Shown one piece after another: positions 1-64,000 of a stretch of 64,000 bases of DNA; the first letter of the stretch is position 1; each line of letters opens with the position of its first letter. The notes below the pieces were generated by a model. The model saw only the letters and a program-made list of their open reading frames with translations, was not told the origin of the DNA and did no database searches. A program made the translations under genes and the position numbers. This stretch comes from Thalassomonas actiniarum (GTDB lineage Bacteria; Pseudomonadota; Gammaproteobacteria; Enterobacterales; Alteromonadaceae), in the NCBI RefSeq assembly GCF_000948975.2, contig NZ_CP059735.1, forward strand, positions 2,480,001-2,544,000, given 5' to 3'.

Positions 1-463
1 TGTTTTACTTTATGTCAGTATGTTCACTATCGGCCACAGTGTCACCCTGATGACCGGTGTACTCGCCAATATTGAAGTTAATGCCTATCTGATAGATGCC
101 ATTATTGGTCTGTCCGTGGTTTATAAAGGCTTCGATAATTTAGGCGGCTTTAAACACTTTTTTGGCAAACAGCCTAACCCGAAAGTGGCGGTGCTTATTT
201 TTGGTTTATTTCACGGGTTTGGCCTGGCAACCAAGATACAGGAATTTCAGCTACCGGGCGACGGCCTGGTGGCAAACCTGCTGGCGTTCAACGTTGGCGT
301 AGAACTGGGCCAGTTTATGGCGTTGCTGTTTATTTTGTTGACCATTAATTACTGGCGTAAGCACGAAAGCTTCAACAGGTTTGCCAAAACCACCAACACT
401 GCTTTGATGAGCGCCGGCTTTATGCTGGTCGGCATGCAGTTAACCGGGTACTTCATTAATTAA
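1..463 (+). CDS. HupE/UreJ-family membrane protein (5' end outside window)
   Basis: The reading frame is open from the left edge, so the N-terminus is missing; the first internal Met is at 20. Visible motifs are GHSVTL near the start, HGFGLATK in the middle and FNVGVELGQ, which fit the HupE/UreJ_2 family of small polytopic membrane proteins associated with nickel/cobalt or other metal handling. About four hydrophobic helices remain. Two small genes follow on the same strand (a membrane-anchored protein and a DUF6488 protein). Such trios are, from general knowledge, often found beside RND metal-efflux genes, but none is visible here. The metal substrate is unknown. Confidence 0.8.
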   Translation, partial: VLLYVSMFTIGHSVTLMTGVLANIEVNAYLIDAIIGLSVVYKGFDNLGGFKHFFGKQPNPKVAVLIFGLFHGFGLATKIQEFQLPGDGLVANLLAFNVGVELGQFMALLFILLTINYWRKHESFNRFAKTTNTALMSAGFMLVGMQLTGYFIN

Positions 464-528
464 TCACGTTTTATAACCAAAAACTAGCAACGAAAAATCA
501 GTAACTAATGACTAAGAGATATTTATTT

Positions 529-1056
529 ATGGAATCAAACCAAGAAAGCCGCTCCCTTATTAAAGCGTCAGTTATCGCCTTTGCCATCGCCATACTTGCC
601 CTGGTGTTCTTTATTTTACCCGCAGAATACAACCTGGATCCGACCGGTGTCGGCAAGCAGCTTGGCCTGACGGTATTTAATGAAAATCAGGCTGCTACTA
701 ATACCGGCGCACAAGGTTCAAGTGAAAAGGCCCCGGGTGAACAAAATTCTGTGGTTTTGACAGTACCGGCGGGTAAGGGCATAGAGTACAAATTGTCGGT
801 GCAGCAGTTCAAGAAGGTGAATTATGAATGGCTGACTGACGGCGGCGAGATTTATGTCGACCTTCACGGTGAACCTGCCGGAGATACCAGTGGATATTTT
901 GAAAGTTATGCCATCGCCACCTTGCCCGAAATGAAGGGCAGTTTTACCGCCCCCTTTGACGGTTCTCATGGTTGGTACTGGAAAAACACTTCTTCAAAAG
1001 ACATGAAAATTCAACTGCTTTTCGATGGCGACTATATCATTGAAGGGCTGAAATAA
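529..1056 (+). CDS. Membrane-anchored periplasmic protein (transmembrane anchor protein)
   Basis: A 175-residue protein with one N-terminal transmembrane segment (about residues 16-35) and a soluble periplasmic domain containing YEWLTDGGEIYVDLHGEP and a Trp/Gly-rich stretch GSHGWYWKN. It resembles proteins annotated only as transmembrane anchor protein; no enzymatic motif is visible. An upstream ATG at 508 is in frame, but the purine-rich aagagat stretch sits at a suitable distance before the ATG at 529, so 529 is preferred. It lies 65 bases after the HupE-like gene and 46 bases before the DUF6488 gene, probably in one operon. Confidence 0.7.
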   Translation: MESNQESRSLIKASVIAFAIAILALVFFILPAEYNLDPTGVGKQLGLTVFNENQAATNTGAQGSSEKAPGEQNSVVLTVPAGKGIEYKLSVQQFKKVNYEWLTDGGEIYVDLHGEPAGDTSGYFESYAIATLPEMKGSFTAPFDGSHGWYWKNTSSKDMKIQLLFDGDYIIEGLK

Positions 1057-1102
1057 ACTTCACAAGCAAAAAATTTATGACAATATTGATAAGGATAAAC
1101 CA

Positions 1103-1462
1103 ATGAAAATATTATTAAAGTTAATATTCATCGCGGCAGTTTCCATTTCAGGCTCTGTTTTTGCCCATACCGGCGGGCATGGGCAGGTAAGCGCGGGCAA
1201 AGCGGTTGCCATTGCCCAAACCTCGGCCAAAATGCTGACCTTTAAAGATCACGGTATGTCTGTTGGGAAAATAGATAAGTCATGGGCAAAGGTAACAAAA
1301 GAGAATTTTACCTTACTTGAGCAAAGCAGCGGCGTTTACATTGTCAAAGGGGTAAATACCGAGTCTCATCAAACCCTGTATTTTACCATTAGCAAGCAGG
1401 GGCAAGTGATGGAAGTCGCAGAGCCTGCAAACATTAAATCTGATCATGGTCATGCCCACTAA
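1103..1462 (+). CDS. DUF6488 family periplasmic protein, His-rich ends
   Basis: A 119-residue protein with a signal peptide ending near SVFA-HTGGHG. The mature protein begins with HTGGHGQ and ends with DHGHAH, suggesting metal contact at both termini. The core (AIAQTSAKMLTFKDHG, KSWAKVTKENF, GVYIVKG, QTLYFTISKQGQV) matches my memory of DUF6488 proteins, small periplasmic proteins of unknown function. An aaggataaacc ribosome binding stretch precedes the start. It is the third gene of a likely operon with the HupE-like protein. A role in periplasmic metal binding is an inference from the histidines and neighbours. Confidence 0.72.
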   Translation: MKILLKLIFIAAVSISGSVFAHTGGHGQVSAGKAVAIAQTSAKMLTFKDHGMSVGKIDKSWAKVTKENFTLLEQSSGVYIVKGVNTESHQTLYFTISKQGQVMEVAEPANIKSDHGHAH

Positions 1463-1484
1463 TATCTTTGAGTTTGGCCAAACA

Positions 1485-1510
1485 GCGCGGTTTCACGGAT
1501 GAAGCCGTGC
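1485..1510 (+). terminator. Hairpin after the DUF6488 gene
   Basis: An 11-base arm (1485-1495) pairs with 1500-1510 around a 4-base loop, using two G-U wobbles on the plus-strand RNA. It starts 22 bases after the stop codon of the preceding operon. There is no clear U-tract, so termination or 3' end protection is possible but unproven. Nothing else is recognisable in the gap 1463-1660. Confidence 0.3.
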
Positions 1511-1660
1511 TCTATGGTGAGAACTGGGGGAGGTGCTTTATGCTCGGGGAATAAAGTGGTAGTAACATCAGGCAGGTATTTCAAATAGCTGAAAAACTAT
1601 GGGCTTTTAGATTACTAAAGTGTAACTTAGGGTTTTGCGATGCAGGCTTGGGAGTCATAG

Positions 1661-2038
1661 ATGTATTTTATCGCGGGGTTTGGTCTGCTATTGATGCTGT
1701 TAAGCAGCGTGATGGTCGCCAGTCCCCGGTATTGGTCAGACGGTATTGTTAAATTTAGCCAAAAGCCTTATTTTCACTGGTTTGAAGTGATTAGCCGACT
1801 TGTTGGTGGAGGGCTGTTGATAAGTTATCATCAGGTGAGCTTATATCCAAAGTTAATACTTGGCCTGGGCGTTTTACTTATCGCGGTTGCTTTTGGTCTG
1901 GTGATTTATGGCTCAGAGAAACACCGTAACTTTGCCGTTTGGTCGGCAAAAAAATTTAAACCTGTATTCAGGGGAGCCGGTTTCGGGGCTTTTATTTTCG
2001 GGCTGTTTTTAGTTTATGTTGCCAATCCGGGTTTTTAG
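1661..2038 (+). CDS. Small membrane protein, four helices, function unknown
   Basis: A 125-residue, strongly hydrophobic protein with about three to four transmembrane helices: residues 1-20, a central pair around GGGLLISYH and LILGLGVLLIAVAFGLVIYG, and a last one around GAFIFGLFLVYVA. A charged loop SEKHRNFAVWSAKKFKP separates the last two. I do not recognise a family. It is followed 24 bases later by the DUF922 gene on the same strand, so the two may be cotranscribed. Confidence 0.6.
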   Translation: MYFIAGFGLLLMLLSSVMVASPRYWSDGIVKFSQKPYFHWFEVISRLVGGGLLISYHQVSLYPKLILGLGVLLIAVAFGLVIYGSEKHRNFAVWSAKKFKPVFRGAGFGAFIFGLFLVYVANPGF

Positions 2039-2062
2039 CCCGCAAATAGTAAAGGGATTGAT

Positions 2063-2635
2063 GTGAACGTCAGGTTTATGCTGCTTTTTTTGCTCTTTGT
2101 TAATGCTGTCCAGGCAAAGCCGGCAATAGAGGAGCACTTTGAGTTTTACGATATTTATCCGGTCTCAAAAGAGGATATCCGCAGCGAAATTCAGCAAAGA
2201 ACTCCGATCATCAGCCAGGGCAGCAGGTTTGACGGGCGCACCTTATGGCAGGTTGCCTGGCAATATTACCGGAAAAAAAGTGATAATCTCTGCCATATAA
2301 CCAGGAATGAAATCACCTTAAAAGTCCTTTATACCATGCCGGCAATTGCGCCTAAGTTCACTGTTAAGCCAAAAGTAAGAGATGCCTTCGACAGTTATTA
2401 TCAAGCCTTGCTTAATCATGAAAAGGGCCATAAAAAAATTGGCATTCAGGCGGCAAGCGCGATTGAGCAGGCGTTACTAAATTTCAAATCTTTTAGTCAT
2501 TGCCAGGGGCTTGATACTGCCGTCAACAAGGCAATAACAGCAATTATCAATAACCATCATCGCCAGGATGAAGATTATGATCGGCAAACCGAACATGGCA
2601 AGCTACAGGGCGTTTCCATAGATAATCCTTTGTAG
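2063..2635 (+). CDS. DUF922-type secreted zinc protease-like protein
   Basis: A 190-residue protein with an N-terminal signal sequence (RFMLLFLLFVNAVQA). It has the features of the DUF922 family, predicted secreted Zn-dependent proteases: GRTLWQVAWQYYRK, a PKFT stretch and the metal-binding helix LLNHEKGHKKIG, where HEKGH gives the HExxH motif. GTG at 2063 is chosen because aaaggga (2051-2057) lies 5 bases upstream and the ATG at 2061 is followed directly by a stop. The HExxH motif suggests an active enzyme, but its substrate is unknown. Confidence 0.75.
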   Translation: MNVRFMLLFLLFVNAVQAKPAIEEHFEFYDIYPVSKEDIRSEIQQRTPIISQGSRFDGRTLWQVAWQYYRKKSDNLCHITRNEITLKVLYTMPAIAPKFTVKPKVRDAFDSYYQALLNHEKGHKKIGIQAASAIEQALLNFKSFSHCQGLDTAVNKAITAIINNHHRQDEDYDRQTEHGKLQGVSIDNPL

Positions 2636-2657
2636 CAAGTTGAGGCTGGCTTGAGGG

Positions 2658-3368
2658 CTATTTGCCGTATGACCAGATATAACTCTCCGGCGCTACGCCA
2701 TCAGCGATGATTTGATTTCTCAGCTGCAAGGCATCTTTTTTAGAGACATTGCTGGCAATGGCTACGGCATAAGGTTTAGCAAAGCCCCGGGGGTTATAAA
2801 CTTTGGCCTTATAATTTTTCTCTGCCAGGCTTTTGGCCTGTGCTTTTGCCTGCTTGTAGCTATTGTGGGAGCCAACAATAACAAAGTAACTGTTTTGCTG
2901 TGACGTTTGCAGCTTTGTTCCGGCAACTCCCCTTAGAAACCGTGACCAGCCGCTGATCTTGGGCTCTTTTAACATCTGCTCATTTTGATACTGTTTGTTC
3001 TTGGTGCTCTCTGCAGAAGAATTAGCGGCAAAAGCCTGTGGGAAAATAGAGATAGAATATTTATTTGCCAGCGGGGATACGGGGAGGTTTTCATTGCTAC
3101 CGACACCGCCATTGATAAAGGTTGCCAATAAAGCCGGCGCAGCTAATCCCAGTTGGAAAATTTTAAAGGGTTCGTTTTCGGTTTTATGCAGGTAGGCAAC
3201 AAAAGCTCCCAGGAAAATCAGTATGATACACCTGACAATAAGACCTACCCAATCAAGCACTTCATAGTTGACCACAGCTGTTTTAAAATCAATTGACAAC
3301 AAGGTTATCAGGTAGGGGGTAATGCCGCCTATTGCTCCTAAAGCAATACGTTTGTTTAGCTTCATCAT
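2658..3368 (-). CDS. Membrane protein with C-terminal SPOR-like domain
   Basis: A 236-residue protein. The first about 110 residues hold three hydrophobic segments (ALGAIGGITPYLITLLSI, DWVGLIVRCIILIFLGAFVAYL and a weaker third one). A hydrophilic linker rich in Ser, Asn and Gln follows, then a C-terminal repeat-like module (about residues 160-232: YFVIVGSHNSYKQAKAQAK, then YAVAIASNVSKKDALQL). The latter has the pattern of SPOR peptidoglycan-binding domains. It converges with the DUF922 gene with only 22 bases between. A cell-envelope role, perhaps at septal peptidoglycan, is inferred from the SPOR pattern only. Confidence 0.65.
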   Translation of the reverse strand: MMKLNKRIALGAIGGITPYLITLLSIDFKTAVVNYEVLDWVGLIVRCIILIFLGAFVAYLHKTENEPFKIFQLGLAAPALLATFINGGVGSNENLPVSPLANKYSISIFPQAFAANSSAESTKNKQYQNEQMLKEPKISGWSRFLRGVAGTKLQTSQQNSYFVIVGSHNSYKQAKAQAKSLAEKNYKAKVYNPRGFAKPYAVAIASNVSKKDALQLRNQIIADGVAPESYIWSYGK

Positions 3369-3608
3369 GACTCTCCATACCGTGTGGATAAATTTGCTCT
3401 ATCTGGAGTTGTTGCTATTACTGTGCTGCCAGAGCTACTTTTATCTCACCTCAGTTGATCTTTATCGCCCTTAAGATAGGAATGCTGATCTACTTTTTCT
3501 AAAAACTCTCTCTATATCAATAAGCTAATTTGCCGCTGCTAAATAAACTCAATATAATTATTGCTGAGCCTGTAAGCTCTATTTATTCATAAAAAGAAGG
3601 ATGTATTA

Positions 3609-3944
3609 ATGAAACTCAAGTCAATTGTTATGCTTTGCGCTATGTCTTTATCTTCTACTGTTATGGCGGGAAGTTACCAGTACGGTAAGGTAAGCGAATT
3701 AATTACCGAAGGCGACAGGGTGACGTTTCAGCTGGATACGGCAACTGGTATTGATATCAGGGATGAAAGCTGTAACGGCCAAACCCTGAATTTTGTTATT
3801 GACTTCAACACTAAAGCTACCGCGCAAATCATGTACCAGACGGCGCTGGAGTCCAAACGCGACGGCATCAATATCGGCGTAAACGGCGAAGGTAACTGCG
3901 GTATTGGCGGTGAATTTGAACAGGTGAGCACTATAGCGTGCTAA
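3609..3944 (+). CDS. Small secreted protein of unknown function
   Basis: A 111-residue protein with a clear signal peptide (KLKSIVMLCAMSLSSTVMA) that leaves a mature protein of about 90 residues. An aaggatg stretch lies 6-12 bases before the ATG. Three cysteines in the mature part (DESCNG, GNCGIGG and the C-terminal AC) could form a disulfide. No family recognised. It sits alone between the SPOR gene and the hydrolase gene, both on the minus strand; the 240-base gap upstream has no recognisable feature. Confidence 0.6.
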   Translation: MKLKSIVMLCAMSLSSTVMAGSYQYGKVSELITEGDRVTFQLDTATGIDIRDESCNGQTLNFVIDFNTKATAQIMYQTALESKRDGINIGVNGEGNCGIGGEFEQVSTIAC

Positions 3945-4001
3945 CGGAAAACGTAAGAAAGCTGCTGTTTGATAGTCAACGGCAGCTTTGAAAGGGAGTC
4001 A

Positions 4002-4913
4002 TTAAGCCCTGTATTCTTGTAGGTTTCGCCTATCAGGCGTTATTTCATCTTTGGCGTCTGCCTTTGGCAGCTGATCTAAGATAATTTGCTGCCAGAGATG
4101 ATGCCGGTCCCGCTTGAAAAAGCCAAAATGACCGATACGCTTTTGCCGAAATTCACTTGGATGGAATATCTGCAGTTGTTTGCTCGCCCTGGGAAAGCGT
4201 GCCATCAGATCCTCTATGGTTTTTTTGGGGGAAAAACCAATATCGTCACTAAAGCCGACCGCATGGATATTACCTTGATATTCATGATAATAGGTTTGTT
4301 CCAGCGTCCGGTCGGAAAATAAATATTCTTTGCTTGTACTCCAGTTGCGCCAATCCAGTGCTACCCCTTTAGGTAAATCATGGCCTATGCCCGTTTTTCC
4401 GGGAATGTAACCCCGGATTTTGACCAGTGCAGGAAGTAGTAAATACCAGCTCAGCCACATTTTTGGCCATTGGCTTAAAGGGTATAATTTCCAGCTGCAT
4501 GTGCCCGAGCTGATCAAGATAATTTGTCTTATTTTATCAAGTGACCGGCATAAACCGACTAAATGGCCGCCGGCGCTGTGGCCTATCAGGGTGATATCTT
4601 GCCACCGGGCCCAATGGTTAGCCGTAACATGATGCAGCAGGGCATCAAGATCAAGACTCCCCCAATCCCTTAATTTTGCCGGGTCGGTTTTGACATTTTC
4701 ACTTTGTGAGCCGCCTATGCCTCTGGGATCCCAAGTGATAACAGTACAGCCGTGTTCGGCGAGATATTGAGCCAAAGCCTGGTAAAAATCCTGCTTCACG
4801 CCCAAGGCCGAGTTAATGATGATAAAGCGGTTATTCGAAGCCGTTGCCGGAAGATATTTGGTGGCGGACAGCACCCGGCCATCCTTGCATTTTACGTTAA
4901 ATTTGATTGTCAT
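4002..4913 (-). CDS. Alpha/beta hydrolase (serine aminopeptidase S33-like)
   Basis: A 303-residue cytosolic protein of the alpha/beta-hydrolase fold. The nucleophile elbow GHSAGG puts the catalytic Ser at residue 113; WDPRGIGGS (61-69) is the typical early loop, and HFGFFKR near residue 258 probably carries the catalytic His. It is close to a group of predicted alpha/beta hydrolases with esterase-like sequences. The substrate is not known. The gene diverges from a MerR regulator and has a MerR-type promoter directly upstream, so it is probably the regulator's target. The start ATG at 4913 follows an aggtga ribosome binding site. Confidence 0.75.
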   Translation of the reverse strand: MTIKFNVKCKDGRVLSATKYLPATASNNRFIIINSALGVKQDFYQALAQYLAEHGCTVITWDPRGIGGSQSENVKTDPAKLRDWGSLDLDALLHHVTANHWARWQDITLIGHSAGGHLVGLCRSLDKIRQIILISSGTCSWKLYPLSQWPKMWLSWYLLLPALVKIRGYIPGKTGIGHDLPKGVALDWRNWSTSKEYLFSDRTLEQTYYHEYQGNIHAVGFSDDIGFSPKKTIEDLMARFPRASKQLQIFHPSEFRQKRIGHFGFFKRDRHHLWQQIILDQLPKADAKDEITPDRRNLQEYRA

Positions 4914-4930
4914 AAATTCACCTCTTCCTT

Positions 4931-4962
4931 ATCATAAACCCTGGACTATACTCCACGGTCAA
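4931..4962 (-). promoter_or_regulatory. MerR-type promoter/operator for the hydrolase gene
   Basis: Read on the minus strand, TTGACC (4962-4957) is a -35 element, TATGAT (4936-4931) a -10 element, and the spacer is 20 bases instead of 17. The spacer holds the dyad TGGAGTATAGTCCA. Over-long spacers with such a dyad are the hallmark of promoters activated by MerR-family proteins through DNA untwisting. The MerR gene begins only 10 bases away on the other strand, so the site would also affect its own expression. Confidence 0.8.
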
Positions 4963-4971
4963 GAGGAAATT

Positions 4972-5364
4972 ATGCAAATAGGAGCATTGTGCCAAAGCAC
5001 TGGCATGAGCAAAGACACCATACGTTTTTATGAAAAAATCGGTCTGATGGGAGACATCAAACGCAAAGCCAATGGTTATAAAGACTATTCTCAAGGCCAT
5101 GTCGAGCAGTTGAAATTACTCAAACACGCTAAAGAGTTAGGCTTTACCCTCAATGAAATCAAGGAGCTGGCGGGGCTGTTTTTGTCAAAAAGCCTGCCGC
5201 CACAGGCAATGAATGATTATCTGAAAAAGAAAGCGTTGGAAATAGATGAAAAAATAGCGAAGCTACAGGCCTTTAAACAGGAAATTAAAGACACCCTGGC
5301 GGGCAATTGCATTTATAAAGAGCAGTTGATTAAGGCATCTGCCGGGGCTAAAAAATCCTCCTAG
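4972..5364 (+). CDS. MerR-family transcriptional regulator
   Basis: A 130-residue regulator. The N-terminal winged helix-turn-helix (MQIGALCQSTGMSKDTIRFY, then EKIGL) is typical of MerR proteins, followed by the second helix pair (NGYKDYS, LKHAKELGFTLNEIKEL) and a dimerisation helix (about 80-115). Only one C-terminal Cys (GNCIYKE) is present, so the two-Cys metal site of CueR/ZntR is absent and the inducer is unknown. Longer in-frame upstream starts are rejected because agaggaa lies 4 bases before the ATG at 4972. It diverges from the hydrolase gene and shares a promoter region with it. Confidence 0.88.
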   Translation: MQIGALCQSTGMSKDTIRFYEKIGLMGDIKRKANGYKDYSQGHVEQLKLLKHAKELGFTLNEIKELAGLFLSKSLPPQAMNDYLKKKALEIDEKIAKLQAFKQEIKDTLAGNCIYKEQLIKASAGAKKSS

Positions 5365-5495
5365 CCCGGGCGAAACTGTTATCAGGTAAATCCAGTCATT
5401 TATTGAATCCTGGAAGAAAATCTCAAACAGCAGTTACCTCTTAGCCTTATATATGGTTTAATAACTGTAAATAAAAACAGTGATAAAGCCTTGAT

Positions 5496-6962
5496 ATGGA
5501 AACTTCCCTTTTGCCTGAGCCATTTTTTCTACACCCCCTGTTTATTTTTCTCCTTATTTTCGCCGGTCTTTTTCTGATCGCTTTTTTGCTGTTGTGGCGA
5601 AAATTGGCACAAATAACTTTGTTGCAGCAGTTAAGTCAGCAAGAAAATGGTGCTGAGTCTTTTAATAACCAGCTGAGTCAATGGGGGCGGGCGCAGGAAA
5701 AAGCCTTTGATAAATTCCAGCAGCAACTCCAGTATTCGCACCAGCACCAGGTGAAGCAGTTGGGAGAGGTTAAAGTCTATTTTGAGCAGCAAATTGCCGA
5801 CCTGCGCATTAAACTGCTGCGCCAGATAAGTGAGCAAAACAGTAAACAGGAATACAGTAACCGGCAGTTCTTCCAGGAGTTATCCCAAGGGCTTAATGAG
5901 CAAAAAGAGCAGTTTAACCACAACCAGCTAAAAGCGGTGGATCAGCTTATTGAGCATTTAACGAAAACCACCCGGGAAAACCGTGAAGAATTGTCTAAGA
6001 CCCTGGCGAGCAGCAGCGAACAAATGTCGGTAAAAATGAATGAGCTGACCGGCGCCACCGATAAACGCCTGGCTGATATCAGTGTCCAGGTGGAAAAACG
6101 CTTAAGTGACGGTTTTGATAAAACCACCAAGACCTTTAACGATATCCTGCAAAGGCTGGCGTTAATCGATGATGCCCAGAAGAAAATCACTGAATTGTCC
6201 ACCAATGTGGTCAGCCTGCAGGAAGTGCTGGCGGATAAACGCTCCCGCGGGGCTTTTGGCGAGGTACAGCTTAATGCCTTGATCAGGAATGTATTGCCTG
6301 AGCAGCATTTCTCGCTGCAACATACTTTATCTAATGGCAAGATTGCCGATTGTGTGTTGTTCTTGCCGCCGCCGACCGGGGATGTGGTGATCGATTCCAA
6401 ATTTCCGCTGGAAAGCTACCGTAAGATGATGGACAACGAACTGGCCGAGCTCGAACGTAAAGCGGCGGAGCGCCAGTTCAAAGCCGATATTAAAAAACAC
6501 ATCAATGATATCAGCGATAAATATCTGATTGACCGGGAAACCTCAGACGGCGCCATTATGTTTATTCCGGCAGAGGCTATTTTTGCTGAAATTCATGCCC
6601 ACCAAAGTGAGTTGGTAGAATTTGCCAATAAAAAACGGGTGTGGTTGGCTTCCCCCACTACCTTGATGGCGATTTTAACTACCGTACGCTCGGTATTAAA
6701 AGATGAAGCCACAAGGCAGCAAATTCACCTGATCCAGCAACACCTTTCCATGTTGTCGCAGGACTTTGGCCGCTTTAAAGGCCGCTTTGCCAACCTGGCG
6801 AAACATATCGACCAGGCAGCATCGGATGTTAAACAAATTCATACCTCTGCCGATAAGATCACTAACCGTTTTGAAAAAATAGAGCGGGTGGACTTACAGG
6901 AAGGGCAGCATGAGTCATCCCTTGAGTTGGCGCCGGGACAGAGCCTGGCCCATAAGTCTTAG
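5496..6962 (+). CDS. rmuC: DNA recombination protein RmuC
   Basis: A 488-residue protein, close to the usual size. One N-terminal transmembrane segment (about 15-35) is followed by a long Gln/Glu-rich coiled coil (40-240) and the RmuC domain (about 250-440), with GAFGEVQLNALIRNVLPEQH, VVIDSKFPLESYRKM and MFIPAEAIFAEI. The fold resembles PD-(D/E)xK nucleases. In E. coli RmuC loss increases inversions between short repeats. The ribosome binding site before 5496 is weak. It is monocistronic as far as can be seen. Confidence 0.93.
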   Translation: METSLLPEPFFLHPLFIFLLIFAGLFLIAFLLLWRKLAQITLLQQLSQQENGAESFNNQLSQWGRAQEKAFDKFQQQLQYSHQHQVKQLGEVKVYFEQQIADLRIKLLRQISEQNSKQEYSNRQFFQELSQGLNEQKEQFNHNQLKAVDQLIEHLTKTTRENREELSKTLASSSEQMSVKMNELTGATDKRLADISVQVEKRLSDGFDKTTKTFNDILQRLALIDDAQKKITELSTNVVSLQEVLADKRSRGAFGEVQLNALIRNVLPEQHFSLQHTLSNGKIADCVLFLPPPTGDVVIDSKFPLESYRKMMDNELAELERKAAERQFKADIKKHINDISDKYLIDRETSDGAIMFIPAEAIFAEIHAHQSELVEFANKKRVWLASPTTLMAILTTVRSVLKDEATRQQIHLIQQHLSMLSQDFGRFKGRFANLAKHIDQAASDVKQIHTSADKITNRFEKIERVDLQEGQHESSLELAPGQSLAHKS

Positions 6963-7224
6963 CAAGAAAATAACAGCCGCTTTATTTATCGTGACGGGCA
7001 ATTATCAGGGGATTTTTTATTTTCTGTGATAAAAACAAATATAATTTAATGAAAACACATGAAATGGTCGCCTGCTAACTTGAGAGTCTGTTATTCTGTG
7101 TTTGATTTGAATAAGCACCCCGGCAAGCATAGCTGTATTTATTGCCGGAGCTGTGTTTAGAGCGCCATCCGGATTAACCGCTCTTGTTTTGAGTGGATGC
7201 TTTAAAAAGAAGTAGGGTAGTGAG

Positions 7225-8412
7225 TTGTTTAAGTTAGAAGGTTTTAATGTTACCGCATTGAGCATTGCCGGCTCAGTACTGGTTTTTGCCCTGATGATAC
7301 ATTTTCAGGCGTTTTGGCAGCCGTGGCAGCATATTATGGTGAATGTGTTATATGCGCTGATCGGCATTACCATTATTTTTGCGGCTCAGTTCAGCCGCAG
7401 CCGTTTCTCCCTGTTGGCCGCTTTATGGCTGGTTTTTTATCTCAGCTTAGAATATACCTTGCCCTGGTCTGCCTGGCTGAAAAGTCATAAGGACTGGATG
7501 TTATTAACCGGCGTCGGGGTTTTTGCCTTATTTTCCGTGATCAAAGACCGCGGCCTGCTTAGCGTGCACGGTCCGGGACGTTTGTTGTTCATCGCCATGT
7601 GCGGCCTGGTAGCCCATCTCTGGTTATGGGCCAGTGACTTGATTCTTGGGCAAGTGCCTAAAACCGATCCCGCTTATGATTATGTCCAGCTGTTGTCCCT
7701 GGAAGTGCCCGTGGTGCTTGCCAGTATGGTACTGCTGTGGCAAAGCCTGGTTAAGGCAAATTTGCTGTTAAGCGCCTTGCTGGTCAGTTTTATTATTTGG
7801 TGCGTACAGTATTACCAGTTAATTGCCTTGCCCTGGGAGGTGATTTTAACGGTATTGGTGTGTCATTACCTGCTGGTGGTGGTTATCGACTCTTATTTTC
7901 TCGCCTACCGGGATGAGCTGACGACTTTGCCTTCACGCCGGGCACTGAACCAGCTAGCCTTGTCCCTGGGACGTAAATATACCGTGGCTATGCTCGATAT
8001 CGATCATTTTAAAAAGTTCAATGATACCTACGGCCATGATATCGGCGATCAGGTATTAAAATTGGTGGCGTCAAAACTGTCAAAAGTACGCGGCGGCGGT
8101 AAGGTTTACCGTTATGGCGGTGAAGAGTTTACGGTAGTTTTTCCCGGGAAATCTGCCGCCCATGCCGTGGCAGAGCTGGAAATATTACGCCAGAGCATAG
8201 CGGATTATAAAATGGTGATCCGCGATCCCAACCGCCAAACCAAGCAAGCGCGTAACGGCAGTAAAAACAAGGGCATGAAAACCGTCAGCATCACGATTTC
8301 TATCGGGGTTGCCATGCGCGGCAGCAAGCAAAACTTTGACCGGGTGCTCAAGCTTGCCGATGAGGCGCTATACCGGGCCAAGAAAAACGGCCGTAATAAT
8401 GTCAGTCAGTGA
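7225..8412 (+). CDS. Membrane diguanylate cyclase (GGDEF)
   Basis: A 395-residue protein: about seven to eight transmembrane helices (residues 10-225) and a C-terminal GGDEF domain starting at DELTTLPSRRAL. The signature is GGEEF within YRYGGEEFTVVF, so cyclase activity is expected, producing cyclic di-GMP. The inhibitory I-site, normally RxxD five residues before GGEEF, reads RGGG and is lost, so product feedback is probably absent. The TTG start at 7225 is chosen because agtaggg lies 7 bases upstream. A strong terminator follows. Confidence 0.9.
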   Translation: MFKLEGFNVTALSIAGSVLVFALMIHFQAFWQPWQHIMVNVLYALIGITIIFAAQFSRSRFSLLAALWLVFYLSLEYTLPWSAWLKSHKDWMLLTGVGVFALFSVIKDRGLLSVHGPGRLLFIAMCGLVAHLWLWASDLILGQVPKTDPAYDYVQLLSLEVPVVLASMVLLWQSLVKANLLLSALLVSFIIWCVQYYQLIALPWEVILTVLVCHYLLVVVIDSYFLAYRDELTTLPSRRALNQLALSLGRKYTVAMLDIDHFKKFNDTYGHDIGDQVLKLVASKLSKVRGGGKVYRYGGEEFTVVFPGKSAAHAVAELEILRQSIADYKMVIRDPNRQTKQARNGSKNKGMKTVSITISIGVAMRGSKQNFDRVLKLADEALYRAKKNGRNNVSQ

Positions 8413-8423
8413 TGTTTATTTTT

Positions 8424-8457
8424 CAGCCCCAATTAGTAATGAATTGGGGCTGTTTTT
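8424..8457 (+). terminator. Rho-independent terminator of the GGDEF gene
   Basis: Perfect 11-base stem (cagccccaatt / aattggggctg), 7-base loop, then TTTTTAATTT. It lies 12 bases after the stop codon of the diguanylate cyclase. The next gene is on the opposite strand and may also use the hairpin. Confidence 0.9.
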
Positions 8458-8494
8458 AATTTGATGTTATTGCTTTGCGGCTATTAAAAATGAC

Positions 8495-9229
8495 TTAATT
8501 GCTGATTCTTTTTCTGACGGCAAACCCGACTAATGCCAGGCCAAGCAGCATAGCGGTTGCCGGCTCAGGTACCGGAGCCGTGCTTGAGGGAAGAAAGTCG
8601 GCGCCGACATTATCAAAATAACCTTTGCCTTCCTGACTCCACAGGCCTGCCGTGCCGCCGCTAAAGGTATCATCGGTGTAGCTTTGCTCGAAAACCGGCA
8701 AGGATTCAAAATTACTGTTGTCCCAGATGCTGGCGGTAAACTCATTACCCTGACCTTGTACCTGCATGCTATAGCTGCTGCCGGTGGTTGGTGTAAAGCC
8801 TATATTGGCATCACTTGTGGTGACATAAGAAATCTGGCCGTCAATAAAACGGGTAAAGCGAAAAGCGCCGCCGGTCCAGCCGGGGAAAAAGTGCATGGAA
8901 TAAAAGTTTGACGCATCCTGGATGTTAAATGCGATCCCCACAGCGCTCCAACCGACCCGGATGTCTTGTGCTCCCAGCGCTGTTCTGAAAAGAAAATCAT
9001 CGTTATATGCCCCGTTAAGCGCTATCACTTGTCCCGGATTTGCCGTGTAATAGCTTGAGCCGGCACTTTGATGTAATGTTCCGTCTTGTACGTCCCATTG
9101 ACCGCCAAGCACGCTCCAGTGGCTTAAATCGCCGGAATTGAAGTTATCGGTAAAGACTATTTGGGATGCCTGGGTGCTGAAGCTGTTAATGAAAAAAGTG
9201 GTTAGGGCTATTATTATTCTTAACATCAT
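8495..9229 (-). CDS. PEP-CTERM sorted secreted protein
   Basis: A 244-residue protein with an N-terminal signal peptide (IIALTTFFINSFSTQA) and a C-terminal PEP-CTERM tail: VPEPATAM, a hydrophobic helix and RKR at the end. The tail directs exosortase/EpsH processing, so the protein is probably surface-bound or released into the biofilm matrix. The body (DNFNSGDLSHWSVLGGQWDV and similar) has the pattern of a concanavalin/LamG-like jelly roll used for carbohydrate or matrix contact. No exosortase gene lies in the window. Monocistronic. Confidence 0.85.
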   Translation of the reverse strand: MMLRIIIALTTFFINSFSTQASQIVFTDNFNSGDLSHWSVLGGQWDVQDGTLHQSAGSSYYTANPGQVIALNGAYNDDFLFRTALGAQDIRVGWSAVGIAFNIQDASNFYSMHFFPGWTGGAFRFTRFIDGQISYVTTSDANIGFTPTTGSSYSMQVQGQGNEFTASIWDNSNFESLPVFEQSYTDDTFSGGTAGLWSQEGKGYFDNVGADFLPSSTAPVPEPATAMLLGLALVGFAVRKRISN

Positions 9230-9262
9230 ATCTGTCCTTTTAATACTAAATTACTACAAGTC

Positions 9263-9422
9263 ATACCAATTGCATTAAGTAAATGACCAAAATTCGGAGA
9301 GGATAAATTTTCAAGAGCAAGGCGTTTGATTGAGCAATAGCAAGCTATTGTGATTGAAAACAACGCAGGACTTGGAGATTTAGAGCATCCGAAGATGGTT
9401 AGATATTTAATAAAATTGGTAT
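9263..9422. repeat. MITE-like inverted-repeat element of about 160 bp
   Basis: The element begins ataccaattgcatta and ends in taataaaattggtat, giving imperfect terminal inverted repeats of about 15 bases (taccaatt conserved exactly). It carries an internal near-palindrome caatag/ctattg around 9340 and no coding capacity. Elements of this type are, as far as I remember, common in Colwellia/Thalassomonas-type genomes. No second copy is visible in this window. It sits in the 433-base gap between two PEP-CTERM genes. Confidence 0.7.
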
Positions 9423-9583
9423 TAGTTTCCTGTTGGTATGGAGGCTAACGTAGAATTCATTCAAAACGCTTTTGAATTCCTTTAAAACAAATAGCAGTAA
9501 TCATGCCATGAAAAGTGTCAGAATTTTGCCATTGTGCCCGAGGCAATAAGGTGACGGCTACTAAACCGCTTGAAGAGGCCAAC

Positions 9584-9624
9584 AATGGAAACCGTAATCA
9601 GGGGAGTTGGTTTCCATTTTATTT
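9584..9624 (+). terminator. Hairpin with U-tract, plus strand, no obvious gene
   Basis: A perfect 10-base stem (9584-9593 with 9609-9618, aatggaaacc / ggtttccatt) and a 15-base loop, followed by TTATTTG on the plus strand. The only genes around are on the minus strand, so this is either part of a plus-strand small RNA or a mRNA structure without a matching gene. Confidence 0.4.
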
Positions 9625-9628
9625 GTTG

Positions 9629-9660
9629 AACCAGCACCAGAACTGATGCTGGTTTTTTAT
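9629..9660 (+). terminator. Rho-independent terminator on the plus strand
   Basis: An 8-base stem aaccagca / tgctggtt (9629-9636 with 9647-9654), loop of 10 bases, then a T-rich run TTTTATT. The T-run is on the plus strand, although the adjacent PEP-CTERM gene ends at 9663 on the minus strand. Together with the hairpin 10 bases before it, it predicts a plus-strand transcript that ends here. Confidence 0.6.
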
Positions 9661-9662
9661 TG

Positions 9663-10304
9663 TTAACTGCTTTGGCGCTTTCTGCTTCTGGCGGAAAAGC
9701 CCAATATAGCCAACCCAAGTAACATAGCTGTGCTTGGCTCAGGTACAGATACAGGAGGCTGGACTGTCGGATCTTCAGAGATATCTTTAACACTGCCGTT
9801 GCAGTTATTGGTGTCGCAGTCATCACCTACCGACTGGGCGCGTATTGCCACCCGGGTAAACAAAGTTTCATCTAAGATCAGATCGCCTTTTGCCAGCCCG
9901 AAAGAAAATAAAGTCACATAGTCACCGCCCGAGCCTTGATCGCCTACTTTAAAGAGGTTGTCAAAGTTATAGCGAGTCGCGCCGTTGAAATTACAGCCGG
10001 GACCACAGCTCAATGAATCCGTGGTGTAATTTGAAAAATCATAGGTGGAGTAATTGACCAGATCGGCAGGAATATCAAAATCTGCCGTGGTATCAAAAGC
10101 AAAGCCTAAAATGTCACCGGTCGGATTTGCTGTACCGATGCCGATATTAAAGGTAAAAAAGCCGTCATTGCTTTCATCGTCAATGCTGACCCGCCAGTCG
10201 ATTTGGTAACCGCTGTTATATTGCCAGTCTTCGAAGGTAATGACAGTGGCATGGCTGATGGCGGTAAAAGATAGCAGAAGTGTGGTGAGTAGTGCTTTTA
10301 TCAT
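9663..10304 (-). CDS. PEP-CTERM protein, paralogue A
   Basis: A 213-residue protein with signal peptide (KALLTTLLLSFTAISHA) and PEP-CTERM tail VPEPSTAMLLGLAILGF followed by RSRKR. The body has conserved blocks FEDWQYNSG, DESNDGFFTFNIGIG, GDILGFAFDT and two Cys pairs (SCGPGC, CDTNNC). The following upstream gene at 10675-11325 encodes a close paralogue with the same blocks, so the pair is a tandem duplication. The ribosome binding site aaaggaa precedes the ATG, with a GC-rich hairpin just before it. Function unknown; surface or matrix location is inferred from the tail. Confidence 0.85.
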   Translation of the reverse strand: MIKALLTTLLLSFTAISHATVITFEDWQYNSGYQIDWRVSIDDESNDGFFTFNIGIGTANPTGDILGFAFDTTADFDIPADLVNYSTYDFSNYTTDSLSCGPGCNFNGATRYNFDNLFKVGDQGSGGDYVTLFSFGLAKGDLILDETLFTRVAIRAQSVGDDCDTNNCNGSVKDISEDPTVQPPVSVPEPSTAMLLGLAILGFSARSRKRQSS

Positions 10305-10674
10305 TTAGATTCCTTTCTCAACTCTCCGGGAGGCTTCCCCGGTGGAGTATTTGTTTTTTTATTATTAATTGATAAGCCTTTTCCTACGTCGGCTTATTTG
10401 TGTTTTGCCTTAATCCGCGCTAGCGGGTAAAGCGTTAATATGTGTGCAAGCACATATTGCGTCTAGCATAAGCACAAATAGCGCCAGTTGATTTTTATTT
10501 TTATTTATCAGTCATTTACCTGTTTTCAGGGGCCAAAGAGAGGTTAGTGTGTAAATTTAGCTGACATTGAGTGATACCTGGAGAAGGGGATTGCAGAAAA
10601 GGAGATGTTTGCTACTTGCAGGCAATGACGATATGACTTGCCTGCAAGTGTTTTATCCGGGAGATAGATAAAGG
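10305..10674 (-). promoter_or_regulatory. Intergenic leader with hairpins and a dyad
   Basis: This 370-base gap before PEP-CTERM paralogue A has no gene. Seen on the minus-strand transcript: an outer dyad aatatgtg / cacatatt with a 6-base spacer (10437-10458), possibly an operator; a 7-base stem ATAAGCC / GGCTTAT (10372-10397); and a GC-rich hairpin (10321-10348, CCGGG with CCCGG flanked by ACTC/GAGT) ending 17 bases before the start codon, close to the ribosome binding site. No known riboswitch motif was recognised. Confidence 0.4.
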
Positions 10675-11325
10675 TTATTTCTGTCTTCTTACCGTGAAAC
10701 CAATTAATGCCAAGGCTAATAAAAAGGCGGTGCCCGGCTCCGGCACTTCTGTTACGTCGTCACTTGGGGGAGTTGGAATATCAGTACCCGGGGTTTGTGA
10801 ATAGTCTTTTACGCTGCCATTGCAACTGCTGCTGTCGCAGTTGTTGCCGACTGACTGTGCCCGTATACCGACACGGGTAAACAAGCTTTCGTCCAGGGTT
10901 AAGCCGTTTTTGGCCAGGCCAAAAGAGAATTCGCTGACGTAATCACTGCCGGAACCTTGCTGGCCGACCCTGAAAATATAATCAAAGCCGTTGCGGATTG
11001 CACCGTTGAAATTACAGCCGCGGCCGCAACTTAAAGAGTCGGTGCCGAACGAGGAAAGCTCATAACCTGAATAGTTGACCAGATCTGTGCTCAGGTTAAA
11101 GTCAGCTGAGCTGTCAAAGGCAAAACCTAAAATATCGCCGCTGGGGTTCACTTCGCCGATACTGATGTTAAAGGTAAAATAATCTTCATGGCTTTCATCG
11201 TCTATGCTGACTTGCCAGTCGATGTGATCGCCGCTGTTATATTGCCAGTCATCAAAGGTAATGAGGCTCGCCTGGCTGGTGACGCTGAAGCAAAGGAGGA
11301 TGGCGCTAATAAGTATTTTTATCAT
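10675..11325 (-). CDS. PEP-CTERM protein, paralogue B
   Basis: A 216-residue protein with signal peptide (ILISAILLCFSVTSQA) and tail VPEPGTAFLLALALIGFTVRR. It shares the blocks DDWQYNSGDHIDWQVSIDDE, GDILGFAFDS, LSCGRGCNFNGA and CDSSSCNGSVKD with paralogue A, in the same order and spacing. A Pro/Thr-rich linker (TDIPTPPSDDVTE) before the PEP motif is longer here. Both genes point the same way with a 370-base gap, so they are likely separate transcripts. Role unknown; anchoring through exosortase is expected. Confidence 0.85.
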   Translation of the reverse strand: MIKILISAILLCFSVTSQASLITFDDWQYNSGDHIDWQVSIDDESHEDYFTFNISIGEVNPSGDILGFAFDSSADFNLSTDLVNYSGYELSSFGTDSLSCGRGCNFNGAIRNGFDYIFRVGQQGSGSDYVSEFSFGLAKNGLTLDESLFTRVGIRAQSVGNNCDSSSCNGSVKDYSQTPGTDIPTPPSDDVTEVPEPGTAFLLALALIGFTVRRQK

Positions 11326-11657
11326 AAAGAGTCTCTGTTCAAATGAACGACCTGCTTGACTCCTGTCCTGCGTTTATCGTATTCCCTGATCTGCTCCCTG
11401 GCTTAGCGGTTGCAATAACTGATGCTTAAGCAAGGAGAAAGGCGGTAGTTTTTGAATTCTTTTTATAATGATTAAGTGATTTGTGTATATTCTGCTATTA
11501 GCACAAGCTGTGCCAAAGGATAAAAAGGTTGATAAGTCAGGTGCTTACAATGCTTTTGTTTTATCTGATATCTTTGATGTAAAAATTACTGACAATAGAG
11601 TAACCCTTTTTTAACTTGAGTGAAAAAAGGGTTACTTATTCTGCTGATACCAATCAA
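11326..11657. other. Intergenic region between transporter and PEP-CTERM gene
   Basis: A 332-base gap. Apart from the long stem-loop at 11599-11636 it should hold the promoter of PEP-CTERM paralogue B (the right gene's transcript ends here). No convincing promoter hexamers or coding frame could be seen. Confidence 0.4.
11599..11636 (-). terminator. Bidirectional stem-loop terminator of the transporter gene
   Basis: Perfect 14-base stem (agtaaccctttttt / aaaaaagggttact) with a 10-base loop, located 22 bases after the stop of the NSS transporter gene. The T and A runs are inside the stem, so it can work in both directions. Confidence 0.8.
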
Positions 11658-12995
11658 TCAGGCAATGAAGGCGACGTTGATGAAAACTATGGTTAACAAT
11701 ACCGGGCAAACAAAGCGCAGGTAATTACCCCAGAGTTTCAAGTAAATATTCTTATCCAGTACCGACTTATCGGTGAGTTTATTACCCCGGTTCCAGATCC
11801 AGCCGACCACGAAGAAATAAAACAAACAGCTTAGCGGTTGGAAAATAGTGGTTAATACCCGGATCACCAGACCGAATAAGGTATCGAAAAAGGCCACCAG
11901 CAGCATGCTGCTGCATAAGACGATAAAGGAAACCAGCCAGGTGGCTTTCCTGCGGGATAAGGCTTTTTCTTCTACCAGGTACGACACGGGCACCTCAGTG
12001 GAAGAGATGGTAGAGGTCAGGGCGGCAATGGAGAGCAGCGAGAAAAAACCGGCTGCAACGATTAACCCGACTGTGCCCATGGAATTAAATAATGCCGGCA
12101 AAATTTGGAAGATCAGCTGACCTTCCCCGATAAGCTCTTCGTTATTAAAGATTTCATGGCCTGCGTGCTGGGCAACAAATAGCGCAGGAATGATCAATAA
12201 ACCGGCTAAAAAGGCGATCATGGTATCCAGCACGCCGATAGAGAGTACCAGCTTGCCTAAGTCTTTGTCCTTTTGCATATAGGATCCGTAAACCATCATG
12301 CCGCCGACCCCGATGGACAGGGAGAAAAATGCCTGGCCCATGGCAGAAATCACCAGTTTTGGATCGGTAACCTGGCTAAAGTCCGGGATCAGATATACAG
12401 CCAGTCCTTGTCCTGCGCCTTCTTGTTGCAGGATATAGACAATCAGGCCGATAAGCATCACCAGTAACAGTGGCATTAACCTGGCCGACCACTTTTCAAT
12501 ACCGCCATGAACCCCCTGGTGAACAATTGCAGCCCCCAGGAGAATAAATACCGGGGTAAAGATAATATTACGTACTGTGCTGTCACTGGAGAGCCAGGCA
12601 GATAGCTCGGCTAAACCGGCTAATTCGCTGATAGCCGACAGGGCATGGGCCAGCATCCAGCCGGCGACTATGGTATAAAAACTCAACATCATGATCGCGC
12701 CGCACAGGCCTATTTTACCCACCGTGCGGCCAACTCGCGGCATACGGTTGGCACAGGCTTCTCCCAAAGCGCTGACCGGATTTTTTTGTGCCTGGTTACC
12801 GATATAAATTTCGGCAAACAGCGCCGGTAATGCCAGCAGCAGGGTGACTACCAGATAAACAAATAAGAAGGCGCCGCCGCCGTTGTTGGCAGCATTGGTG
12901 GGAAACCCCCAGATATTACCCAGGCCTATGGCGGAGCCGGCTGCCGACAGGACAAAGCCGATACGTGAATGAAAGGAATCTCTGCTTATGGACAT
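11658..12995 (-). CDS. Sodium-dependent transporter, NSS (SNF) family
   Basis: A 445-residue inner-membrane protein of about eleven helices. The first helix holds the NSS signature SAAGSAIGLGNIWGFPTNAA, the unwound region that binds Na+ and the amino-acid substrate. NSS proteins of bacteria carry amino acids; characterised examples include tryptophan carriers (TnaT, MhsT). The gene diverges from a complete tryptophan-to-aminomuconate gene set 404 bases away, so tryptophan or a related aromatic amino acid is a reasonable guess for the substrate. This is inference from position. A stem-loop terminator follows. Confidence 0.85.
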   Translation of the reverse strand: MSISRDSFHSRIGFVLSAAGSAIGLGNIWGFPTNAANNGGGAFLFVYLVVTLLLALPALFAEIYIGNQAQKNPVSALGEACANRMPRVGRTVGKIGLCGAIMMLSFYTIVAGWMLAHALSAISELAGLAELSAWLSSDSTVRNIIFTPVFILLGAAIVHQGVHGGIEKWSARLMPLLLVMLIGLIVYILQQEGAGQGLAVYLIPDFSQVTDPKLVISAMGQAFFSLSIGVGGMMVYGSYMQKDKDLGKLVLSIGVLDTMIAFLAGLLIIPALFVAQHAGHEIFNNEELIGEGQLIFQILPALFNSMGTVGLIVAAGFFSLLSIAALTSTISSTEVPVSYLVEEKALSRRKATWLVSFIVLCSSMLLVAFFDTLFGLVIRVLTTIFQPLSCLFYFFVVGWIWNRGNKLTDKSVLDKNIYLKLWGNYLRFVCPVLLTIVFINVAFIA

Positions 12996-13399
12996 CTTTT
13001 AATGGTTTATTTTTTTATTTGCGTCGAGCTTACCGAGTTAAGGCGGGATAGGGAAGCAATTTTAACAAGTGATTGACTATCTGTTTAAGCTTTATGCCAA
13101 AAAGCAAATCCTGGTCTTTTTGGCCTATCTGTCTCTTGAGGTGGTTAAGGCAGTTATTTATGGTTAAGCATCTCGAAGATACATTCATTTTTTTTATTGA
13201 AAAGTAAAATTAATAAAATTATTGTTATCTAAATAATAGGGATAGAGTGGAATATCAGTGGCTGCTTTTAAGCCCTATAACCTGACTTTTACTTAGGCTT
13301 TTACGTTAGTTAAGAAAAATACCGGTTAAGTCAGGGAACAGTCAAGCTCATACTTAAGCTAATGATATTAAAGCCGATAACGGATAAGCGCAGGCAAGA
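12996..13399. promoter_or_regulatory. Divergent promoter region of transporter and kynurenine operon
   Basis: A 404-base AT-rich gap between the divergent NSS transporter and the first gene of the tryptophan-degradation operon. It must hold promoters for both. No clear -35/-10 pair or LysR T-N11-A box could be picked out with confidence, and no small gene is visible. Confidence 0.4.
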
Positions 13400-14857
13400 A
13401 TGGATATACTTCAATCATATATTAACGGTGAATTTGTCGATAGCGGCGAATACTTCGACAATATCAACCCGGTAAACGGTGAGGTCATCGCCGGTATTTC
13501 TGAGGCCGATGAGGCCATGATCAACCATGCCATCAGCAGTGCACGTATGGCACTCACCGGGCCCTGGGGCCGGTTAAGTGTTAATCAACGTAGCGCTTTG
13601 CTGCATAAAGTGGCGGATCGCATGGCTGAACGTGAACAGGAGTTCATTGACGCGGAAATTGCCGATACCGGTAAGTCGCTGTTTCAGGTGAAAACCATAG
13701 ATATCCCCCGCGGCACCGCCAATTTTCGCTTTTTTGCCGACCAGGTGAAATACCAGGGAGGTGAAAGTTTTATCACAGAAACCGCAAACGGGGAAAAAGC
13801 CCTTAATTACAGCGTGAATAAACCGCTGGGGGTGGTGGCGGTGATCTCTCCCTGGAATCTCCCCCTGTTGCTGGCCACCTGGAAAGTTGCCCCGGCATTG
13901 GCCTGTGGTAACTGCGTGATCTTAAAACCCTCGGAGGAAACCTCTTCTACTGCGGTATTGCTGGCGCAAGTGATGGATGAAGTAGGCGTACCTAAAGGCG
14001 TTTTTAACCTTATTTTAGGGCGTGGTAAAGCCGTTGGTGACAAACTCACCTCGGCGCCCGGTATCGATGCGGTGACTTTCACCGGCGCATCGGCAACCGG
14101 TAAACAAATCATGAAATCTGTGGCGGATACGGTCAAACCCATTTCTTTTGAATTAGGGGGCAAAAATGCCGCCATTGTCTTTGCCGAAGCGGATCTCGAA
14201 AAAGCCATTACCGGCATCGCCCGGTCAACCTTTACCAACTGCGGCCAGGTGTGCCTGTGTACCGAAAAAGTCTATGTGCACCGTTCATTATTTGCCCCTT
14301 TCCTTGAAGGCCTGAAGCAGGCAGCAGAAAACATTAAGATCGGTTATCCGCTGGAGCAGGATGTGTTTATGGGCCCCTTGGTTTCAAAAGTACATCAGCA
14401 AAAAGTCCTGGCCTATTATCAGCTGGCCCGGGACGAAGGAGCCGAGGTTGTCACCGGTGGCGGTGTTCCTGTGTTTAACGATGAAAGAGATAACGGCTGC
14501 TTTATTCAGCCGACCATACTCACCGGCCTGGAAGATGAGACCAGGGTAAATCAGGAAGAGATATTTGGCCCTGTGTGCCATGTATCGGTTTTTGACGATG
14601 AAGGCGAAGTGATTAACCGGGTTAATAACACAGCTTATGGCCTGGCGGCTTCTATCTGGACCGAACATCTGGCGCAGGCCCATAGGGTGGCGGCGCAAAT
14701 AGATGTCGGCCTGGTATGGGTGAACACCTGGTTCCTACGGGATCTGCGCGCGCCGTTTGGCGGGGTTAAATTGTCCGGCATTGGCAAGGAAGGGGGAGAG
14801 CATTCACTCGCCTTCTACAGCGAGCCCAGTAATATTTGTATAAAAATTGATGATTAA
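13400..14857 (+). CDS. 2-aminomuconate 6-semialdehyde dehydrogenase
   Basis: A 485-residue NAD-dependent aldehyde dehydrogenase. Catalytic Cys is 285 in NCGQVCLCTEK, the general base Glu lies in FELGGKNAA, and ISPWNLPLLLATWK is the NAD-binding and Asn region. Start FINGEFVDSGEYFDNINPVNG fits the 2-hydroxymuconate/2-aminomuconate semialdehyde branch (NbaE/AmnC-like). It oxidises 2-aminomuconate semialdehyde to 2-aminomuconate after ACMS decarboxylation. It is the first gene of a seven-gene plus-strand run for tryptophan degradation, which supports the substrate assignment; the related hydroxy-substrate cannot be excluded by sequence alone. Confidence 0.88.
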   Translation: MDILQSYINGEFVDSGEYFDNINPVNGEVIAGISEADEAMINHAISSARMALTGPWGRLSVNQRSALLHKVADRMAEREQEFIDAEIADTGKSLFQVKTIDIPRGTANFRFFADQVKYQGGESFITETANGEKALNYSVNKPLGVVAVISPWNLPLLLATWKVAPALACGNCVILKPSEETSSTAVLLAQVMDEVGVPKGVFNLILGRGKAVGDKLTSAPGIDAVTFTGASATGKQIMKSVADTVKPISFELGGKNAAIVFAEADLEKAITGIARSTFTNCGQVCLCTEKVYVHRSLFAPFLEGLKQAAENIKIGYPLEQDVFMGPLVSKVHQQKVLAYYQLARDEGAEVVTGGGVPVFNDERDNGCFIQPTILTGLEDETRVNQEEIFGPVCHVSVFDDEGEVINRVNNTAYGLAASIWTEHLAQAHRVAAQIDVGLVWVNTWFLRDLRAPFGGVKLSGIGKEGGEHSLAFYSEPSNICIKIDD

Positions 14858-14941
14858 CTTGCTGCTGTAAACACTAAGCAGCAAGTTAAATACTTATTGG
14901 TATAAAAATAAGCATCACAGTCAACAGGATGAATAAACAAA

Positions 14942-15379
14942 ATGAGCACAACAGCTAAATTGGTGGCGGGAAAAGCAAAACCCAGGGGAGCTTTTCCCCA
15001 TGTGAAAGTCGCCGGTGGTTTTATCTTTATCTCCGGCACCAGCTCGCGCTTACCGGATAATAGCTTTGCCGGTGTCGAAGTGGATGAAATGGGTACCACA
15101 AACCTGGATATTAAGGCACAAACCCGGGCGGTCATTGAGAATATTGGCGATATCCTCAATTCGGTCGGCGCCCAGCTGAGCGACCTGGTTGAGATCAGCA
15201 GCTTTTTGGTGAACATGAATGATTTTGGCGGTTATAACCAGGTATATGGCGAATATTTTGATGAAACCGGGCCAACACGTACTACCGTTGCCGTACACCA
15301 GTTGCCTCACCCGCATTTATTGATCGAGTGTAAGGCGGTGGCCTATAAGCCGGGCATAGGGCAAAAAGGCAGCGATTAA
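14942..15379 (+). CDS. RidA-family 2-aminomuconate deaminase
   Basis: A 145-residue member of the RidA/YjgF family. The motif [14 protein letters not shown] contains the Arg/Cys-Glu type end of the family, and [10 protein letters not shown] lies near the trimer interface. In 3-hydroxyanthranilate pathways of pseudomonads and Burkholderia, a protein of this type (NbaF-like) deaminates 2-aminomuconate to 4-oxalocrotonate, and the gene order dehydrogenase, deaminase, dioxygenase, decarboxylase here fits that pathway. A general imine deaminase role is the alternative. Confidence 0.8.
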
Positions 15380-15487
15380 CAGCCTTGAGCGAGTAAAGAG
15401 CCTTGGGCAAACAGCCCCGGACAAGGAATAAGCTTGAGTAGGAAAGAGTCCGGGCACAGCACCTGTAAATAGCGAAAGAAAAGCTAA

Positions 15488-16051
<564 letters not shown>

Positions 16052-16065
16052 AGGAAACATGCATA

Positions 16066-17070
16066 ATGAAAGTTGTCGATATTCACTCACATTTTTTTCC
16101 AAAATCCTGGGAGGACTTATCCCTGAAATTTGGCGGTTTGCCTCACGGTGGCGACTGGCCCTGGCTCAGGCACGCCGGTGATGGCAAGGCGATGCTGATG
16201 AGAGGGGAGCAGGAATTTCGGCCGATTTATTCCGCCTGCTGGGACCCCCAGGTACGCCTTGAAGAAATGGCGCGCGATGGCGTAGACAAGCAGATCATTT
16301 CTGCGACGCCGATTTTATTTGCTTATGAAAAGCCCGTTGCCCAGGCCCTTTACTGCGCGCAGTTATTTAATGATGCCGCACTGGAGATATGTGCCGCTGG
16401 CCAGGGGAAATTATTTGCCATGGCCCAGGTACCGCTTCAGGATGCCGATACTGCCTGCGAAGAAGTGAGCCGGGCGAAGAAAAACGGCCATGTCGGGGTA
16501 CAGATCGGTAATCACGTCGGTTTAAAAAACATGGATGACAGCGCGGTGCTGACCTTTTTGCAGCACTGCGCCGAACAAGATATTGCGGTTTTTGTTCACC
16601 CCTGGGATATGATGGCGAGTGAGCGCACCAAAGATTATATGATGGGCTGGACCGTCGGCATGCCGGCTGAAACCCAGCTGTCGATTGTTTCCCTGATCCT
16701 CGGCGGCGGTTTTGACCGTTTAAGTGATAAGTTAAAAATCTGTTTTGCCCACGGTGGCGGCTCGTTTGCCTTTTTATTGGGGCGGCTGGAAAACGCCTGG
16801 CTGCACAGAGATATTGCCCGCGGAAAGTCCGAACATCCCCCCAGCCATTACCTGGATCGTTTTTATTTAGATACCGCGGTATTTGATGGTGATGCCCTGC
16901 AATTTTTAATCAAAAAAATGGGTGAGGATCGCTTGATGTTCGGCACCGATTATCCCTTTCCTTTAGGCGAGCAGCAAATGGGGCAGTTAATTAAAACCAC
17001 CCCGGGATTAACCGAGGCTACCCGGCAAAAATTGCTGGCAAGCAATGCCGAAAGTTTTTTTGGGGTGTAA
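16066..17070 (+). CDS. nbaD: ACMS decarboxylase (amidohydrolase family)
   Basis: A 334-residue metal-dependent amidohydrolase-fold decarboxylase. The zinc ligands are visible as DIHSHFF (His7 and His9), a central HPWDMM, and the Asp of MFGTDYPFP; FAHGGGSFAFLLGRLENAW is a family block. It removes the 3-carboxylate from ACMS and yields 2-aminomuconate semialdehyde, which the first gene oxidises. This diverts carbon from the spontaneous cyclisation to quinolinate, so the pathway is catabolic, not for NAD synthesis. It follows the dioxygenase by 14 bases. Confidence 0.93.
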   Translation: MKVVDIHSHFFPKSWEDLSLKFGGLPHGGDWPWLRHAGDGKAMLMRGEQEFRPIYSACWDPQVRLEEMARDGVDKQIISATPILFAYEKPVAQALYCAQLFNDAALEICAAGQGKLFAMAQVPLQDADTACEEVSRAKKNGHVGVQIGNHVGLKNMDDSAVLTFLQHCAEQDIAVFVHPWDMMASERTKDYMMGWTVGMPAETQLSIVSLILGGGFDRLSDKLKICFAHGGGSFAFLLGRLENAWLHRDIARGKSEHPPSHYLDRFYLDTAVFDGDALQFLIKKMGEDRLMFGTDYPFPLGEQQMGQLIKTTPGLTEATRQKLLASNAESFFGV

Positions 17071-17168
17071 TTTCACTGGATAATTTAGCCGGGTTATAAA
17101 CCCGGCTGAAAACAAAAGCCGCCTTAGGGTGAGCAAACAGCAACAGAATCAGAGCTACAAGGATAAGC

Positions 17169-18455
17169 ATGACATTTGAAAATTCCCTGGCATTTGCCCA
17201 GGAGCAGGACAAACTTGATCCTCTGGCCCATTACCGGCAACAGTTTCATCATCCGGTTATAAACGGTCAACAAGTGCTGTATTTCACCGGCAATTCCCTG
17301 GGATTACAGCCAAAATCTGCCAGAGACTATATTAACAGCGAGCTTGATGAGTGGGCGAAGTGGGGCGTTGAGGGGCATTTTCACGGTAAAAACCCCTGGG
17401 TCAGTTACCATGAAATCTTGACTCCGGCTTCTGCCGAGCTGGTGGGGGCGAACGAGTCTGAAGTGGTATGTATGAACTCCCTGACCACCAACCTGCATTT
17501 ATTGTTTGTCTCTTTTTATCAGCCCGATGGCAAACGCTTTAAAATTATCAGTGAAGCGAAAATGTTCCCCTCGGACCGTTACCTGTTAGAAACTCAGGTG
17601 CGTCATCATGGTTTTGATCCCGATGAAGCCATCATTGAAATCGCCCCGAGAGAAGGTGAGTTTTTACTTCGTGAACAAGATATTCTCGCGGCCATCGAAG
17701 AGCACAAAGATGAACTGGCATTGGTGTTTTTTGGTGGGGTCAATTATTTCACCGGCCAGCTGTTTGATATGAAAACCCTTACCGAAGCCGCCCACAAGGC
17801 AGGAGCCTTAGCGGGGTTCGATCTTGCCCACGCCGCGGGTAATGTGCCTTTACATTTGCATGACTGGAATGTCGATTTTGCCGCCTGGTGCAGTTACAAA
17901 TACCTTAACGGCAGCGCCGGTAATGTCGCCGGGATCTTTGTTCATGACCGCCATGGTAACAATACCGATATCAAACGTTTCGGCGGCTGGTGGGGACATG
18001 ATAAAGAACGCCGCTTCCTGATGGAAAATAACTTCCAGCCGATGACGGGGGCGGAGGGCTGGCAGATCAGTAACGCGCCTGTAATGGGCATGGCGATATT
18101 AAAAGCCTCATTAGATATCTTTGCCGAGGCGGGTATGCCCCGACTCAGGAAAAAAAGTCTGAAACTTACCGCTTACCTGGAATATATCTTCAACCAGGTG
18201 GTGGCCATGTTTCCCGACTACCAATTACAAATCATCACCCCGACAGAGCCAGAAAAGCGCGGTTGCCAGCTGTCGATAAAGCTTATCGGCAGTGATAAAA
18301 AGTTTTTTGAAGCCTTAACCCAAGCCGGGGTGATTGCAGATTTCCGTGAGCCGGATGTTATTCGCTTATCGCCGACACCTTTGTATAACAGCTTTGAAGA
18401 TGTCTACCGTTTCGGTGAAACATTAAGAAACTTACTTTCACAAAGCCATCACTAG
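17169..18455 (+). CDS. kynU: Kynureninase
   Basis: A 428-residue PLP enzyme, fold type I, that cleaves kynurenine or 3-hydroxykynurenine to (3-hydroxy)anthranilate and alanine. The PLP lysine is Lys244 in [16 protein letters not shown]. Other typical blocks are [21 protein letters not shown] and FGGWWGHD. The next gene, kynurenine 3-monooxygenase, starts 12 bases after its stop. The gene lies inside the tryptophan operon. Near full-length compared with the family (about 410-465). Confidence 0.96.
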
Positions 18456-18466
18456 GGGCGATTAAG

Positions 18467-19921
18467 ATGACAAACCAGGTAAAAGAAGATATTGCTATCG
18501 TCGGTGCCGGTCCTGTCGGGGCGCTGCTGGCGGTGATGCTGGCCAGAAAAGGCTATAAAATCGATTTGTTTGAATCCCGGCCCGACTCCCGTACCAAGGC
18601 GCTTTACCAGGGGAAATCCATTAACCTGGCGTTGTCGGATCGCGGCTGGCTTGCCCTAAAAGCCATAGGTCTGGATGAAGAAATACGGGCGCAGGCCATC
18701 CCGATGACTTGTCGTATGATACATGCGGTAGATGGCAGCCTGACCCGGCAGCCTTATGGCCGTGACAACCAGGCGATCTGGTCGGTTTCCCGTGCCGGTA
18801 TCAACGAGCAGCTGATCACCCTGGCAGAGCAGCAAGCCGGTGTGGAGGTACATTTCGAGCATAAACTCACCGATCTGGATTTTGATAGCGGTACCTGCTC
18901 TTTTGACGTTTCAGGGAAGGAGAGTGCTGATTATCACCGTGAGTTAATTTTTGGCGCCGACGGCACGTTTTCCAAGGTCAGACGCCTGGCACAGGAGCTG
19001 CCCGGACAGCGGATCAGTTACAGTCTGGATTATATGCCGCAAACCTATATCGAATTAACGATCCCGGCAAACAGCGACGGCAGTTTTATGATGGAAAAAA
19101 ATGCCCTGCATATCTGGCCGCGTAAAAACTTTATGTTGATTGCTTTGCCCAATCCCGACGGTTCTTTTACCTGTACCTTGTTTATGGACTTGCAGGGGGA
19201 ATTATCTTTTGAGTCCCTGGATGATGAAGATAAGGTCAGTCATTTTTTCCGGGAATATTTTCCCGATGCCATGCCCTTATTGATAGAGCCGGTGGCGACC
19301 TTTATGGCAAAAGCCCCGTCGCCGCTGTGTCTGGTGCATATAGATCCCTGGGTGATCCGGGATAAGGTCGCGCTTATCGGCGATGCCGCCCATGCCATGG
19401 TGCCTTTTTACGGCCAGGGCATGAATTGCGGTTTTGAGGACTGCCGGGTTTTAGCCGAGCTGGTAGAAGAGCATCAGCATCACTGGGGGGAGATCTTGCC
19501 TGCCTATCAGCAGGCGCGTAAGGAAAATTGCGATGCCATTATCGAACTGGCTAAACGTAATTTCGTGGAAATGAGTGATTTAGCCGGCGATGCCAGGTTT
19601 TTGCTGAGGAAAAAAATAGAAGCAAAATTCAGTGAAATGCATCCCGATCTTTGGATCCCCTTGTATTCTATGGTAACTTTCTCCCCCGAACTGCCCTATG
19701 CCCAGGCACTGGCCGTAGGGGAAGTGCAAAAAGAAATTATGGATGAGGTTATGAATTTACCGGATATCGAGCAGAACTGGCAAGCGGAATGTACTTACCG
19801 GCTGTTATATCAGTTGGCACAAGAAAAGTTAACGGCGAACATCTTGCCTGAAACGGTATCTAATCCCTTATCACCAGGTTCATCACAAACCTTATCGAAG
19901 AAAAAGGAAGTCAAAGCATGA
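18467..19921 (+). CDS. kmo: Kynurenine 3-monooxygenase
   Basis: A 484-residue FAD-dependent monooxygenase. The N-terminal dinucleotide fold is IAIVGAGPVGALLAVMLARK; GDAAHAMVPFYGQGMNCGFE is the second FAD-binding motif of the group-A hydroxylases. QGKSINLALSDRGWLALK is a kynurenine-monooxygenase block. It hydroxylates L-kynurenine to 3-hydroxykynurenine with NADPH and O2. C-terminal hydrophobic membrane tail of the mitochondrial enzyme is absent, as in bacteria. The stop overlaps the start of kynA (ATGA), indicating coupled translation. Confidence 0.95.
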   Translation: MTNQVKEDIAIVGAGPVGALLAVMLARKGYKIDLFESRPDSRTKALYQGKSINLALSDRGWLALKAIGLDEEIRAQAIPMTCRMIHAVDGSLTRQPYGRDNQAIWSVSRAGINEQLITLAEQQAGVEVHFEHKLTDLDFDSGTCSFDVSGKESADYHRELIFGADGTFSKVRRLAQELPGQRISYSLDYMPQTYIELTIPANSDGSFMMEKNALHIWPRKNFMLIALPNPDGSFTCTLFMDLQGELSFESLDDEDKVSHFFREYFPDAMPLLIEPVATFMAKAPSPLCLVHIDPWVIRDKVALIGDAAHAMVPFYGQGMNCGFEDCRVLAELVEEHQHHWGEILPAYQQARKENCDAIIELAKRNFVEMSDLAGDARFLLRKKIEAKFSEMHPDLWIPLYSMVTFSPELPYAQALAVGEVQKEIMDEVMNLPDIEQNWQAECTYRLLYQLAQEKLTANILPETVSNPLSPGSSQTLSKKKEVKA

Positions 19922-20763
19922 GTTGTCCCCATTACAACCAGAGGGAGTTTGAAGGCTCCATTCATACTGATTTTAATGATGATATGTCTTACGGGGATTA
20001 TCTCAATCTCGATCAGATCTTATCGGCGCAAACACCGCTCACCGGTGAGCACGATGAAATGTTGTTTATAATTATCCACCAGGCCAGCGAGTTATGGCTG
20101 AAACTGGCGGGGCATGAATTGACGGCGGCGGTCAATAACCTCAAAGAGGCGAATTACAGCCACGCCTTTAAGGTGATTTCCCGGGTTAAGCATATCTTAA
20201 ACCAGCTGACCCAGTCGTGGAATGTGCTTTCCACCTTAACCCCGGTGGATTACCTGAAATTCCGCGATGCCCTGGGGCACTCTTCCGGGTTTCAGTCATA
20301 CGGCTACCGGAAAATGGAGTTTTTATTGGGCAATAAAAATGCCTCGTTTTTACAGGTGCATGAGAGCAAGCCGCAAGTACACCAGGAGCTGTCTGATATT
20401 TTACATCAACCCAGCTTATATGACGAGGTGTTGATTTTACTGAGCCAAAGCGGCATGGCAATCGATCCGGCGGTTACCGACCGGGATTTCAGCCAGCCTT
20501 ATAGCCGCAATGAGTCGGTATTAAAAGCCTGGATTCATGTCTATCAAAATGCCGAGCAGCATTTCGATTTGTACGAGCTGGCGGAAAAGCTGATTGATAT
20601 TGAAGATGCTTTCCAGCAGTGGCGGTTTAAACATATGTATACCGTGCAGCGTATTATCGGCAACAAGATGGGCACAGGCGGCTCTTCCGGGGTGGAGTTT
20701 TTGAAAAAAGCCCTGGATATCAGCTTTTTCCCTGAATTATTTGAATTGCGTACCCATTTATAA
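19918..20763 (+). CDS. kynA: Tryptophan 2,3-dioxygenase
   Basis: A 281-residue heme dioxygenase that opens the indole ring of tryptophan to N-formylkynurenine. Family blocks: YGDYLNLDQILSAQTP, MLFIIIHQASELWLKL, HVYQNAEQHFDLYELAE and MYTVQRIIGNKMGTGGSSG; heme His is expected in the RFKHMYTVQR helix. It overlaps kmo by 4 bases. It is the last enzyme gene of the plus-strand set; kynurenine formamidase is coded on the other strand beyond the regulator gene. Length normal for bacterial TDO. Confidence 0.96.
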   Translation: MSCPHYNQREFEGSIHTDFNDDMSYGDYLNLDQILSAQTPLTGEHDEMLFIIIHQASELWLKLAGHELTAAVNNLKEANYSHAFKVISRVKHILNQLTQSWNVLSTLTPVDYLKFRDALGHSSGFQSYGYRKMEFLLGNKNASFLQVHESKPQVHQELSDILHQPSLYDEVLILLSQSGMAIDPAVTDRDFSQPYSRNESVLKAWIHVYQNAEQHFDLYELAEKLIDIEDAFQQWRFKHMYTVQRIIGNKMGTGGSSGVEFLKKALDISFFPELFELRTHL

Positions 20764-20870
20764 CCCGGCGGTCATACTTGTCTGTGATAATAGTTAAACC
20801 TTGAAATTTAGTTGCATGACATGAATCGCTTGATTAAGGTAGTTTTTTTCATGCTTTCAACGGGTCTTTA

Positions 20871-21812
20871 ATGGATTTTAGCAAAAGCCAGCTCAATATC
20901 AGCCACCTGAAAATGATCTGTACCATAGCACAGGCGGAAACGGTGAAAGAGGCGGCCGAGAGCCTGTTTATTACTCAGCCGGCTTTATCTAACCGCATTC
21001 GCGAAGCCGAGCGGCGGTTAAAGACCAAGTTATTTAACCGCCGCGGCCGTAAGTTGATCATTACCACCGCCGGTGAACGCTTGCTGCATTCGGCGAAAAA
21101 AATTCTTGAAGAACTGGCGCGCGCCGAGCATGACATTGCCAGGCTTAGCAGCGGTATCGAGCTGGTATTACGTTTAGGTTTACCCCATTATGCCTCGTTT
21201 CGCTGGCTGCCGGATGTGATGCGTCAGTTTAGCGAGCATTTGCCCGGCATTGAGCTGGAGATCACCGCCAATGCCGCGAAACAGCCGTTAACGGCGCTAT
21301 TTCACGGTGAGGTGGACATTGCCATTGTTTCCAACGCCAATCAGGTGCTGACGCTGGACAATAACCTTTATGGCAGCGAGTTCCTGCTCGAAGACGAGTT
21401 GCTGGCCTGCTTGTCGGCTAAACATAATAAAGCCGGGCAGAAATTTTTAACGGCGCATGACTTTGTTGATGAAACCTATATCACTAACTCTGTTGTCCCG
21501 GAAAAAGATCGTGAATATGAGCTTTTTTTCCAGCCGGAGAATATTATGCCGCGTAAAGTGCTGCAGGTGGGCTTTAATGAAGCGATAGTGGAGCTGGTTA
21601 AGGCGAATATCGGCGTCACCATAATGTCGAAAAACCTGATTGAACCTCACCTTGCCGGCAAAGCGGGGAGCACAGCTCCCGGCGGCGAAGGGGAGATCCA
21701 AACGGTGCGCCTCGGTAAGTCAGGGGTGAAAATATACTGGCATCTGGTGTATGTTAAACAGCCGCATTTAGATAGTCCGGTAAAATTACTGACAAAGATT
21801 CTGCAGCGTTAA
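20871..21812 (+). CDS. LysR-family transcriptional regulator, tryptophan operon
   Basis: A 313-residue LysR-type regulator: N-terminal winged helix-turn-helix (about 12-70, AESLFITQPALSNRIREAERR) and a periplasmic-binding-like effector domain. It follows kynA by 107 bases on the same strand. Being flanked by the operon and the formamidase gene, it most likely controls one or both, with a pathway intermediate as effector, but the sequence does not show this. LysR regulators in this position instead of the usual divergent one are less typical. Confidence 0.85.
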   Translation: MDFSKSQLNISHLKMICTIAQAETVKEAAESLFITQPALSNRIREAERRLKTKLFNRRGRKLIITTAGERLLHSAKKILEELARAEHDIARLSSGIELVLRLGLPHYASFRWLPDVMRQFSEHLPGIELEITANAAKQPLTALFHGEVDIAIVSNANQVLTLDNNLYGSEFLLEDELLACLSAKHNKAGQKFLTAHDFVDETYITNSVVPEKDREYELFFQPENIMPRKVLQVGFNEAIVELVKANIGVTIMSKNLIEPHLAGKAGSTAPGGEGEIQTVRLGKSGVKIYWHLVYVKQPHLDSPVKLLTKILQR

Positions 21813-21837
21813 TTTTCCATGGTTTTAGCTGTGGCCC

Positions 21838-22770
21838 CTAGCCATAGCTTTCAGCCGTTGCCTTAAGCGGGATTTCAAGCTGCATCCGGGTAAAAACCTG
21901 TTGGCATAACCAGCTGTTGCTGTCGGCTAAATCCAGGATAACATCGAAGTGATTGCGTTTGCTGATTTCCTTTAGGGTGACGGGGAAACCGGCTTGTTCG
22001 AGTTTTTGACACATCTCATTGCTTTGTCTTTTAAATTCCGACGTCTCCTGCTCGCCATAGGCAAAGATCACCGGTGTCCTGGCCGTTGGCAGGTGAAATA
22101 ACGGACTGTTTTGCTCGATTTCCGCCCCGGTTAATTGCAGCGGTTCATTGATATAGGTTTCGGCAATAGGGGTCAGGTCATAAATGCCGCTGACGGCGCA
22201 TATGCCTTTGATGGGATTTTCCGGAAAGCCCCCTGGCGGCAGTTGATTTTGGGGAATAAAATTCTGCCAGCGGGTAGATAACATCATCATTGCCAGGTGG
22301 GCGCCGGCTGAGCTGCCACACAGGTAGATTTCATCCGCTTCATAACCAAATTCGGCGGCCGACATTATCAGGTAGGCAACGGCTTTACGGTTTTGGTTAA
22401 CGATTTCACTGAGACTGGCATCCGGGGCCAGGGTGTAATTAACGGCGGCAAAGGTACAGCCGTGTTGTTGGAAGTTGCTGGCGGCAAAAGAAGACTCGGC
22501 CTTGCTCAGCTCTTGCCAGTAGCCGCCATGAATATAAACAAAGAGCTTTTTATGATTTTCCCGGGTGGGTAAATAGAGATCCAGGCGCTCATCCGGCAGC
22601 AGACCATAGGGTATATCGGCGATCAGTTTTTGTTCGTTTTGTGCTTCTGTTGTTGCCGCCTGGCTTAAGTCTATGTATTGCTTGATATACAGCTTGATAT
22701 CATCAATACAGCTGCTGGGAGAGTATTCTCGCTCTAAGGTGGCTAAATCAAAGTTTCGGTACATGGTCAT
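21838..22770 (-). CDS. kynB: Kynurenine formamidase (alpha/beta hydrolase type)
   Basis: A 310-residue alpha/beta hydrolase. Residues 80-86 carry IHGGYWQ, the HGGYW oxyanion motif of arylformamidases, and the nucleophile is Ser154 in CGSSAGAHLA. KRNHFDVILDLAD near the end holds the catalytic His. It hydrolyses N-formylkynurenine to kynurenine, the step between tryptophan dioxygenase and the monooxygenase. This is the animal-like AFMID fold instead of the metal-dependent KynB fold of many bacteria. It converges with the LysR gene with 25 bases between. The symbol is by function. Confidence 0.85.
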   Translation of the reverse strand: MTMYRNFDLATLEREYSPSSCIDDIKLYIKQYIDLSQAATTEAQNEQKLIADIPYGLLPDERLDLYLPTRENHKKLFVYIHGGYWQELSKAESSFAASNFQQHGCTFAAVNYTLAPDASLSEIVNQNRKAVAYLIMSAAEFGYEADEIYLCGSSAGAHLAMMMLSTRWQNFIPQNQLPPGGFPENPIKGICAVSGIYDLTPIAETYINEPLQLTGAEIEQNSPLFHLPTARTPVIFAYGEQETSEFKRQSNEMCQKLEQAGFPVTLKEISKRNHFDVILDLADSNSWLCQQVFTRMQLEIPLKATAESYG

Positions 22771-22905
22771 TTGTTATCTTTATTTTTTGTATTGTTCCAC
22801 TCACCAATATAACGTTTACGACAGCAAAAGATTAATTCATTTTCTTGTCGGTTTTCATTCAAAAAAGTAATTAAAAAAGTGAATCAAAAGCCTGTATAAC
22901 CAGAA

Positions 22906-22938
22906 AGCACTCAGCCGGGAAATCCCTGACCGAGTGCT
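22906..22938 (-). terminator. Terminator of the TonB-dependent receptor gene
   Basis: AGCACTC (22906-22912) pairs with GAGTGCT (22932-22938); inner bases around CCGGG/CCCTG extend the stem. It lies 22 bases after the stop of the minus-strand receptor gene, and in that direction ends in TTTCTGGTTATAC, a short U-rich stretch. Confidence 0.6.
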
Positions 22939-22960
22939 GGTTTTACATCGTTGTTGACGT

Positions 22961-25501
22961 TTAAAAGCTGAAGTTGACCCGGGCATAATAACTCATGCCG
23001 TCAAAGCCGTAGGGCAGGGCACGCACCGGATATTTAAATGCCTGGTTGGTGATAAAGTCTAATGCTTCATTTTCCCCCAGTTCATCCGGGGTAACATCAA
23101 ACAGGTTATTGATACCGGCGGCGAGGGTGAAGTTATCATTGATCTGGTAATCGAAGTTAATATCGATCAAGACTGCAGATTCCACCACACTGGTATCTTT
23201 GAAGGTGTCGTTCACCAAGATTGAGTCAGGCAGGCCGATATGGTCGTTACCGAAATAAATAACATCGGTTTCACCATAGTAGTTTGCCCGGACAATTGCG
23301 CCCCATTTATCCCGTGAATAATCAAAGGTCAGGGTTGCACGCTCCTGCGGCTGGCCATCGGTGAGGAAGCTGCGCTGTAAATCATCCAGGGCTACTGACT
23401 TGGGAATGCCGTCGGGGGCATTAACGCCGTCGATCTCGGTTTCATTGATATTCCCGGCCAGGGTAACCGCCAGGCTGCCGTCTGCGATATCTGTGTTATA
23501 GGTGACGATCAAGTCCAGTCCTTTGGTGGTGGAATTGACCGAGTTGGCAAAATAGTTGGCCTGATCTGCGCCCGTTGCCGCCAAGGCATCGACGGCGGCC
23601 TGGTTGAAGGCGACATCTTCAGGAGACAACATGCTGCCTAAGGTGATCCTGTCTTCTATTTCGATATGGTAACCGTCTAAGGTGACAGAGATTTCATCGT
23701 TAATATTAAAGACCGCCCCTAAGCTGATGCTCTCTGACGTTTCCAGATCCAAACCGTCTACACCAAGCGCCGAAGGGAAGGGTGAGCCCGCGGTGGCGGT
23801 AAATGAAGGGGATAATACCCCGCCGGCGCCTAAGTTGGTGGTGTAAGCGGTATAGGCGCTTTGTTGCAACGACGGCGCCCTAAAGCCGGTAGAGACGGCG
23901 CCGCGCAGGGCGAAATCGTCGCTAAAGTCATAGCGGCTGGACAGTTTCGCGACTAAGTCATCGCCGGCATCGGAAAAGTCTTCATAGCGAAAGGCGGTGC
24001 CGACATTCCATTGTTCGCTCAGCTGGAGCTCTAAATCCAGGTAAAAGGCATAACTGTCGCGGTCGGCTTCGCCTGAAGCATCGGGCCTGAGGCCGGGATA
24101 GGCCTGAAAACCACACTCGGCAAAGGTATCCGGATCGATAACCGAGGCGAAAGACGTGTCGCTATTGGCAAGGCCACAGGCGTAAGAGGCTTCTTCACCG
24201 GCGACGATTTCATAGTTTTCTTCCCGGTATTCTGCGCCGAAGGAGACATAGAGGGGCTCATCGAAACCGATTTCGACGATGCCGGAAACATCGGCATTAA
24301 ACGTCAGCTGGTCAAAACGGAAACCGCCGGAATAACCTGAGGTCGGGCCGGCATTGGCGGCAATTTCTTCATCAGAGGCGTCCGGGTTATTGGCCAGGTA
24401 TTCGGCGGCATAAGAGGCATTGATGGTGTTTTTCGAGTCAAAGTCATATTTGTTTTCCCCGTAAACCGCGGAGAGATCAAACTGCCAGTCGTCGTTGATA
24501 TCGCCCCTAAGGCCCAAGGAGACAGAAATATCTTCCGCTTCATTGTCTATATAGGGCAGGAAGCCGTCGGCATAAACCTGGGGTACGTTTTTGGCTGCTT
24601 CATCATAATTTCTGAAAAACCCGTTACCTAATGCGGTGCGGTTGGAGAAGCCGCCGAAAGAATAAACTTCCAGCTCGTTAACCGGGATCATCATATTATA
24701 AAAGGTGGAGATAAATTCGGACTCGGCATTGCCTTGTCCCCAGCGCACTTTATCGGAAAGTGTGCCGCGGGCCGTGGTGGAAGAGCCGCCGATATCCCGC
24801 TGCGCGCGGTTAGTGCCCTCACTGTCGCGAAGTTCAACACTGAGGTTGATAAAGCCGCCATCGTTGCCGATATCAAAGCCGGTATTAAGGCCCATGGAAA
24901 AGTTTTCCCCGTCTCCCTCGCCGGTAGCGCCCCCCTGGAAATAACCCGAGGTGACATCTGTCGTGTCTTTTAAGCTGAGGTTAATAACGCCGGCGATAGC
25001 ATCTGAGCCATATTGCGCCGCGGCGCCGTCACGCAGCACCTGGACGTTTTTCAGTGCCGTCATCGGAATGGCATTCATATCGGTACCGGCGGCACCGGCG
25101 CCGACCGTGCCGTTTAAGCCAAATATCGCCTGATTGTGGCGACGTTTGCCATTGATCAATACCAGGGTTTGATCCGGTTGCAGGCCGCGCAGGGTAGCGG
25201 GCCGGAACAAGTCTGAGCCGTCGGAAACCTGGGTGCGGCTAAAATTAAATGACGGCGCAGTGGCCTGTAAGCTCTGTCCCAGCTCGGTAAAGCCGCCTTT
25301 GGTCAGTGATTCGGCGCTGATAATATCTACCGGTACCGAAGATTCGGTGGCGGTGCGGCTTGACACCCGGGAGCCGAGGATAGATATTTTCTCGACTTCT
25401 TCGGCCTGTGGTGCAGAATTTTGCTGTGCGGATACGGTGTGATTGCCGAGCGCCAGAGAGATGGCTACGGTTAATGTCCTTGTGATGAATTTTTTTTTCA
25501 T
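22961..25501 (-). CDS. TonB-dependent outer-membrane receptor
   Basis: An 846-residue receptor with signal peptide ending near GNHTVSA-QQ. The TonB box is VEKISILGS; the plug domain (about 55-170, with ATLRGLQPDQTLVLINGKRR and DGAAAQYGSDAIAGVINL) is complete. The last about 650 residues form the 22-strand barrel and end in aromatic YARVNFSF, as needed for outer-membrane insertion. It would import a substrate driven by TonB; no substrate-specific motif was recognised. It is next to the tryptophan operon but on the minus strand and with its own terminator, so a link to tryptophan is only a possibility. Confidence 0.92.
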   Translation of the reverse strand: MKKKFITRTLTVAISLALGNHTVSAQQNSAPQAEEVEKISILGSRVSSRTATESSVPVDIISAESLTKGGFTELGQSLQATAPSFNFSRTQVSDGSDLFRPATLRGLQPDQTLVLINGKRRHNQAIFGLNGTVGAGAAGTDMNAIPMTALKNVQVLRDGAAAQYGSDAIAGVINLSLKDTTDVTSGYFQGGATGEGDGENFSMGLNTGFDIGNDGGFINLSVELRDSEGTNRAQRDIGGSSTTARGTLSDKVRWGQGNAESEFISTFYNMMIPVNELEVYSFGGFSNRTALGNGFFRNYDEAAKNVPQVYADGFLPYIDNEAEDISVSLGLRGDINDDWQFDLSAVYGENKYDFDSKNTINASYAAEYLANNPDASDEEIAANAGPTSGYSGGFRFDQLTFNADVSGIVEIGFDEPLYVSFGAEYREENYEIVAGEEASYACGLANSDTSFASVIDPDTFAECGFQAYPGLRPDASGEADRDSYAFYLDLELQLSEQWNVGTAFRYEDFSDAGDDLVAKLSSRYDFSDDFALRGAVSTGFRAPSLQQSAYTAYTTNLGAGGVLSPSFTATAGSPFPSALGVDGLDLETSESISLGAVFNINDEISVTLDGYHIEIEDRITLGSMLSPEDVAFNQAAVDALAATGADQANYFANSVNSTTKGLDLIVTYNTDIADGSLAVTLAGNINETEIDGVNAPDGIPKSVALDDLQRSFLTDGQPQERATLTFDYSRDKWGAIVRANYYGETDVIYFGNDHIGLPDSILVNDTFKDTSVVESAVLIDINFDYQINDNFTLAAGINNLFDVTPDELGENEALDFITNQAFKYPVRALPYGFDGMSYYARVNFSF

Positions 25502-25997
25502 TTCCCTACCTTATTTTTATTGGTATTAACGCTTGCCGCTATGAATCAGGCATAAGATCCCATAGCAGGCATCCTCAACTTATTTAACCCGGGTTAAATT
25601 TAGTTCAACTAAAGAAAGTCACCATTTGATCTCTTGATGGATTGTTATCTGGTACACAAATTAGGCTAGCAGACTATAACAAGGGAAAGATAAGGGGATC
25701 AATACTAAAGTACGAGACTCATCGTTGGCTTTGATTTTACCTGGTTAAAAAAGGCCCAGTTCTTGCTAAGTCCTTTAATTATAATGACTTGTTTACATAC
25801 TTTACCGGATATTTACGATACTTGTAAAAGTAATGTAAAAGAATTTGCCTGTTTATATTGACCGTGTTACTGGGATCCGTTTACTATTGGGCGTGAATTT
25901 TGTAATTTTAATTTACAAAAAATCATCAAACAGAAACAAGAAATAATTTTAATAATAAATCTTTATATAAATCATGAAATTTTCCAGGGAAAATAAT
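25502..25997. promoter_or_regulatory. Long AT-rich divergent region before two TonB receptors
   Basis: A 496-base gap between two divergent TonB-dependent receptor genes. It contains a candidate promoter at 25858-25887 and an 8-base inverted repeat ttttgtaa / ttacaaaa (25898-25905 and 25913-25920) about 80 bases before the plus-strand start, which could be an operator. An upstream in-frame ATG at 25974 is not favoured. No coding frame or RNA gene recognised. Confidence 0.45.
25858..25887 (+). promoter_or_regulatory. Candidate sigma-70 promoter of the second receptor
   Basis: TTGACC (25858-25863) and TACTAT (25882-25887) with an 18-base spacer. The distance to the ATG at 25998 gives a leader of about 105 bases. 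The inverted repeat at 25898-25920 would lie directly after the transcription start, where a repressor could act. Weak -10, not proven. Confidence 0.4.
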
Positions 25998-28874
25998 ATG
26001 TATAGCAATAGCAAAATCGCTAAAGCTGTTCGTTTAGCCATGATAGTTGGCGCGAGCACTGCAATTTCGTTACCGGCTTTTTCAGCTGAAGAAGAAGCTG
26101 TTGAACGTATCTCAGTTACCGGTTCTAAAATCAAACGTATCGGGGCGGTCTCTCCTACTCCAGTTACTGTAATTAGCCGTGTTGAATTACAAGATGCCGG
26201 TATCAGTAACGTTAATGACTTTTTAGCAGAAATGCCTTCTTCTGATGTTGGCTTAAGCCCTGAAAACTCAAACAACTTCATCTATGCTAACGGCTTAAAC
26301 ACCACAGATCTTCGTGGTCTGGGTAGTGGTCGTACTCTTGTTTTGGTTAACGGCAGACGTTTTGTACCAGGACAAGCCGGTGAAAGCGCGGTAGATTTAA
26401 ACAATATCGCGACCTCTTTTGTTGAGCGTATCGAAATTACAACAGGTGGTGCTTCAGCGGTTTACGGTGCTGATGCTGTAGCCGGTGTTGTTAACATCGT
26501 TACCCGTAAGTCTTTTGATGGCTTCGAAGTTGATATTGCCACTACCCGTCCAAATGAAGGCGGCGGTGAGCAAGATTTTGCTTCTATCACTTTCGGTAAA
26601 GAAGAAAAAGATAGCGGTTATATCTTTAACTTCGATTACGCCGAACAAGAACAAATGGCGATGTTGGACAAAGCCTGGTATCGCAATAACCCGTCAGAGT
26701 CTCGTCCTAATCCTGATGACACAAGCGGCGACGATGGTATCCCGGGTATGATCCAACATAACCAGGGTGAGCACTACGGTCTTTACGATGAGTCTAGTGA
26801 ATTTTTCCTGGGCGGTAATCACTGGACTTTTGATGAAAATGGTAACTTACGTCCATTTAACAATAATGATGCCCGTCAGGAAGCTGGTGGTATCGAAGGT
26901 TCTTCTCGACCTTGGTACTATACTGGTCCATACGGTGACGGTATCGAATACGGCGCTGATGAATTTTTCCGTACGCCGTTAAAGCGTTACACAGTTAACT
27001 TAGCTGGTCACCAGGCGATTAATGATGACCATGAACTGACGTGGGACATGACTTACTCAAATAGTAAGGCACACGGTCAGTCTACACCAATTTTCCTGCG
27101 TACCGGTGAGTTAGTTATCCAGCGTGACAATGCATACATCAAAGATGACTTAGCCGCTGCTATGGATGAAGCTGGTGTTGATAGTATCAGCATGCGTCGT
27201 TTAAGTGATGATTTCGGTCCGCGTAAATATGTTCAAGAACGCTATACTGCCCGTGCCTCTGTTGGCCTGGACGGCATCATTAACGATGAGTGGTCTTACT
27301 CTGCCTATTTCCAGCACGGTACTATGAACCAAGATACTTCCTGGAAAGGGGAAATCTTTACTGAAAATCTTCAAAATGCCATTGATGCAGTTGAATTTGA
27401 AGGGCAAATTGTTTGTGCCGACCGTAATGATGACGGTGAAGTTATCGGCGCCATTGAAGGTTGTGCTCCGGTTAACTTCTTAGGTAAAAACGAAGTTTCA
27501 CCAGAAGCGAATGCATATATCTCTACCGTAGCAACTGCTGAGCGTGGTCATGATCAAACCAGTTACGGTATTACCGTTACCGGTGACGTATATGAATTAC
27601 CTGCAGGTACTCTTCAAACGGCTTTCAGTTACGACTGGCGTAAAGAAAGAGCGTTTGAAACTCCGGGTTCAGGTATCCGCTCAGGTATTATTTTTGGTAA
27701 CTCGGGCGATTCTTACAAAGGTGAAGTGACGGTTAAAGAATACTCAGCTGAAATCATTGTTCCTTTGTTAGCTGAACAGTATCTAGCTGAAGAAGTAACG
27801 CTTGAAATGGCTTACCGCTACATGGATTACAGCTCTACCGGTACTGATAGTGCTTATAAATTAGGTCTTAACTGGCAAATTAACGATGACTTCAGACTTC
27901 GTGCTACTAAAGCACAATCTGTTCGTGCGCCAACAATTAACGACTTATATTCTCCTGCCGGTACTCAGTATGCCGGACAGCGTAAAGAAGTTTGTGCTGC
28001 AGACTATATTGAAAAAAGTGATTACAAAGAACAGTTAACCAGAAACTGTGCCGCTGCAGGTATCCCGGCAGATTGGACACCGAGTGATGAGTGGTACAAC
28101 GGCGGTTCACTTGAAGGTGAAATCGGCGGTAACCCAGAGCTTCAAAATGAGGTTTCTGATGATATCACTATCGGTTTAATCTACTCACCTAGCTATATCG
28201 AAAACTTCGATATCACAGTGGATTACTGGAAGTTTGAAATCGAAGATGCGATTAACTTCTATGAATATGAAGACTCCATGGCTAACTGTTATCAAGGTGA
28301 TAGCCTGGATAATCCGTTCTGTGACAAGTTTACCCGTGACCCAGAAACTCTTGAAGTTACCGGTTTCTACGAAACTTCATTAAATGCCGCAGTAGAAAAA
28401 CTGAGCGGTGTTGATATCGAGTCAACTTATAAGCTGGATACTACTTTTGGTACCTTTGACTTCAGATTGGTTGCGACTTACCTAGAGAACCATGAGAAGA
28501 ACCAAACAGGTCTTGCTACCGATAACTTCACTTACACAGGTGAAATGGAGAAACCTCGCTGGAGAGCACGTTTAACTACGGCTTACCAGTATGATGATAA
28601 CCTTCGTGTTGCTTTGATCGGTAACTACAGACACGGTACTGTTTACGACAGAAACTTCTGGTCTGAAGAAGTGAATAACTATAACGATATTCCTTCTTAT
28701 ACTACTTTTGACGTAACAGTAAACTATAACGTAATCGATGATGTTGAAGTACGTCTTGGTATGCAAAACATTGCAGACAGAACGCCACCAAACAACCCTT
28801 ATGCGTTTGATGAAGGTGCTTACTTTGACGTAATCGGCCGTCGTATTACTGCCGGTGTTAACGTTAAATTCTAA
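25998..28874 (+). CDS. TonB-dependent receptor, highly expressed type
   Basis: A 958-residue receptor with signal peptide (KIAKAVRLAMIVGAS then AISLPAFSA) and the TonB box VERISVTGSKIKR. The plug includes VGLSPENSNNFIYANGLNTT, DLRGLGSGRTLVLVNGRRFV and ASAVYGADAVAGVVNIVTRK; the end RRITAGVNVKF closes the barrel. It belongs to the oar/large-TBDR type common in marine Alteromonadales. Compared with neighbours, codons here are strongly biased towards GGT, CGT and AAC-type choices, suggesting high expression. Start ATG 25998 follows aggga; the ATG at 25974 is less likely. A terminator follows. Substrate unknown. Confidence 0.92.
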   Translation: MYSNSKIAKAVRLAMIVGASTAISLPAFSAEEEAVERISVTGSKIKRIGAVSPTPVTVISRVELQDAGISNVNDFLAEMPSSDVGLSPENSNNFIYANGLNTTDLRGLGSGRTLVLVNGRRFVPGQAGESAVDLNNIATSFVERIEITTGGASAVYGADAVAGVVNIVTRKSFDGFEVDIATTRPNEGGGEQDFASITFGKEEKDSGYIFNFDYAEQEQMAMLDKAWYRNNPSESRPNPDDTSGDDGIPGMIQHNQGEHYGLYDESSEFFLGGNHWTFDENGNLRPFNNNDARQEAGGIEGSSRPWYYTGPYGDGIEYGADEFFRTPLKRYTVNLAGHQAINDDHELTWDMTYSNSKAHGQSTPIFLRTGELVIQRDNAYIKDDLAAAMDEAGVDSISMRRLSDDFGPRKYVQERYTARASVGLDGIINDEWSYSAYFQHGTMNQDTSWKGEIFTENLQNAIDAVEFEGQIVCADRNDDGEVIGAIEGCAPVNFLGKNEVSPEANAYISTVATAERGHDQTSYGITVTGDVYELPAGTLQTAFSYDWRKERAFETPGSGIRSGIIFGNSGDSYKGEVTVKEYSAEIIVPLLAEQYLAEEVTLEMAYRYMDYSSTGTDSAYKLGLNWQINDDFRLRATKAQSVRAPTINDLYSPAGTQYAGQRKEVCAADYIEKSDYKEQLTRNCAAAGIPADWTPSDEWYNGGSLEGEIGGNPELQNEVSDDITIGLIYSPSYIENFDITVDYWKFEIEDAINFYEYEDSMANCYQGDSLDNPFCDKFTRDPETLEVTGFYETSLNAAVEKLSGVDIESTYKLDTTFGTFDFRLVATYLENHEKNQTGLATDNFTYTGEMEKPRWRARLTTAYQYDDNLRVALIGNYRHGTVYDRNFWSEEVNNYNDIPSYTTFDVTVNYNVIDDVEVRLGMQNIADRTPPNNPYAFDEGAYFDVIGRRITAGVNVKF

Positions 28875-28925
28875 TTTATGCTTTAGCTTAGTAATAAGTT
28901 AACAATAAATTAGCTATAAATAGTG

Positions 28926-28955
28926 AAATGCCCGGATTTTCCCGGGCATTTTTGT
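28926..28955 (+). terminator. Terminator after the second TonB receptor
   Basis: Ten-base stem aaatgcccgg / ccgggcattt with a 6-base loop, followed by TTGTTTTTA on the plus strand. It lies 51 bases after the receptor stop codon. The remaining part of the gap to 29147 has no recognised feature. Confidence 0.9.
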
Positions 28956-29147
28956 TTTTATTCATGACTCCGCTACCTCCCTGTTAACACCTATTTTCAT
29001 ATCTTTATAACCAGTAAATAATAATTCTCTCTACCGCGCCTCCTAAAGTGCATGGTTTTAGATCTTAGCAAGCAAATCCAGTAGTAAGATGCTTTCGCTT
29101 ATTCAGATATTTATTTATACTGGCTCTTTTTTTAAGGGGGGCTTCTA

Positions 29148-29792
29148 ATGCTGCAATACCAAATAATCCCGGTGACGCCGTTCCAGCAAAATTGCACCAT
29201 TTTCTGGTGTGATGAAACCATGCAGGCAGCGGTAGTTGATCCCGGCGGTGATATCGAAAAATTAATTGCCTTTATCAGTGAAAAAAAACTGACTTTAGCA
29301 AAAGTGTTACTGACCCATGCCCATATTGATCATGCCGGGGCGACCCAGGCCATGGTTGATCATTTTGGCGTAAAGATTGAGGGACCTCACAGCGAAGATC
29401 AGTTCTGGATAGATCTTATCCCGGAACAAAAACAGCGTTTTGGGTTCACCCATGCAGAAGCTTTCCAAACAGATCGCTGGCTCGAGCAGGGGGATAAAGT
29501 GCATTTTGGCAATATCGAACTGGAAGTGTACTTTTGCCCCGGACATACGCCCGGACATGTAGTCTTTTTCCATCGGCCCTCAAAACTGGCCCAGGTCGGG
29601 GATGTTTTGTTTCGAGGCTCTGTCGGACGTACCGATTTTCCCCGCGGCGATAGCGCAACCCTGATCAAATCCATAAAAGAAAACCTGTTTCCGCTGGGGG
29701 ATGATGTCCGCTTTATTCCCGGACATGGCCCTATGGGTACCTTCGGTGAAGAGCGCATTCATAACCCTTATGTAGGGGAAGGTGTACGTTAA
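29148..29792 (+). CDS. gloC: Hydroxyacylglutathione hydrolase GloC (YcbL)
   Basis: A 214-residue metallo-beta-lactamase-fold hydrolase that matches E. coli YcbL/GloC in length and order of motifs: PFQQNCTIFW, LTHAHIDHAGATQAM (HxHxDH metal motif), CPGHTPGHVVFF, GRTDFPRGD, IPGHGPM and HNPY near the end. It is a type II glyoxalase that hydrolyses S-D-lactoylglutathione to glutathione and D-lactate in the cytosol. No signal peptide. Monocistronic with 76 bases to the channel gene. Confidence 0.93.
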   Translation: MLQYQIIPVTPFQQNCTIFWCDETMQAAVVDPGGDIEKLIAFISEKKLTLAKVLLTHAHIDHAGATQAMVDHFGVKIEGPHSEDQFWIDLIPEQKQRFGFTHAEAFQTDRWLEQGDKVHFGNIELEVYFCPGHTPGHVVFFHRPSKLAQVGDVLFRGSVGRTDFPRGDSATLIKSIKENLFPLGDDVRFIPGHGPMGTFGEERIHNPYVGEGVR

Positions 29793-29868
29793 CCCCGGGT
29801 TTTACGCAGTACCATAATAAGCATCAACAGATTAACCAATTTATTAAAAGAGAGATCCTGAGTAAGAG

Positions 29869-30693
29869 ATGAATTCACAAGTTTTTCGTATACAACGCAG
29901 TCTTAAAAAACTGGATTCGAGTAATATTTTTCAAGGCATAGTGATTGCCGTCATTATCTTATCTGCGCTGTTAATCGGCGCCAAGACCCATGACTTGCCC
30001 CCGCAGGCATTTGCCCTGTTATCTGCATTGGATGTTGGGGTGACGGTGTTTTTTGTTATCGAGATAGTGATCCGCTACCTGGCCTTTCCCGAGAAAAAGA
30101 AGTTTTTTAAAAGCGGCTGGAATATTTTTGATACCGTGATTGTTATTGGCAGCCTTATTCCTACCGGGGGCTCGGGTGTGTTGCTGGCGCGCTTGTTAAG
30201 GGTGTTTCGGGTGTTACGTCTGGTGTCTATGGTGCCGGAACTGCGTATCCTGATAAATGCCTTGCTTAAAGCCATCCCGCGCATGGGTTATATCGGATTG
30301 CTAATGTTTGTGATCTTCTATATTTATGCCGCCATCGGCAGCATTTTGTTTAACCAGATTAATGAGGTGTTATGGGGGGATCTGTCCATTTCTATGCTGA
30401 CCCTGTTTAGGGTGGCAACCTTTGAAGACTGGACCGATGTTATGTATGAAACCATGGCGGTACATCCCATGAGCTGGATTTACTATCTGAGTTTTATTTT
30501 CCTTACCGCCTTTATTTTCCTGAATATGATGGTCGGTACCGTACTGGAAGTGATGGGGCAGGAGCATGAAAACTTCCGCGCCCAGGCCCATGGCGAAACC
30601 GCTGAAGGGGGAGAGCCGGCAAGCAGGGCGCAAATAGATAAACTGGAACGGGAGCTGGCTGAAATAAAGGCCTTGCTCAAACAAAAGGTTTAA
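29869..30693 (+). CDS. One-domain voltage-gated cation channel (BacNav-like)
   Basis: A 274-residue six-helix channel subunit that assembles as tetramer. S1 residues 22-40, S4 with four gating arginines at 108, 111, 114 and 117 (ARLLRVFRVLRLV), S5 about 138-162 and S6 205-230. The pore filter is TFEDWTD (184-190). In sodium channels such as NavAb the filter is TLESWSM; the acids here at the two positions Asp187 and Asp190 resemble those of the engineered calcium-selective version. A C-terminal coiled coil (SRAQIDKLERELAEIKALLK) is expected to tie the tetramer together. Selectivity should be regarded as open. Confidence 0.85.
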   Translation: MNSQVFRIQRSLKKLDSSNIFQGIVIAVIILSALLIGAKTHDLPPQAFALLSALDVGVTVFFVIEIVIRYLAFPEKKKFFKSGWNIFDTVIVIGSLIPTGGSGVLLARLLRVFRVLRLVSMVPELRILINALLKAIPRMGYIGLLMFVIFYIYAAIGSILFNQINEVLWGDLSISMLTLFRVATFEDWTDVMYETMAVHPMSWIYYLSFIFLTAFIFLNMMVGTVLEVMGQEHENFRAQAHGETAEGGEPASRAQIDKLERELAEIKALLKQKV

Positions 30694-30775
30694 CTGCTTT
30701 AACCTGCCTTAGTGCCGACAGGGCAAACCGGGCTGTTAAAGCTTGAGTTTGCCTTGTCTTAATCGTCTATCATCC

Positions 30776-31630
30776 TTAATTGATATTTTTTACCGCATCG
30801 ATAAAAGGGTAACCCGCCGCTTTATCCCAGTTGATACTCCATTCCATAATGCCGCCAAACTGCGGATCATCACAGATCATTTGATATTGTTTACTGATGC
30901 CCTGGTAGATATTGTCTCCGGCATTGGGGCCGTTGAAGATGCTGGTACCGGCGCCTTTAATACAGGCGGGCTGGCCGATGGCGATTAAGGTTTCTTTGGG
31001 GATGGTGCGCTTCAGGTTTTTAAAGGCCGCCTGGATAAAGCCCAGTTCGGTCTCATTGTATCCGGATATTTCCGGCCAGGGGTTGTTATAAGCCTGAATC
31101 AACAAGCGGTCAAACAGGCGGCTTTTGATAGCCAAGTCATATACTCTGTGATTGCCACCGGCGACCAGAAACAAATCGCCCCCTTGCTCCGTCTGATTAA
31201 TTTGCGGTGCGGCGGTGAGCATTAAGCTGCTATCGCGTTTTTTAATTTCCCGGCACAGTTGGCAAAGGTAATTGGCGTTGCAGTTAATTTCCAGATCAAA
31301 ATCAACACCGGTAAAACCGTATCTTCTAAGGAAATTGACCAGTGACCGGGCAATATCGCCCACAGGGGTATCTCCGGGGGTGTAGGTGTTGTTCTTGCCG
31401 CCAACGGAAAATAACAGGTTCTTTGCTCCCCTGGCTTTGGCGTTTTTGATATCGGCAATAAGCTCGTCCGGGGTGGGGGAGGGATTAAATATTCCGTTAT
31501 AAATGCCGATATTTGCTCCGTCGATACTGCCAAATGCCATGATCAGCGTATCGTAACCTTGTGCGGCAGCTTCGGTAAAAGTGATGTTTCCCCAACTTTC
31601 TAAATAACCTATCATAAACCCTGGCTTCAT
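30776..31630 (-). CDS. Glycoside hydrolase family 18 (chitinase-like)
   Basis: A 284-residue single GH18 domain. The catalytic DxDxE is Asp110-Phe-Asp112-Leu-Glu114 in TGVDFDLEI; SVGGKN (75-80), QAYNNPWPE and MEWSINWDK match the other GH18 motifs (SxGG, the Tyr/Asn sugar contact, the final Trp). Activity on chitin or N-acetylglucosamine polymers is likely. No signal peptide or carbohydrate-binding module is present. Start 31630 is preferred to the longer one at 31690 because aaggagataag is just before it. It converges on the channel gene. Secretion route unclear. Confidence 0.8.
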   Translation of the reverse strand: MKPGFMIGYLESWGNITFTEAAAQGYDTLIMAFGSIDGANIGIYNGIFNPSPTPDELIADIKNAKARGAKNLLFSVGGKNNTYTPGDTPVGDIARSLVNFLRRYGFTGVDFDLEINCNANYLCQLCREIKKRDSSLMLTAAPQINQTEQGGDLFLVAGGNHRVYDLAIKSRLFDRLLIQAYNNPWPEISGYNETELGFIQAAFKNLKRTIPKETLIAIGQPACIKGAGTSIFNGPNAGDNIYQGISKQYQMICDDPQFGGIMEWSINWDKAAGYPFIDAVKNIN

Positions 31631-31869
31631 TCTTATCTCCTTGATATAAATATAAAAAGAGGCGGTAACACTTGTTGCTGACGACATCAATATTCAGGTT
31701 GGCAGCCTGTATGCCGTTTTTTGGGACAACTCTTTTATCCTAGTTCAATATGATGATTTATCTATTGCTTCACTGATAGGGGGAACTTTCTGTTAATAAA
31801 ATCAGTGAATAGCTCAGTTCTGCTAAAATTACAGCAAAGGATACAGTTTAGCTTTAGCGGAGAGCATAG

Positions 31870-32379
31870 ATGATCCCGTCGGTTCTTGAAAAATTAATCA
31901 AAGAAAGCACCCATGATGGCAACGTCAATTTAAAGGAAATTACCGAGTTCTTTAATATCAGGATAGAGCTTGACCGCCAGATGACGGACTTATGCCGGAT
32001 TTATATCTGTGAAGAAGATAACAAACCCGTGATCAAGCTGAGTCCGAATAACGACAGAAAAACCAAATTTACTTTAGTGGCGATTGCCATTGCCGAATTT
32101 ATCCTCACTCCAAGTCGTTTGGAAGGAGAAGGGATAAGTTATGATATGTTTTTTCTCAAGGAAATATATCATCAAAGGTATAGTTACCGCATGATGCTCG
32201 CTACCCGGTTGGCAGTGCCGGAAGACATCATTAACCAGATGGATCAACCCGACTTTGATATGGTGAGTTATGTTGCCGAATCGGATTATCAGCCACAATT
32301 TATCAACTGTTGCGTTAAAGACAGCTCAGCTTTGTTTTTATTGTCCAATTTTAGTGAATTGCCAGCTAATGCCAGGTGA
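31870..32379 (+). CDS. ImmA/IrrE-like protein with lost HExxH (predicted inactive)
   Basis: A 169-residue protein. An IrrE/ImmA-type peptidase architecture is suggested: a short strand region PVIKLSPNNDRKTKFTLV, then a helix where the family has AHELGH, here VAIAIAEFILT (70-80), and later RMMLATRLAVPEDIINQM, which aligns with the Glu/Asn-rich FAAELLMP helix. No HExxH is present, so zinc binding is lost. The fold assignment is pattern-based and moderate. Function unknown; no XRE partner gene is nearby. Confidence 0.55.
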   Translation: MIPSVLEKLIKESTHDGNVNLKEITEFFNIRIELDRQMTDLCRIYICEEDNKPVIKLSPNNDRKTKFTLVAIAIAEFILTPSRLEGEGISYDMFFLKEIYHQRYSYRMMLATRLAVPEDIINQMDQPDFDMVSYVAESDYQPQFINCCVKDSSALFLLSNFSELPANAR

Positions 32380-32420
32380 TAAGTAAGGATATTAAGTTAA
32401 GGCAGAAAGCGGCAATAAAA

Positions 32421-32486
32421 AAAAGAAAGATCAAAATAACTTCAAAGCCAGTATCCAGCAATGCTTTTCCGTTTGATCTTTCTTTT
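32421..32486. repeat. Perfect 15-bp inverted repeat with 36-base loop
   Basis: aaaagaaagatcaaa (32421-32435) is an exact reverse complement of 32472-32486. The stem is AT-rich and its loop 36 bases long. It lies 42 bases after the stop of the ImmA-like gene. It may act as a terminator or as an RNA structure; the purpose is not evident. Confidence 0.5.
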
Positions 32487-32678
32487 ATAGGCAATACGAA
32501 ATAGATCAATTTGTGTGTCCAAAACTGCTGATCATTTCCTTCCTGTAATATGAAAATGGCACGAGTTGAGGTTAATGCCACGAAGTTATTCTAAGCCAGC
32601 GGCTGACGGTTTTTTTTGATCTGAATCAAGGCTAAGTAACATCTCAATAAATAAAGGAAAAAAATTTTATTGCTAATA

Positions 32679-32716
32679 AAAAACCGATAAACAGTATCTA
32701 CTGCTTATCGGTTTTT
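32679..32716 (-). terminator. Bidirectional terminator near 32.7 kb
   Basis: Stem aaaaaccgataa / ttatcggttttt of 12 bases (32679-32690 with 32705-32716), loop 14 bases. It ends the minus-strand gene whose stop is at 32742, and in the other direction could end the plus-strand transcript of the ImmA-like gene. Confidence 0.8.
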
Positions 32717-32741
32717 ACTGACCGGTTTACCTGTTATTGGC

Positions 32742-33026
32742 TTATTTGTTTCTCAAGCTTGCCAGGCGTTTCATCAGTACGGAATTAAACACTTGATCGA
32801 GTGAGTGGCAGTTATCTTCACTGTCAGCTAAGACCTGGCTGGCTGTATCTGTATTCTCAGCTTCCATGGGGGAAAACGGGCTATCCGATTCGGTGATTTC
32901 CAGCATAAAATCGGCGTTTTTATATTCACCCGCCATTGCTTTTTCAATTTGAGACATTTGCTGCTGTGTCTTGTTCAATATTTCGAAATACACCCTACTA
33001 CCCTTGTTTTTGTTAATGGAAACCAT
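32742..33026 (-). CDS. Small acidic protein, unknown function
   Basis: A 94-residue protein, hydrophilic and acidic, with a helical start (SRVYFEILNKTQQQMSQIEKA by rough view) and a long Glu/Asp/Ser-rich middle, ending NSVLMKRLASLRNK. No family recognised. An ATG 12 codons upstream (33062) exists, but gggga stands 7 bases before the ATG at 33026, so the shorter start is chosen. Terminated by the hairpin at 32679-32716. Confidence 0.5.
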   Translation of the reverse strand: MVSINKNKGSRVYFEILNKTQQQMSQIEKAMAGEYKNADFMLEITESDSPFSPMEAENTDTASQVLADSEDNCHSLDQVFNSVLMKRLASLRNK

Positions 33027-33295
33027 GTTATTTCCCCGATTTTTATTATGAAGAAAATCCATTTACATCAATTTAATTCAACAAGGCTATGTTAGGGGGT
33101 TTCACTTGAAAACGGTATTACATGGTATTACACACAGTGTAATGGGGCTTGTAGTGAAGTTTTGCCGGGTATTTCACCAGATGTAGTGTGAAAATCACCC
33201 GGGCAGGTGCTTTTTGTGGTTATTGTGTTCTAGCGGGTCAAATAGCGATGTTTTGAACTGGCATTATTGTGATTCAGGCGCTGAAAGACCTTTGG

Positions 33296-33829
33296 TTAAA
33301 TCTTTATTTGGTAAACATCCACTTTAAAGCCGCGAAAAGAGGTTGTGTTGCGATAATCAAAGCCCTGGCGGGTCACGACATTCACCGAAGCGCGATTTTC
33401 CGGTTCAATCAGGGCCGATACACAATCAAGGTTCAGGGTGTCTTTTGCCATGGTCAGCAGGCCGTTTACGGCTTCGCTGGCATAACCTTTTCCCTGGTGT
33501 TTAACCGCCAGGCGGTAGTTAAGGTGGGTGAGAGCCCGGTCATCCAAATTTTCTTTGTGTAAACCACAAATACCGATAAACTCATTTGTAACCTTATCAA
33601 CGATGGCACGGGTACCATATCCCGGTATCAGGTATTGCTGTTGGCAATTTTCGATATAGGCCTGGATTTGTTCGCGGTTATGCACGCCAACGGTGGAATA
33701 TAACATCACTTGTGGATCGGCTAATACCCGGGGTAAGTTATCCAGATCCTGGCTTGATATTTCCCGGATTTTGAGTCTTGGTGTTTGCAGTTCAAACTTG
33801 TTCAATGGCATCTCCGATAGTTTCTTCAC
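33296..33829 (-). CDS. GNAT acetyltransferase, RimJ-like
   Basis: A 177-residue N-acetyltransferase of the RimJ/RimL type (Acetyltransf_3): LQTPRLKIREISSQDLDNL at the start, then GICGLHKENLDDRALTHLNYRLAVKHQGKGYASEAV, where QGKGYA is the acetyl-CoA pyrophosphate loop, and ENRASVNVVTRQGFDYRNT with the Asn and Gly-Phe pattern. Substrate unknown, possibly an alpha-amino group. The start is uncertain: GTG at 33829 or ATG at 33811; the latter has a too-close Shine-Dalgarno. Followed upstream by another GNAT gene. Confidence 0.78.
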   Translation of the reverse strand: MKKLSEMPLNKFELQTPRLKIREISSQDLDNLPRVLADPQVMLYSTVGVHNREQIQAYIENCQQQYLIPGYGTRAIVDKVTNEFIGICGLHKENLDDRALTHLNYRLAVKHQGKGYASEAVNGLLTMAKDTLNLDCVSALIEPENRASVNVVTRQGFDYRNTTSFRGFKVDVYQIKI

Positions 33830-33863
33830 TGTTTTATAACTTTTGTTATATGAAAGCGCATAT

Positions 33864-34358
33864 TCAGTCTGTGCCGACTTGTGTACTGCGCCTTTCCATT
33901 AACACGACATCGCGCCAGATCCCTTTTAATTTCCCTAAGTGCTTTCTTACGCCTAAAACTTGAAAGCCATGTTTTTGGTGCAAGTGAATGCTGGCTTTAT
34001 TTTCCGGAAAAATGGCTGCCTGCAACGTCCAGATATTATGCGCTTCTGACATGGTTACTAACTGTGACATCAGTTGCCGGCCTATGCCCTGTCCCTGAGC
34101 ACTGTCAGCAATATAAATACTGACTTCTGCAACACCGCTGTAGACGGCTCGGGCCGAAATAGGGGAAAGGGAGGCCCAGCCGAGAATGCTTTCGTCTTTT
34201 TCCGCGACTAAGCGGCAAGGCTCCAGCATCGCCTGATGCCATTGCTGCCAGGGTTTTACCTGGGTTTCGAAGGTGGCATTACCGCTATTGATCCCTTGCC
34301 GGTATATCTCTTGTACGGCAGGGAAATCGTTTTTAGTAAATTGACGAACCGTTATCAT
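33864..34358 (-). CDS. GNAT acetyltransferase, phosphinothricin-type
   Basis: A 164-residue enzyme of the family of phosphinothricin / methionine sulfoximine acetyltransferases: MITVRQFTKNDFPAVQEIY, INSGNATFETQVKPW, GWASLSPISARAVYSGVAEVSIY and QGQGIGRQLM (acetyl-CoA loop), ending in LHQKHGFQVLGVRKHLGK. Members acetylate amino acids such as methionine sulfoximine. Start at 34358, with caggagt just upstream, is chosen instead of the ORF start 34379. The downstream GNAT gene is 34 bases away on the same strand, so an operon of two acetyltransferases is likely. Confidence 0.82.
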   Translation of the reverse strand: MITVRQFTKNDFPAVQEIYRQGINSGNATFETQVKPWQQWHQAMLEPCRLVAEKDESILGWASLSPISARAVYSGVAEVSIYIADSAQGQGIGRQLMSQLVTMSEAHNIWTLQAAIFPENKASIHLHQKHGFQVLGVRKHLGKLKGIWRDVVLMERRSTQVGTD

Positions 34359-34470
34359 AATACTCCTGAATGATAACAAATGGCTGGGTTGTTAACTTTA
34401 CCTTGATTTTTTCTTCTCTGCTATCGGGAAATGGTGTGAGTTTGCATTATTTTATCAGTTGGGAGCTTGA

Positions 34471-34668
34471 TTGCTGAGGGGGAAAATTTTCTTCATAACA
34501 AAGCGGCACTTTGCCGCTCTGGGAATAAAAGGTTATCAACATCATCTGCTCAAATTTCGTTTTGCCTGTTTATTTAACCATCCCGATAAAACCTTTGATG
34601 CCTGGCATCGGCAAGGAACAAAGGCATATTTGCTGGCCAAGCTGTATTTTAAACGACTAAAGACTTGA
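34471..34668 (+). CDS. Small basic ORF, uncertain
   Basis: A 65-residue frame with a TTG start at 34471 and gggag 10 bases upstream. It is basic and aromatic-rich (KRHFAALGIKGYQHHLLKF and KAYLLAKLYFKRL), without recognisable domain. It fills part of the 401-base gap 34359-34759, which otherwise holds no feature. The composition is protein-like, but a chance frame cannot be excluded. No homology judgement is possible by eye. Confidence 0.25.
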   Translation: MLRGKIFFITKRHFAALGIKGYQHHLLKFRFACLFNHPDKTFDAWHRQGTKAYLLAKLYFKRLKT

Positions 34669-34759
34669 GATCGCTTTTTAATGATAGGTTTGATTTATTA
34701 ACAAAATTTAACAATATTAATAGCATAGGGTGTGAAAAAAATAACAGGAGCGTTATGTT

Positions 34760-35662
34760 ATGAAAATAGGCTTGGCGCTGGGCAGCGGCTCTGCGCGTGG
34801 ATGGGCACATATCGGCGTGATTGAAGCCCTGGACCAGATGGGCATTCGTGTCGATGTGATTGCCGGTTGTTCGGTAGGCTCTTATGTCGGCGCAGTATAT
34901 GCCAATGATAACCTTGGCAGCTTAAAAACCTGGGTGAAAAGCCTGAGTGAATGGCAAGTGGCCGGTTTAATGGGCGTCGGTTTTAACCGCGGTGGTATCG
35001 CCAATGGTGAAAAAGTCTTCAGGCAGCTGCAGGAATTTTCCTTGCCGTCGTTTGAACTGCTGGAAAAGCCCTTTGGTGTGGTGGCCACGGATTTATACAG
35101 CGGCAAGGAAGTGTGGTTTACCCATGGCGATGTCATTGAAGCGGTCAGGGCATCTTGTGCTACCCCGGCATTATTTCCCTCGGTGTGGCATCGCGGGCAA
35201 AATCGCTGGCTGGTGGACGGTGCCTTGGTCAACCCCGTGCCGGTGTCGTTATGCCGCCATCTGGGGGCGGATTTTATCATCGGGGTTAATTTAAATTCAG
35301 ATCACCGGCCGCATTTGCGGGAAAGCCATACCCGGGAGCATCAGCACAATCAGGAAAAAACCGATAACTTCTTCGCTAAAAGCAAAACCTTAGTCAATCA
35401 GTGGCTCAAACGGGATCCTGAGGAAAAAGTACAACCCCAGTCCCCGAGTATGCTGGGAACCTTCACCGGGGCATTGGAAATTATGCAGGCCAGAGTGACC
35501 CGGGCGAAACTGGCGGGGGAGCCGCCGGAAATTTTGATCGAACCCCAGTTGGGGGATTTTGGCATGATGGAATATCACCGTGCACAGGAGTTAATTGATG
35601 AAGGCCATGCCAGTGTGGAACGCTTAGCACAACAAATTAAATACCAGTTGGGTTTAGTGTGA
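34760..35662 (+). CDS. rssA: Patatin-like phospholipase RssA
   Basis: A 300-residue patatin-like protein. The oxyanion loop GSGSARGWAHIGVIEAL (8-24) and GCSVGS, with nucleophile Ser38, together with Asp153 in LVDGALVNP give the Ser-Asp dyad. Length and motifs match E. coli RssA (301 residues). The N-terminus has no signal, so it is cytosolic or membrane-associated; actual lipid substrate is unknown. An ribosome binding aggagcg sequence precedes the start. Monocistronic. Confidence 0.88.
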   Translation: MKIGLALGSGSARGWAHIGVIEALDQMGIRVDVIAGCSVGSYVGAVYANDNLGSLKTWVKSLSEWQVAGLMGVGFNRGGIANGEKVFRQLQEFSLPSFELLEKPFGVVATDLYSGKEVWFTHGDVIEAVRASCATPALFPSVWHRGQNRWLVDGALVNPVPVSLCRHLGADFIIGVNLNSDHRPHLRESHTREHQHNQEKTDNFFAKSKTLVNQWLKRDPEEKVQPQSPSMLGTFTGALEIMQARVTRAKLAGEPPEILIEPQLGDFGMMEYHRAQELIDEGHASVERLAQQIKYQLGLV

Positions 35663-35752
35663 TTTGAAAGGCGTTTTTAACCGTAAATACTGCTTTTCTC
35701 GTTTATTCTGCAAATTTGGCCTGGTGCTTGGCTGATTGTACTGTTATCCCTG

Positions 35753-36103
35753 TTAGATCTTGTCCGCTTTTTGGTAGTCTGCTAAGCCGGCGTTTGTTAA
35801 AGCATCAAGCTCAGTAAATAAGTCCGTATCAAGTGCTTTAAAATTAAAACAGGACTTTCCCTGCATTTTCTTTTTTAATTCAACAGAGATATTTGAGAGT
35901 AACTCAGGATTACAATAAACCGGCATCAGGTGATAGGCCACTTTATCTTTAGATTGTTTCACCATGCCAAAGAAAATGGCTTTCTTTTTGGCATCGAGTT
36001 TGCCGGTATTGATGTAAAGGTTGCCGGGTTTATCTGTGGTGATTTCCAGCTTTGCGGCATGTTTTTTCATGATGTTTGCTAATGTTGTAAAAACCCTATC
36101 CAT
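35753..36103 (-). CDS. Conserved hypothetical protein, YdhG/DUF1801-like fold possible
   Basis: A 116-residue protein. KKAIFFGMVKQSKDKVAYHLMPVYCNPELL resembles the DUF1801-like core (a beta strand followed by a Tyr/Pro loop and helix), and MQGKSCFNFKALD with LFTELDALTNAGLADY are further conserved-looking blocks. Start ATG 36103 has gggag 6 bases upstream; the longer frame to 36136 is less likely. I do not know its function; the family label is tentative. Confidence 0.5.
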   Translation of the reverse strand: MDRVFTTLANIMKKHAAKLEITTDKPGNLYINTGKLDAKKKAIFFGMVKQSKDKVAYHLMPVYCNPELLSNISVELKKKMQGKSCFNFKALDTDLFTELDALTNAGLADYQKADKI

Positions 36104-36268
36104 TGCCACTCCCAAAAGGCATTCATGCTTGAGCATTTAAAATTGAAACACTCAGCTATCAGTCGGTAAATTATCTCTGTTAGCGGATAAGTTAACGCAT
36201 GATGACCCGGCTCTCAACCCTGATAAAGCGCTAACGCATTTTATTTAGCTTACAGCAGGTGACAAGGG

Positions 36269-37198
36269 TTATGAGGTTAAGTATTTGCCGCAAATTTGTG
36301 CCCGGCCAAGGTTTTTTGCCTGGTATAACTCTTTATCTGCGGTGTTGACAAAGTCGCTGAATACGCCTGTTGCCGGATCGGCGGTGCATATGCCGGCACT
36401 AAAGGTGACACAGGACTTCACACTGGACCCTTGGTGTTCTATATTTTTTTCAACGAAAGTCGCCAGTGATTTTTCCATTAGTTGTATCGAGGTTTCCAGA
36501 TCGGTATCGTAAAGCAGTACTGCAAATTCCTCTCCGCCGTAACGGGCAATAAAGTCAGAATTTCTGACAAAAGAGTCGGTTAAATTGGCGGCCATAATTC
36601 TCAGGCATTGATCGCCTGCCGGATGTCCGTAGAGATCATTGTATTGCTTGAAATAATCGATATCGAGTATGGCTAACGACAAGTATTTATGCTCACGCCG
36701 GGCCCGGTGCCATTCTTTTTTTAGCTGATCATCAAATGCCCTGCGATTGGGGATTTCCGTTAGGGCGTCGAAACAGGTGAGATGTTCGAGCAATTCGTTT
36801 TTTCTGATCAATTGAATTTGAAGTTTTACCCTGGCGCGCAGCACCACATCATTGACGGGTTTATGGATATAGTCGTTACCGCCAAGACTTAAGCCCCGGG
36901 CTTCATCATCCGGAGAATCCAGACTGGTCATAAAAATAATACTGATATTGCCATACTTTTCCCGGTTGGTGACCACATGCTGGCATATTTCGAAGCCGTT
37001 GCCGTCAGGTAGCTGGATATCGAGCAACATCAGGTCGAACGCAGAGCTACTGAGCAGTTCCAGGGCTCTCTTTCTGGTTTTGGCAATGGCAAGAATATAG
37101 TCAGTGCTTAAATACCCGGAAATCATTTGAATATTAGCGGCTTCGTCTTCCACCAGCAATATACGGTATTGCCTGACTAATTGTTTTTTTTCTTTCAT
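36269..37198 (-). CDS. Response regulator with GGDEF output
   Basis: A 309-residue two-domain protein. The N-terminal receiver (10-130) has LLVEDEAANIQM, phosphoacceptor Asp60 (LMLLDIQLPDG) and a Thr/Lys pair at FMTS and HKPVN. The C-terminal GGDEF domain carries DALTEIPNRRAFDDQ and YGGEEFAVLLYD; the inhibitory I-site RNSD, five residues before GGEEF, is intact, so cyclic di-GMP feedback is expected. It diverges from the giant hybrid kinase (174 bases) and may be its signalling partner, though no evidence beyond position is visible. Confidence 0.92.
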   Translation of the reverse strand: MKEKKQLVRQYRILLVEDEAANIQMISGYLSTDYILAIAKTRKRALELLSSSAFDLMLLDIQLPDGNGFEICQHVVTNREKYGNISIIFMTSLDSPDDEARGLSLGGNDYIHKPVNDVVLRARVKLQIQLIRKNELLEHLTCFDALTEIPNRRAFDDQLKKEWHRARREHKYLSLAILDIDYFKQYNDLYGHPAGDQCLRIMAANLTDSFVRNSDFIARYGGEEFAVLLYDTDLETSIQLMEKSLATFVEKNIEHQGSSVKSCVTFSAGICTADPATGVFSDFVNTADKELYQAKNLGRAQICGKYLTS

Positions 37199-37372
37199 TA
37201 TTTCATGGTGTTACAATAACTGTCGATTAAAGTATAGCAGAAGTAAATTCAGCGCGAATCTCTATTCGCCCATGGTTTGGAAATAAAAGCATAGCGGAGA
37301 ATATCAGGGGCATTGACTATACTGACTTTAAAATCTTGATATAACATCGGCGGATCAAGCCTGAGGCTGATC

Positions 37373-40300
37373 GTGAGTGATGCTAAAACCCTCTCTAAAT
37401 TTATTGTCTGCGTACTTTTGCTTTTTAGCTGTTTTCGCCTGTCGGCACTGGAAAGCTTGCCGTTTGAACCTGAAAATAATTCAACTCCCCCGATAAAAGA
37501 GGTGCAATCCGGCGCGAACGGCAATTTTCTTGTGCCGGGGATACAAGCCGGAACCCCGATAAGTTCCGGTGCCTTGGCGCCAACGCTGCCAATGAAAAAG
37601 ACGAGAGCTGGCGGGCTTGAACTGAGCGAAAAAGAATTAGCCTGGTTAACATCACACCCAGTGATCCGTGTTGGCAACGAAGTCGATTATGCCCCCTATG
37701 CTTTTTATCTTAATGGCCAAGCTGTCGGCTATTCTGTTGATTATATTGAAATGTTATTTAAACGCTTGGGGATCCAGGCCGAATATGTCCAGGACAACTT
37801 TGCTGGTTTGCTCAACAGGGGGAAACAAAAAGAAATAGATCTGCTCCATACTCTGTTTCGTTACCCGCCGGAACGGGAGCAATTTTTACTTTTTAGCCAG
37901 GCTTATAAAGTTTCTGTCAATGTGATTGTGACCCGCCGGGATGAAAGTGAGATCGCAGGGTTAGCTGATCTTGACGGCAGGAAAGTGGCTGCCGTCAAAG
38001 GAGATGCCGCCATAAGCATATTAACAAAAGAATTGCCGGAGGTTGCTATTCTTTTAGTTGAAAATAACGAGTCGGCATTAAAGGCCGTTGCTTTAGGCAA
38101 GGCAGATGCCACTGTCAATGAACTTGCGGTTGTCAATTATCTGAGTCGTAAATTATTGCTTAATAACCTTCATATTGCCGCAGAGCTGCAGGCACGCCAG
38201 GGAACGGCTCATAATTATCATCTGGCGGTGCGTAAGGATTGGCCTGAACTGGCATCGCTGTTAAACAAAGCCATGGCCAGCGTTAAACCGGAGGAGCTGG
38301 CTGTTTTGGACAACCGCTGGCTTGCACCTGCGGTCCAAGAGCAGCAAAATGGTGGGGTGACGTCTTTTGGGTCTGATAAAAAATGGCGTCACCTGGTGAT
38401 GCTTACGGTTGTTTTGTTTCTGGTTATTCTGATCACCTTGTTGCTGTTTCGTTTATTGGATCGTTCTAAAAAAAATCCGCTGGCTTATCCGTTTGCTTCT
38501 GCCGGCGGCAAACAAATTGCGGTAATGTTAAATACCTTTTTATTGGCCATCGCTTTGTTTCTGGCCTGGTGGGCGCTGGATAATGTGCGCGGCAAAATTG
38601 AGGAGCAGGTACGTGATTCTTTAGAAACCGTAGTTACTACCAGCCAGGAAGCCATGAATATTTGGGCGACAGATCAAATCAACGGATTGCAGGAGCTTGC
38701 CGCCAGTCCTGAGCTGCTTTCCTATGTTAGCAACCAGCTCTCTTTTATCCGCCGGGGGAACAGGCAGGCTGCGGTCATGGTTGCTGAAAAATTGCAGCTT
38801 TTGTTTACCGGGTTGCAAGCCAAAGGTAATTATACCGGTTTCTTTGTTATCGCAGAAGACGGCACTAATCTTGGGGCGATGCAAGTGTCTGATTTCGGGC
38901 AGGTGAACTTGATTTCCCGGCAAAGGCCTGAGCTGTTGCAGCGTGTCTTTCAAGGGGAAGCTTTGCTGGTGCCGCCGATAATATCCGATGTGGTTTCAGC
39001 CGGTGTGGCCAATGTTGCCGGCCATGATTATCCGCCGACCATGTTTTTTTTGGCCCCGGTGAAGGACAGTAACGGCAAGGTGATAGCGGCACTGGCCGAG
39101 CGTTTTAATCCTCACGGGGAATTTGCCCGGATACACTATCTGGGTAGGATGGGCACCAGTGGTGAAACCTATTCTTTTGACAGCCAAGGGCAGCTGTTAT
39201 CTAAGAGCCGGTTCGAGGCCAACCTGCTGAAAAACGGGCTGTTGCAGGAAAATACCCAAAGTATTCTTTCTATTGAAATCCGGGATCCCGGCGGCGACCT
39301 GATCCAGGGTTTTGAGCCGGTGCTACCGGTTAAGGCGCGCCCGTTGACCCGGATGGCCAAGAGTGCCATTGCCGGTGAAACCGGCTCTGATATTCGCAGT
39401 TATCGCGATTATCGTGGTATTAAGGTGATGGGGGCCTGGCTTTGGGATCCTGTGCTGGGGATCGGTATGACCACGGAAATCGATGCCGATGAAGCCATGG
39501 AAGCTTATTACACAGCCCGGCTTACTGTGTTTTCTGTACTTGCCGTGATGGTGGTCATTTCTATTGCTTTTACCCTGTTTACTATGGTGCTTGGTAGTCG
39601 GGCAAACCGGGCTTTGCAGCTAGCCCATGATAGCTTGGAAGACAGGGTCTTTACCCGTACCCGGGAGCTGGAACAGGCGCTGCAAGAATTGGCTAGCAAC
39701 GAACAGCGTTTGCAGATAGTTGTAGATAATGTGCCGGCGGCGATTTTTTTTAAAGATGCCTTAGGGCATCACCAACTCGTTAATAATATGTTTGAGCAGG
39801 TGGTTGGTTTGCCGCAAAAAGAAGTCTTGGGTAAAACCGACCTGCAGATGTTTTCCAGGGACATTGCCGAGCGGTTGATGAAGGTTGACCGGCAAGTGAT
39901 GAGCAGCGGCAAAGCAGTGCAATTTGAAGAGCAGGGCTTGCATGAAAGCGTCAGTGCACACGACTTTTTAATCACCAAAGTGCCTATTCTTTCCAGTGAA
40001 AATAAAACCTTAGGTTTGGTCGGTGTTGCCCTGGATATCAGTAAAAGAAAACAGGCAGAAAGACAATTAAGGCAGGCGCTGCTTGATCTGAAGGAGCAAA
40101 AATTCATCCTGGATCAGCATGCCATTGTTGCCGTAACCGATCTTGACGGCAATATCAGCTATGTGAATGAAAAATTTGTTGAAATAAGCGGTTATACCAG
40201 TGATGAGCTGCTGGGAAAAAATCACCGGTTACTTGCTTCCGATCAGCATGACCAGGCCTTTTGGCAGCAAATGTACCGCACGGTGAATGCCGGCGAGGTC

Positions 40301-42751
40301 TGGCATAATGAAGTCTGTAATCGCGCCAAAGACGGCCATTTATACTGGGTTGAAGCCACTATTGCCACCTTTAGCAGCGATACCGGCAATCCGCGGGCCT
40401 ATGTTGCCATTCATACCGATATCAGCGAAAGGAAGCGTTACGAGGCTGAGCTGGAGCAGGCCAGGTTGCAGGCGGAAACCGCCAACCGGGCGAAAAGCGA
40501 TTTTCTGGCCAGTATGAGTCATGAGATCCGCACTCCCATGAACGGGGTGCTCGGCATGCTGGGATTACTGGCTAACAGTCCCCTGACCACAGAGCAGCAA
40601 CACAGGGTTACGGTGGCAGAAAACAGTGCTAAGGCGCTGTTGTCTTTGATTAATGATATTCTCGATTTTTCTAAAATAGAAGCGGGGAAAATCGAACTGG
40701 AAGAGCTGGACTTTGACTTACGTCATCTGCTGGAAGAAATAGCCCTGAGTATGGCGTTTCGCGCCGATGAAAAAAGCCTGGAGCTGTTGCTGGATGTAAC
40801 CGATATTGATTATTCCATGGTGATAGGGGACCAGAGCCGTTTGCGCCAGATAGTGATTAATTTGCTCAGTAATGCCATCAAGTTTACCCATGAAGGTGAA
40901 GTAGTGATCACTGCTTCGCTGGAGCAATCAGGCGGTGAAACTTTAAAATTTATTTGCAGTGTGCGCGATACCGGAGATGGCATTGCTGAGGATGCTATTG
41001 CGATCCTGTTCGACTCCTTTACCCAGGCGGATGTCTCCACGACCCGAAAATACGGCGGTACCGGGCTGGGACTGACTATCTGCAAAAGGTTATGTCAGCA
41101 GATGTCGGGAGATATCAGGGTGACAAGTGAGCTGGGAAAAGGCAGCTGCTTTACCTTTGATGTTTTACTTAAACCCAGTGCCCGTTCGGTGAAAGTGATG
41201 CCAAAGGTCGATATCAGCCGTTTGAATATCTTGATTGTTGATGATAATGCAACCAACCGGGAAATTTATCGTCATCAGCTGGAGCACTGGGGGGCATCTG
41301 TGGTTGAAGCACAAAGCGGCGATGCGGCACTGGCCTTGTGCCGGCAACATCAAGAACATTTATTTGATATTGCCCTGATAGATTTGCATATGCCGGAAAT
41401 GGACGGCAAGTCTCTGGCAAAAGCTATCCGTCAACAATCCCGGTTTGACGGTATGAAAATGATCCTGATGACGTCTATGCCGGAAAGCAATGATCATCAG
41501 GCCTTATATGAAATGGGCTTTAGCGGCTTTTTTAGCAAGCCGGTAGCCACCGCCGATTTATTTGATGCCTTGTCTGTGGTTACGGCTGAAGCAGAAATTA
41601 GTCCGGAGCATGCCAGGATAGTCACCCGGGCTTACCTGGATACTTTTGGCCGGGATCATTTGTCTGCTCAGCCCTTACCGCTTTGGCCCGCCGATACCCG
41701 GATTTTGCTGGTGGAAGATAACCAGGTGAACCAACTGGTGGTTCAGGGACTGTTGCAGGAGTTGTCTCTTGATTGTGATTTTGCCGGTAACGGCTTTGAA
41801 GCCATCGCCGGGTTAAGAGAGTCGCCGCAAGATGCTGCCTATACCCTGATTTTTATGGATTGTCAGATGCCAGAGCTCGATGGTTATGAAACCACCCGCC
41901 GTATCCGCCGTGGTAAAGCCGGTGAAAGATATCTTAAAGTTCCTGTGATTGCCATGACCGCCAATGCCATGAAAGGTGATCGGGAAAAGTGTCTCAATGC
42001 CGGTATGGACGATTACCTGACAAAGCCTTTAGCCAGGGAGGCCATAGTACAGGCGCTTTGTCGCTGGCTGTCGGTGGAAAACAGGGAAGATAACGCCCTC
42101 GGGGAACTTCAGGGAGGATTGGCTGTTTCCGGGGCAGAGGTGGTGTGCTCGCGTAAACTGCCGGAGAAAATCTTATTGCATTTGCCTCCCGGCCTTAACG
42201 CCGTTGATTTTAACCATAAGCGGCCTGAGGCTGTAGAAAGCCCCGAAATTTATCTCAAAGCCTTATCCCTTTATGTCCGCCAGGGGCAAGAGGTACTGGA
42301 GCAACTGGCCGGGGATGCCGCCCGGGCGCCCGTGGAGGGGATTGAAAAAATCATCCATGCGGTAAAAGGCACCAGTGGTAATTTAGGTATGTATCTTGTC
42401 TATGAACAAGCCCTCGCCCTTGAGCAGATGATTGTTGAAAGCGGCAGTCTTGAGCTGGCAGCATTTGAGCAATTTTGTCATTTACTCCAGCAATCCCTTG
42501 GTGATGCCCGGAAAATACTCCAGCTCAATGAAGTGGAAAAGGGGAATATTCAGGTGCGCGATTATCAAGAGGTCAAACAACTATTGATCGACTTGTTAAC
42601 TAAAAGTGAGCTGATTCCAGAATCCCTGTTGCTTGAATTCAGGGCCGGCGCCGGCCAGCATCTTAATGCTGAAATGCTGACTTTAATCACGGATGCCCTG
42701 GATAATTTTGATTATGAAGAAGCTTTAACACTTTTGATGAAGCAGAGTTAA
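37373..42751 (+). CDS. Giant hybrid sensor histidine kinase (SBP, Cache, 2 PAS, HK, 2 REC, HPt)
   Basis: A 1792-residue membrane sensor. A signal peptide is followed by a periplasmic solute-binding module (about 83-325, IRVGNEVDYAPYAFYLNG), two membrane segments at 340-361 and 385-403, a large extracytoplasmic Cache-like domain (405-715), another membrane segment near 720-742, two PAS domains (780-1025), HisKA with phosphoacceptor His1050 (SHEIRTPMNGV), HATPase (about 1150-1275, NLLSNAIKFT, GTGLGLTI), receiver 1 with Asp1337, receiver 2 with Asp1496, and an HPt domain with His1662 (HAVKGTSGNLG). The whole phosphorelay is thus in one chain (BvgS-like). Start is GTG. Confidence 0.93.
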   Translation: MSDAKTLSKFIVCVLLLFSCFRLSALESLPFEPENNSTPPIKEVQSGANGNFLVPGIQAGTPISSGALAPTLPMKKTRAGGLELSEKELAWLTSHPVIRVGNEVDYAPYAFYLNGQAVGYSVDYIEMLFKRLGIQAEYVQDNFAGLLNRGKQKEIDLLHTLFRYPPEREQFLLFSQAYKVSVNVIVTRRDESEIAGLADLDGRKVAAVKGDAAISILTKELPEVAILLVENNESALKAVALGKADATVNELAVVNYLSRKLLLNNLHIAAELQARQGTAHNYHLAVRKDWPELASLLNKAMASVKPEELAVLDNRWLAPAVQEQQNGGVTSFGSDKKWRHLVMLTVVLFLVILITLLLFRLLDRSKKNPLAYPFASAGGKQIAVMLNTFLLAIALFLAWWALDNVRGKIEEQVRDSLETVVTTSQEAMNIWATDQINGLQELAASPELLSYVSNQLSFIRRGNRQAAVMVAEKLQLLFTGLQAKGNYTGFFVIAEDGTNLGAMQVSDFGQVNLISRQRPELLQRVFQGEALLVPPIISDVVSAGVANVAGHDYPPTMFFLAPVKDSNGKVIAALAERFNPHGEFARIHYLGRMGTSGETYSFDSQGQLLSKSRFEANLLKNGLLQENTQSILSIEIRDPGGDLIQGFEPVLPVKARPLTRMAKSAIAGETGSDIRSYRDYRGIKVMGAWLWDPVLGIGMTTEIDADEAMEAYYTARLTVFSVLAVMVVISIAFTLFTMVLGSRANRALQLAHDSLEDRVFTRTRELEQALQELASNEQRLQIVVDNVPAAIFFKDALGHHQLVNNMFEQVVGLPQKEVLGKTDLQMFSRDIAERLMKVDRQVMSSGKAVQFEEQGLHESVSAHDFLITKVPILSSENKTLGLVGVALDISKRKQAERQLRQALLDLKEQKFILDQHAIVAVTDLDGNISYVNEKFVEISGYTSDELLGKNHRLLASDQHDQAFWQQMYRTVNAGEVWHNEVCNRAKDGHLYWVEATIATFSSDTGNPRAYVAIHTDISERKRYEAELEQARLQAETANRAKSDFLASMSHEIRTPMNGVLGMLGLLANSPLTTEQQHRVTVAENSAKALLSLINDILDFSKIEAGKIELEELDFDLRHLLEEIALSMAFRADEKSLELLLDVTDIDYSMVIGDQSRLRQIVINLLSNAIKFTHEGEVVITASLEQSGGETLKFICSVRDTGDGIAEDAIAILFDSFTQADVSTTRKYGGTGLGLTICKRLCQQMSGDIRVTSELGKGSCFTFDVLLKPSARSVKVMPKVDISRLNILIVDDNATNREIYRHQLEHWGASVVEAQSGDAALALCRQHQEHLFDIALIDLHMPEMDGKSLAKAIRQQSRFDGMKMILMTSMPESNDHQALYEMGFSGFFSKPVATADLFDALSVVTAEAEISPEHARIVTRAYLDTFGRDHLSAQPLPLWPADTRILLVEDNQVNQLVVQGLLQELSLDCDFAGNGFEAIAGLRESPQDAAYTLIFMDCQMPELDGYETTRRIRRGKAGERYLKVPVIAMTANAMKGDREKCLNAGMDDYLTKPLAREAIVQALCRWLSVENREDNALGELQGGLAVSGAEVVCSRKLPEKILLHLPPGLNAVDFNHKRPEAVESPEIYLKALSLYVRQGQEVLEQLAGDAARAPVEGIEKIIHAVKGTSGNLGMYLVYEQALALEQMIVESGSLELAAFEQFCHLLQQSLGDARKILQLNEVEKGNIQVRDYQEVKQLLIDLLTKSELIPESLLLEFRAGAGQHLNAEMLTLITDALDNFDYEEALTLLMKQS

Positions 42752-42977
42752 GGTGATGGTTTATTATTTTTTGCTTGATGAAACAAATGAGCTATCAATA
42801 CCTTATTGGCTTGTTGCCGCGGACAAATGCCGGGACGGGCTGTGGTTACACCGGCGGGCTGATACCGTAAAAGGCCGGATGTGATACTTATATCTTTACT
42901 TGACGTCAAAAATAACCGGCGCATCTTACCCTGGGGACGAAAAGGAGTGCACCGGTTTGTTTGGCGGGATAACGGTG

Positions 42978-43361
42978 TTAAGCCAAATCTTCTATCGCGG
43001 CGATGGCCTGACTAAAGTCCGCCAGCTCCAGCTCCAGGCAATCTCCTTCAACAGGCCAGTTAACCCCGATAATAATGCCGTCTTCATTGAGATCTTCAAT
43101 CCAGAATTCCAGCCAGTCGGATACGCTGATTTGTGCCGGCTGATAATCCTGCCATTCGTCAATGCAATGTTGCCCGGCAAGTTGCTCGCTTGACCATACC
43201 GGCATAACATCTGTTTCTTCAAAGTTGACCGAGGCCAGGACAACCCAGTCCTCACTGTCTTTATCCTGTAATGCCCACAGTACCTGTTCTGGTTTTACTG
43301 CGCTAAGAAATTCGGCCAGTACCGGATGCTCTGTTGCATTTTCCTGCTTGTTGTCGCTCAT
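42978..43361 (-). CDS. DUF2750 family protein
   Basis: A 127-residue acidic cytosolic protein. VLWALQDKDSEDWVVLAS, VMPVWSSEQLAGQHC, ISVSDWLEFWIEDLNEDG and IIGVNWPVEG match the DUF2750 pattern (a Trp-rich alpha/beta domain of unknown role). It follows in the same direction as the Omp85-like gene, 84 bases downstream, and might be cotranscribed. Function unknown. Confidence 0.8.
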   Translation of the reverse strand: MSDNKQENATEHPVLAEFLSAVKPEQVLWALQDKDSEDWVVLASVNFEETDVMPVWSSEQLAGQHCIDEWQDYQPAQISVSDWLEFWIEDLNEDGIIIGVNWPVEGDCLELELADFSQAIAAIEDLA

Positions 43362-43445
43362 AATCTGCTCATATCAATTGAAATTAGGGGCAATTATACG
43401 GACAAAGTGGCCAATAGTCAGTGTTAACGGCTGCATTGCCTGAAA

Positions 43446-45053
43446 TCAGAATGCCCGTTTGCTTTCCAGGCGAATTTCCCAACCGTCGATATCCGGATTA
43501 TCGGTCAGCGGATAGGCTAAATCGACATGTATTACCTGGCCATCCCGTCGGGCATGAGGGGTAAAAAGCCTCAGCCCCAGGCCGACAGATTGCAGCCAGC
43601 CCGGTTCTATGTTTTCCCGCGGTGTGCTGCCGCTGGTTTTACCGCTGTCGAGAAATAACGCCGCTCCCATATCAAACAGCCGGTAAAGGTTGATCCCGGG
43701 GTAATACCTGAGTTCGCCGGTAAATAAAATGCTGTTTTTGCCGTGCTGATATTGCAGCGGATAACCCCGAAGCCCCTTACCGCCGCCTAAGGCGACAGGC
43801 AGATCTAAATACTGGTTATGGCTGAATTTGGAGATGTTTTTAAAATACAGTGTCCAGCGCCCTGATAATACATGAAAAAGCTCGGCGGAGACTTGGGTTA
43901 ATAACCGGGTATTGCTGCCATGGTGGCCTTCATGCCTGGCGGATAACAGTAAATGGGAATCTTTAAACAATTTATAGCCTTTATGTATTTCGGCCTGCCA
44001 TAAAATATCGGCGCTATTTTGCTTATCTGTGGTGCTGACACCTACGCTGGATTTTAGCTGCCAGCCCAGGTTGACATCTTCGTGCTGGCTGATCAGCTGC
44101 AGGTTTCTCAGTGTCCGGTAGTCATTCTCGATATATTCAAGCCCCAGCCAGGGATATAAAAAATACCTGTCTCGGGGTAATTCATTGTCCGGGATATGCT
44201 TGGCCGGGTCTTCTCGTTGGCTGAAGCTGTGCTTATCCTGCGTGATGCCCAGCTCGTATCTGAGGGAATAGCCCGGTGTCTGTTTTTTTAGCCAGCCGAA
44301 ACTGGCGGTCTTATAACGGATGTCATGACGAAAAACCGTGTCGTTTTCACCGTTTTGGTAAATGGTATCTTCCCTTTCTTCATCATTGAAACCAAGTGTA
44401 AAGGCATTACTACTGCTGAGGCTGACAAAAGGTTTAGATAAAAAAAGGGATAGCTGCTTGCCGTCATCATTGTCTGATATCCGGTAACTGGCCTGGCTGT
44501 GATTGTGTAAAAACAGCGGCACATGGCCGTCAAATTTAAAGCCGCTGCGCTGTGAGTTGGAAAAAGACTTGATCTCGGCGTCAATGCCTAACCCCAGCAG
44601 ATTCCTGTCTTTAAGCCCTATGGCAAAGCGGTTTTCACCGCCTTTACGGGCTAGGTCGAGAGAGGGCAATAATGACCAGTTATCCCAGACTTCAATCCTC
44701 ACCCGGTTGCCAGCTTTATCCATGGAAACTTTGGCCTTATGGAGGTATTTTTTATCCCGCAAGTGCCGCTCCAGCTGGTCCAGGTCATCTGGTAAAAAAC
44801 GGCATTTTTGTGTGAAAAACGCCGACTCGTTTTTTAAGGTGATTTCTTTGGTTTTGATATGTAAATAGTTTGCCCAGCGATGGAAAAAGTAGGTTTGCGG
44901 CTGGTTCTCATCGAAGATTGGGTGACTGATAAAAGTAAATTCAGGTCTGGGGCAGGGGGCCGTACCTGTGTTGGCCCAAAGGGGGGAACTTACTAGCTGC
45001 AAGAGTAAAAAATTTAAGCAATATAAATAATAACCAATTCTGGCCGGAAACAT
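43446..45053 (-). CDS. Omp85/BamA-like outer-membrane barrel protein
   Basis: A 535-residue protein with signal peptide, a single POTRA-like region (about 65-120, DQLERHLRDKKYLHKAKVSM) and a C-terminal beta barrel. The Omp85 signature is GGGKGLRGYP (the equivalent of VRGF), followed by YYPGINLYRLFDMGAALFLD, and the last strand ends in a Phe. Shorter than BamA, it resembles one-POTRA surface-antigen or TamA-related proteins of unknown client. The preceding six-helix membrane protein gene is 13 bases upstream, so both form an operon. Confidence 0.75.
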   Translation of the reverse strand: MFPARIGYYLYCLNFLLLQLVSSPLWANTGTAPCPRPEFTFISHPIFDENQPQTYFFHRWANYLHIKTKEITLKNESAFFTQKCRFLPDDLDQLERHLRDKKYLHKAKVSMDKAGNRVRIEVWDNWSLLPSLDLARKGGENRFAIGLKDRNLLGLGIDAEIKSFSNSQRSGFKFDGHVPLFLHNHSQASYRISDNDDGKQLSLFLSKPFVSLSSSNAFTLGFNDEEREDTIYQNGENDTVFRHDIRYKTASFGWLKKQTPGYSLRYELGITQDKHSFSQREDPAKHIPDNELPRDRYFLYPWLGLEYIENDYRTLRNLQLISQHEDVNLGWQLKSSVGVSTTDKQNSADILWQAEIHKGYKLFKDSHLLLSARHEGHHGSNTRLLTQVSAELFHVLSGRWTLYFKNISKFSHNQYLDLPVALGGGKGLRGYPLQYQHGKNSILFTGELRYYPGINLYRLFDMGAALFLDSGKTSGSTPRENIEPGWLQSVGLGLRLFTPHARRDGQVIHVDLAYPLTDNPDIDGWEIRLESKRAF

Positions 45054-45066
45054 TCGGGCCTCACCA

Positions 45067-45762
45067 TTACTCTCTCTGCTTAACGGAAATATGAATCTTC
45101 ACATCCCCCCACAGCAGGCAGGAACCTAAGTGGAAAATCGACATCAACACAGCATAGTTCCATTCCAGGATATTTTCCCGCTCAAAGCTGCTATTGCCGC
45201 TGTAGGAAAGGAACAGGCTGATCAGGCCCAAGGCTAAAATACAGATCACTACCCCTATCTGGTAGCGTATCACGGCGATATAGAGGGGGGAAAAATTCTG
45301 CTGCTTTGTTAATTTAAACAGCTCATTTACCATGATCATTTGTGCAAAGGGGGTGAGGGTGAAAAAAAAGATGATGCCGTATTGGCGCATATACCGGTAG
45401 ATACGGCCGTCGGTGCCCAAAAAATCCGCATAGAGGATCAGAAATAAGGAGGCTATGATGCCTAAGCTGCACATAATAGTTGCCGGCCTTAAGGCTTTTC
45501 CGGCCAGTTGGTTTAACCATTGCCGGGCAATGACCCAGTACCCGGCTAAAAATACCGCCTGGACTATCATGCAGGCGCGAAAAACAAAAATGGCATTGCC
45601 ACGCCGCGCCGCCCGGCTGATGGAAGTGCAACCGTCAAGATAAGGAATACAGCTTGGTACTAACTCGGCGGTGGCACTCATGACATAAACCAGGTTCATC
45701 ACGATAAGGGGTAAAAACGTGACGACAATAGCGAGTGTTTTTGGCTGCATATCTGCAAACAT
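45067..45762 (-). CDS. Six-helix membrane protein, DRAM/Frag1-like
   Basis: A 231-residue membrane protein with six predicted helices. Between helices 1 and 2, the extracytoplasmic loop LVPSCIPYLDGCTSISRAAR matches the conserved loop of the Frag1/DRAM/Sfk1 family (Pro-Tyr/Ser-x-Gly). The family is implicated in membrane lipid organisation in eukaryotes; bacterial roles are unknown. Its stop lies 13 bases before the start of the Omp85-like gene, suggesting cotranscription and perhaps a shared envelope role. Confidence 0.6.
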   Translation of the reverse strand: MFADMQPKTLAIVVTFLPLIVMNLVYVMSATAELVPSCIPYLDGCTSISRAARRGNAIFVFRACMIVQAVFLAGYWVIARQWLNQLAGKALRPATIMCSLGIIASLFLILYADFLGTDGRIYRYMRQYGIIFFFTLTPFAQMIMVNELFKLTKQQNFSPLYIAVIRYQIGVVICILALGLISLFLSYSGNSSFERENILEWNYAVLMSIFHLGSCLLWGDVKIHISVKQRE

Positions 45763-46024
45763 AATCAGGGGAACGCTGACCTGATTATAGGTAATAACCC
45801 GTGGTCAGGTATTGAAAATTCACCGTTTGACCGGACTTTTAGCCGTTGATATTGAGGTTATACAAACAGATGGAGGAAAAGGTGGGTACATAAACTCACC
45901 TTTTTCCTAAGTCGGTAACGTTTTGGCCTAAGCCCGGTTAAGTATGCCCGGACAAATCTTAAAACGGATGATTTTCAGCATTATGCTCTCTTTTGCTTCA
46001 TCTCATAACAAAGACGAAGTCAAT

Positions 46025-46567
46025 TTAACATTTTTTGCATTGAGTATTTTTGGGGGTGAAATCAGAGATATTACCTTGAGCATCAAGGGATAATTCACAA
46101 CAGTCGCTAAAACGTTTGTGCAGTTGCTCCCGGGCTTTTTGTACCCTGGATTTCAGGGTCGAGTATTTCAGTTGATTTTGCTCGGCATAGGTCTTTTGCG
46201 ACAGACCGTTGATCTCGATTTGCGTTAACAGTTCGGCGTCTTTTGCGGTTAGCGACTGGATAAAAGGGGTTAGACACCTGGCCAATTGTGTGTGTACGCC
46301 GGGCTGCTCTTGCCGGTACCAGAGTTCATCGTCACCCAGTTTTTGGTCTCTGCCTTTTTGCCGGTAAAAATCTATAATTGTTCGCCGGGCGATTTGAAAC
46401 AGCCAGGCATTAATGCTGGTGTTATCTTTAATGGTCTTCAAGTTCAGGTATGACTTGATCAGTATCTCCTGTAACAAGTCATCGACATCGGCCGGGTTGT
46501 TGATGTTAGCATGAAGAAATGCTTTGAGGTGGTTTTTATATGCTTTCCATATTTGTTCGATATTCAT
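46025..46567 (-). CDS. sigZ: SigZ-type RNA polymerase sigma factor
   Basis: A 180-residue ECF sigma factor. Region 2 (MNIEQIWKAYKNHLKAFL to WLFQIARRTIIDFYRQKGRD) includes the DDLLQEILIKSYLNL recognition of -10, and region 4 (LTQIEINGLSQKTYAEQNQL, SRVQKARE) is at 120-155. The C-tail is Cys-rich: SDCCELSLDAQG then CKKC, the CC and CxxC pairs of the SigZ group and a possible redox or metal switch. Start ATG 46567 fits the family's N-terminus better than 46597. It diverges from the hemerythrin cassette. Confidence 0.85.
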   Translation of the reverse strand: MNIEQIWKAYKNHLKAFLHANINNPADVDDLLQEILIKSYLNLKTIKDNTSINAWLFQIARRTIIDFYRQKGRDQKLGDDELWYRQEQPGVHTQLARCLTPFIQSLTAKDAELLTQIEINGLSQKTYAEQNQLKYSTLKSRVQKAREQLHKRFSDCCELSLDAQGNISDFTPKNTQCKKC

Positions 46568-46824
46568 AATGCCATACCCCGACAAGTGCTCTGTCAAATG
46601 TCATATTTTATTATTAACTACTTGGATAGTAAAAACCGATATCATGTCATAACTTGCTTTTTCGCCAAAGTAGGCGTTTCTTATTTCAGGTCAATATCCC
46701 TAACTTTTTTCCCCTTTACACTTGCCTCATTAAGGTAAAAGTTAAGGTAATAGCGAAAGTGATCGCCAAGGCAATAGCCGGGCCACCAGCGCTAAGATTA
46801 AATTAAGTAAAGGAGTAAACCTCT

Positions 46825-47283
46825 ATGAGTTCAATTCCAGATTATATGACCTGCCAGCACCGTCACTGCGATGATGTTTTTTCTGCTGCCGAATCAGCCG
46901 TTGCCATCGGCAACTGGCCGTTGGCACAGGAAGAATGGCAAATCTTTACCCGGGAACTGGAGGCGCATCTTGAAGCGGAAGAAACTATTTTATTTCCCCG
47001 CTTTGAACAGGCGACCGGCATTACCCAGGGCCCTACTATGGTGATGCGCGGCGAACATGAGCAAATGCGCGCCCTGGTACAGCAGTTAAACCAGGCACTG
47101 GCAGCTGCCGATCAGGAAGTTTATCTGGGCTTGTCGGAAACCTTAATGGTGCTGATGCAGCAACATAATATGAAAGAAGAAATGATGTTGTATCCCATGA
47201 GCCAGCAGCATATCAGCGATGGTGATAAAACATTAAATGATCTTAAGGAATATTGCGAACAAAGCGAAGCCGAGGCGGTTTAG
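46825..47283 (+). CDS. Hemerythrin-like di-iron protein
   Basis: A 152-residue four-helix protein. Hemerythrin ligands appear as HRHCDD (His12/14), HLEAEETILFPRFE (HxxxE), HEQM and HNMKEEMMLYP (HxxxE). These support binding of two irons, used for O2 or nitric oxide handling and repair of iron centres (YtfE-like and DNRA-linked types). It leads a tight plus-strand cassette with a DUF2249 protein and a polytopic membrane protein. A ribosome binding aaaggag is 12 bases upstream. Confidence 0.88.
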   Translation: MSSIPDYMTCQHRHCDDVFSAAESAVAIGNWPLAQEEWQIFTRELEAHLEAEETILFPRFEQATGITQGPTMVMRGEHEQMRALVQQLNQALAAADQEVYLGLSETLMVLMQQHNMKEEMMLYPMSQQHISDGDKTLNDLKEYCEQSEAEAV

Positions 47284-47309
47284 GGGCAGGAATAATTTGA
47301 GTGTAAGAC

Positions 47310-47621
47310 ATGGATGAAATTTATCTTGATGTCAGTGAATTGGCTCCGCCGGATCCCATGAGCAAAATTCTCATGGCTCTGGCTGAGCTGCAAGCTGGCC
47401 AGTATCTTAGGGTCGCGCACAGCCGTGAGCCGGTACCGCTTTATGAAAAGCTGCAGCCTGCAGGCTGGGGATATTCGTGCCAGGTTAATAGCCCTGATGC
47501 TGCTAATCAGGGGGCCGAGAACCCAAACACAGCTATCCGTTATTTTATTTATATCTACCGTTTAGCCGAGCAAGACCGGCTGTTGGATTACTTGTTGGCA
47601 ACGGATAAAGCACGGCTATGA
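47310..47621 (+). CDS. DUF2249 protein
   Basis: A 103-residue protein: LDVSELAPPDPMSKIL and GQYLRVAHSREPVPLYEKLQPAGWGYSCQV match DUF2249, a domain with a fold like the SirA/TusA family, found often fused or adjacent to hemerythrin proteins. It overlaps the next gene by 4 bases (start at 47618), indicating translational coupling. A role in iron or nitric oxide biology is inferred from the neighbours. Confidence 0.82.
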   Translation: MDEIYLDVSELAPPDPMSKILMALAELQAGQYLRVAHSREPVPLYEKLQPAGWGYSCQVNSPDAANQGAENPNTAIRYFIYIYRLAEQDRLLDYLLATDKARL

Positions 47622-48958
47622 AACTCAGCGGTTTATCTTTTTCCGTGATGCCGCCGTTAACTGTTCCATTTCGTTATTTTATTAGCGCGGCGTTGATGGT
47701 AATTTTATTGGCGGGCTTTATTTTTTTCGCCGGACCGGATCCCTGGCTTAGCCGCTGGCATCCGGCCATGCTGACCATCACCCACGGTTTTACCTTAGGT
47801 TTTATTACTACGGTGATGATGGGGGCATTATTGCAGCTACTGCCTGTGGTTGGTGGGGTCGGTATTCCCAAGGTGCGCTTATTAGGCGGTGCCTGTCATG
47901 TGCTGCATGTCTGCGGCAGCGTGATTTTGATGTTAGCTTTTGTCTGGTCCCAGCCGCAGCAGTTGCTTTTGATGCAAACGGCGCTGGCACTTTTGCTTAC
48001 GGGATTTTGCTTATATCTGGTGGCGGTAACCTGGGTGTTAGCGCAAAAGCTGAGCCAGGGAGCGACGATAAATGCCATCCGTCTGGCGGTATTGGCTTTA
48101 GCCGTTACCGTGATCTTGGGGGGCTTGCTGCTTAGCCGCAATTTAGGCATCGAGTTTATTCCCGGGCATAAGGTTTATACCAATTTACACGTGTTTGCCG
48201 GGCTGGCGGGATGGGTAGCCATGTTGATCATCGGGGTCAGTTTTCAGGTGATCCCCATGTTCCATGTCGCACCAGATTTTCCCAAATGGTTGAGTCGATC
48301 GTTTCCCTTGCTGATTTTAACTCTCTTGTTTTGGTTATTTTGGCGGGGATTAAACAGCCCTAACATCGGTGAAAGTAGCGGAGTGCTGAGTGAACCTGTA
48401 CTGCTGTTATTATTGCTTAACTGTTTATTTGCCGCTGTATTATTGCGGGTGATAGCCCGGCGCAAACGTAAAGTACCTGATAATACCCTGGATTATTGGC
48501 GCTTATCGGCAGTTAGTTTATTTGTGATCACCGCCGTTTTCCTGATGCCAGAAGATGCTCTGCCGGAACTGTTTAACAGCAAAAAACACATGTGGCTGAT
48601 GGCAGCGTATCTTTATTTTTATGTGCTCTCGGTGATCCAGGGATTGCTGTTAAAGATCTTACCCTTTTTAAGTTATAACCATTTGCAGCAACAATGTTTA
48701 ATGAATTTTCAGGCGATGCAGTATTTGCCGAACATGCATGAACTGTTGCCGAAAAAGTATGGCCGCCTGCTTTTTATCAGCCATATACTCAGTGGTTTGA
48801 GTTTGCTGGTGACTGTGCTTTATCCTGCCTTTTATTGGCTGTTCGCCTTGTTACTCCTGATTGAATTTTGCGGTTTATTTTATTTAATGCTCAAAACCCT
48901 GGTTTTATATTTGGGCTGTAAAAGTAAAATGGCAGAATTGGAGCTGGCCAACGGCTAA
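47618..48958 (+). CDS. NnrS-like polytopic membrane protein
   Basis: A 446-residue protein with about twelve helices. It has conserved His residues in helices: WHPAMLTITHGFTLGF, CHVLHVCGS, GHKVYTNLHVFAGLAGW and the QVIPMFH end, reminiscent of NnrS-type and heme-copper-oxidase-like helix pairs that may bind heme. Proteins of this type sit with hemerythrin and DUF2249 genes in nitric oxide response clusters. Coupled by a 4-base overlap to DUF2249. Heme binding is inferred from His pattern only. Confidence 0.75.
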   Translation: MKLSGLSFSVMPPLTVPFRYFISAALMVILLAGFIFFAGPDPWLSRWHPAMLTITHGFTLGFITTVMMGALLQLLPVVGGVGIPKVRLLGGACHVLHVCGSVILMLAFVWSQPQQLLLMQTALALLLTGFCLYLVAVTWVLAQKLSQGATINAIRLAVLALAVTVILGGLLLSRNLGIEFIPGHKVYTNLHVFAGLAGWVAMLIIGVSFQVIPMFHVAPDFPKWLSRSFPLLILTLLFWLFWRGLNSPNIGESSGVLSEPVLLLLLLNCLFAAVLLRVIARRKRKVPDNTLDYWRLSAVSLFVITAVFLMPEDALPELFNSKKHMWLMAAYLYFYVLSVIQGLLLKILPFLSYNHLQQQCLMNFQAMQYLPNMHELLPKKYGRLLFISHILSGLSLLVTVLYPAFYWLFALLLLIEFCGLFYLMLKTLVLYLGCKSKMAELELANG

Positions 48959-49134
48959 TCAAGACAATGAAGCCATTACTTTTTATGGGGGCTCGTCTTT
49001 TTGAGGTTATCCTCAAGTTGTTGTTATAGCAAAGAGCGCAGGTTAACGCTAAGTACAGGCGCTTGAATATAGCGCTTGACTTAGGCATAAAAAATAACCA
49101 TGATCCCCAAAATAAAGGGATGAGTTGTAGAGGT

Positions 49135-49404
49135 ATGATTTTTAATATGGCAAATTTTTCAGGAGCGCATTTAAAAAGTCTGCGCAAAGAGGCGGGTTTA
49201 ACACAAAAAGAATTGGCGTCGAGAATCGGCCTCAGTCGTGAAACCGTTGTTGCCATTGAAAATGAATATGTCGGCTCTATCGACAAGCTCAGTATCGAAG
49301 TTGTCAACTCTTGGTGGGCAGTGTGTCGCCGCACTGTTTCTGCAAAAACCAAGGAATCTTTTAAAAGCCAGATCTTAAGGTTCTTCAACATCCAAAATTC
49401 ATGA
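49135..49404 (+). CDS. XRE-family HTH regulator
   Basis: An 89-residue protein with one HTH domain: LKSLRKEAGLTQKELASRIG, LSRETVVAIEN. A short tail with RTVSAKTKESFKSQILRFF follows. Starts at 49120, 49135 and 49147 are possible; gaggt precedes 49135 closely, so the exact start is uncertain. Its stop overlaps by 4 bases with the next gene, a multi-helix membrane protein, so the two products probably work together. The secreted repeat protein gene follows them, making a possible three-gene unit. Confidence 0.75.
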   Translation: MIFNMANFSGAHLKSLRKEAGLTQKELASRIGLSRETVVAIENEYVGSIDKLSIEVVNSWWAVCRRTVSAKTKESFKSQILRFFNIQNS

Positions 49405-50105
49405 TACTGAATTTATATCTGCGCAAGTTATTTACCCCGATACTGGTTATTACTTTTGCGCTAATAGGCGTATATACCTTTGGTTATGCCGAATATTTTG
49501 ATCGTTGGTTTTTACTTGGCTTGGTAATGTTTTTCCTGGTAAAAGTAAAGACCCGTGATGTGAATATGGCCGGGCTTATTGCCATTATCATTTTTGAACG
49601 TTCGGTTGAAGAAATCGGTTTCTTCATCGAAAATCATTTTGATTCAAAAGTGATTATTTATTTGTGCGCAGCAGCACTCATGTATAAGTTAAAATACGAT
49701 CAAGTGGTTAAAAAGCTTTGCATTCCTTTGTTGATGTCAATAATTTTAGCTGAATGTTATTGGTATTTTATAGGCTATCAACCGCCGCGGATTCATGCGT
49801 ATGTTCTGATGCTTCTGGTTAATATAATTACCAGACATTTATTATTTATGCGGGTGCCTCTTACCGATAAAATGGTCAAAGGAGGGAAGTTTTTACCTCT
49901 GGATCTAAAACTTTATGATTTATCAAAGTGGGGTATTTGGATAATAGCTGTGATGATATCGGAATATTTGATCCGACATTTGACTCCTTTAAACCCTTTA
50001 TATTTTTACCAAGTATATTCAATGTTAATGCACTCCATAGCTGTATTAACTCTTTTCTATTTCACCGAAGATTATTTGCGTTCTCGTTTTATTTTAGACG
50101 CCTAA
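49401..50105 (+). CDS. Polytopic membrane protein coupled to the HTH gene
   Basis: A 234-residue, very hydrophobic protein with seven to eight transmembrane helices and short charged loops (VKVKTRDVNM, KYDQVVKKL, DKMVKGGKF). No family recognised. It is AT-richer than the neighbours (many tta, att, ttt codons), which hints at foreign origin or relaxed codon use. Translation is coupled to the upstream XRE gene by ATGA overlap. With the repeat protein 115 bases downstream, a sensor, exporter or processing role is possible but not shown. Confidence 0.65.
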   Translation: MILNLYLRKLFTPILVITFALIGVYTFGYAEYFDRWFLLGLVMFFLVKVKTRDVNMAGLIAIIIFERSVEEIGFFIENHFDSKVIIYLCAAALMYKLKYDQVVKKLCIPLLMSIILAECYWYFIGYQPPRIHAYVLMLLVNIITRHLLFMRVPLTDKMVKGGKFLPLDLKLYDLSKWGIWIIAVMISEYLIRHLTPLNPLYFYQVYSMLMHSIAVLTLFYFTEDYLRSRFILDA

Positions 50106-50219
50106 TACCTGAATAACTTTTGCTCAGTCTGGCATGTCTTTGCCTTGTTATTTTGAATCCTGATAATAGTTGATGTGGACCCTGAGCCACTTCTTATCAC
50201 TATTAACAGAGACAAAATA

Positions 50220-50951
50220 ATGAACTTATTTAAATTAGCAACTTTATTTTTATGTTTAACCTTTCCAGTAACAACTTTAGCTGCCGGAGGGAAGAAGGTA
50301 CCGCCGGTTGAAGTTCTCTTAGCTGCCGGTGGAAAGAAGGTACCGCCGGTTGAAGTTCTCTTAGCTGCCGGAGGGAAGAAGGTACCGCCGGTTGAAGTTC
50401 TCTTAGTTGCCGGTGGAAAGAAGGTACCGCCGGTTGAAGTTCTCTTAGCTGCCGGTGGAAAGAAGGTACCGCCGGTTGAAGTTCTCTTAGCTGCCGGTGG
50501 AAAGAAGGTACCGCCGGTTGAAGTTCTCTTAGCTGCCGGTGGAAAGAAGGTACCGCCGGTTGAAGTTCTCTTAGCTGCCGGTGGAAAGAAGGTACCGCCG
50601 GTTGAAGTTCTCTTAGCTGCCGGTGGAAAGAAGGTACCGCCGGTTGAAGTTCTCTTAGCTGCCGGAGGGAAGAAGGTACCGCCGGTTGAAGTTCTCTTAG
50701 CTGCCGGTGGAAAGAAGGTACCGCCGGTTGAAGTTCTCTTAGCTGCCGGTGGGAAGAAGGTACCGCCGGTTGAAGTTCTCTTAGCTGCCGGAGGGAAGAA
50801 GGTACCGCCGGTTGAAGTTCTCTTAGCTGCCGGAGGGAAGAAGGTACCACCGGTTGAAATGATTACTGGTATTTATTACGTAATTAGTTCTGAATTAACA
50901 GGAGTGAAAAAGGGCCATGAAAAATCGTCTTTTTACTTACTCTTAGGTTAA
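50220..50951 (+). CDS. Secreted protein with fourteen 14-residue tandem repeats
   Basis: A 243-residue protein. The signal peptide (residues 1-20, FKLATLFLCLTFPVTTLA) is followed directly by fourteen copies of AAGGKKVPPVEVLL (the last copy ends after VE), then a 30-residue tail MITGIYYVISSELTGVKKG and onward. Copy differences are nearly all synonymous, so the peptide sequence is held by selection. Each unit has a Lys-Lys pair, a double Gly and a Glu eight residues before the second Gly. Start ATG at 50220 is chosen for its signal peptide; gagac lies 8 bases upstream. Function unknown: a structural polymer, a multi-peptide precursor or a surface protein. Confidence 0.7.
   Translation: MNLFKLATLFLCLTFPVTTLAAGGKKVPPVEVLLAAGGKKVPPVEVLLAAGGKKVPPVEVLLVAGGKKVPPVEVLLAAGGKKVPPVEVLLAAGGKKVPPVEVLLAAGGKKVPPVEVLLAAGGKKVPPVEVLLAAGGKKVPPVEVLLAAGGKKVPPVEVLLAAGGKKVPPVEVLLAAGGKKVPPVEVLLAAGGKKVPPVEVLLAAGGKKVPPVEMITGIYYVISSELTGVKKGHEKSSFYLLLG
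50280..50858 (+). repeat. Fourteen tandem 42-bp repeats
   Basis: Units start every 42 bases from 50280 to 50826; thirteen are complete and the fourteenth stops after 33 bases. All share ggtaccgccggttgaag and vary mostly at the GGA/GGT and GGG/GGA Gly codons. Copy 4 has GTT for GCT (Val for Ala) and copy 14 CCA for CCG. There are no spacers between units, so this is a minisatellite in a gene and not a CRISPR array. Confidence 0.97.
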
Positions 50952-51005
50952 GTAAAAACACTTTAAAAACATAGAAAAACAAAATGTGCAGCACATTCCA
51001 CTTTG

Positions 51006-51051
51006 TATAATGTATAGTACTCCACTATCAGCGAGGATGCTGGAGTACTAT
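51006..51051 (+). promoter_or_regulatory. TATAAT box next to an 11-bp hairpin
   Basis: TATAAT (51006-51011) is followed at once by a perfect inverted repeat atagtactcca / tggagtactat (51014-51024 with 51041-51051; 16-base loop). No good -35 is visible. A transcript starting about 51018 would begin within the left arm. It may be an operator for the gene at 51186 or a 5' stem-loop; both are guesses. Confidence 0.4.
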
Positions 51052-51185
51052 CAACAGGTTTGTTTGATAATGAGTCGTAAGTTACTCACAACATCTTCAA
51101 CCAACTCTGGCATTACTTATTTAGTGCGGCTTTCAGAGCTCTGTTACAGCTAAGTTAGTACCTATGTGATTAAAAGGATGTAGTC

Positions 51186-51620
51186 GTGACACCTGCAAAA
51201 ATAACTGAATTTTTCACCTTACTTAAGATGGTCGGTTTTGTCGACAATACCGAATATCAAGCCCGGGGTGATGCCAGTGTCTCATATTCTTTTGGCCGTT
51301 TAATGTATAAAAACGGTGCGCCTGCCACTTCACAGGGCACGGGTTATCAAAAACGTTTTCTAATCGATTATTTACCTGAATGGTGTGTGGCCTACGCAGA
51401 AAACGGTCAGTTTAAACTTTCGGTGTTTTCACAAAAATGGGGGGACGACGGTATACCCGTGACGCATGAAAATGTCATGCCTTTCATTACCGCTGCGCAG
51501 TTGCTGATGTATGTACAGGAATTGCAAAAAATCTCTCATACCAAGGCGCTTATGGCGATGAAAAAAGCCCAGCAGGAAGAGCCAACCATTCACTCCCCGG
51601 TCAAACAGCAATATTATTAA
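51186..51620 (+). CDS. Hypothetical protein, unknown function
   Basis: A 144-residue soluble protein with GTG start; aaggatg is 5 bases upstream. The middle (FGRLMYKNGAPATSQGTGYQ, RFLIDYLPEWCVAYAENG) is beta-rich, and the end (MPFITAAQLLMYVQELQKI then charged) helical. I recognise no family. It lies in a group of small genes between the repeat protein and the YHYH lipoprotein with unrelated-looking products, suggesting accessory DNA. Confidence 0.5.
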   Translation: MTPAKITEFFTLLKMVGFVDNTEYQARGDASVSYSFGRLMYKNGAPATSQGTGYQKRFLIDYLPEWCVAYAENGQFKLSVFSQKWGDDGIPVTHENVMPFITAAQLLMYVQELQKISHTKALMAMKKAQQEEPTIHSPVKQQYY

Positions 51621-51752
51621 TCATCCATATACGTTGGTTGATATTTTCTTGTGTTTTATATCGATGAGCCTCCAATAGTCCCGGTAGTAGTAGGTTTCTA
51701 TAACTAAGCAGACTACAATTACACTAGGTAAACGAGGCTAAAGGTGATCGCT

Positions 51753-52040
51753 ATGTCTCATATTTATGGTCTGGAAAAAACACACATGGCGGTGTTTAAC
51801 TTGGTAGGGCCGGGCTCGATGAAAAGCCGGCTGGAAAATGCCGTGAATAGCCACTTGCTGCATATCTGTGTTGAAGCCGATATTCCAAAAGAATTGTCTG
51901 ATGACTACCGGAATATTGTTGAGACGCTTTGGCCGCGAGGTAGGCGTTCTATCATAGCTAAACTCTCAGAAGTCGAAGCTGAACATTACGCTCAGAAGAT
52001 AGTGGTTTTGCATGAAAAAATGGCGCATATCGTTCACTAA
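51753..52040 (+). CDS. Small hypothetical protein
   Basis: A 95-residue protein: MSHIYGLEKTHMAVFNLVGP at the start, then ETLWPRGRRSIIAKLSEVEAEHYAQKIV. It has helical, basic-acidic balance and no recognised domain. aaaggtg lies 5 bases before ATG 51753, so this start is preferred to GTG 51744. Not resembling its neighbours. Possibly a regulatory protein, but this is not supported. Confidence 0.45.
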   Translation: MSHIYGLEKTHMAVFNLVGPGSMKSRLENAVNSHLLHICVEADIPKELSDDYRNIVETLWPRGRRSIIAKLSEVEAEHYAQKIVVLHEKMAHIVH

Positions 52041-52224
52041 CCAGGGAGGTTTGCGGTAAATATACAATCCCGGCAATTAGCCACTCAATTGCAGGTTTGC
52101 CGGTAATAATCTGTTGCAGCCGAGCTAACCACCAGATTCACATTAATACATAAAGTTTGCACATTCGCTGCACATTCCCTAGGCATACTTTTTTCATCTT
52201 AACCAAGATAGATGGAAGATAAGT

Positions 52225-53850
52225 GTGATAAATAAAAAAACAACTTCGTTGACCGGCTTGATCCGGCAAAGTGTGTGTCCGCTGGTGATGGTAAGCGTAT
52301 TAACGGCTTGCGGCAGTTCATCCAGTGATGATGCCAGCAGTGACAGTGCAACTGAAACTAACACCTCAACCCCGACAACCACGAATACGACACCGGTGGC
52401 AAATGCCGGTAGCGACCAAAGTGTTGTCACCGGTGAAACCATAAACCTCAATGCCAGCGGCAGTTCAGATGCCGACGGTGACAGCCTGACCTATAGCTGG
52501 TCTGTCAGCACTATGCCTGTGGGCAGCAATATCAGTTTAAGCAATGCCAGCAGTGAAAATGCCAGTTTTATTGCCGATGTTGACGGCGATTATGTGATTG
52601 CCTTAGTGGTCAATGACGGCAGTGAAGACAGTAGTGTCGATAGCGTCACCATTACCAGTGCCGCACAAAGCACAGACAACACAGAGCCGGTGAGCAGCAA
52701 TGATGTCTGGGTTGTCAATGAAAGCGGTGAAGCTGCGGCTGTGCTTACCACCAATGGCGCCGATATTTTAGTGAATGTCGGTAGTGTTAGCACCACCACG
52801 GTAGATGACAAAGATTACACTTATATCCAAACCAGCGGTATACCGGCCTACCAGGTCACCATGACCCAGGATATGGTAGACAGCCTTAATAACCGGCCAG
52901 ATGCCGGTCAGGCCTTTATCAGCGGAGCCACCAGTGCCAGTGCTGGCGATGTGATTGAATTCGGCCAGGATATCGGTTACGACGGCAATGAAGCCGGATG
53001 TACTACCGGGGCAGGTTACGGCTACTGGCCGCCGGGGCCGGTTTGTCCTGAGGATATCAATGCCGAAGTTTATCTGCCAAAAGAGCCTGAGCCTGCAGTG
53101 GAAAACTGTGAAACCGGCATGTCGACCCAGGGGCTTTGGGTAAACGGTGCTGCGGTCTTTACCTGGAGTGACGGGCAAAGTTATAACAACCAGGGCGTGT
53201 GGCAGTCATTGGCGCCGATCCAGGAAGTTTATGATGTCGATATCTGTGGCGGTCATGCCGCCAACGGTACCTATCACCAGCACCAGTACTCCAGCTGTCT
53301 GGCTGATTTAGTCGGCGATACCGGCAATGGTCATTCGCCTGTCTATGGTTATGCTGCCGACGGTTATCCCATTTACGGCCCCTGGCAGGCTAATGGCGTA
53401 CTGGCAAAAAGCAGTTGGGTTGCGCGGGATTATGAGAATGCCGACTCCATTACCGGTTGCGGTGTTGCCGGTGAGCGTAGTTGTCAGTTGGTGGACAGTT
53501 TAGATCCCAGTGCGGGCACCACCGCGGTTACCACCGGGCCGACTACAAGCGACCTTGTGCCTAACCTGACCGGCTTAGTAGAATTTACTGCGGTGTCCGG
53601 TTTCTACTTTGAAGATTATTACTGGGATTCAAGCCTCAGTGGTGATGAAGTATTAGATCAGCACAACGGACATAGCGATGAAACCCGTGGCTATCATTAT
53701 CATGTTACCCTCACCCAGGACAGTGAAGGCAAGCAGACTCCCAGCTTCCCGTTTATCTTCGGACCTGAGTATTATGGTGAACTGGCAGATAACTCGGTTG
53801 CCGCCTGTGGCTTTCTCGGTGGCGGCCCGGGTGGTCCACCGCCACGCTAA
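52225..53850 (+). CDS. YHYH-domain lipoprotein with PKD-like module
   Basis: A 541-residue lipoprotein: lipobox VLTAC (Cys about 29) followed by a Ser/Thr-rich linker, a PKD-like domain (about 50-150, PVANAGSDQSVVTGETINLN), and a C-terminal YHYH domain. In the latter YHQHQYSSC, GHSPVYGYAADGYPIYGPW and GYHYHVTLT (YHYH at 490-493) are typical. It is exported to the outer membrane or periplasm; the YHYH family's function is not known. GTG start with ggaag upstream. A terminator follows, and a periplasmic partner-like gene lies next. Confidence 0.82.
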   Translation: MINKKTTSLTGLIRQSVCPLVMVSVLTACGSSSSDDASSDSATETNTSTPTTTNTTPVANAGSDQSVVTGETINLNASGSSDADGDSLTYSWSVSTMPVGSNISLSNASSENASFIADVDGDYVIALVVNDGSEDSSVDSVTITSAAQSTDNTEPVSSNDVWVVNESGEAAAVLTTNGADILVNVGSVSTTTVDDKDYTYIQTSGIPAYQVTMTQDMVDSLNNRPDAGQAFISGATSASAGDVIEFGQDIGYDGNEAGCTTGAGYGYWPPGPVCPEDINAEVYLPKEPEPAVENCETGMSTQGLWVNGAAVFTWSDGQSYNNQGVWQSLAPIQEVYDVDICGGHAANGTYHQHQYSSCLADLVGDTGNGHSPVYGYAADGYPIYGPWQANGVLAKSSWVARDYENADSITGCGVAGERSCQLVDSLDPSAGTTAVTTGPTTSDLVPNLTGLVEFTAVSGFYFEDYYWDSSLSGDEVLDQHNGHSDETRGYHYHVTLTQDSEGKQTPSFPFIFGPEYYGELADNSVAACGFLGGGPGGPPPR

Positions 53851-53878
53851 GAGACAGGTAATTATCTAAGGTATCAAT

Positions 53879-53920
53879 CCGGCTATCTCTGCTAACGGAT
53901 AGCCGGCTTTTCAATTTTTT
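53879..53920 (+). terminator. Terminator after the YHYH lipoprotein
   Basis: Nine-base stem ccggctatc / gatagccgg (53879-53887, 53898-53906) with a 10-base loop, followed by CTTTTCAATTTTTT. It separates the YHYH gene from the gene at 53938, so read-through or a second promoter would be needed to coexpress them. Confidence 0.85.
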
Positions 53921-53937
53921 AAACGAAAGGTATTCAT

Positions 53938-54567
53938 ATGAAAAGCTATGTATGGCTGTTTGCCCTGATAAGCTCTGTTGCCCTGGCTGCACAAGAAGGT
54001 ACACAATTAGCTGCGCAAGAGGCTGCACAAGAAGCGGTAAAGGCAGCATCACAGCCAGGTCAGAAAATGGCTCAGGGCATGCAGCATAAAATGCCTATGG
54101 CCGGTGCTATGGCTCAGACCATGTCCCAGACAATGGCAGGGCATGAAGGCATGATGGATCACAGCCATGAACCGGTGGCAATCCCCGCCAATTTGCCTGT
54201 GCCTAAACTGGAGGTCGCCTTATATAAAGATGAAAAATCCGGTTTTAACTTACATCTTCAATTGGCAGACTTTGAACTGGAAGCACCTGAATTTGCATCC
54301 GAAAAACCGTTAAGTTATGTACAGGGGCATGCGCATTTGTTTATCAACGGTCAAAAAATTCAGCGTGTTTACGGGCAATACCTGCATTTGCCCGCCACTT
54401 TATTCAAACAAGGTATTAACCAGGTGATGGTGACCTTAAATAATCATGATCATAAGATCTGGAGCCGGGATAAAAAGCAAGTAGTGGCCTCTGTGTTTAT
54501 CGATGCCGGTAAAGAGCAATTTATCAAGCACAGTTTCAGCTCATCACCTTTGCTTGCCAGCCGTTAA
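53938..54567 (+). CDS. Periplasmic Met/His-rich protein beside YHYH gene
   Basis: A 209-residue protein with signal peptide (SYVWLFALISSVALA). The region 40-75 is rich in Met, His and Gln (QKMAQGMQHKMPMAGAMAQT, then GHEGMMDHSH), resembling copper-binding tails. The C-terminal domain (LEVALYKDEKSGFNLHLQLA, GHAHLFINGQKIQRVYGQYL, VMVTLNNHDHKIWSRD) is beta-rich. A role in metal binding or transfer is inferred from the residues. The YHYH protein upstream is the probable functional partner. Family not recognised. Confidence 0.6.
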   Translation: MKSYVWLFALISSVALAAQEGTQLAAQEAAQEAVKAASQPGQKMAQGMQHKMPMAGAMAQTMSQTMAGHEGMMDHSHEPVAIPANLPVPKLEVALYKDEKSGFNLHLQLADFELEAPEFASEKPLSYVQGHAHLFINGQKIQRVYGQYLHLPATLFKQGINQVMVTLNNHDHKIWSRDKKQVVASVFIDAGKEQFIKHSFSSSPLLASR

Positions 54568-54606
54568 GTTTATACCGAAGCAAAAGGTTCCCGGTGAAGG
54601 GGCTGG

Positions 54607-55674
54607 CTACCAGAATTTATAATAACCGTATTTATGACGCACTTTTAAGCGGCGAAACAAATTCAGGGGTTTGCGTTTTAAATGTTTCATGCCGCTGTCA
54701 ACCAAAGCGTCGGTAGCATCTATCACCCGGTGACTGGATTTACCGTCCATATAAGGGTGAATAAGGTTGATATAATCTTCTATCGCCGACATTAGCGCTG
54801 CGGGCTTAGTGAGTGCCTGCTCAATCGCTTGCTCAATGTCATCGGCGTCTGTGATGTTGACCAGGTGCGGACCGGGTACGCGGTTTTTAAAGGTGACCGC
54901 GGGTTTATGCTGTAACAAAAACTCGGAAATAATTGAGGAAGTATCCGATAACATTAAATCCGCTTCCTGTAATAGCGGAATAATGTCGTCGGTCTCGACA
55001 AAATGTAAATTGTCGCTTTGAAGTGATTTGTACTTGCTGACAATTTCCGGGTCCATTTTCGGATGGAAGGTGATCAGCCAGTTCCAGTCCTGGCGTTTTG
55101 ACATGCGCTTTACCTGCTCAAACAAGTGGTAGGCGGCGCTTAATGCCGGGGTGAAGGTGGAGGTCATCAGGATCACCGGCTTCTTACTCTGGGGTGTCTC
55201 TGCGCCACTTTGAGCGGGAAAAAAAGGTTTAGCGTTAAAAGGCTCAAATAAGGGATCCATTTTACTCCAGCCGGTTTCTACCACTTCAAAGTTCTGATGC
55301 TCTTTGGCCAGCTCTTTAAACGGCTCTGTGGTAGATGGCCCCTGGGTGCAATAGAGATCAAAAAAACCTCTTAAGCGGAAGTGGCCTTTATTTTCATCGC
55401 GCTTTTGCGCATTAAAACCGTGGAACAGCTGTACCTTAATACCCGGGAAAAAATCCGGCACGGTATTGCTGGCGACAAATACCGCACTTGGGTTGTAATC
55501 CATCACTTCCTGCACCGTGGCCAGCTGTTTTTCATCTTCGTTAAGGTAAGCGGCATATTGTTTCTGGTTCAGGAACCAGGCCACTTCATCTCCCCGTTCG
55601 CGGATAGCTTTTTGCAGGGGACGAACAATAGATAAAGAGTAAAGCTGGGAGACAAAAAAGAGATATCGTTTCAT
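54607..55674 (-). CDS. CDP-glycerol glycerophosphotransferase family protein
   Basis: A 355-residue enzyme of the TagB/TagF family. SIVRPLQKAIRERGDEVAWF begins the first Rossmann half, and the second includes VILMTSTFTPAL, DWNWLITFHPKMDPEIV, LMLSDTSSIISEFLLQHKPAV and MDGKSSHRVIDAT, which match the CDP-glycerol-binding parts. It probably transfers glycerophosphate or a similar polyol phosphate to a surface glycan or lipid. In Gram-negatives it may modify capsule or LPS. No other polysaccharide genes are in the window. Confidence 0.82.
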   Translation of the reverse strand: MKRYLFFVSQLYSLSIVRPLQKAIRERGDEVAWFLNQKQYAAYLNEDEKQLATVQEVMDYNPSAVFVASNTVPDFFPGIKVQLFHGFNAQKRDENKGHFRLRGFFDLYCTQGPSTTEPFKELAKEHQNFEVVETGWSKMDPLFEPFNAKPFFPAQSGAETPQSKKPVILMTSTFTPALSAAYHLFEQVKRMSKRQDWNWLITFHPKMDPEIVSKYKSLQSDNLHFVETDDIIPLLQEADLMLSDTSSIISEFLLQHKPAVTFKNRVPGPHLVNITDADDIEQAIEQALTKPAALMSAIEDYINLIHPYMDGKSSHRVIDATDALVDSGMKHLKRKPLNLFRRLKVRHKYGYYKFW

Positions 55675-55903
55675 ATAAGTCCTGGTGCTGAAATATCCTG
55701 GTGATTCCGCGGTTTAAGCCCTAGTCCCGGGCCTTGTATGGTGCGCTGTATTTTGCCGGCGATTTTATCACTTACACCCTTTTTTGGGAATGAGCCTGGC
55801 AAATACTTTTGGCGAAAATCCGGGATATTTTTCTTTTCTGTTCAGCTTAGGTTCAGGTTCAGTCTTTATACTTAAAGTACAATCCGCGACACCAGGGTTT
55901 AAT

Positions 55904-56377
55904 ATGAAAAAATCAGCGACCTGGTTACTGGTACCGGCAATTTTGCTGGCCACCGGTTGTGCATCCCACCATGGCGGCCATCACCGCTCCGGGCATCACG
56001 GTTATCCTCCTGTTTCGGGTCATGTCTCGGTTCATACCGGCTATCATAGTAATGGCGGTGCTATTTTAGGAGCGTTAATTGTTGGCGGTCTCATAGGCCA
56101 TGTGATCACTGAAGCAGCCCATGAACATGAGCATGAACATGCGGCCGAAGCGGCTAAAAAAAGCAGGAAAAGTAAACCGACCGCCGCTCAGACACCTGAC
56201 AGAGGTAGCAAAGAGCAAAGTGAAACCTCGACGACAACCGAAGCTAAAGCCGAAAAAAATAGCGAACAAAACAAGTATTATCAGTTGGGCAAAGATGACA
56301 ATTGCTATTTAATGGAGAAAAAAGGCGAGCAAGTACTCATTATTGCAAAAGTCCCTCGGTACCCTTGTAGCGAATAA
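55904..56377 (+). CDS. His-rich lipoprotein with glycine-zipper segment
   Basis: A 157-residue lipoprotein: lipobox LATGC near residue 19, then SHHGGHHRSGHHGYPPVSGH rich in His, a hydrophobic Gly-rich helix (GAILGALIVGGLIGHVITEA), HEHEHEHAAEA, a Lys/Ser linker and the end NKYYQLGKDDNCYLMEKKG. Start at ATG 55904 is chosen for the signal peptide; longer frames to 55784 lack it. Metal (nickel, zinc, copper) binding is inferred from His clusters. It converges on the gene at 56445. Function unknown. Confidence 0.7.
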   Translation: MKKSATWLLVPAILLATGCASHHGGHHRSGHHGYPPVSGHVSVHTGYHSNGGAILGALIVGGLIGHVITEAAHEHEHEHAAEAAKKSRKSKPTAAQTPDRGSKEQSETSTTTEAKAEKNSEQNKYYQLGKDDNCYLMEKKGEQVLIIAKVPRYPCSE

Positions 56378-56395
56378 TAACAATCAGGACTGTTA

Positions 56396-56424
56396 AATGC
56401 CTGTTGGTTCAACCATCAGGCATT
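56396..56424 (+). terminator. Terminator between convergent genes
   Basis: Stem aatgcctg / caggcatt (8 bases, extended inside by TGG/CCA), then ATTTTCTTTATTT on the plus strand. It lies 18 bases after the stop of the lipoprotein gene and 20 bases before the end of the opposite gene; it may serve both. Confidence 0.75.
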
Positions 56425-56444
56425 ATTTTCTTTATTTGCTAATT

Positions 56445-57479
56445 CTATAGCTCATTTTTTACCCAAGTAAAGCGCGCCCTTAAAGGTTCATGATCGCTTA
56501 AGCCGGTAAAGTTGGTTAATTCCCCATATTCTGTCAGGGTGAGGCGATAGGGGTTATCCTCGCGGTTAATATAACCGAGCTGATCTGTGCTGGAGCTAAA
56601 ATGGCCGTCGCAATTGCTGATGGCTTTGTCGCTGCCGGTGATCATATCCTGACAGCCCAGGGTCATGCCGGTGGTTGCCAGGAAGGTTTGCCAGATCTCC
56701 TGCTGCTCGTCGGCATGGGGATAATTCGACCATTTATTGTTAAAGTCACCGCCGAGGATCACCGTGGCATGGCTGGAATAATTATTGATAAAGTCTGCCA
56801 GCTGCTCAAACTGTTTGCGGCGGGCTTTGACATCGTCATCGTCCCGTCCGGCATCCATATGGGTATTGTAGATATGTACGGAAAAATTTTCGGTGATTTC
56901 ATGCACCGCCACGGTAAAGCCTTTTTCCGTTAAACAATCGGGGTTGCTGTCGGTTAAGTCGCCATGACAGTTGTCAAATATTTCCAATTCGTGAGTAGCC
57001 AGGGTGTAATCATCGTCATCGCGATTTGCCATGTTAAAAGGAAAGTCGGACAAACGTATCAGACCATCACCGTATGAGGTCATGCTGCCACGCCAGTTTT
57101 TGGAACGGTAGGGGTAGCTGTTGATACTGAGACGGCTTTCGTCGCGTAAATAACCATGTTTGGTTTTACTGAACATCTCCTGCATCAGCACAATGTTGAA
57201 ATTGGCACTGTCGAGCTCACTCAGCAGATTTTTAAAATCGGTATTGCTGTTGCCGCCGATACACTTGGGGAAGCCGTCGATATTGTACACCACAACATCA
57301 AAGCTGCCGCTGTTGGCGTCAACGGGGGCGCTGCCTGTTTGATAATCCAGACCGCGGCTGTCTTTGGTACCAGTGGGAGTAAACTCATAACCGCTGATGC
57401 TGCAGGCGGCATAACTGAGCTGACTGCTGCAAAGCAGGGCGGCGGATAAAGCGAGTTTCAGGGGAAGTCTCTTGGTCAT
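56445..57479 (-). CDS. Secreted endonuclease/exonuclease/phosphatase-fold protein
   Basis: A 344-residue protein with signal peptide (LPLKLALSAALLCSSQLSYA). EEP motifs: MQEMFSK (metal Glu), YNTHMDAGRDDDD, ILGGDFNNKW (GDFN) and LSDHEPLRARF (SDH), all complete, so a Mg2+-dependent phosphodiesterase is expected, acting on DNA or phospholipid (sphingomyelinase-like) outside the cytoplasm. ATG 57479 is selected over 57488 because caaggaa then stands 9 bases upstream. Substrate not determinable. Convergent with the lipoprotein gene. Confidence 0.85.
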   Translation of the reverse strand: MTKRLPLKLALSAALLCSSQLSYAACSISGYEFTPTGTKDSRGLDYQTGSAPVDANSGSFDVVVYNIDGFPKCIGGNSNTDFKNLLSELDSANFNIVLMQEMFSKTKHGYLRDESRLSINSYPYRSKNWRGSMTSYGDGLIRLSDFPFNMANRDDDDYTLATHELEIFDNCHGDLTDSNPDCLTEKGFTVAVHEITENFSVHIYNTHMDAGRDDDDVKARRKQFEQLADFINNYSSHATVILGGDFNNKWSNYPHADEQQEIWQTFLATTGMTLGCQDMITGSDKAISNCDGHFSSSTDQLGYINREDNPYRLTLTEYGELTNFTGLSDHEPLRARFTWVKNEL

Positions 57480-57732
57480 TGCATCCATTTCCTTGTGGTT
57501 ATTATTTTTTCCCGGGCAAGTGCCCGAAAATCAATCTATCCATGTTCGTTTTTTGAGTCAATTGTTTACCTGTGTGGTTAACAAATAATAACAGGTGGTC
57601 CAGTTGCAGGGAGCTGCACGGGAGTATAGGGCAGATTTTAATGGCGCGGTGAATGTACTGCGGTCAAAAGAAAGACACTAAAACCTGCGCAGGGAAGCCG
57701 GGGCGAATATCTGCTTGCTTGGCATTTATAGG

Positions 57733-58179
57733 CTAATTGATGTTCAGGATAAAAGTGCGTACCGCCAAACCGACAGGACCCTGGCTGAGAAATAATACGG
57801 TAAAGCCTGCCAGGGAAATAATGGCAGCCGCCATTTGCCCCATGCCGGCGCCTATTGCGCCGCCGACGAAAGCGCCGATAACCCAGGCAAAGTCTTCGCT
57901 GGAGTTCTCTAAAGTAATGTAGGCGCCAAGTAAGACACCGAGAATAGCACCGGCTTCGGTACAGGTTTTCTTAATTTCCCCTTCGGGATCGGTATAGAGG
58001 TGATAAGCCAGCTGTAAAATAAACAGGCTTATCACGCCGCCGATCACGGCGCCTATAACAGGATCAATGTTAAGCCAGGTAGCATAGTCGGTGCCGACGA
58101 CACCGCCGCCACTTGCCACGAAAAAGTAAGCCAAAGGATGGGCGCCGGTAGTTTTTGTTGGTTGTGCGTTAGTGTTCAC
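57733..58179 (-). CDS. Small polytopic membrane protein, unknown
   Basis: A 148-residue membrane protein with four helices; alternating Gly spacings (VIGAVIGGVISLF, AFVGGAIGAGMGQ) suggest tightly packed helices. A cytosolic loop TDPEGEIKKTCTEAGA. No family recognised. Gap 57480-57732 upstream of its end holds nothing I can identify. Alone on the minus strand; the upstream gap is also gene-free. Confidence 0.6.
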   Translation of the reverse strand: MNTNAQPTKTTGAHPLAYFFVASGGGVVGTDYATWLNIDPVIGAVIGGVISLFILQLAYHLYTDPEGEIKKTCTEAGAILGVLLGAYITLENSSEDFAWVIGAFVGGAIGAGMGQMAAAIISLAGFTVLFLSQGPVGLAVRTFILNIN

Positions 58180-58505
58180 AATATACCTCCGCTTAACGTG
58201 ATTGGTTAGGATTAAAGCTTGTTGTTACAGCATCGCCGGTGACGGCACTGCTCATTACGGAGCAGCCGAAACCGGTAGTTGCTTCATTTATAACTGTGCT
58301 CTGGGCAAGGCAAATATCTCACCGATGCAGCAGGATAATTACAGGTGGAGCTCACCGATAACCGGGCATGAAAAGAGGGGGTTTCAGGTGAGGAGCATAA
58401 TGCTTCTATCTGGTTGTAAGGTATTGTTACCGGGGCGAGTAAAGCTGCTGTACCTGCTTCAGGCGCAGCAGCTTAGTTTTTGCCTTTCAATAAAAGGCGA
58501 CAGCG
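58180..58505. other. Gene-free gap of 326 bases
   Basis: Lies between the membrane protein gene and symE. No hairpin, promoter or convincing frame is visible; a plus-strand frame 58202-58543 overlaps the 3' end of symE and was rejected. The leader of the gene ending at 58179 should begin here. Confidence 0.4.
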
Positions 58506-58790
58506 TTAGTCTTTGGTGGCCGGGATTAAACAAAACTCTTTAGGTGTAAGGTTAATATCTCCCTGGTTGACGGCAACCGTGATTTTTTGCCCGATGGCAA
58601 AACCCGCCTGCCTGAGCCACTTGCCCCTGAGCACAATGCAGGGCTCAAGGTTAACCGGCACATAGTTAATGCCTATGCCGCGGCTCTTTGCTGGCGACTC
58701 GCAGCTGGTTTCCAGTACGGTAAGTTGCCGATAAATGGGATATTTTACTTTTGCCGAGGCAAGCTCTGGCGTATGATGACATTCAGCCAT
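58506..58790 (-). CDS. symE: SymE-type toxin
   Basis: A 94-residue protein. RQLTVLETSCESPAKSRGIG is the strand region, and PCIVLRGKWLRQAGFAIGQK with ITVAVNQGDINLTP is the canonical SymE block, an AbrB/SpoVT-like swapped-hairpin fold. In E. coli SymE is a toxin, SOS-induced and repressed by the antisense RNA SymR. Strong ribosome binding site caggagt before the ATG. The gene has a hairpin (58821-58854) upstream that may come from a SymR-like RNA. Could also act as a stand-alone DNA- or RNA-binding regulator. Confidence 0.85.
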   Translation of the reverse strand: MAECHHTPELASAKVKYPIYRQLTVLETSCESPAKSRGIGINYVPVNLEPCIVLRGKWLRQAGFAIGQKITVAVNQGDINLTPKEFCLIPATKD

Positions 58791-58820
58791 GGCGTACTCC
58801 TGTGAAGTTCGTTGTGGTTA

Positions 58821-58854
58821 GCGACCTCTGGGTGTGTCTGCACTCAGGGGTTGC
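58821..58854 (+). ncRNA. Candidate SymR-like antisense RNA hairpin
   Basis: Arms of 14 bases (58821-58834 and 58841-58854) around a 6-base loop. Three of the fourteen pairs are G-U wobbles in the plus-strand RNA, but would be A-C mismatches in the minus-strand RNA. This suggests that the plus strand is transcribed, i.e. antisense to the symE leader. A poor promoter-like TATGAT sits at 58772-58777. No U-tract follows. Confidence 0.4.
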
Positions 58855-58865
58855 GAGTTGTTATG

Positions 58866-58900
58866 TGTTAACAGCAGTTCTAATGGTTGGTGTTAACACC
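58866..58900. promoter_or_regulatory. Paired TGTTAACA palindromes near symE
   Basis: TGTTAACA at 58866-58873 and 58891-58898, the second inside the perfect 12-base palindrome ggtgttaacacc (58889-58900). Their centres lie 25 bases apart, between two and three helical turns. They could be an operator of symE or of an antisense RNA. No known regulator matches. Confidence 0.45.
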
Positions 58901-59061
58901 GTTAATGAAAGAGAAATATTGAAGTGGGCGCGCTCCTTTTGTGGGTGGATCGCACTATAAATAGAGACTATTTTACTGGGGAAATCAACGGGGAAATGGT
59001 CTTTTTTTTGGGGATATACATTTATCCTCTGGAACTGAGAAAAGCCTATAGGGATAAAATA

Positions 59062-59081
59062 CCCGGGAGTTTTTTCCCGGG
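59062..59081 (-). terminator. Terminator of the metallo-beta-lactamase-fold gene
   Basis: CCCGGGA (59062-59068) pairs with TCCCGGG (59075-59081), and on the minus strand TATTTTATCC follows. It is 11 bases beyond the stop at 59092. Confidence 0.75.
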
Positions 59082-59091
59082 CGGTTAGAGG

Positions 59092-60063
59092 CTAGTGAGT
59101 GTTAAGCTCCTGATAGGCGGCGGGGACATTTAAGGCTGGGTGTACCCAGTCAAACAGGGCATAACCGCGGTAGTTATCCATTTTTACTTTCTGGACAACT
59201 TGCTCCTGGTTCAGGCCTTTGTTAACTGCTTGGGTGACTTGCTGCTTAATTTCTGCCAGATAATCAATATTCCACTTTATCGCACTTTTATCCACGACAT
59301 GGCTGTGGCCAGGTATTACCTTGGTATCTTGTGGCAGCGCCTGATACAGAGAGGTTAAGGTGGTTAAGGTATCGCTTAAGTGGCCATCCAGCAGCCAGGG
59401 CAGGCCGGGTTTTTGGGCCACTATGGCGTTACCGGTCCAGACAACATGTTCTTTCGGCAAATAGACAAACAAATCGCCGCCGGTTTGGGCAAAGCCGAAA
59501 TCTTTGATTTGCACTTCTTTATTGCCTAAGTCTATGGTCAGGGCGCCTTGTTCCTCTATTAAGATATCCGCGGTTGTCGGGGTAACCTGCTCCATGCCGC
59601 GGTTTTTGCCGAAGGTGTTGATCATAAAGTTTACGTCTTTGGCAAAATGCTGTTGGATATAGGCCTGGGTATTTTTATGCTGGATCAAGGTCACGGAATC
59701 GTCCAGCAGGTAATTGCCGTAGGAGTGGTCGCCGTGAAAGCTGGTATTGACGGCGTAAAGTATCGGCTTGTCGGTGACGGTTTTTACCAGGGCCATTAAT
59801 TGTTGGTGTAACCTTTTATTGATCATGGTCTCTACCAGCATCACGCCTTTGTCACCGACGATCACACCGGCGCTGGTGGCAAGCGGCAGGCCCTTGGGAG
59901 CAAAATCGTGGGCCCTGTCGTCATAAACGGTATAAACGCCGTTATCGATCTTTTCTATGGCGAGGTTTACGGTATTGGCGTCCCAGACGGGATCGGCGGC
60001 ATGTGCCTGCAGGCTGAATAATCCGGCCAGGGCCGGGATAATAAGTTGACGAAATATCATCAT
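59092..60063 (-). CDS. Periplasmic metallo-beta-lactamase-fold protein, altered metal ligands
   Basis: A 323-residue protein with signal peptide (IIPALAGLFSLQAHA). The HxHxDH motif reads SFHGDH: Ser108 takes the place of the first His, while His110, Asp112 and His113 remain. The ligand usually His before the second loop reads AQTGGD, so a Gln is found, and the Asp of the GD motif is Asn in WTGNAI. A C-terminal PGHSHV His is present. One zinc site could still form (Asp112, His113, terminal His); the other seems disrupted. Substrate unknown. Confidence 0.8.
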   Translation of the reverse strand: MMIFRQLIIPALAGLFSLQAHAADPVWDANTVNLAIEKIDNGVYTVYDDRAHDFAPKGLPLATSAGVIVGDKGVMLVETMINKRLHQQLMALVKTVTDKPILYAVNTSFHGDHSYGNYLLDDSVTLIQHKNTQAYIQQHFAKDVNFMINTFGKNRGMEQVTPTTADILIEEQGALTIDLGNKEVQIKDFGFAQTGGDLFVYLPKEHVVWTGNAIVAQKPGLPWLLDGHLSDTLTTLTSLYQALPQDTKVIPGHSHVVDKSAIKWNIDYLAEIKQQVTQAVNKGLNQEQVVQKVKMDNYRGYALFDWVHPALNVPAAYQELNTH

Positions 60064-60171
60064 AAATTCTCCGTGTAATATACAGGGTTAAATGTATGCC
60101 GGCACTTAGGTGTCGGCACATTGGGTTAAAAAGTGCTTGGAATGGTTGGGCTGAAGAAGCCCGGCCTGTGG

Positions 60172-60552
60172 TTAACTGGGGTTTTGCTTAAGGGCGATGG
60201 TGCTGGCAACAAGTGCCAGTAGCCAGAATACAGGCCCCATGATCCCGGGCCATAAGGCTAAATGCCCCGGTACCAGGATAAAGAGGATAAATCCTATATC
60301 GGTGGCGCTGACCATGATCAGGTTGGCCCAGTAGCCCTGACGGTCGTTTTTCAAGTTATAAAATACGGCAATGGCCATGGCGGCCAGGGCAAAAAACAGC
60401 AGGTTCCAGCCGCTTTGGAATAACCGCCCCTGGATCATGTCTGCGGGCAGGTTTTCCCCCATCTGGTAAACAATCCAGGCGGCTTTGATATGCAATAGTC
60501 CCCAGATAAAATAAAAGGCTGTTGCGAGTTTGGCCCAGTGTGATGATGTCAT
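60172..60552 (-). CDS. Small four-helix membrane protein, unknown
   Basis: A 126-residue membrane protein with four helices: AKLATAFYFIWGLLHIKAAW, NLLFFALAAMAIAVFYNL, LIMVSATDIGFILFILVPG and PVFWLLALVASTIAL. It has the appearance of DoxX-like or MAPEG-like small proteins, but I cannot assign it. It lies 108 bases upstream of the metallo-beta-lactamase-fold gene and diverges from the LysR gene, so both may be targets of this LysR. Confidence 0.55.
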   Translation of the reverse strand: MTSSHWAKLATAFYFIWGLLHIKAAWIVYQMGENLPADMIQGRLFQSGWNLLFFALAAMAIAVFYNLKNDRQGYWANLIMVSATDIGFILFILVPGHLALWPGIMGPVFWLLALVASTIALKQNPS

Positions 60553-60647
60553 CTTTTACTCCGATAAATGCGTTGATATCCTGGTAACTAGTCTATAGAT
60601 TAGCCTAAAGAAATAAATGCAAGAAAAAGAAACGCTGGGTTTCCAAA

Positions 60648-61541
60648 ATGAAAGATCTTTCCCGTTTGATGTTAACGTTTGCCCAAGTGGTGAAAACCGG
60701 TAGCTTTACCGGCGCTGCCGGATCCTTATCCGTGTCCAAGTCTGTGGTGAGTAAGCAAATCAGTGCTCTGGAGGCTGAACTGGATATTGCCTTGTTTTAT
60801 CGTAACGCCAGAAAACTGCAATTGACGGAAGCTGGGGAGCGTTTGTATCCCCATTGCCAGTCGCTGGACAGGGAATTACACCGGGCGCTTGCTGCCGTTA
60901 AAGAAGTAAAGGAGGAGCTGATAGGGAAATTGTCGGTCACCTTGCCGGCGAGTATGGTCATCGCCGGTTTTGGAGATATTCTCAGGTCGTTTCAACAGCA
61001 AAATCCCGAGGTTGATTTACATATTCATGTTAGCGGCCAGCAGGTGGATGTGATTGACCAGGGGGTAGATCTGGCACTCAGGGTAGGGCAGCTTAAAGAT
61101 TCTGAGCTTATCTGTAAAAAGCTGACGGACTGTCATTACCTGGTTTGTGCCAGTCCGGCCTATCTGGCAGAAAAAGGAGATATTAGCGAGCCTGAGCAGT
61201 TGGCCGGGCATAATTGTTTGATTTATACCGGCGGTGCTTTCGCTGCCCGCTGGCCGTTCAGGCATAGTGACGGCAAACGTGTTAGTGTTAAAGTGACCGG
61301 AAACTTACACAGTAATGAGCCCAGATTCTTGGTAGATGCGGTATTGGCGGGGCAAGGGGTGATGTTCGGTCCGTCCTTGCTGTTTAACCCTTTTGTTAGC
61401 AAGGGACAAATGGTGCCGCTGTTGGCGGACTTTAGTGTTCAGGATATCGGTTTTTACGGGGTTTATCCCAAAGGGGCGATGCAGGCGAAAAAAGCACGGT
61501 TATTATTGGACTTTATTATCGAGTATTGCCAAAAATTGTAA
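60648..61541 (+). CDS. LysR-family transcriptional regulator
   Basis: A 297-residue LysR regulator of the CrgA-like group: FAQVVKTGSFTGAAGSLSVSKS is the helix-turn-helix core, then an effector domain with VDLHIHVSGQQVDVIDQGVDL and HNCLIYTGG. It diverges from the four-helix protein gene (95 bases), its likely target. The following methyltransferase gene starts 35 bases after its stop. The effector is unknown. Confidence 0.9.
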   Translation: MKDLSRLMLTFAQVVKTGSFTGAAGSLSVSKSVVSKQISALEAELDIALFYRNARKLQLTEAGERLYPHCQSLDRELHRALAAVKEVKEELIGKLSVTLPASMVIAGFGDILRSFQQQNPEVDLHIHVSGQQVDVIDQGVDLALRVGQLKDSELICKKLTDCHYLVCASPAYLAEKGDISEPEQLAGHNCLIYTGGAFAARWPFRHSDGKRVSVKVTGNLHSNEPRFLVDAVLAGQGVMFGPSLLFNPFVSKGQMVPLLADFSVQDIGFYGVYPKGAMQAKKARLLLDFIIEYCQKL

Positions 61542-61576
61542 TGTCAGGGCCGATTGAGCGAATAAGGAAAGCACAG

Positions 61577-62320
61577 ATGCCGGATACAAATCATAATGCC
61601 GCTAGTCTATCTGATCAGCATATTATCGACAGTTGGCTGAAAAATGCCAAGCCATGGACAGCTGCGATCGACAATCAGGAAATTACCAGCCGGGTCGAGG
61701 TGACTAACGCTGCTGTGATTGAGGTGCTGCTGAAATTATGTTCGCAAAAACGTCCTGAAAACCGGCCGCTGAAGTTGCTGGATCTTGGCTGCGGGGAAGG
61801 CTGGTTGATGCGGGCGTTGGATAAAGGCAGAAAAGAAGCGGGTGATGCCGTTGTCATTGATATGTTAGGGATCGATATTGTGCCCGAGCTTATCGCCAAT
61901 GGTGAAAAGCAGGGAGTCGGCCGTTTTAAGGCCTTAAGTTATGAAGCCTTGTCTTTTGAAAACCTTCAGGAAAAATTTGATGTGATCGTCTGTAATTTTT
62001 CTCTGCTGGGGGAGCAATCCGTTAACCGGGTTTTTGCTCAGCTGGCGCATTTACTTAAGGGTGACGGGGCCTTTGTTGTGCAAACCCTGCATCCCGTTAG
62101 CGCCTGCGGCGATCAGCCATACCGGGATGGCTGGCGCAGCGGCAGCTGGCAAGGGTTTAGTGAAGACTTTGTTGACCCGCCTCCCTGGTATTTCAGAACC
62201 TTGCCTTCCTGGCTGGCATTGTTTACGGACAATGGCTTAACTTCGCCGGAGATTATCGAGCCGAAAAGATGTAACAATAGTGCGCCTTTGTCGGTCATAT
62301 TTGTTGCCGAAAAGGCCTAA
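61577..62320 (+). CDS. Class I SAM-dependent methyltransferase
   Basis: A 247-residue protein. LKLLDLGCGEGWLMRALDKG is motif I (SAM binding) and LGIDIVPELI motif II; FDVIVCNFSLLGEQS and VVQTLHPVSA are motifs III and IV. Start 61577 is preferred: aaggaaa is 7 bases upstream, and starts at 61526 or 61541 overlap the LysR gene. The target molecule is unknown; small molecule methylation, as in MerR-like or UbiE-type proteins, is possible. Confidence 0.85.
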   Translation: MPDTNHNAASLSDQHIIDSWLKNAKPWTAAIDNQEITSRVEVTNAAVIEVLLKLCSQKRPENRPLKLLDLGCGEGWLMRALDKGRKEAGDAVVIDMLGIDIVPELIANGEKQGVGRFKALSYEALSFENLQEKFDVIVCNFSLLGEQSVNRVFAQLAHLLKGDGAFVVQTLHPVSACGDQPYRDGWRSGSWQGFSEDFVDPPPWYFRTLPSWLALFTDNGLTSPEIIEPKRCNNSAPLSVIFVAEKA

Positions 62321-62379
62321 TTGCAGCTATACAAAGCTAAACCGGCTAAATAATTCATTTTTCTTACAAGGAGCGGACT

Positions 62380-62847
62380 ATGTTTGAAATTGCAGCAATT
62401 GATCATCTGGTGCTGAGAACTGCACAAGTCGATGAGATGGTCAGCTTCTATTGTCAGGTGCTCGGCTGCAGTGTGGAGCGCATTGTCGAAGAATTAGCCG
62501 AAGAAATAGCCGAAGAAAGCGCGGAAGCAGCTGAGGGGGTTGTTGGTAATGGCAAAATAACAGCCTTGACCCAGTTACGTGCCGGTAATGCTTTGATCGA
62601 CTTAGTCGATGTCCGCAGTAAACTGGGCAGGGCCGGGGGAGGAGCACCGACAAAAACCGAGCAAAACCTCGATCGTTTCTGCTTGCAGCTAAAAGCCATT
62701 TCCAGCGGCGAAATTCAGGATTATTTGACTGCTAAAGGTATAAAGGTCGGTCAGTTCCATACCCGTTACGGCGCCCAGGGGTTTGGCGATTCGGTTTATA
62801 TTCAGGATCCTGACGGCAATACCGTTGAACTTAAATCACAGCAATAA
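62380..62847 (+). CDS. VOC (glyoxalase) family protein with acidic insertion
   Basis: A 155-residue protein of the vicinal oxygen chelate fold. The first motif IDHLVLRTAQVDEMVSFYCQ includes metal ligand His9, and the end QDPDGNTVEL the Glu ligand. Between strand 1 and 2, residues 34-55 form an Ala/Glu-rich insertion (AEEIAEESAEAAEG) encoded by a 12-base repeat (tagccgaagaa) that looks slippage-derived. Enzyme type not known (glyoxalase, dioxygenase or resistance protein). It follows the methyltransferase gene by 59 bases. Confidence 0.78.
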   Translation: MFEIAAIDHLVLRTAQVDEMVSFYCQVLGCSVERIVEELAEEIAEESAEAAEGVVGNGKITALTQLRAGNALIDLVDVRSKLGRAGGGAPTKTEQNLDRFCLQLKAISSGEIQDYLTAKGIKVGQFHTRYGAQGFGDSVYIQDPDGNTVELKSQQ

Positions 62848-62903
62848 GGTGATGAAAGGGCGGCCGTCTGGCGTTATGATAAAGATCATATAGGTTTTAT
62901 GAA

Positions 62904-63377
62904 GTGGAAAATCTGATCTTGAACAGTAAAACACAACACCAGGTTAGCATAAGAATGGCCCTAAAAGAGGATATGGCCTGGGTGAATAATCAATACCTGA
63001 GCATAGGATTTAAACTGTCTGATTTTGGGCGGGAGCAGATTGCCATTGCCGAGGTTAACGGCGAAAAAGCCGGACTTGGCCGCTTGCAATATATAGACAA
63101 AGGGATCGCCGAACTTGGCGGCATGTATGTAAAGGATAGTTTTCGCGGTTTAGGTGTTGCCGGGCGGATCGTTGATTATCTGGTTAAAAATGCCACGGAC
63201 TATCAGAAAATATACTGTTTACCTTTCGCCCATTTGCAGGCATTTTACCAAAAGTTTGGTTTTGCTCCCGAGCAGGAGTTAACCAAGGTGCCCAGAGTTG
63301 TGCTGGAAAAGCACAACTGGTGCAACAGCAGCTATGAGCACAAAACCTTATTGTTTTCCCTGACCCGGGATATTTAG
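62904..63377 (+). CDS. GNAT family acetyltransferase
   Basis: A 157-residue N-acetyltransferase: VSIRMALKEDMAWVNNQYL at the start, GEKAGLGRLQYI, then LGGMYVKDSFRGLGVAGRIVDYL, where FRGLGVAG is the acetyl-CoA loop. The end with YQKFGFAPEQEL shows the usual Tyr-Phe-Gly pattern. The start is GTG 62904, without a strong ribosome binding site; no other start retains the first strand. Substrate unknown. Together with VOC and methyltransferase it may be part of an accessory cluster. Confidence 0.75.
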   Translation: MENLILNSKTQHQVSIRMALKEDMAWVNNQYLSIGFKLSDFGREQIAIAEVNGEKAGLGRLQYIDKGIAELGGMYVKDSFRGLGVAGRIVDYLVKNATDYQKIYCLPFAHLQAFYQKFGFAPEQELTKVPRVVLEKHNWCNSSYEHKTLLFSLTRDI

Positions 63378-63538
63378 CACTTTTTTACGCACAAGTCATT
63401 TGATATCGGGATACACCATATTTGCCCTGGATATCTGGTTTTGCTTTGATTTTGTTGCCAGGTTAACATGGACACCAGCGGGATAATCTGATTAAATTCC
63501 TTGATTTATAAGCAATATCTTGATTCACTCCCGGGACC

Positions 63539-64000
63539 ATGAATTTGACCAATCTTCCCATGAAGACCATAAGTGCTGCCAGTCCTTTAGGGAAAACAGC
63601 TTTTTTGGCACTACGTAACGCTATGTCGGCCTATTATCCTGTTTCAGAGCAAACCTGGCAGGAGTTTACCGGTATTTGTGAGCTGCTGAGCGTCGAAAAA
63701 AATCAGTTCCTTTATCAACAAGGTCAGTTGCCCAACTCTTTTGCCTTTGTTTATTCCGGTTTGTTCCGGTTATTTATTGCCGATGAAAAGGGCAATGAAT
63801 ACAATAAGATGTTTTTTGATGAAAATACTTTTCCCGGCTCTATGGTGGCCCTGCTTAAAGGTCAGGTGTCACGGTTTGCTATTGAAGCGCTGGAAGATTC
63901 GCTTGTGGTGACCATTAACTTTAACGGCTTTCGCCGGTTATTGGCGGCCAAAGAAGATTTGAAAATGTACCATATTCATTATCTGGAGCAGAACTGGCTG
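63539..64000 (+). CDS. Crp/Fnr-family regulator (3' end outside window)
   Basis: The frame is open to the right edge, so 154 residues are visible and the HTH part is missing. The cyclic-nucleotide-binding-like domain is recognised by CELLSVEKNQFLYQQGQLPN, SFAFVYSGLFRLFIADEKGN, NKMFFDENTFPGSMVALL and IEALEDSLVVTINFNGFRRL. It lacks Cys clusters of FNR in the visible part. The start is 63539 (ATG), with a weak ribosome binding site. It follows the GNAT gene by 161 bases. Confidence 0.8.
   Translation, partial: MNLTNLPMKTISAASPLGKTAFLALRNAMSAYYPVSEQTWQEFTGICELLSVEKNQFLYQQGQLPNSFAFVYSGLFRLFIADEKGNEYNKMFFDENTFPGSMVALLKGQVSRFAIEALEDSLVVTINFNGFRRLLAAKEDLKMYHIHYLEQNWL

Follow-up and report, generated by a model that had tools for sequence, protein, structure and literature searches.

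A three-gene cassette with a multi-copy secreted peptide precursor as a candidate peptide-sensing system in Alteromonadaceae

To our knowledge, dedicated peptide signaling is familiar from Gram-positive bacteria, whereas hardly any is known from Gram-negative bacteria. In the RNPP circuits of Gram-positive species, the peptide enters the cell, and the regulator has a large repeat domain for peptide binding. Regulators paired with inhibitory membrane proteins form another arrangement, represented by BrsRM/HdrRM and YozG-YoaS (DUF2975). The yeast alpha-factor type pro-pheromones are made from a secreted precursor that holds tandem peptide copies with a Kex2-type spacer, and they act with a multi-helix membrane receptor. 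Several core peptides within one precursor also characterize multi-core RiPPs such as microviridins (PMC5934393). Here we describe a previously unnamed set of three genes that seems to serve the production and sensing of short peptides; a search of the open-licence PMC literature at listing level found no description of it. Our preferred reading, to which we give a probability of roughly 55%, is that the cassette is a peptide-sensing regulatory system in which a multi-copy peptide acts through an eight-helix membrane protein on an XRE repressor.

The cassette occupies positions 49135 to 50951 of a 64,000-nucleotide stretch of the Thalassomonas actiniarum genome (contig NZ_CP059735.1, positions 2,480,001 to 2,544,000; hereafter the window), whose source assembly of 7.49 Mb in two contigs is 100% complete. 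All of its features are encoded on the forward strand. An XRE (Cro/C1-type) regulator gene (49135-49404; Pfam HTH_3, E 1.1e-9) overlaps by 4 bases (ATGA) the gene for a 234-residue membrane protein of an unnamed family, which is a putative peptide sensor (49401-50105), and a gene for a secreted multi-copy peptide precursor of 243 residues lies downstream (50220-50951). This layout had been proposed in an initial annotation of the window and was confirmed by our reading of the ORFs. The same annotation gave the regulator 89 residues. The ORF from ATG 49135 indeed has 89 codons, but an in-frame ATG at 49147 matches the start position in relatives, which makes an 85-residue protein likelier. For the precursor gene, the likely start is ATG 50220, which is 114 bases past the membrane protein gene. 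An automated ORF call had put it at GTG 50175, inside the palindrome described below, and this start is less likely. Elsewhere in the window, the minus strand between 43446 and 46597 encodes in a row an apparent outer-membrane barrel of 535 residues (judged by eye), a Frag1-like ORF that scores below the Pfam cut-off, and a sigma-70-type factor.

The membrane protein was modeled with AlphaFold2 from 39 sequences, and the model has eight long helices and one short helix (mean pLDDT 91.8, pTM 0.86), at the upper end of the seven to eight helices first estimated. That the protein resembles no known family also held in our searches. Pfam searches over the 39 members returned matches for single members only, none of them convincing (best E 0.0063, to Peptidase_M50B), and NCBIfam, PADLOC, and PHROGs gave no convincing match for the window protein and two relatives. 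A sequence search of the PDB returned no match, and the best Foldseek matches to the PDB (E 0.44) and BFVD (E 0.12) were not significant, including the GPCRs and rhodopsins that appear in the Foldseek lists. Mobility of the gene likewise found no support, as a plasmid search with one family member and a phage search with another gave no match. Across the 39 aligned sequences, Lys/Arg residues outnumber Asp/Glu residues at 461:195 on the side assigned to the inside, and the ratio turns to 178:319 on the outer side, which supports a predicted topology with both ends of the protein inside. Four residues are invariant (R151, D168, E188, and R192) and six nearly so (F33, Y87, E118, W121, R145, and Y189). 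Given the predicted topology, E118, W121, E188, Y189, and R192 would be on the periplasmic side of the protein, and the cytoplasmic side would have R145, R151, and D168; from this we guess that a Lys-rich peptide could fit an acidic pocket facing the periplasm. At 13 loci (78 pairs), mean identity is 0.44 for the membrane protein versus 0.50 for the neighboring RimI protein, with the lower value belonging to the membrane protein in 58 of the 78 pairs, and it is 0.85 for the XRE protein and 0.80 for a second HTH protein that is treated below. Entropy does not differ between the inner and outer halves of the membrane protein (P = 0.43), so that the periplasmic half is not more variable. Divergence near that of RimI and the lack of extra variability in the outer half therefore do not clearly point to diversification driven by a ligand.

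The cassette has its range within a single family of marine bacteria. A membrane-protein profile found matches in 47 of 395 genomes (13 of 52 genera) of the window's taxonomic family, in 5 of 394 genomes drawn from its order, and in 2 of 369 drawn from its class, and all matches from these wider draws again fell in the window's family. Once duplicates and the proteins of locus L069 had been removed, 72 nonredundant membrane-protein loci remained for comparison. L069 (probably Aestuariibacter sp. AA17) holds six tandem genes at 2567-9862, whose products of 304 to 361 residues carry the membrane domain behind an N-terminal extension; five of the six match HTH families (E 0.0045 or better) and the sixth matches none. 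This array is interrupted by an apparent transposase pair, and no motif peptide was noticed by eye beside the fusion genes.

Among the 72 loci, an XRE homologue lies upstream of the membrane protein gene in 69 (the exceptions are L047, L061, and L070), and its S-R-E-T and A-I-E motifs are invariant across 15 aligned relatives. The spacing between the two genes is −4 to +6 bases in 48 of the 69 loci, so translational coupling is usual. The order of regulator, membrane protein, and secreted peptide is kept over many genera, and the refuting outcome named in the initial annotation, that the genes are unlinked in relatives, did not occur. Six relatives of the regulator (L102, L116, L118, L119, L124, and L128) have no membrane protein gene by tblastn with the 39 members (E 1e-4), and the forward stretches examined contain no signal-bearing motif peptide; the sole pattern match among them, in L119, is devoid of a signal peptide when judged by eye. 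Taken together, these XRE-only relatives, which have no peptide, and the HTH fusions connect the peptide with the membrane protein and the latter with DNA binding.

The product of the third gene is made up of a signal peptide (about residues 1-20; the N-terminus is signal-peptide-like by eye), 14-residue units, and a nonrepeat C-terminal tail. Tandem Repeats Finder reports a period of 42 with 13.9 copies and 97% matches (50277-50858), and the protein has 14 GGKKVPP cores. The fourteen identical units initially described therefore stand as to their number. Their identity is nearly right for the protein, in which one unit deviates (LLVAGG in place of LLAAGG), but not for the DNA, in which 5 different units occur among 13 compared. 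Matches of this protein to DUF7699, RU1PAldHalo, GerC3_HepT, and other Pfam and NCBIfam entries were set aside as repeat-driven.

What relatives of this protein share is a core, (G/S)-x-(K/R)-x-x-P-P. A locus was scored as carrying a peptide gene when a signal-peptide-like ORF with the core pattern started at most 210 bases downstream. With signal peptides called by a crude hydrophobicity test, and with strict and loose core patterns that were written after the peptides had been seen, the strict pattern was found at 50 of 66 membrane-protein loci but in only 4 of 225 control ORFs (other long ORFs of the same loci), and the loose pattern at 59 of 66 loci and in 8 of the 225 controls. Taken with the nearly constant upstream regulator, these counts uphold the initial view of the three genes as one unit. 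By eye, a peptide gene is present in 63 of the 67 loci that are not cut by a contig end, many of which are close relatives. The set includes deviant genes in L042 and L060 and a KPK in place of KPP in L093, and there is no recognizable peptide gene in L018, L059, L061, and L111. Contig ends cut L082, L083, L084, L089, and L099, and the core is still visible in L084 and L099. Named carriers of the membrane protein gene with a peptide include Thalassomonas, Paraglaciecola, Aliiglaciecola, Aestuariibacter, an uncultured Colwellia, Cognaticolwellia, Psychrosphaera, Planctobacterium, and Alteromonas.

In relatives with a single-copy gene or with tandem genes, the core stands directly behind the signal peptide, as in AHA-GSKQKPP and AFA-TGGKKEPP (the hyphens mark cleavage points placed by eye), and this position puts the core near the N-terminus of a small mature peptide. 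Homologous single-core peptides are mostly 38 to 76 residues long. The AHA-GSKQKPP form is encoded by six tandem genes in Aliiglaciecola lipolytica, TVGGKLPP by five tandem genes, and ATGGKKEPP by a single copy in Cognaticolwellia aestuarii, whereas SGKMKPP, GSKQVPP, SSRRVPP, and TSRRTPP are present as 15 to 31 in-frame repeats (L040, L037, L094, and L073). Within the window's own genus, NVGGKRVPPLA forms 11 and 12 repeats in two genomes, and SGRKDPP is a single copy in a third. The repeat units vary in length from 11 to 17 residues across genes, and the core is fixed.

Such products might instead belong to a bacteriocin-type cassette, wherein cationic proline-containing peptides hit competitors, the membrane protein provides immunity, and the XRE protein controls production. 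The peptides are indeed small, secreted, and cationic, their multiplication would serve yield, and a membrane protein stands beside each of them; moreover, many single-copy and tandem forms have Trp-containing amphipathic tails, such as SWWDQLVMSVIG (L013) and SWYDSILSFFSF (L024). However, the tail, which is the most membrane-active-like part, lies outside the repeated unit, whereas K-x-x-PP is kept in every repeat set. The HTH-membrane fusions of L069 fit a sensor rather than an immunity protein, and we saw no gene dedicated to export in the cassette of the window. We consider a bacteriocin function unlikely on these grounds.

The way in which copies are multiplied bears further on the preferred reading of peptide sensing. 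By-eye assignment of the 63 peptide loci gave 27 with in-frame repeats, 8 with tandem genes, and 27 with a single copy, and left L091, which lies near a contig end, undecided. A maximum-likelihood tree of the 72 membrane proteins, which came from a short search, has several long branches, and was labeled by eye for 63 rows (the cut L084 among them), requires at least 11 switches of copy mode. Two sister loci in the Planctobacterium genus differ in this manner, with three tandem genes in L057 versus three in-frame repeats in L123. With copy numbers that range from 1 to about 30, the cassette provides a natural series for studying what drives the multiplication of secreted peptides and which of the two routes, tandem genes or in-frame repeats, is favored.

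Differences between the units of the window gene are almost all synonymous (pN 0.005, pS 0.097, pN/pS 0.05), and the repeat is therefore more than a copying artefact. The pN/pS ratio is 0 to 0.25 in 21 of 23 repeat-gene rows, with L001 (0.28) and L016 (0.66) as exceptions; several of these rows are closely related, and one gene appears twice, as the window row with 13 units and as L001 with 14, the extra first unit of L001 reaching into the signal peptide. Averaged over 22 genes, the share of deviating units is 0.111 in the linker but falls to 0.011 for the five core positions ahead of PP; PP itself was omitted because the units were cut there, and repeated letters were placed by order. The largest core exception is the G/S position of L035. 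Purifying selection together with a fixed core indicates that the units themselves are kept, and not only the bulk of the repeat. The initial idea of a multi-copy precursor thus gains support from the tandem-gene and single-copy relatives as well as from purifying selection between units.

Pattern matches for the peptide core number 32 in the source genome, 14 of which are the window array. Translation of 16 of the remaining 18 showed only one that resembles such a peptide, in a paralogous cassette at 714 kb. The two cassettes of this genome specify different peptides, GGKKVPPVE and GGKTKPPMA, as separate channels would have.

Selection on the units also weighs against a purely intracellular feedback, in which the peptide would be a periplasmic or inner-membrane ligand of an envelope-state sensor and would have no cell-to-cell role. 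This reading accommodates the presence of a Sec signal only, with no outer-membrane export gene in the window cassette, and single-copy forms do end in amphipathic segments (by eye). It leaves unexplained, however, why copy number has risen repeatedly by two routes and why the units are under selection, and we regard it as rather improbable. Far less probable is a structural repeat polymer (an adhesin, amyloid, or beta-solenoid) under XRE control. The protein is secreted and repetitive, and AlphaFold2 run on it without an alignment gave a regular strand pattern, although with a mean pLDDT of 54.7. Nevertheless, the product at homologous loci is a single-core peptide or comes from several separate short genes, and unit lengths from 11 to 17 residues around a fixed core hardly fit one shared fold. 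Finally, export of a double-glycine precursor by a C39 peptidase transporter, as the initial annotation suggested, can be discarded: the window units do have GG with a Glu at the right distance, and the suggested search for C39 domains did find five matches over the Pfam cut-off in the source genome, but none of these is near the cassette, a Sec-like signal peptide is present in the window protein and in the relatives counted, and GG is not conserved, since many relatives have GS, SS, GT, or NS with no Glu eight residues before and keep K/R and PP instead.

Upstream of the precursor gene, we read a probable promoter consisting of TTGCCT, 16 bases, and GATAAT (50140-50167). Seven bases past GATAAT begins a palindrome, GTGGA-N6-GCCAC (50175-50190), which has one mismatch to GTGGA-N6-TCCAC and is a putative operator. 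Both promoter boxes are conserved in 4 of 4 genomes of the genus in a gap alignment, and the same four genomes have GTGGA-N6-(T/G)CCAC with four different N6 sequences. In the form GTGRA-N6-TYCAC, whose R and Y positions were written after the sequences had been seen, the palindrome occurs with at most one mismatch in the first 180 bases of 43 of the 72 loci and is lacking from 29, versus 1.2% of shuffled sequences and 0 of 72 far-upstream stretches. Because the loci are related, these 43 occurrences are not independent events. A conserved palindrome at the controlled promoter, as an XRE repressor should have, is nonetheless present at these loci. The stretch upstream of the XRE operon contains no palindrome within one mismatch that could serve as an autoregulation site. 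The palindrome is not frequent genome-wide, and the source genome has one exact match, which is inside an ORF; 20 sites fetched in 14 further genomes comprise 11 within ORFs, 5 upstream of the second HTH gene, and 4 elsewhere. Several Paraglaciecola repeat loci have another palindrome at the same place (e.g. GCGAATATTCGC) even though their XRE recognition helix reads unchanged, and the XRE protein therefore remains a putative binder of the palindrome.

The second HTH gene encodes 84 to 86 residues with a KTRKTYENWEK motif (e.g. L134, 1484-1741; also L144, L147, and L154-L183). In Aliiglaciecola and Paraglaciecola loci it follows the peptide gene, whereas in genome G107 it precedes the XRE gene. 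Exact GTGGA-N6-TCCAC sites are located 83 to 107 bases upstream of it in 30 of 30 loci, which are the best matches of 52 genomes. Its protein could bind the palindrome where it is present. However, matches to it in the window's genus are weak (best E 2.6e-17, versus 1e-40 and better elsewhere), and G287, which has the ATGGKKEPP peptide, yields none at E 1e-8, although the palindrome accompanies the peptide gene in either case. The retention of the palindrome where the second HTH gene is weak or absent makes the XRE protein the more economical putative binder. The second HTH gene also has at least 13 matches each in G070 and G107, and L102, one of the XRE relatives devoid of both membrane protein gene and peptide, retains this gene and its palindrome.

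A search of the cassette against Rfam returned no match. Beyond the cassette, the noncoding stretch at 50975-51185, between the repeat gene and a 144-residue gene at 51186, shows high conservation across the four genomes of the genus that were compared and contains a TATAAT-like promoter and a AGTACTCC...GGAGTACT hairpin. A 55-codon ORF with a GTG start in this stretch is shifted by an indel in L004, so that the stretch is probably an RNA or a leader. It too has no Rfam match, and its whole-stretch folding energy is not unusual (z −0.39).

From the linked genes, the conserved core, the selected units, and the conserved palindrome, we infer a course of processing, sensing, and repression in which the peptide may act from cell to cell or on its producer only. 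The third gene would yield a Sec-exported precursor, and its signal peptide would then be removed. The mature N-terminus and each repeat would present (G/S)-x-(K/R)-x-x-P-P, and each unit would probably be released or presented as a short cationic peptide of about 11 to 17 residues. A-x-A-like residues before each core are not universal, and no unit-releasing protease was identified; these points weigh against the scheme, as do the RimI-like divergence of the membrane protein, the equal variability of its two halves, the 29 loci that lack the palindrome, and the four that lack a peptide gene. The eight-helix membrane protein may recognize the core on the periplasmic side, near the conserved Glu118, Glu188, and Arg192, and relay the signal to the small, cytoplasmic, and usually translationally coupled XRE protein. 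The latter would bind GTGRA-N6-TYCAC, which closely follows the −10 box of the peptide gene, and so keep this gene repressed until signaled. If repression is lifted in this manner, the peptide would control its own supply and, in some genera, also the second HTH gene. Copy number, which is 14 here, would raise the peptide yield per transcript. Since the membrane protein belongs to a family not known before, the core is short and defined, and the target promoter is readable, each of these steps can be tested. More tentatively, and with somewhat less confidence than doubt, we suggest that the cassette represents a class of unrecognized Gram-negative peptide signaling, with multi-copy, Sec-exported K-x-x-PP pro-pheromones, new eight-helix receptors that drive a coupled XRE repressor, parallel channels within a genome, and repeated independent amplification of the pheromone.

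Compared with known systems, the cassette does not fit an agr-type circuit with its AgrB-like peptidase and AgrC-like histidine kinase, as the membrane protein has no family match and a Pfam scan of eight window proteins found no kinase. Nor does it match type II toxin-antitoxin systems (HipB-like): the best NCBIfam match of the regulator scores 37 bits versus a cut-off of 71.65, and the cassette has no toxin family match. It resembles Rgg-SHP, ComR-ComS, and RNPP systems in that an HTH_3-type regulator stands beside the gene for a short exported peptide, whose promoter is the likely target. However, the regulator has 85 to 89 residues with HTH matches as the only ones of note and no C-terminal repeat domain, and its gene is separated from the peptide gene by that of a membrane protein from a new family. 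With BrsRM/HdrRM and YozG-YoaS, it shares a small DNA-binding protein that is translationally coupled to a multi-helix membrane protein, but this membrane protein is without a convincing Pfam or NCBIfam match, and a secreted peptide is a nearly constant third member. Like multi-core RiPP precursors such as microviridins (PMC5934393), its precursor holds several core peptides; in contrast to RiPP clusters, the Pfam scan of eight window proteins found no modifying enzyme, and in the single-copy and tandem forms the core immediately follows a Sec-like signal peptide. Unlike the alpha-factor system, the cassette is bacterial, has no Kex2-type spacer, and has a putative receptor with no significant GPCR fold match. 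With that system it nevertheless has in common a secreted precursor, tandem short peptides, a copy number that varies among species, and a multi-helix membrane protein as the putative receptor.
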